Source of the DNA: Comamonadaceae bacterium
GTDB lineage: Bacteria > Pseudomonadota > Gammaproteobacteria > Burkholderiales > Burkholderiaceae
Length of the DNA stretch: 20,482 nucleotides
NCBI GenBank assembly: GCA_947374535.1
Contig: CANCCJ010000041.1
Coordinates: forward strand, 1 to 20,482
Direction: 5' to 3'
Shown: piece by piece, positions 1 to 20,482 of the stretch
How the letters are laid out: every line of letters begins with the position of its first letter
Position numbering within the stretch: the first letter of the stretch is position 1
Notes under the pieces: generated by a model
What the model was told of the DNA's origin: nothing
Database searches by the model: none
Seen by the model: the letters and a program-made list of their open reading frames with translations, nothing else
Made by a program: the position numbers and the translations under genes

Positions 1-8
1 TCTCCCGT

Positions 9-93
9 GCCCGGGTGGTGAAATTGGTAGACGCAGGGGACTCAAAATCCCCCGCCGCGAGGCGTGCCGGTTCGATTCCGGCCCCGGGCACCA
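9..93 (+). tRNA. tRNA-Leu (anticodon CAA)
   Basis: Complete tRNA of 85 bases with encoded CCA (91-93). The acceptor stem pairs GCCCGGG (9-15) with CCCGGGC (83-89), with discriminator A90. The anticodon stem is 36-40 with 48-52, around the loop CTCAAAA at 41-47, so the anticodon CAA (43-45) reads the UUG leucine codon. The T arm carries the GGTTCGATTCC core (69-79). A long variable arm between anticodon and T arms marks it as a class II tRNA, as expected for leucine. Its promoter lies mostly outside the window. Confidence 0.97.
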
Positions 94-94
94 T

Positions 95-110
95 CGGTAT
101 CTCCATACCG
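95..110 (+). other. Small perfect hairpin directly after the tRNA
   Basis: CGGTAT (95-100) and ATACCG (105-110) form a perfect 6-bp stem with a CTCC loop, beginning two bases after the tRNA CCA end. No T-tract follows, so it is not a convincing intrinsic terminator. It could aid tRNA 3' end maturation or simply separate the tRNA from the downstream message. The pairing is visible; the function is inference. Confidence 0.35.
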
Positions 111-141
111 TCCTGACTCGATAGCGACGCCTTCAGCCCTT

Positions 142-1548
142 ATGAATGACGACGACTTTTCCAACATAGTCAGAAGTGGCACTGGCCACCACGTATCGGT
201 TTCCGAACACACTGGCAACGCCAAAAATCCAAAAAATATCGTCACCTCTCATGCAGAAGAGACTGAGGCACGTAAACGCGCGTTTGAAGACAAAGCGCTG
301 GCCTCTTTGGAAGCAGAAAAAGCATTAGCAGCCGCGCTTGCAGAACACACGGAGCACATCTCACTAGCTGACGGTGCAGTTGACGCCAACCTTCAAAAAG
401 TTGCAGCTAACCAAGAGATAAACAATCGCCAAGGCCTTGCCAACCAAGGGATCGCCAAACCGAACGTACAAAACGTTTCCACTGAGGTGCTTGAAGCCAA
501 TCAGCAAAAAATTGGCACGGACAAGATTCAAGACAACATTCAATCCGTCGGGAATGGCAAAGGCGTTGCACCTAACTTACAAAACGTCTCAACGGATGTG
601 ATGGCGTCAAACCAACAAAGCGTTGGTGGTGGCAACATTGCGGCAAATAAACAAAATATTTCTGGCGAAAAAGCGATTGAAACCAATCGACAAGGTATTC
701 CAACCGATGTCACGGCCTCCAATGTGCAAAACATTCCCATCGGGAGCATCGCAGCCAACGTGCAAGGCATCGGCGGCAACGCCATCGTTGCCAACAGCCA
801 AGCCATTCCTCAAGACAAGATTGGGCTTAACCGCCAAGGTCTAGACAAAGGTCCAGCCGCAGCCGCTAACTTGCAAGCACTGCCCAAGGACGATGTGGCA
901 ACCAATCGCCAATCGCTAGGTCAAGACGGGAACGCCAAAAACCAACAAGGCATCACTGCCAATGCCCTGGGCCCCAACGAACAAAAATTGGCGCTGTTGG
1001 GTGCGCAAGATAACCAGCAAGCACTTGAACAAGATAGCTTTGCCAATAACCGACAGCCCATCCCACAAGCCCCCGGCATAGCCCCAAACAACCAACCCAT
1101 CGGCGCTGAGGCTGCCTCACTCAACCGTCAAGCGGCGCCACAAGATGCGCCTCCTGGTCCGAATCGCCAAGGCGTGGGCAATGACAAAATTGAATCGCAT
1201 TTCGAACAGCTCCCTTCCGACGATCTTGAGCGCAAAAAAGTAACCTTCCCGACGGGCGCACAGAGCGGCAACACGACGCAAGCATCTGCTGATTCAACGA
1301 CATCAAATGCCGCCAAGCGCAACCCAGCCGCGGCACCAGTCAAGCCTTTGTCGGCGGCTGAACAACAGCTACAAATCAAGCTCAAACGCGAGCAAATGAA
1401 TGATGCGTTTCATGGACGGCTCGCTGGCATCAAACACAACGTCGATGCGCTCAACAACCGTCTGACGAACTTTGAAGACAAAGTGCATAAAGAAGATGCC
1501 AAGTTGGACAAAGGCAATCCCGAAGACTTCGACATAGAGCTGGACTAA
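142..1548 (+). CDS. Uncharacterised N-x-Q tandem-repeat protein
   Basis: I do not recognise this 468-residue protein. Residues 1-37 are polar, about 38-70 are Glu/Ala/Lys-rich and probably helical, 83-352 are 22 consecutive units of 12 or 13 residues each opening with N-x-Q, about 355-403 are low-complexity Ser/Thr/Ala/Pro, and about 404-456 look like a coiled coil before an acidic tail. There is no signal peptide, no membrane segment, and no Trp, Tyr or Cys, so it is predicted to be soluble and cytoplasmic. The frame is open back into the tRNA (ATG at 64), but ATG 142 is the first start outside the tRNA and is chosen for that reason; no clear Shine-Dalgarno precedes it. A strong terminator follows. 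The alternating N-x-Q-x-[ILV] pattern suggests stacked beta strands (a beta-solenoid or amyloid-like array), which is inference. It is certainly an intact coding frame; its function is unknown. Confidence 0.85.
   Translation: MNDDDFSNIVRSGTGHHVSVSEHTGNAKNPKNIVTSHAEETEARKRAFEDKALASLEAEKALAAALAEHTEHISLADGAVDANLQKVAANQEINNRQGLANQGIAKPNVQNVSTEVLEANQQKIGTDKIQDNIQSVGNGKGVAPNLQNVSTDVMASNQQSVGGGNIAANKQNISGEKAIETNRQGIPTDVTASNVQNIPIGSIAANVQGIGGNAIVANSQAIPQDKIGLNRQGLDKGPAAAANLQALPKDDVATNRQSLGQDGNAKNQQGITANALGPNEQKLALLGAQDNQQALEQDSFANNRQPIPQAPGIAPNNQPIGAEAASLNRQAAPQDAPPGPNRQGVGNDKIESHFEQLPSDDLERKKVTFPTGAQSGNTTQASADSTTSNAAKRNPAAAPVKPLSAAEQQLQIKLKREQMNDAFHGRLAGIKHNVDALNNRLTNFEDKVHKEDAKLDKGNPEDFDIELD
388..1197 (+). 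repeat. 22 tandem 36/39-bp coding repeats (N-x-Q units)
   Basis: The segment encodes residues 83-352. Units begin at residues 83, 95, 108, 120, 132, 145, 157, 169, 182, 194, 206, 218, 230, 243, 255, 267, 279, 291, 303, 316, 328 and 341. Asn at position 1 and Gln at position 3 are present in all 22 units, and position 5 is Ile, Val or Leu in all but one (Ala in unit 21). Positions 9-11 usually carry another small or aliphatic residue. Sixteen units are 12 residues and six are 13. A decayed unit (HFEQLPSDDLE) follows at 353-363. The DNA is much more diverged than the protein pattern, which points to old duplication held by selection on N and Q. Confidence 0.9.
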
Positions 1549-1599
1549 ACCGCTTGTCGCCCAGATGCCATGCATTGGGCACAACCTTGATTAGGATGC

Positions 1600-1625
1600 A
1601 GCCTGCTTCACACGCAGGCTTTTTT
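1600..1625 (+). terminator. Rho-independent terminator after the repeat-protein gene
   Basis: AGCCTGC (1600-1606) pairs with GCAGGCT (1614-1620) around a 7-base loop, followed by a run of six T ending at 1625. It lies 51 bases past the repeat-protein stop and only 16 bases before the start of the next gene, so it also sits in that gene's leader. Confidence 0.85.
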
Positions 1626-1641
1626 GTTTCATGGAGTTCCC

Positions 1642-2763
1642 TTGAGCCACCTCTTTTCTGAATTCACCCTCACCTCGCCACGCGGCCCACTCAACTTGGC
1701 CAACCGCGCCATCGTCGCGCCCATGTGTCAATATTCCGCCGACAACGGCCAAGCGACCGACTGGCACCTGATGCATTGGGGCAATTTGCTCAACAGTGGC
1801 GCAGCCATGTTCATCATCGAGGCCACCGCGGTCACACCACGCGGCCGAATCACGCCTCTGTGCTTGGGTTTGTGGGACGACGCCACTGCCGCAGCCTTGA
1901 ACGACAAGCTCAACCGTGCGCGCAAATTGGCACCCCATGTGCCTGTCTGTATCCAGCTCGCCCATGCAGGACGCAAAGCCTCAAGCGCCGCGCCCTGGCA
2001 AGGCGGCCAACTTCTCACGCCAGAACAAGGAGGTTGGGCCACAAAAGCCCCCTCACCGATTGCCCATTTAGAGCAAGAAGCTGCTCCGCATGAAATAGAC
2101 GCGAAGGGCTTAGAAGACATCAAACAAGCCTTCGTCAAAGCCGCCGAGCGTGCCGATGCAATAGGCATTGACGCCATTGAACTGCACGGCGCCCACGGCT
2201 ATTTGTTGCACCAGTTTTTGTCACCCGTTGCCAATCAGCGCACCGACAACTACGGCGGCAATTTTGAAAACCGCACTCGCTTTCCCATGGAAGTCTTCCA
2301 AGCGGTACGCGCGGTGTTCAAAGGCACAGTCGGCATGCGCATCTCTGCCTCCGACTGGGTCGAAGGCGGCTGGACGCCCGAAGAAACCGCAGACTTCTCG
2401 CTGCACCTCAAGCTCGCAGGCGCGGACTTTGTACACATCTCATCAGGCGGCGTATCTGCGCAACAAAAGATTGCGCTTGGCCCCGATTACCAAGTGCCTT
2501 TCGCCAAACTGGTGAAACAAAAAACAGGAATGCCCACCATCACCGTGGGCCTCATCACCGAGCCTCAGCAAGCCGAAGACATCTTGGCGCGCGGCGATGC
2601 CGACCTGATCGCCATGGCACGCGCCTTCCTCTACAACCCCCGCTGGGTCTGGCAAGCTGCGGCTGCGCTTCACGGCACCGTCGAAGCCAGCCCGCAATAC
2701 TGGCGCTGCATGCCACGCGAAGCACAAGGCATTTTTGATGCTGTGCGCATGGGTCAACGATAA
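1642..2763 (+). CDS. Old Yellow Enzyme-family NADH:flavin oxidoreductase (YqjM/NamA-like)
   Basis: FMN-dependent ene-reductase of the Old Yellow Enzyme family, expected to reduce activated C=C bonds of enals, enones or similar compounds with NAD(P)H in the cytoplasm. From the chosen TTG start the protein has 373 residues. PMCQYS near residues 27-32 matches the YqjM-class active-site Cys/Tyr region (Cys29, Tyr31). HGAHGYL supplies the substrate-binding pair His182 and His185, followed by the family signature around NYGGNFENRTRF. TTG 1642 is preferred because GGAG (1633-1636) stands 5 bases upstream; a TTG at 1624 would lie inside the terminator T-tract. The Bug receptor gene begins 20 bases downstream, so the two are probably co-transcribed. 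The substrate cannot be read from sequence. Confidence 0.93.
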   Translation: MSHLFSEFTLTSPRGPLNLANRAIVAPMCQYSADNGQATDWHLMHWGNLLNSGAAMFIIEATAVTPRGRITPLCLGLWDDATAAALNDKLNRARKLAPHVPVCIQLAHAGRKASSAAPWQGGQLLTPEQGGWATKAPSPIAHLEQEAAPHEIDAKGLEDIKQAFVKAAERADAIGIDAIELHGAHGYLLHQFLSPVANQRTDNYGGNFENRTRFPMEVFQAVRAVFKGTVGMRISASDWVEGGWTPEETADFSLHLKLAGADFVHISSGGVSAQQKIALGPDYQVPFAKLVKQKTGMPTITVGLITEPQQAEDILARGDADLIAMARAFLYNPRWVWQAAAALHGTVEASPQYWRCMPREAQGIFDAVRMGQR

Positions 2764-2783
2764 AAACAAACAGGAGACACACC

Positions 2784-3779
2784 GTGCAACACCTCACACG
2801 TCGCAGCCTCAACACCGCATTGATCGCGGCCAGCGTCCTAGGCGCAAGCAGTTTTCTCGCACCATTGACCGCGCAGGCAGATGCCTACCCCAGCAAACCC
2901 ATCACGCTGGTCGTGCCCAACCCACCGGGTGGCTTGGTCGACACCTCGGCGCGCTTGGTCAGCGAGCCTTTGTCACGCGTCACAGGTCAATCGGTGGTGG
3001 TCGACAACAAACCGGGTGGCAGTGGCAACTTGGCTTACTCACAGGTCGCACGCAGCCCCAAAGACGGCTACACCGTGCTGGTGTCGTACTCGGGCTATCA
3101 CATCGCCAACCCCATCCTGATGGACAAGTTGCCGTGGGAAATCAAAGACCTCACACCGATAGGCCTTATCACCGTCGCCACCAACGTGATTGCCGTGCAC
3201 CCGTCCGTGCCTGCCAACACGCTGAAAGAGTTCATCACTTGGGCCAAACAAAACCCAGGCAAAGTGAACTACGCCTCGCAAGGCAATGGTTCGGTGTCGC
3301 ACATCGGCACGGAAATTTTCAAACAGCAAACCGGCATTGAAATGACGCATGTGCCCTACAAGGGTTCGGGCCAAGCGATTCAAGACGTGTTGGCCGGTCA
3401 GGTGCAGGTGTTTATCACCACACCGCCCTCAGTGATGGGCCATGTGCTTAACGGCAAGCTCAAAGCGTTGGCGGTGACAGGCAAAACGCGTCACCCACAA
3501 CTGCCGCAAGTGCCCACCGCTGCCGAAGCAGGTTTGAGCGGCTTTGAATTGGAGTCGTGGGTGGCGTTGTACGTCGCCAGCGGCACGCCCAAGGAGGTGG
3601 TGCAAAAACTATCGGCAGATGTGAAGCACAGCATCGAGTTGCCAGAAACCAAACAGCGCGCAGACGCTGCGGGCGTCGAGGTGCGTTACCTCTCGCCTGA
3701 GAACACCACCAAGCTGTTAGAACGCGACACGGCGAACTGGGCCAAAGCCATCAAGGCTGGGAACATCAAGTTTGATTAA
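2784..3779 (+). CDS. Bug-family tripartite tricarboxylate transporter substrate-binding protein
   Basis: Periplasmic solute-binding protein of the Bug (Bordetella uptake gene) family, which binds small carboxylates or related compounds. It has 331 residues, a normal family length. The signal peptide (about 1-32) has paired arginines TRRSLN near residue 5, a hydrophobic core, and a likely cleavage after AQA32. The mature start YPSKPITLVVP is a hallmark, followed by GGLVDTSAR, the VVDNKPGGSGNLA loop and DGYTVLV. The start is GTG, with AGGAGA at 2772-2777. No TctA or TctB membrane genes are in the window, so it is an orphan receptor. It overlaps the convergent SDR gene by 14 bases. The ligand is unknown. 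Confidence 0.93.
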   Translation: MQHLTRRSLNTALIAASVLGASSFLAPLTAQADAYPSKPITLVVPNPPGGLVDTSARLVSEPLSRVTGQSVVVDNKPGGSGNLAYSQVARSPKDGYTVLVSYSGYHIANPILMDKLPWEIKDLTPIGLITVATNVIAVHPSVPANTLKEFITWAKQNPGKVNYASQGNGSVSHIGTEIFKQQTGIEMTHVPYKGSGQAIQDVLAGQVQVFITTPPSVMGHVLNGKLKALAVTGKTRHPQLPQVPTAAEAGLSGFELESWVALYVASGTPKEVVQKLSADVKHSIELPETKQRADAAGVEVRYLSPENTTKLLERDTANWAKAIKAGNIKFD

Positions 3780-4689
3780 GTAAACCGGCTTGCGTATCGG
3801 GGTAGCGCAGCTGCAAACGCAGCTCGCGCTTCATGCGCGTGTTCATCATGCGACGTGACTCGCTCATGAAACTCAGCTGCATGGCGGGCAGCTCGGTTTG
3901 CGCTTGGGCTCGGCTGACGCGCGGCGGCTTCGCCAATCCATACAACCCAGCCGCCATGTCAAAGTAGTCGCCCATCAACATCTGACTGTCGTCATTCACG
4001 TTGTAAGTGCGCTGAGGTTTGCCGCGCCACAACGCCAACTGGCATGCGCGCGCCAAATCGTTGGCATGGATATGGTTGGTAAAGACATCGTCCTCCCGCG
4101 CCAGCACAGGCGTGCCTCGCAACAAGCGCTCACGCGGCGTGCCGCCCTCGCGGTCGGGCGCATAAATGCCGGGAATACGCAGCACGTTTACCCGCACCGC
4201 ATTTGATCTCAAACGACCCAAATGACGCACACGCGCTTCGGCGTCCACGCGGCGCAGCGCCCTCGGCGTGAGGGGCTTGACCGAACGGCTTTCACTCACC
4301 CACTCACCCGCGCAGTTACCGTACACACCGCTGGTCGAGCCATACACCACACTGCGTGGCGCACTGCGGCGCATCAGCATTCGCGTCAATGCCAAGGTCC
4401 GTGGGTCGGTGCTGCCCTGCAAAGGCGGGGGAGCCAAGTGCAGCACCCGCGTGGCCCAGCCTGCCAACCTTTGCAAACTGGCCGGCACGTCTAAATTACC
4501 CACGATGGGCGTCACACCTTGGGCACGCAAGGCCGGCACACGCGCAGGGCTAGAGGTGAGCGCGACCACTCGCACATGACGCTGCGCAAGCACCACGCGC
4601 TGACCCACATCACCGCAGCCGATGATGAGCAAACGCTCGCGTTTGAAGCGGGAAGGCAGTGCGCCGAGGGGGGATTGATTGGAAGGCAA
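3766..4689 (-). CDS. Atypical SDR / NAD-dependent epimerase-dehydratase family protein
   Basis: Predicted 307-residue cytoplasmic NAD(P)-binding protein of the extended or atypical short-chain dehydrogenase group (YeeZ-like). The Rossmann fold starts at residues 19-30, with RLLIIGCGDVG giving the G-x-G-x-x-G loop (Gly24, Gly26, Gly29). Further on are HLAPPPLQG, the strand STSGVYGN, and RALRRVDAEARVR where classical members would place the catalytic Tyr-x-x-x-Lys. I see no standard YxxxK pair, so enzymatic activity is uncertain. The start is TTG with AGGG six bases upstream; no in-frame ATG fits. It is divergent from the flavoprotein reductase with a 34-base gap and overlaps the end of the Bug gene by 14 bases. 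Confidence 0.85.
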   Translation of the reverse strand: MPSNQSPLGALPSRFKRERLLIIGCGDVGQRVVLAQRHVRVVALTSSPARVPALRAQGVTPIVGNLDVPASLQRLAGWATRVLHLAPPPLQGSTDPRTLALTRMLMRRSAPRSVVYGSTSGVYGNCAGEWVSESRSVKPLTPRALRRVDAEARVRHLGRLRSNAVRVNVLRIPGIYAPDREGGTPRERLLRGTPVLAREDDVFTNHIHANDLARACQLALWRGKPQRTYNVNDDSQMLMGDYFDMAAGLYGLAKPPRVSRAQAQTELPAMQLSFMSESRRMMNTRMKRELRLQLRYPDTQAGLLNQT

Positions 4690-4704
4690 AATACACCCTA
4701 TAAA
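4675..4704 (+). promoter_or_regulatory. Predicted sigma-70 promoter for the reductase-Bug-DUF2189-DUF2788 operon
   Basis: TTGATT (4675-4680) and TATAAA (4699-4704) are separated by 18 bases. Transcription would start near 4711, giving a very short leader that just includes the AAGGA ribosome site (4710-4714). The -35 box lies inside the 5' end of the divergent SDR gene. This is a motif match only. Confidence 0.5.
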
Positions 4705-4723
4705 AGTTCAAGGATACCCAAAG

Positions 4724-5755
4724 ATGAGTTTCAACATCACGGTCCAACCCAGCGGCCGCGCATTCACCGCCACTTCTGAAGAAACCTTGCTGGCCGCCGG
4801 CATGCGCCAGGGCATTGGCCTGCCCTACGGCTGCAAAGACGGCGCTTGCGGTTCCTGCAAATGCAAAAAGATTTCGGGTGAAGTCACCCACGGCACCCAC
4901 CAAGAAAAAGCCCTGAGCGCCGAGGAAGAAGCCAACGGCTTTGTCCTCACTTGCTGCGCCACCGCGCACAGTGACGTGGTGCTCGAATCCCGCCAAGTGG
5001 TGGAAGAAGGTTCATTCCCCATCAAGAAAATGCCTGTGCGCGTGATCTCGCTCACCAAGGTTTCTGCGGATGTGATGGTGGTCAAACTGCAACTGCCAGC
5101 CAACGACGTGATGAAGTTCCACGCCGGCCAATACATCGACTTCCTTCTGCGCGACGGCGACCGCCGCAGTTACTCGATGGCCAATGCGCCACACACCTTG
5201 GTTGAAGGCGCGCCCGCGATTGAGCTGCACATTCGCCACATGCCAGGCGGCAAATTCACCGACCACGTATTTGACGCCATGAAAGAAAAAGAAATCCAAC
5301 GCATCGAAGGCCCACAAGGCAGTTTCTTTTTGCGTGAAGACTCGGACAAGCCTTTGGTGTTTCTGGCCTCCGGCACGGGCTTTGCCCCTATCAAAGCGAT
5401 TCTTGAACACATGCAACACAAGGGCATCACACGCCCTGTATCGCTCTACTGGGGCGGCCGGCGCCCCGCTGATTTGTACATGCACGACTGGGCACAAGCG
5501 CAAGTCGCAGCGATGCCAAACCTCACCTACGTGCCCGTCATCTCTAACGCATTGCCAGAAGACAACTGGACGGGCCGTACAGGCTTTGTACACGCTGCGG
5601 TGTTGCAAGACACGCCCGACATGAGCGGTCTTCAGGTCTATGCCTGTGGCGCGCCCATCGTGGTGGACTCGGCCCGCACGGCTTACACCCAAGCAGGCTT
5701 GCCATCGGACGAGTTCTACGCAGACTCGTTCACGTCGGCAGCGGATAAAGCTTAA
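4724..5755 (+). CDS. 2Fe-2S ferredoxin / FAD-NAD(P)H oxidoreductase fusion (CDP-6-deoxyglucoseen reductase-like)
   Basis: Electron-transfer flavoprotein of 343 residues that passes electrons from NAD(P)H through FAD to a plant-type 2Fe-2S centre. The N-terminal ferredoxin domain (about 1-90) has cluster cysteines Cys37, Cys42, Cys45 and Cys77. The FAD domain carries RSYS (148-151), and the nucleotide domain carries GTGFAP (217-222) and YACGAP near the C-terminus. Annotation pipelines commonly call such proteins CDP-6-deoxy-delta-3,4-glucoseen reductase, but the family also includes reductase components of ring-hydroxylating and other oxygenases, and no oxygenase is nearby. ATG 4724 is chosen because it follows AAGGA and starts the ferredoxin fold; an in-frame ATG at 4679 would overlap the divergent gene. 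A Bug receptor gene follows after 10 bases. Confidence 0.9.
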   Translation: MSFNITVQPSGRAFTATSEETLLAAGMRQGIGLPYGCKDGACGSCKCKKISGEVTHGTHQEKALSAEEEANGFVLTCCATAHSDVVLESRQVVEEGSFPIKKMPVRVISLTKVSADVMVVKLQLPANDVMKFHAGQYIDFLLRDGDRRSYSMANAPHTLVEGAPAIELHIRHMPGGKFTDHVFDAMKEKEIQRIEGPQGSFFLREDSDKPLVFLASGTGFAPIKAILEHMQHKGITRPVSLYWGGRRPADLYMHDWAQAQVAAMPNLTYVPVISNALPEDNWTGRTGFVHAAVLQDTPDMSGLQVYACGAPIVVDSARTAYTQAGLPSDEFYADSFTSAADKA

Positions 5756-5765
5756 GCACTGACAC

Positions 5766-6776
5766 ATGCAAAGTCCCACACATCGAACTCGCCGCCAATT
5801 GCTTCGGCTTTTGCCTGCGTTAGTGAGTTTGGGTGCAGGGCTTTGTGTGCATGGCGCACAAGCACAAAGCTTTCCCAGCAAGCCCATTCGCTGGGTGGTG
5901 GTGGCGCCAGCAGGCTCGTCGCTCGATGTCATTGCTCGCGCCATGCAAGATCGCCTCAAAGACCATTTGGGCCAACCCGTTGTCATTGAAAACAAACCGC
6001 AAGCGGGCGGCACCTTGGGCACCCACGAAGTGGCCAAGTCAGCCCCCGATGGCTACACCTGGGTTATGTCGTACAACGGCCCTTTGTCTTTTGCGCCCTA
6101 TCTGTACCCCAAGCTGCCTTACCAGCCACTGAAAGATTTGCAGCCGGTGATGATCACCACCTCGCAGCCTAATGTGATCACCGCCAATGCGCAGTTCCCT
6201 GCCAACACCATGCGGGAAGCCGTGGCCTTGCTCAAGGCATCGCCAGGCAAATACAACTTCGCCTCGGTGGGCAACGGTAGTTCGTCGCACTTGACGATGG
6301 AATACATCAAGGCCGTCACCAACACATTCGCCGTGCATATTCCTTTCAACGGTAGCCCGCCTGCCATGTTGGCCACCTTGTCGGGCGAGACTCAATTGAT
6401 GGCTGCGGTACCCACGGCGGTTGCCGCGCAAGTCAAACAAGGTCGCTTGAAATACTTGGCCGTCACCAGCGCACATCGCTACGTCCTGCTGCCCGATGTG
6501 CCCACGGTGGCCGAGAGTGGCTTGCCTGAACTCAAAGGTTTTGAAGCGCTCGCGTGGAACGGCGTCTTGGTTGCCACAGGCACACCGCGCGCGGTGGTAG
6601 AGCGCATCAACAGCGCCTTGAATACCGCGCTCAATGATCCCATCGTTAAAGAACGGCTCAAAGCCGCAGGTCTTGACCCTGTGGGTGGCACTCCTGAACA
6701 ATTCGCCAAGTTGATTCAAGATGAATCAGCTAAATGGGCGCCCATCATCAAGCGCTCCGGCGCGCGCATAGACTAA
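5766..6776 (+). CDS. Second Bug-family substrate-binding protein
   Basis: Periplasmic binding protein of 336 residues in the Bug/TctC-like family, clearly diverged from the first copy. The leader has TRRQLLRLLPALVSLG (residues 8-23), with twin arginines before the hydrophobic core; this resembles a Tat signal but could equally use Sec. Cleavage is likely after AQA33. Mature landmarks are FPSKPIRWVV, then SSLDVIAR, VIENKPQAGGTLG, DGYTWVM, a SVGNGSSSHL segment and the LPDVPTVAESGL region. It lies 10 bases after the flavoprotein reductase and 5 bases before the DUF2189 gene, so all are probably one transcript. There is no clear Shine-Dalgarno, so translation may be coupled. The ligand is unknown and no TctAB partner is nearby. 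Confidence 0.92.
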   Translation: MQSPTHRTRRQLLRLLPALVSLGAGLCVHGAQAQSFPSKPIRWVVVAPAGSSLDVIARAMQDRLKDHLGQPVVIENKPQAGGTLGTHEVAKSAPDGYTWVMSYNGPLSFAPYLYPKLPYQPLKDLQPVMITTSQPNVITANAQFPANTMREAVALLKASPGKYNFASVGNGSSSHLTMEYIKAVTNTFAVHIPFNGSPPAMLATLSGETQLMAAVPTAVAAQVKQGRLKYLAVTSAHRYVLLPDVPTVAESGLPELKGFEALAWNGVLVATGTPRAVVERINSALNTALNDPIVKERLKAAGLDPVGGTPEQFAKLIQDESAKWAPIIKRSGARID

Positions 6777-6781
6777 GCCCC

Positions 6782-7558
6782 ATGCACCTCATCACACCTC
6801 ACCCCGATCTCCAAGCCAAAGACATTGAAATGTCGCGGCCAGTGCACTGGCTCGCGCTGGCATGGAAGGACATCGAACGCTGCCCCACCGCGGGTGTGAC
6901 GCATGGTTTGATCCTCGCACTCATTGGGGGTGGGTTGTTTTGGTTTGCGCGTCACGAGTTCTGGTGGATTGCCGCCATGCTCTCAGCCTGCATGATCGTG
7001 GCGCCCTTGCTCGCCATGGGCTTGTACGACATCAGCCGTCGCCTAGAGCGCGACGAAGAAGCCACCTTGGCTGATGCGTTCCACATTTGGACCTGTGGCG
7101 ACAAACGCATCCTTCAGTTTGGTTTTTTCTTGGCGTTGTCCAGCGCGGGTTGGTTGGTGTGCTCGGCCGCCTTGGTGCATTGGATGCTGCCTGCCACCGT
7201 CCACACCCCCACCGACTTCATTCGTTTGGTGGTGCTGCAATCACACTTCGGTTTGTTTGAAATCTGGGTATTCATGAGCGCGCTCATTGCGGCACCCATG
7301 TTTGCCTCCACCGTGGTGACCATTCCGTTGCTGATGGACCACCCCACCCTCACCGTTCAACAGGCCGTGCTCACCAGCTGGCGTGTGGTGGCCTTGAACC
7401 CATTTGCCATGGCCTGCTGGGCTGGCACTTTGTGTTTGTTCACAGCGCTGGGCATTGGCTCTGCGTTCTTAGGTTTACTGGCGGTAGTCCCGATGTTGGG
7501 GCACGCCAGTTGGCACGCTTACCGGGACCTGGTCGCTTACGACCCATCGGTTCACTGA
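6782..7558 (+). CDS. DUF2189 family integral membrane protein
   Basis: Multi-pass inner-membrane protein of 258 residues with the DUF2189 pattern: an N-terminal RPVHWLALAWKDI amphipathic segment, paired hydrophobic stretches near residues 42-82, further membrane segments near 119-139, 160-190 and 208-240, and the family-typical ending GHASWHAYRDLV. The function of this domain is not established. ATG 6782 lies 5 bases after the Bug stop; an internal ATG at 6830 would keep the whole domain and remains possible. It is followed after 6 bases by the DUF2788 gene, so the pair is probably translated together. Confidence 0.85.
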   Translation: MHLITPHPDLQAKDIEMSRPVHWLALAWKDIERCPTAGVTHGLILALIGGGLFWFARHEFWWIAAMLSACMIVAPLLAMGLYDISRRLERDEEATLADAFHIWTCGDKRILQFGFFLALSSAGWLVCSAALVHWMLPATVHTPTDFIRLVVLQSHFGLFEIWVFMSALIAAPMFASTVVTIPLLMDHPTLTVQQAVLTSWRVVALNPFAMACWAGTLCLFTALGIGSAFLGLLAVVPMLGHASWHAYRDLVAYDPSVH

Positions 7559-7564
7559 GTATTT

Positions 7565-7765
7565 ATGACAGAAGAACAATTCGCCCAATTCGGGCTGACC
7601 TTTGGCGTGGGCGGCTTCATGCTGTACATGCTGTTCATTATTTTTCAGCTCGCACGCGAATCTAAGGCTGGCAAGTTTGGCACCTTTGTGTTGTTTCTGG
7701 TGCTGGCCTTTGGCATGTTGGGTTTTGCTGCCAAGCAAGTGTTGATTTGGTTCATGGAGGGCTAA
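7565..7765 (+). CDS. DUF2788 family small membrane protein
   Basis: A 66-residue protein with two predicted membrane helices (about 11-29 and 40-62) joined by a short polar loop ARESKAGKFGT. The opening MTEEQFAQFGLTFGVGGF and this loop match my memory of the DUF2788 family, small proteobacterial membrane proteins of unknown role. It is the last gene of the operon starting at 4724. Its stop codon lies in the loop of a strong hairpin. Its size and position suggest an accessory membrane component, but no function can be read from sequence. Confidence 0.85.
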   Translation: MTEEQFAQFGLTFGVGGFMLYMLFIIFQLARESKAGKFGTFVLFLVLAFGMLGFAAKQVLIWFMEG

Positions 7766-7772
7766 GCCCTCC
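7756..7772. terminator. Stop-codon hairpin at the end of the DUF2788 operon
   Basis: GGAGGGC (7756-7762) and GCCCTCC (7766-7772) form a perfect 7-bp GC-rich stem whose 3-base loop is the TAA stop of the DUF2788 gene. The tail TATTTG is only weakly T-rich, so termination may be partial or rely on the convergent arrangement. Confidence 0.45.
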
Positions 7773-7791
7773 TATTTGCAAAGCCTTGCCC

Positions 7792-7811
7792 GCTTACTCG
7801 CCCAAGTAAGC
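7792..7811 (-). other. Inverted repeat over the livF stop codon
   Basis: GCTTACT (7792-7798) and AGTAAGC (7805-7811) pair perfectly around a 6-base loop. On the minus strand the distal arm contains the livF TAA. No T-tract follows, so a role in mRNA 3' stability is as likely as termination. Confidence 0.4.
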
Positions 7812-8522
7812 TGCACGCACTTTGGGGTCGTGCAGCATGTCATGCGCGTCCCCACTCAAAGTGATCAATCCCGACTCCATCACATAGCCACGGTCGGCAA
7901 TTTGAAGCGCGCGGCTGGCGTTTTGCTCGACCAACAAAATCGTCACACCTTGGGCCGACACCTCTTGAATCACTTCAAAGATTTTGTCCACCATGATGGG
8001 TGACAAGCCCATCGAAGGCTCGTCGAGCAACAACACTTTGGGGCGACTCATCAACGCACGGCCCATGGCCAACATTTGTTGCTCACCGCCCGACATGGTG
8101 CCTGCCAATTGGTCGCGCCGTTCTTTCAAACGCGGGAACGTGGTGAACACGCGCTCGATGTCGTCGGCAATGGCCGCGTTGTCGTTGCGAATGTAGGCAC
8201 CCATTTGCAAGTTCTCAACGATGGTCATGCGCGTGAACACGCCACGACCTTCGGGCACCATCGCCAAACCTTGTTGCACCAAATCCCAAGGGCCAAGGCC
8301 AGCAATCGTTTGACCAGCCAATTCAATCTGGCCACCCCCCAAAGTGAGGAGCCCCGTGATGGCTTTCATGGTGGTGGTTTTACCTGCGCCGTTAGAGCCG
8401 ATGAGCGATACCAATTCGCCCTCGCGCACTTCTAAGCTCACGCCTTTGACGGCTTGAATGCCGCCATAAGCCACCTTCACATCGCGCACGTTCAGCAGCA
8501 CAGCTGCGTTATCTTTTTTCAT
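7794..8522 (-). CDS. livF: Branched-chain amino acid ABC transporter ATP-binding protein LivF
   Basis: Cytoplasmic ATPase subunit of a LivHMGF-type importer, 242 residues. Visible motifs are Walker A GSNGAGKTT, the Q-loop region, the signature MSGGEQQMLAMGRAL, Walker B VLLLDEPSMGL and the switch HVL-type segment LLVEQNASRAL characteristic of LivF. The start ATG 8522 is one base past the livG stop (8524-8526), indicating translational coupling; a TTG at 8555 would only add residues overlapping livG. It is the last gene of the rarA-livHMGF run. Substrate class could be branched-chain amino acids or related amides, since Liv-type systems have diversified. Confidence 0.95.
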   Translation of the reverse strand: MKKDNAAVLLNVRDVKVAYGGIQAVKGVSLEVREGELVSLIGSNGAGKTTTMKAITGLLTLGGGQIELAGQTIAGLGPWDLVQQGLAMVPEGRGVFTRMTIVENLQMGAYIRNDNAAIADDIERVFTTFPRLKERRDQLAGTMSGGEQQMLAMGRALMSRPKVLLLDEPSMGLSPIMVDKIFEVIQEVSAQGVTILLVEQNASRALQIADRGYVMESGLITLSGDAHDMLHDPKVRAAYLGE

Positions 8523-8523
8523 C

Positions 8524-9300
8524 TCAATGCGCTCCCGTGCCGAGATAGGCTTCAATCACTTGTGGGTCGCGCTGCACGTCTGCGGGTGTGCCTTGCGCAA
8601 TCACTCGGCCATAGTCGAGCACCGTCACGCGGTCACACAGTCCCATGACCAACTTCACGTCATGCTCAATCAGCAGCACGGTGCGGTGGTCGCGGCGAAT
8701 TTTGTCAATCAACTCGCGCAGCTGCACTTTCTCGGTGGCGTTCATGCCAGCCGCGGGTTCGTCCAGCGCGATGAGTTTGGGGTCCGTCGCCAAAGCGCGT
8801 GCAATTTCTAAACGACGTTGATCGCCATAACTCAACGTGCGCGCTTTGTAGTCGGCCAAGTTGTCAATGCCCACGTAATCCAGTAGCTCGCGTGCGCGTT
8901 GCTCTATCGCCAGCTCTTCGACTTTGAATTTTTTGGTTCTGAAAATCGCGCCCAACAAACCCGAGCTCGTACGCACATGTCGGCCCACCATCACGTTTTC
9001 TAACGCGGTCATCTCGGCAAACAAACGGATGTTTTGAAACGTGCGTGCAATGCCCGCTTGCGCGACCCGATGCACTTCGGTGGGCTGATACGGTTTGCCT
9101 GCCAATTCAAAGCTGCCGCTATCTGGCGTATACAAGCCAGTGATGACGTTGAAGAACGTGGTCTTACCAGCGCCGTTGGGGCCAATCAAACCATAGACCT
9201 GACCGCGTTCAATTTGCATGCCCACATCGCTCAAGGCCTGCAAGCCGCCAAAGCGCTTGGAGATGCCCGCCACATCAAAAACAAGTTCTGGCGCGCTCAT
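8524..9300 (-). CDS. livG: Branched-chain amino acid ABC transporter ATP-binding protein LivG
   Basis: Second ATPase subunit, 258 residues. It shows Walker A GPNGAGKTT, a signature LSYGDQRRLEIARAL, Walker B LIALDEPAAGM with the LivG-type AAGMN continuation, and LLIEHDVKLVMGLCDR near the C-terminus, which is diagnostic for LivG. ATG 9300 is preceded 6 bases upstream by a full AAGGAGG ribosome site (on the minus strand, 9307-9313) and overlaps the livM stop as ATGA. Longer in-frame starts inside livM are not needed. Confidence 0.96.
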   Translation of the reverse strand: MSAPELVFDVAGISKRFGGLQALSDVGMQIERGQVYGLIGPNGAGKTTFFNVITGLYTPDSGSFELAGKPYQPTEVHRVAQAGIARTFQNIRLFAEMTALENVMVGRHVRTSSGLLGAIFRTKKFKVEELAIEQRARELLDYVGIDNLADYKARTLSYGDQRRLEIARALATDPKLIALDEPAAGMNATEKVQLRELIDKIRRDHRTVLLIEHDVKLVMGLCDRVTVLDYGRVIAQGTPADVQRDPQVIEAYLGTGAH

Positions 9301-10385
9301 CGCTGGCCTCCTTGTGGGTTCAAATTTTTGCCATGTTCTGGCGTGGGCCACAAGCCCCGAGGTTTCCAAATCATGATGATGACCATGGCCAAAGCAATCA
9401 ACAACTGGCGCATGATGGCGGCGTCTAATCGGCCATCCGTCATCTCTTGGAGAGGGCCGGCTACAAAGCGCAACACCTCTGGCAGCGCGGCCAAAAGCAC
9501 CGCACCGAGAATGACACCGGGCAAGTGACCCAAGCCACCCAAGACCACCATCGCCACAATCATCACCGACTCCATGAGGCTGAACGACTCAGGCGACACA
9601 AAGCTTTGAAAGGCTGCGAACATGGCACCCGACACGCCGCCAAAGGTGGCGCCCATGCCAAAGGCCATGAGCTTCAAGTTGCGCGTGTTCAGACCCATGG
9701 CTTTGGCTGCAATCTCGTCTTCGCGAATCGCCATCCATGCACGACCAATGCGCGAGTACTCAAGGCGATGGCAAATCACCACACTCACCAACACCAGCGT
9801 GAGGAACAGGTAGTAATACAAGGTGACCGAGGGCAACTCGATGAAACCCAAATCCAAACGCCGAGACAGCGGGTACCCAAATACCGAGACCGGATCAATC
9901 TGCCCCAAACCCCGAGGCCCATTGGTGATGTTGAGCGGGTGATCCAGGTTGTTCAAAAACACGCGAATGATTTCGCCAAAGCCCAAGGTGACGATGGCGA
10001 GGTAATCGCCACGCAGCTTGAGCGTGGGTGCGCCCAGCAGCACGCCGGCTAGGCCAGCGGTGCCCGCCGCCAATGGCAACACCAGCCACAGGCTCAAGTG
10101 CAAGCCATCTGGAAACATGGCGGCAATCCACGGAAACACCTCGGTCAACTGGGGCGAAGCCAACAGAGCAAACATATAAGCACCGACGGCAAAGAAAGCC
10201 ACGTAACCCAAGTCAAGCAAGCCCGCGTAGCCCACCACAATGTTCAGGCCCAGCGCCAGCAACACGTAGAGCAGCGACATGTCAGCGATGCGTACCCACG
10301 CATTGCCAAAGTTTTGCAGCACCAGTGGCAACACCAGCAAGACGGCGGCCATGAGCCAACGGTTGGAGAAAAGTTTGTGTTGCAT
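9297..10385 (-). CDS. livM: Branched-chain amino acid ABC transporter permease LivM
   Basis: Integral membrane permease subunit, 362 residues, with about nine to ten hydrophobic segments. Family landmarks are LLYVLLALGLNIVVGYAGLL near the N-terminus, LRGDYLAIVTLGFGEIIRV in the middle (the ATPase-contact region), RIGRAWMAIREDEIAAKAMG, and GGLGHLPGVILGA toward the C-terminus. ATG 10385 is preferred: AGGG stands 10 bases upstream, while a TTG at 10394 overlapping the livH stop has no usable spacing. It is coupled to livG by an ATGA overlap. Confidence 0.94.
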   Translation of the reverse strand: MQHKLFSNRWLMAAVLLVLPLVLQNFGNAWVRIADMSLLYVLLALGLNIVVGYAGLLDLGYVAFFAVGAYMFALLASPQLTEVFPWIAAMFPDGLHLSLWLVLPLAAGTAGLAGVLLGAPTLKLRGDYLAIVTLGFGEIIRVFLNNLDHPLNITNGPRGLGQIDPVSVFGYPLSRRLDLGFIELPSVTLYYYLFLTLVLVSVVICHRLEYSRIGRAWMAIREDEIAAKAMGLNTRNLKLMAFGMGATFGGVSGAMFAAFQSFVSPESFSLMESVMIVAMVVLGGLGHLPGVILGAVLLAALPEVLRFVAGPLQEMTDGRLDAAIMRQLLIALAMVIIMIWKPRGLWPTPEHGKNLNPQGGQR

Positions 10386-10390
10386 GTGTT

Positions 10391-11320
10391 TCAAGCCCTG
10401 TCTGCCACGCGCTCACCCAACAAACCCGAGGGGCGCAGCGTAAGCATGAGGATCAACACAATAAAAGCCAAGATGTCGGTGTAGTGGCTGCCCAACACAC
10501 CCCCCGTGAGTTCGCCCAAATAACCCGAACCAATCGACTCAATCAAACCCAGCAACAAGCCCCCCACCACCGCACCGGCCAAGTTGCCAATGCCGCCAAA
10601 CACCGCCGCAGTGAAAGCTTTGAGGCCCGGCAAGAAGCCCATGGCATGGTGGGCAGTGCCGTAGTTCATGGCCCACATCACGCCCGCAATCGTGGCCAAC
10701 ACGGCACCGATGACGAAGGTGGCCGAGATCACCACATCGGGTTTGACGCCCATGAGGCTCGCCACATTTGGATTTTCAGCCGTGGCACGCATGGCACGCC
10801 CCAGCTTGGTACGGTTGACCAACCACGACAACACCGCCAAAGTCACCGCGGTGAGGCCCAAGATCAACAGTTGCGTGGGCGTGATCACGGCTTCGCCCAT
10901 TTCAAACGGCGTGGTGGGCAAAAGCGAGGGAAAGGGTTTGTAGCTGGGCTTCCACACAATCATGGCCAGCGTTTGCAACAACAACGACATGCCGATCGCA
11001 GTGATGAGCGGCGCTAGCTTGGGCGCATTACGCAGAGGGCGGTAGGCAATTTTTTCAATCGCGTAGTTAAGCGCTGCAGCTGCGATAGACGCCACCACCA
11101 TAGAGATGAGCAACACCACCCAACCCGGCGTGTCGGGCATCAGCGGCTGCAAAAAGCCAATCACCGACCAGCTGCACAAAGCGCCGATCATCAGCACCTC
11201 GCCATGCGCGAAGTTGATGAGGTTGATGATGCCGTACACCATGGTGTAGCCCAAAGCCACCAGCGCATACATGCTGCCGAGCACCAAGCCGTTGATGACT
11301 TGTTGAAGCAAGACGTCCAT
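10391..11320 (-). CDS. livH: Branched-chain amino acid ABC transporter permease LivH
   Basis: Integral membrane permease subunit of 309 residues that pairs with LivM. The N-terminus contains VINGLVLGSMYALVALG and YGIINLINFAHGEVLMIG, the classic LivH opening; the middle has RAMRATAENPNVASLMGV, the ATPase-contact loop, and the C-terminus has FGGIGNLAGAVVGGLLLG. ATG 11320 lies three bases after the rarA stop, so it is likely read from the same transcript or from a promoter within rarA. No periplasmic binding protein gene (livJ or livK) accompanies the operon here. Confidence 0.95.
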   Translation of the reverse strand: MDVLLQQVINGLVLGSMYALVALGYTMVYGIINLINFAHGEVLMIGALCSWSVIGFLQPLMPDTPGWVVLLISMVVASIAAAALNYAIEKIAYRPLRNAPKLAPLITAIGMSLLLQTLAMIVWKPSYKPFPSLLPTTPFEMGEAVITPTQLLILGLTAVTLAVLSWLVNRTKLGRAMRATAENPNVASLMGVKPDVVISATFVIGAVLATIAGVMWAMNYGTAHHAMGFLPGLKAFTAAVFGGIGNLAGAVVGGLLLGLIESIGSGYLGELTGGVLGSHYTDILAFIVLILMLTLRPSGLLGERVADRA

Positions 11321-11323
11321 TTG

Positions 11324-12613
11324 TTATTTACCTGCTTGTTGGTTTTTGTCGCGCAAGTGCCGCAACTTGTCGGCAATTTTGATCTCTAAGCCGCGATCTA
11401 CAGGGCGGTAAAAGCCCGTCCCTTCCAATCCTTGCGGCATGTAGTGAACGCCAGCGGCGAAGCCGTCTTCTTCGTCATGTGCATAGCGGTAGCCTTTGCC
11501 CCAGTCCATGTCTTTCATCATCTTGGTGGGGGCATTGCGCAAGTGCATGGGCACAGGGCGCGTGCCGTCTTTTTTGATGAGGGCCTTGGCTTCGTTGTAG
11601 GCTTTGTAAACAGCGTTCGATTTGGGGGCCACGGCCAAATACACCACACACTCAGCCAAGGCCAACTCTCCTTCGGGCGAGCCCAAGCGCTCATACACTT
11701 CGGCGGCGTCTAGCGCCAAGCGCAAGGCGCGAGGATCGGCCAAGCCAATGTCTTCAGCGGCCATGCGAATCAAACGACGCGCCATGTATTTGGGCTCAGC
11801 ACCGCCATCGAGCATGCGAACCAGCCAATACAAAGCGGCATCGGGGTCAGAGCCGCGCACTGATTTGTGCAAGGCGCTGATGGTGTCGTAAAACTGCTCG
11901 CCACCTTTGTCGTAGCGGCGCATGCGCTCGCCCAAGACGCGCAGCAACCAGGTGTCGTTGATTTCTTCTAGCTTCTCGCGGTTGGCAGCCACCGACAAAG
12001 TTTCCAGCGTGTTGAGCAAGCGACGCGCATCACCATCAGCATAAGCAATGAGTCGCTGCAAAGCAGCGTCTTCGATTGCAGGCACCGCACCAATGGCTTG
12101 CGCCTTGGCAATGATTTGACTCAGGTCCTCTTCACTCAGCGACTGCAGCACATACACCGCCGCACGCGACAACAGCGCCGAGTTCACCTCAAATGAAGGG
12201 TTCTCGGTGGTCGCACCAATGAAGGTGAACAGGCCCGACTCGACATGGGGCAAAAACGCGTCTTGCTGGCTTTTGTTAAAGCGATGCACCTCATCCACAA
12301 ACATGATGGTGCGCTTGGGGTCTAACGAATCGCGTGCGGCGATGGCTTGTTCCACTGATTCGCGAATTTCTTTCACGCCCCCCAGCACGGCGCTGATGGA
12401 CAAAAACTGAGCATCAAACGCATCTGCCATCAAACGGGCGATGGTGGTTTTGCCCACGCCGGGCGGACCCCACAAAATGCAACTGTGCGGCTGACCCGAT
12501 TCAAAGGCCACCCGCAGCGCCATGCCCTCGCCCAGCAAATGCTGCTGGCCAATGACCTCGCCCAAGGTACGTGGGCGCAGGCGTTCAGCAAGGGGGGTGT
12601 GAGTCGCGTTCAA
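11324..12613 (-). CDS. rarA: Replication-associated recombination protein RarA (MgsA/WHIP-type AAA+ ATPase)
   Basis: AAA+ ATPase related to clamp-loader proteins that acts at stalled replication forks. With TTG 12613 the protein has 429 residues. PLAERLRPRTLGEVIGQQHL opens the conserved core, Walker A is GPPGVGKTT (Lys55), Walker B TIMFVDEVHRFNK, sensor 1 lies in FIGATTENPSF, and the C-terminal tetramerisation region includes AALYWLVRMLDGGAEPKYMARR split over two helices. The start is uncertain: no in-frame ATG exists, TTG 12613 has GAG 8 bases upstream, and GTG 12658 or TTG 12664 would add 15 or 17 residues. In E. coli it follows lolA; here lolA lies about 3.6 kb away beyond a kinase, receiver and glycosylase. 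Confidence 0.94.
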   Translation of the reverse strand: MNATHTPLAERLRPRTLGEVIGQQHLLGEGMALRVAFESGQPHSCILWGPPGVGKTTIARLMADAFDAQFLSISAVLGGVKEIRESVEQAIAARDSLDPKRTIMFVDEVHRFNKSQQDAFLPHVESGLFTFIGATTENPSFEVNSALLSRAAVYVLQSLSEEDLSQIIAKAQAIGAVPAIEDAALQRLIAYADGDARRLLNTLETLSVAANREKLEEINDTWLLRVLGERMRRYDKGGEQFYDTISALHKSVRGSDPDAALYWLVRMLDGGAEPKYMARRLIRMAAEDIGLADPRALRLALDAAEVYERLGSPEGELALAECVVYLAVAPKSNAVYKAYNEAKALIKKDGTRPVPMHLRNAPTKMMKDMDWGKGYRYAHDEEDGFAAGVHYMPQGLEGTGFYRPVDRGLEIKIADKLRHLRDKNQQAGK

Positions 12614-12701
12614 GGAAAGAGCTCGTAAAACAGTGCGCGAAGTGTAGCCATCTGGCACAAGCAAAGGCCAAGGCTGTCAGATGGACGATCTCATCAGAAC
12701 C

Positions 12702-12707
12702 TATAAT
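12702..12707 (+). promoter_or_regulatory. Consensus -10 element upstream of the histidine kinase
   Basis: Perfect TATAAT 35 bases before the kinase ATG, in an AT-rich stretch that also contains ATTAAT twice (12716-12721 and 12724-12729). No good -35 box is visible at 16-18 bases upstream, so an activator may be needed. The gene-free stretch 12614-12741 otherwise shows nothing recognisable. Confidence 0.45.
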
Positions 12708-12741
12708 CGACTAGCATTAATTTATTAATTTTTTGTAAAAA

Positions 12742-15312
12742 ATGAAACCTCACGATCACTGGACGGTGATCAAGTTCGGTATCCGCTCCAAACTCATCGC
12801 ACTCTTTGTCGTCATCAAAGTGCTGCCGTTGATCTTGCTGGCTTATTTGGCTTGGCAAGGGGTAGAGCAACTTGGTTTGAGCTTGTCACAAGAAACCGAC
12901 CAACTCGTCGAGGACGTTCAGACGACGGTCTCAGACATGAGCAAGCGCTTTGCCAAGGAATCGGTCCAAGCCTTGGATAGTCGCGCGCGTGAAGAGCTCG
13001 AGCGCCTCACCACCGACACAGCACGCGCCGTAGCCGATTTTTTGTACGACCGCGACCGCGACATCTTGCTGGCGGCCACGCTGCCAACGAACGACCCGCA
13101 ATACCAAGCGTTTCTGGATACACGCACGCGCTTCACCACCCAAGCAGGCTCATGGAAACTTTCTGCAGACGGCGAGAGTTGGGAACCCACAAACAAAACC
13201 GAACCGCCATTTGATTTGGCTTTGTCACTCAACGCAGAGAACCTGCAAGACTTTCACTCTCGCCCACCTGAAGCCGTGAGCCGTACCGTCCCCTCACCGC
13301 TGTATTACGAGCTCACGTTCATCGATTTGAACGGCCAAGAGTTGATCAAAGCCTCTCGAGGCAATGTGCTGCCCAAGGGCTTACGCGATGTCTCTCAAAA
13401 AGCCAACACTTGGAGCAAAGCCGAGACGTACTTCCATGCGCTCAAGGCGCTCAAACCGGGGCAAATTTACGTCTCAGAAGTGGTTGGCCCTTATGTGCCA
13501 TCCCACGTGATTGGCCCAGTCACCCCAGTGAACAGCCAACGCGCAGGCGTGCCCTTTGAACCCACCCAAGAAGCGTTCGCAGGTCAAGAAAACCCACTTG
13601 GCAAACCATTTCAAGGCATCGTGCGTTGGGCAACGCCTGTGGTGCGAGAGGGCAAGATCACGGGCTACGTCACCTTGGCGTTGAACCACAGCCACATTCG
13701 CAGTTTCACCGACAACCTCACCCCCACACCACAACGCTACACCGCGATACCCGACGCCAGCAGTGGCAACTACGCCTTCATGTGGGACAACAAAGACCAC
13801 AACATCGCCCACCCCCGCCATTACTCCATCATGGGGTTTGACCCCAATACCGGTGAATACGCCACGCCGTGGCTGGATGAAAGCATCTACAAAAACTGGA
13901 AAGCCAGCAAAAAACCGCTGAAAGACTTTCTCAGCACTGAACGTATGTTTGACCACCAAAGCCGTGACAAAAAACCGGCTAAAGAACTCACCCAAGCTGG
14001 ACTGTTGGGCTTGGACTGTCGGTATTTGAACTTCGCGCCCCAATGCCAAGGCTGGCATGACTTGACCCAACAGGGGGGTTCCGGCTCCTTTTTGATTTTG
14101 TGGTCGGGCGTGTGGAAACGTACCACGGCTGCCGCCATTCCTTATTTCACAGGACAGTACGCCAACTCGCCACGTGGCTTTGGCTACATCACAATTGGTG
14201 CCAATGTCGAAGACTTTCATGCGCCTGCCGTTGCCACCACGGATTTGATGAACGAAAAAGTAGCCGAATTCGGCGAACGGTTGAAGCACAAACAAGCAGG
14301 GCTTCAAAACATGATTGAACGCTCTGTGGACTACACAGCCGCCAACCTCACGGGATCAACCATGGTGATGTTGGTGTTGGTCTTGGTGGTGGCCGTTTGG
14401 TTGGCATCCTTACTGACACGCCGCGTGACGGATTTGGTCGAAGGCTTGGCCCGCATTGAGGCAGGCGATTTATCTTTTCGTTTTCAACGCGGTGCACACG
14501 ATGAGTTAGGGCATTTGAACCAATCGCTCAATCACATGGCAGATAGCGTGCAATCCTCTTTTGAACAAAGCGAGTCTGCCCGTAGGCAAGCCGAAGAAAA
14601 CAGCCAAATGAAAAGCGACTTTGTGGCCAATGTGTCGCATGAATTGCGCACGCCCCTCAACGGCATCTTGGGCTTTTCCGAAATCATCCTAGAAGACGCC
14701 AAAGACGAAGAAACCCGAGAATTCGCCCAAACCATCCACCAAAGTGGGCAACACCTGTTGTCTGTGGTCAACGACATGTTGGATGTGGCAAAAATCGAAG
14801 CTGGCCACATGACGTTGGACCCCGTCTCGGTCAACATCAAAACATTGCTGGATGAAGTGGCCCTGCTGCACACCAACTGCGCACAACAAAAGGGACTTCA
14901 GTTGCAAGTGCACTTCGCAGACAACTTGCCCGAACGCATGCGCACCGACCCCACACGACTGCGCCAGGTGATCAACAACTTGCTGAGCAACGCCATCAAG
15001 TTCACGAGCGTGGGTGAAGTGACCTTGTCAGCCGCTTGGACAGGGCATGAGTTGGTCATCGGCGTGCGAGACACAGGCCCGGGTATCGCACCGCATGTGC
15101 AAGAGATTGTGTTTGAGCGCTTTCGACAAGCCACTTCATTTGTCACCCGCGAACATGGCGGCACGGGTTTGGGGTTGGCCTTGGTCCGTGAGTTTGTGAA
15201 ATTGATGGGCGGCACATTGCAACTGAATTCGCAACTGGGCCAAGGGGCCTACTTTGAGGTTTCGATTCCCGAACTTAATCAGGCAGTACACGCAACAAGT
15301 CTTGAGAGCTGA
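12742..15312 (+). CDS. Membrane sensor histidine kinase with large periplasmic sensor domain
   Basis: Inner-membrane sensor kinase of 856 residues. TM1 spans about 18-38 and carries Lys26 within it. A helical segment (about 45-115) leads into a long periplasmic region up to about 535, probably Cache-like but not recognised as a named domain, with a cysteine pair Cys426/Cys435 that could form a disulfide. TM2 is about 540-558, HAMP about 559-611 (RRVTDLVEGLARIEAGDLSF), the H-box SHELRTPLNG has phospho-acceptor His633, the N-box includes Asn746, G1 is DTGPG (777-781) and G2 is GGTGLGLAL from 806. There is no attached receiver. No Shine-Dalgarno precedes ATG 12742. Its 3' end overlaps a convergent receiver gene by 38 bases, which is the likely partner. 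The signal is unknown. Confidence 0.93.
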   Translation: MKPHDHWTVIKFGIRSKLIALFVVIKVLPLILLAYLAWQGVEQLGLSLSQETDQLVEDVQTTVSDMSKRFAKESVQALDSRAREELERLTTDTARAVADFLYDRDRDILLAATLPTNDPQYQAFLDTRTRFTTQAGSWKLSADGESWEPTNKTEPPFDLALSLNAENLQDFHSRPPEAVSRTVPSPLYYELTFIDLNGQELIKASRGNVLPKGLRDVSQKANTWSKAETYFHALKALKPGQIYVSEVVGPYVPSHVIGPVTPVNSQRAGVPFEPTQEAFAGQENPLGKPFQGIVRWATPVVREGKITGYVTLALNHSHIRSFTDNLTPTPQRYTAIPDASSGNYAFMWDNKDHNIAHPRHYSIMGFDPNTGEYATPWLDESIYKNWKASKKPLKDFLSTERMFDHQSRDKKPAKELTQAGLLGLDCRYLNFAPQCQGWHDLTQQGGSGSFLILWSGVWKRTTAAAIPYFTGQYANSPRGFGYITIGANVEDFHAPAVATTDLMNEKVAEFGERLKHKQAGLQNMIERSVDYTAANLTGSTMVMLVLVLVVAVWLASLLTRRVTDLVEGLARIEAGDLSFRFQRGAHDELGHLNQSLNHMADSVQSSFEQSESARRQAEENSQMKSDFVANVSHELRTPLNGILGFSEIILEDAKDEETREFAQTIHQSGQHLLSVVNDMLDVAKIEAGHMTLDPVSVNIKTLLDEVALLHTNCAQQKGLQLQVHFADNLPERMRTDPTRLRQVINNLLSNAIKFTSVGEVTLSAAWTGHELVIGVRDTGPGIAPHVQEIVFERFRQATSFVTREHGGTGLGLALVREFVKLMGGTLQLNSQLGQGAYFEVSIPELNQAVHATSLES

Positions 15313-15628
15313 TGGGCTTGACCAACAGGTCATCAAAGCCCGCAGCCATGATGCTTTGACGCTCTGATGCCATCGCATGGGCCGTGTAGGCCACCACCCA
15401 CAGCTTGGCCAAATCAGGATTACCGCGGATGCTGCAGCAAACCTCCTTGCCATCCATCATCGGCATGCTGATGTCTAACAAGACCGAGTCAAAACGCCCG
15501 TCTTTCAACATCTCAAGCGCCACACTGCCGCCATCCGCCTCTTCCACGTGCATGCCGCGGCGCTTGAGCAAGGCCACCGCCAACTTTCGATTGACGGCGT
15601 TGTCGTCGACGACCAAAACAGATCTCAT
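15275..15628 (-). CDS. Stand-alone CheY-like response regulator receiver
   Basis: Single-domain receiver of 117 residues without an output domain. The acidic pair Asp8/Asp9 (VVDDN), phospho-acceptor Asp52 (LLDISMPMMDG), Thr82 (AYTAHA) and Lys104 (LVKPIS) are all present, so it should be phosphorylated normally. VVDDNAVNRKLA and the MMDG pattern resemble receivers found at the C-terminus of hybrid kinases, which suggests that it works with the facing kinase, perhaps as a phosphate shuttle; that pairing is inference. ATG 15628 follows an AT-rich leader with GAGG about 11 bases upstream. Its stop lies 38 bases inside the kinase coding sequence on the opposite strand. Confidence 0.93.
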   Translation of the reverse strand: MRSVLVVDDNAVNRKLAVALLKRRGMHVEEADGGSVALEMLKDGRFDSVLLDISMPMMDGKEVCCSIRGNPDLAKLWVVAYTAHAMASERQSIMAAGFDDLLVKPISSQDLLRVLPD

Positions 15629-15645
15629 AGTTTTATATGCCTCAA

Positions 15646-15661
15646 CACTTTTTATAAAGTG
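15646..15661. promoter_or_regulatory. Inverted repeat in the AT-rich receiver promoter region
   Basis: CACTTT (15646-15651) and AAAGTG (15656-15661) form a 6-bp inverted repeat with a TTAT centre, within a 65-base extremely AT-rich gap (15629-15693) between the receiver start and the glycosylase stop. On the minus strand a TATAAA (15665-15670) just upstream could be a -10 element, which would place the inverted repeat in the early transcribed leader, as an operator or a small hairpin. Confidence 0.35.
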
Positions 15662-15693
15662 CTATTTATAACTTACACAAACAATAAAACAAA

Positions 15694-16212
15694 TCAAATG
15701 AAGTTATTTTTACAAATATAGGTTTCATATTTTTGAATCACGTCACGCCACGCATCTAACTTACGCGCAAAGGACCAACTGGCATTCGCAGGGCTGGTCG
15801 AGGGCAAACGGTGCACAGGCAAGCCTAAAGTTTGCGTGAGCTTGGCGTGTTTAAAACTCTCGCCGCCGTTGTGCAAAACCGCGACCAAAGCAGGGCACCG
15901 TGTGCGCAAGCCTTGCAAATTATTGGGCTGTGCGTTTTGAATATTTACATCTAGGCTACCTTCGCGCTCGCAGGCCGCATAAACATCCCACAAGCCCACG
16001 CCTTGACTGAGCAGCCATTGGGCACGCTCGGCGTAGGGCAAAGCCAACACAGCAGCGGCATCAGGCGCCAACACTGTGGCCATGATTTTCCAAAACTGGT
16101 TTTGTGGATGACCGTAGTACTGCTGCGCACGCAACGAAGCCACACCGGGGAAGCTACCCAACACCACCAAACGCGTGTTGGCGTCGAGCAAAGGCGACAG
16201 GCCTTGTATCAA
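15694..16212 (-). CDS. Uracil/hypoxanthine-DNA glycosylase superfamily protein (family 6-like)
   Basis: DNA repair glycosylase of about 172 residues. LVVLGSFPGVASL followed by QQYYGHPQNQFW matches the DNA-deoxyinosine (hypoxanthine) glycosylase branch of the UDG superfamily; Asn38 in the HPQN segment is at the place of the family's catalytic Asn. The LPSTSPANA motif near residues 138-146 is the second conserved loop. The expected reaction is removal of deaminated adenine (hypoxanthine) from DNA, but related MUG-like enzymes act on other lesions. The TTG start at 16212 overlaps the lolA stop as TTGA, consistent with coupling; no ATG is available at the N-terminus. The last dozen codons (KYETYICKNNF) are unusually AT-rich compared with the rest of the gene. 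Confidence 0.88.
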   Translation of the reverse strand: MIQGLSPLLDANTRLVVLGSFPGVASLRAQQYYGHPQNQFWKIMATVLAPDAAAVLALPYAERAQWLLSQGVGLWDVYAACEREGSLDVNIQNAQPNNLQGLRTRCPALVAVLHNGGESFKHAKLTQTLGLPVHRLPSTSPANASWSFARKLDAWRDVIQKYETYICKNNFI

Positions 16213-16869
16213 GGGCGAATGACACTCACGCCTTTGGGCGTGACAAAGTTGAATTGCGCCGCACCGAGGTTGGCAGGGTTCACCTCGAAGCGCTCAAAAC
16301 TCAGCACCGAGCGTTGGCCCATGGCATCGAAAATTTCCAACTTGGCCAAGCTCACTTGTGCGCCATCGGCACGCAAACCCATGCGCACGGACTGAATCGT
16401 GCTTTCGCGGTTCTTGGGCGTGGCTTGCACCCATTGCAAACCATCGGCCTCGGCTTGCGCTTCTAGGATGAATTCCTTTTGCAAGGTGGCCAAATCCACG
16501 GCCGTCGCCACCAAAGCAGCAGGCGTGCTGCTCAAAGTCTGGGCTTGCTTGCGGGCGGTTACTTGTTCGAGGTCGGCGTCATACAACCACAGCGTTTGAC
16601 CGTCGGCCACGATGACTTGTGGGAATGGCTTGATGTAATCAAACCGAAAACGCGTAGGACGTACAAACGAGAACTGACCTGTGGACGTTTTGCCACGCAC
16701 CGCCGTCTGCCCAGCTTTGGCGGGCGGCGTGACCACTTGCGTGAAATCTGCGCGACCGCTCTTGGTGGACTTCAAAAAACTCTCAAGCGTGTCGAGGCTG
16801 TTGGCACACGCAACACCAGCGCACAAAGCTGTGACAGCCAACACAGCGACCGCACGGGCATTGAAAGAC

Positions 16870-16877
<8 letters not shown>
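16209..16877 (-). CDS. lolA: Outer-membrane lipoprotein carrier protein LolA
   Basis: Periplasmic chaperone of 222 residues that carries lipoproteins from the LolCDE complex to the outer membrane. The signal peptide is about residues 1-25 ([20 protein letters not shown], then cleavage near ACA/NS). Mature landmarks are [16 protein letters not shown], the [15 protein letters not shown] strand pair, [16 protein letters not shown], and the C-terminal [23 protein letters not shown] 16877 is chosen because it places the signal peptide directly at the N-terminus; a start at 16910 would add 11 residues inside ftsK. It overlaps the ftsK 3' end by 8 bases, matching the conserved ftsK-lolA order. Confidence 0.95.
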
Positions 16878-20281
<3,404 letters not shown>

Positions 20282-20302
20282 TAGAGGCGTATTAAAAGAC
20301 GC

Positions 20303-20308
20303 TACAAT
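20303..20308 (+). promoter_or_regulatory. Possible -10 element for rpmB
   Basis: TACAAT 22 bases after the trxB stop; transcription would begin near 20315, at the base of the first leader hairpin. No strong -35 box is seen 17 bases upstream. Assigned by position and motif only. Confidence 0.4.
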
Positions 20309-20314
20309 CACAGG

Positions 20315-20389
20315 CTTTGCTGAATTCAGCGAAGAGATGGGTTACCGCCACCCTTTTGGCGAGGTGAGGCGCTCGTGGGAACGACCGCC
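20315..20389 (+). promoter_or_regulatory. Structured 5' leader of rpmB (three consecutive hairpins)
   Basis: Three stem-loops can be drawn by eye. The first is 20315-20334, an 8-bp stem with one G-U pair around AATT, containing the perfect palindrome GCTGAATTCAGC (20319-20330). The second is 20346-20361, CGCCA with TGGCG around a 6-base loop. The third is 20368-20389, a 9-bp stem with one C-C mismatch closed by GGGA, a GNRA-type tetraloop. The ribosome site GGAG (20398-20401) follows. Such a leader could mediate autogenous control by a ribosomal protein; I do not recognise it as a named RNA family. Confidence 0.45.
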
Positions 20390-20408
20390 GTTGATATGGA
20401 GTGTCCAC

Positions 20409-20482
20409 ATGGCACGCGTATGTGAAGTAACGGGCAAAGGCCCAATGTCTGGGAACAATGTTTCCCACGCTAACAACAAAAC
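20409..20482 (+). CDS. rpmB: 50S ribosomal protein L28, 5' part only
   Basis: The first 24 codons read [20 protein letters not shown] followed by ANNK, the canonical N-terminus of bacterial L28, a large-subunit ribosomal protein of about 77 residues. GGAG at 20398-20401 stands 7 bases before the ATG. The gene runs off the end of the window. An rpmG (L33) partner would be expected downstream but is not in view. Confidence 0.95.

Follow-up and report, generated by a model that had tools for sequence, protein, structure and literature searches.

The window, that is, the whole stretch of 20,482 nucleotides that was analysed, opens with a tRNA-Leu (CAA) gene followed by an ORF of 468 codons, whose middle part is an array of short N-x-Q repeats. 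The features of this part of the window are listed below.

9..93, + strand: tRNA-Leu (CAA), called by ARAGORN; ends 48 nt 5′ of the repeat-protein ORF
142..1548, + strand: CDS of the repeat protein, 468 aa; ATG at 142, stop at 1548, start codon backed by conservation of the N-terminus, MNDDDFS
142..249, + strand: conserved N-terminal peptide, aa 1-36, DDDFSxIVRSGxxHxVSVSExTGNAKxPKN, from the alignment of relatives; 0 indels in 300 pairwise alignments of 25 relatives
253..345, + strand: helix predicted by AlphaFold2, aa 38-68
388..1197, + strand: repeat array, aa 83-352, of 22 N-x-Q units with 12 or 13 residues; from the ORF translation, shuffles, and the selection and register analyses
1198..1218, + strand: exit motif HFEQLPS, aa 353-359, with H353 and P358 hardly varying in the alignment
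1219..1353, + strand: fast-evolving, indel-rich linker, from the selection and indel analyses; low AlphaFold2 pLDDT at aa 371-389
1354..1503, + strand: C-terminal helix or coiled coil, aa 405-454; AlphaFold2 pLDDT 90-93 for aa 411-450, heptad core assigned by eye
1459..1476, + strand: RLTNFE, aa 440-445, resembling the R-h-x-x-h-E trimer motif, with Phe at d
1600..1630, + strand: terminator-like hairpin (1600-1620) and T-run, downstream of the stop

In the protein, the array is flanked by the N-terminal peptide and the C-terminal coiled coil. Eight Phe residues are present; Tyr, Trp, and Cys are absent, as the initial annotation had pointed out. No signal peptide was visible by eye, and a strongly hydrophobic 19-residue stretch was found in 0 of 40 soluble relatives; the protein therefore appears to be intracellular, in agreement with the earlier view.

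tRNA-Leu also lies 45 to 68 nt 5′ of the array ORF in 11 further aligned loci, and the gap is about 216 nt in locus L011. A scan of positions 1-1700 yielded no sigma-70-like promoter and just one terminator-like site on the + strand, located 3′ of the repeat ORF stop. Thus, tRNA-Leu and the repeat ORF probably share one transcript. In locus L008, the gene directly after tRNA-Leu(CAA) encodes a flavin oxidoreductase, and no full-length array gene intervenes (2424-3962); an array gene resides elsewhere in the same locus (8001-9638). This arrangement suggests loss or relocation. Further along the window (12742-15628) lie genes for a HAMP histidine kinase (+) and a stand-alone receiver domain (−), whose 3′ ends overlap at 15275-15312.

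Units, selection, and register of the array

The initial annotation described 22 consecutive 12-residue units, each opening with an invariant Asn-x-Gln that is nearly always followed by x-[Ile/Val/Leu]. The count and the span were exact: 22 N-x-Q starts run from aa 83 to 341 (nt 388 to 1162), and the last unit ends at nt 1197. Asn and Gln are each present in 22/22 units, position 5 is I, V, or L in 21/22, and D and I are the commonest residues at positions 8 and 10, respectively. The length of 12 applies to 15 of the 21 intervals, whereas the other 6 comprise 13 residues, so the unit is better given as 12/13. Each unit appears to be laid out as a core, (hydrophobic)-x-x-N-x-Q-x-(hydrophobic), and a short turn-like spacer, P/G/A-x-D-x. 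In 20,000 shuffles, N-x-Q occurred on average 4.6 times (maximum 13) when the whole protein was shuffled and 4.8 times (maximum 15) when the array alone was used. Mean DNA identity between units is 45%, and TRF reported no DNA tandem repeat at the array, suggesting that the pattern is old and has been maintained at the protein level.

We compared seven orthologues in 21 pairs, which are not independent of one another. The pN/pS ratio was 0.009 at N1 and 0.04 at Q3, with categories assigned from one member per pair, a slight bias in favour of these two positions. The ratio was 0.345 at position 2, 0.348 at position 5, and 0.40 at the other array positions, which bears out the earlier remark that most other positions drift. 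Outside the array, it was 0.42 in the C-terminal linker, 0.22 in the N-terminal peptide, and 0.17 in the C-terminal coiled-coil region. Identity reached 97.7% at N1 and 98.1% at Q3; the invariance ascribed to the two residues thus holds within this protein but falls to about 98% in near orthologues. These data indicate strong purifying selection on Asn and Gln, with the other array positions drifting like the adjoining linker. In distant paralogues, the 12-residue period is kept and N is replaced by H or D and Q by V, A, or K, which argues that the repeat does not depend on an Asn/Gln ladder as such.

The register was evaluated in 70 dereplicated proteins, including P0109, a fragment of the TerB-type protein introduced below; the other 69 served for trimer-motif and composition counts. 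Among intervals shorter than 15 residues, 831 of 850 measured 12 (594) or 13 (237), and 119 of 145 longer ones measured 24, 25, 36, 37, 48, or 49 residues. In 300 pairwise alignments of 25 relatives, non-unit indels, defined as those not within one residue of whole units, occurred at 1.7 per 1000 aligned residues in the array versus 26.7 in the C-terminal linker, which evolves as fast; they are thus about 16 times rarer in the array. Even the C-terminal helix region, at 3.7, exceeded the array; the N-terminal linker had a rate of 3.2, and the N-terminal peptide had 0. Despite the extra residue, the second hydrophobic residue of the 13-mers keeps a fixed distance to the next Asn, and the succession of 12- and 13-residue units starts alike in several orthologues. 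Length differences between close homologues were a multiple of 12 in 254 of 339 soluble pairs and in 477 of 538 TerB-type pairs (pairs not independent). Altogether, these comparisons point to an array in which most residues are free, N, Q, and length are constrained, and copy number changes by whole units.

Such a pattern bears on another view of the protein, an entropic bristle or hydrophilin-like stress protein whose array need only be long and soluble. The array is hydrophilic and weakly charged with a single aromatic residue, and no structure is predicted for it, as that view would have it; position-specific selection on N and Q, locked spacing, and conserved ends are all unexpected of a bristle, which we consider very unlikely.

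Predicted structure and candidate identities

The initial annotation envisaged Asn, Gln, and the aliphatic residue on one side of an extended strand, stacked as Asn/Gln ladders like those of beta-solenoids or functional amyloids. Structure prediction gave no sign of such strands. The AlphaFold2 model of this protein (74 aligned sequences) contains helices at 38-68 and 405-454, with array pLDDT of about 40 and no strand; in the model of a relative with perfect 12-mers, P0103 (56 sequences), array pLDDT was near 27, again with no strand. Both models are of single chains, so folding on assembly lies outside their scope. Elsewhere in P0103, the TerB part was mostly at pLDDT 75-93, followed by a helix (663-687) and then a beta domain (690-814).

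These models, which lack stacked beta coils, therefore do not support a beta-solenoid or amyloid-like stack that would be self-sufficient and built on Asn and Gln ladders, and the replacement of N and Q in paralogues counts against it as well. What survives of the ladder proposal is the constraint on both residues and the locked register: N and Q would face the same side of an extended strand, the turn-like P/G-x-D recurs at fixed register, and the 12/13 spacing with conserved, putatively inward positions is as regular as a ladder-like or other ordered assembly would require. Curli CsgA and FapC likewise have repeats with regularly spaced Asn and Gln, which is where the likeness lies. Unlike these amyloids, the present protein has no secretion signal that we could see, no Tyr or Trp, a 12/13 unit, and no predicted strand, and Pfam, NCBIfam, and PDB yielded no sequence match to curli, to Fap, or to another amyloid or solenoid family. 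We now regard this earlier reading as distinctly unlikely.

At pLDDT of about 40 and about 27, the repetitive part is predicted to be disordered, in line with our main rival reading, a disordered multivalent scaffold in which each N-x-Q-x-(hydrophobic) docks one copy of a client and the coiled coil clusters chains into a hub or condensate. CsoS2 and PopZ are disordered scaffolds with repeats or an oligomerising helix, and they resemble our protein in having conserved ends around a repetitive, apparently disordered middle, although we found no sequence relation. Very low array pLDDT and the absence of secondary structure there in both models, a hydrophilic and weakly charged composition, drifting spacer residues, and copy number that shifts by whole units are all in accord with a scaffold. 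However, spacer length between the binding motifs of CsoS2/PopZ-like scaffolds is expected to be free, and here it is locked, as the scarcity of non-unit indels relative to the linker demonstrates; such locking is needless for free linkers between independent motifs. Moreover, no client is evident in the gene neighbourhoods. On balance, we consider a scaffold of this kind somewhat unlikely.

Searches of Pfam, NCBIfam, PHROGs, and PADLOC returned no family match at cut-off for the repeat protein, and PDB no chain at E<=0.001, in line with the initial statement that no named family with this exact repeat was known. Membership in DUF6586 (PF20227) was rejected, the score for aa 37-102 being 23.1 bits against a gathering cut-off of 27, and a PDB match to GATOR1 DEPDC5 (E 0.022, 17 bits) was taken as chance. 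A mobile or defence origin was likewise discarded: no relative was confirmed in viral_contigs, there was no phage or plasmid match, and 0 of 4 proteins matched in PADLOC. A literature search of titles and the starts of abstracts, largely in journals open without subscription, found no description of the repeat.

The triple beta-spiral of adenovirus fibre and reovirus sigma1 is, in the excerpted description (PMC3150272), a trimer of short repeats with hydrophobic positions and a Gly/Pro turn that can include a coiled coil, and our protein is similar in each of these respects except the trimer state, discussed below. The consensus given in the same excerpts has 15 positions, with hydrophobics at c, e, g, k, and m and P/G at j (PMC3150272). 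In contrast to these 15 positions with five hydrophobics, the present unit has 12/13 residues with two, at positions 5 and 10; the candidate was rejected, with no signal of common descent.

The C-terminal coiled coil has a heptad core assigned by eye to F423, L427, I430, V434, L437, L441, and F444, and F423, R426, I430, V434, and L441 are invariant in alignments of relatives. As excerpted, the strict trimer motif reads Arg(g)-h(a)-x-x-[LIV](d)-Glu(e), with Leu, Ile, or Val at d (PMC3653964), and FapF is cited as an example of R-h-x-x-h-E in PMC6173795. The strict form was found in 8 of 69 representatives, or 12 of 69 if Met is allowed at d, and not in this protein, which has Phe at d. The relaxed form R-h-x-x-[LIVMF]-E closes the coiled coil in 52 of 69 representatives and here (RLTNFE). 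As so few representatives carry the strict motif, a trimeric state is a guess.

Range of the family and the TerB-fused form

A phmmer search with the repeat protein retrieved 102 proteins, among them P0102, a TerB fusion. A profile search retrieved 283 proteins, and none of the 120 matches listed carries a Pfam domain or a functional name. Profile A3, which detects both soluble and TerB-fused forms, matched, at E<=1e-4, 76 of the 84 genomes examined in the genus to which Limnohabitans sp. Jir61 belongs. In the order sample, 1 of 300 genomes matched at this threshold, namely that of Limnohabitans sp. Jir61 itself (G001, the source of locus L004). In the family sample, 5 of 299 matched at E<=1e-3; four are members of the genus, and the fifth (G469, E 1.2e-5) was discarded, since the frames viewed at its locus, L096, lack the repeat and encode a membrane protein whose tail is helical and one other protein. 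The repeat is thus restricted to one genus in the samples searched. From homologues and gene order, we infer that the source genome belongs to that genus.

The family often has several copies per genome, and its paralogue classes occupy different neighbourhoods without a common partner. A conserved partner gene was therefore rejected: neighbours vary between classes and are housekeeping-like, and the downstream genes shared within the tRNA-Leu class reflect orthology of place, not a functional partner. One class (L016, L017, L019, L021, and L024) adjoins a Kup-type potassium transporter gene, and in L017 there is a small downstream gene with a DsrE-like domain. A short paralogue in Limnohabitans sp. 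Jir61 (L037, G001:C1:652114-652581, 254-residue frame) resembles the other members in its N-terminal peptide; its repeats are few, and it has a helix at the C-terminus.

In a second protein of the same genus, the same 12-residue array stands behind tandem TerB (PF05099). TerB scored above the Pfam cut-off in all 7 proteins scanned, with two stretches in six, whereas the 468-aa protein has no TerB domain above that cut-off. The array of the fusion aligned with the soluble one at an hhalign probability of 98.9%, and the TerB-array proteins also have a helix with an LxxLDxxE-like pattern, noted by eye. Profile A4 matched 45 of 84 genomes of the genus at E<=1e-50, 41 with a frame of at least 433 aa and 4 with only a short TerB. 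All of the 41 but G315 and G376 also hold a soluble member (39 of 41, read by eye from the best matches). Conversely, a long TerB-type frame at E<=1e-50 is lacking in 35 of the 76 genomes of the genus in which the array was matched; either the soluble form does not need the TerB-type protein, or the assemblies are incomplete. In the family sample, A4 matched 17 of 299 genomes, 3 in full form (all genus members) and 14, from outside the genus, over one TerB stretch only.

A hydrophobic 19-residue stretch after residue 400 was present in 31 of 39 TerB-type proteins at KD>=1.2 and in 20 of 39 at >=1.6, compared to 0 of 40 soluble ones. Among the 8 of 39 without this segment, three (G318, G369, and G315) have a Cys-rich tail at their end; the remaining five are apparently cut by a contig or stretch end. 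The TerB-array proteins of L063, L073, and L078, without a clear hydrophobic segment, bear a Cys/His-rich tail, CxxCGNPxCLFTHH, possibly a metal site. Acidic DG-x5-E-like motifs are metal sites of TerB, and four DG-x5-E motifs are invariant or nearly so in the 25 TerB-array rows of alignment A4 (D35-G36-E42, D99-G100-E106, D170-G171-E177, and D234-G235-E241 in P0103). Some TerB-array proteins have a beta-rich domain after a probable membrane helix, as P0103 does at 690-814. A Foldseek search with the TerB-type model gave no match at E<=0.001, and none for the C-terminal beta domain; the sole sensible match was 2h5n (probability 1.00, E 0.1, TM-score by target 0.54-0.61), which we take to be TerB-like.

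Spacer profiles of soluble and TerB-type arrays were closer within than between genomes (0 of 20,000 shuffles) across the 29 usable genome pairs out of 39, the other 10 being dropped for fewer than 4 N-x-Q-x-[ILV] in an array or a protein missed by the pattern. The z value was −5.1, and −4.1 in 21 dereplicated genomes. As controls, linker composition alone gave z −3.0, folded parts had no effect (p 0.15), and 200 position permutations averaged z −1.7, some of them exceeding the real value (to −6.2) and none reaching the real mean difference. The within-genome co-variation is partly compositional drift and constitutes weak support.

A possible cytosolic assembly

Free residues, combined with N, Q, and a length that are fixed, speak for a regular assembly rather than for motifs loosely strung together. 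Our preferred reading, plausible although we would not call it probable, is an elongated cytosolic assembly, a fibre or tether, that folds on oligomerisation. The C-terminal coiled coil would bring two or three chains together, and the aligned units might stack in turn, forming a regular rod or fibre with a length that would be set by the number of units. The TerB-type protein, with the same array and often a hydrophobic C-terminal segment, may be what anchors or nucleates this assembly at the inner membrane. Folding on oligomerisation, the fibre or tether function, contact between both proteins, and membrane anchoring are all conjectural steps of this model.

We counted for the assembly the selection on N1 and Q3, the locked 12/13 spacing, and length change by whole units, together with the spacing of the 13-mers to the next Asn, the helix pLDDT of 90-93, the TerB-fused arrays and their co-occurrence with soluble members, and the hydrophobic segments. 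Counted against it were the structureless array in AlphaFold2, the replacement of N-x-Q in paralogues, the 35 of 76 genomes without a TerB-type frame, the rarity of the strict trimer motif, the partly compositional co-variation, and the lack of a Foldseek match at E<=0.001 for the TerB-type model. A small chance is left to something else altogether.

A bolder form of the assembly reading, which we consider unlikely, is a new intracellular fibrous fold that would be structured only when the coiled coil aligns the chains. Whole-unit copy number would tune the length of the rods, tandem-TerB proteins with the same repeat would hold them at the inner membrane, and the system, cytoskeleton-like or sensory, would be peculiar to a single freshwater genus.

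The repeat thus defines an unnamed protein family found in most of the genomes examined in a single genus and in no other genome sampled. The pattern of selection is unusually clean, with two fixed polar residues, a fixed length, and a free remainder. That a second protein, in many cases membrane-linked, carries the repeat too is a hint of an undescribed internal scaffold, and the fusions would give TerB, a poorly understood domain, a testable partner. Should the array fold only on assembly, it would represent a small fibrous repeat of a new kind, for which nature offers biophysics a ready series of copy numbers.
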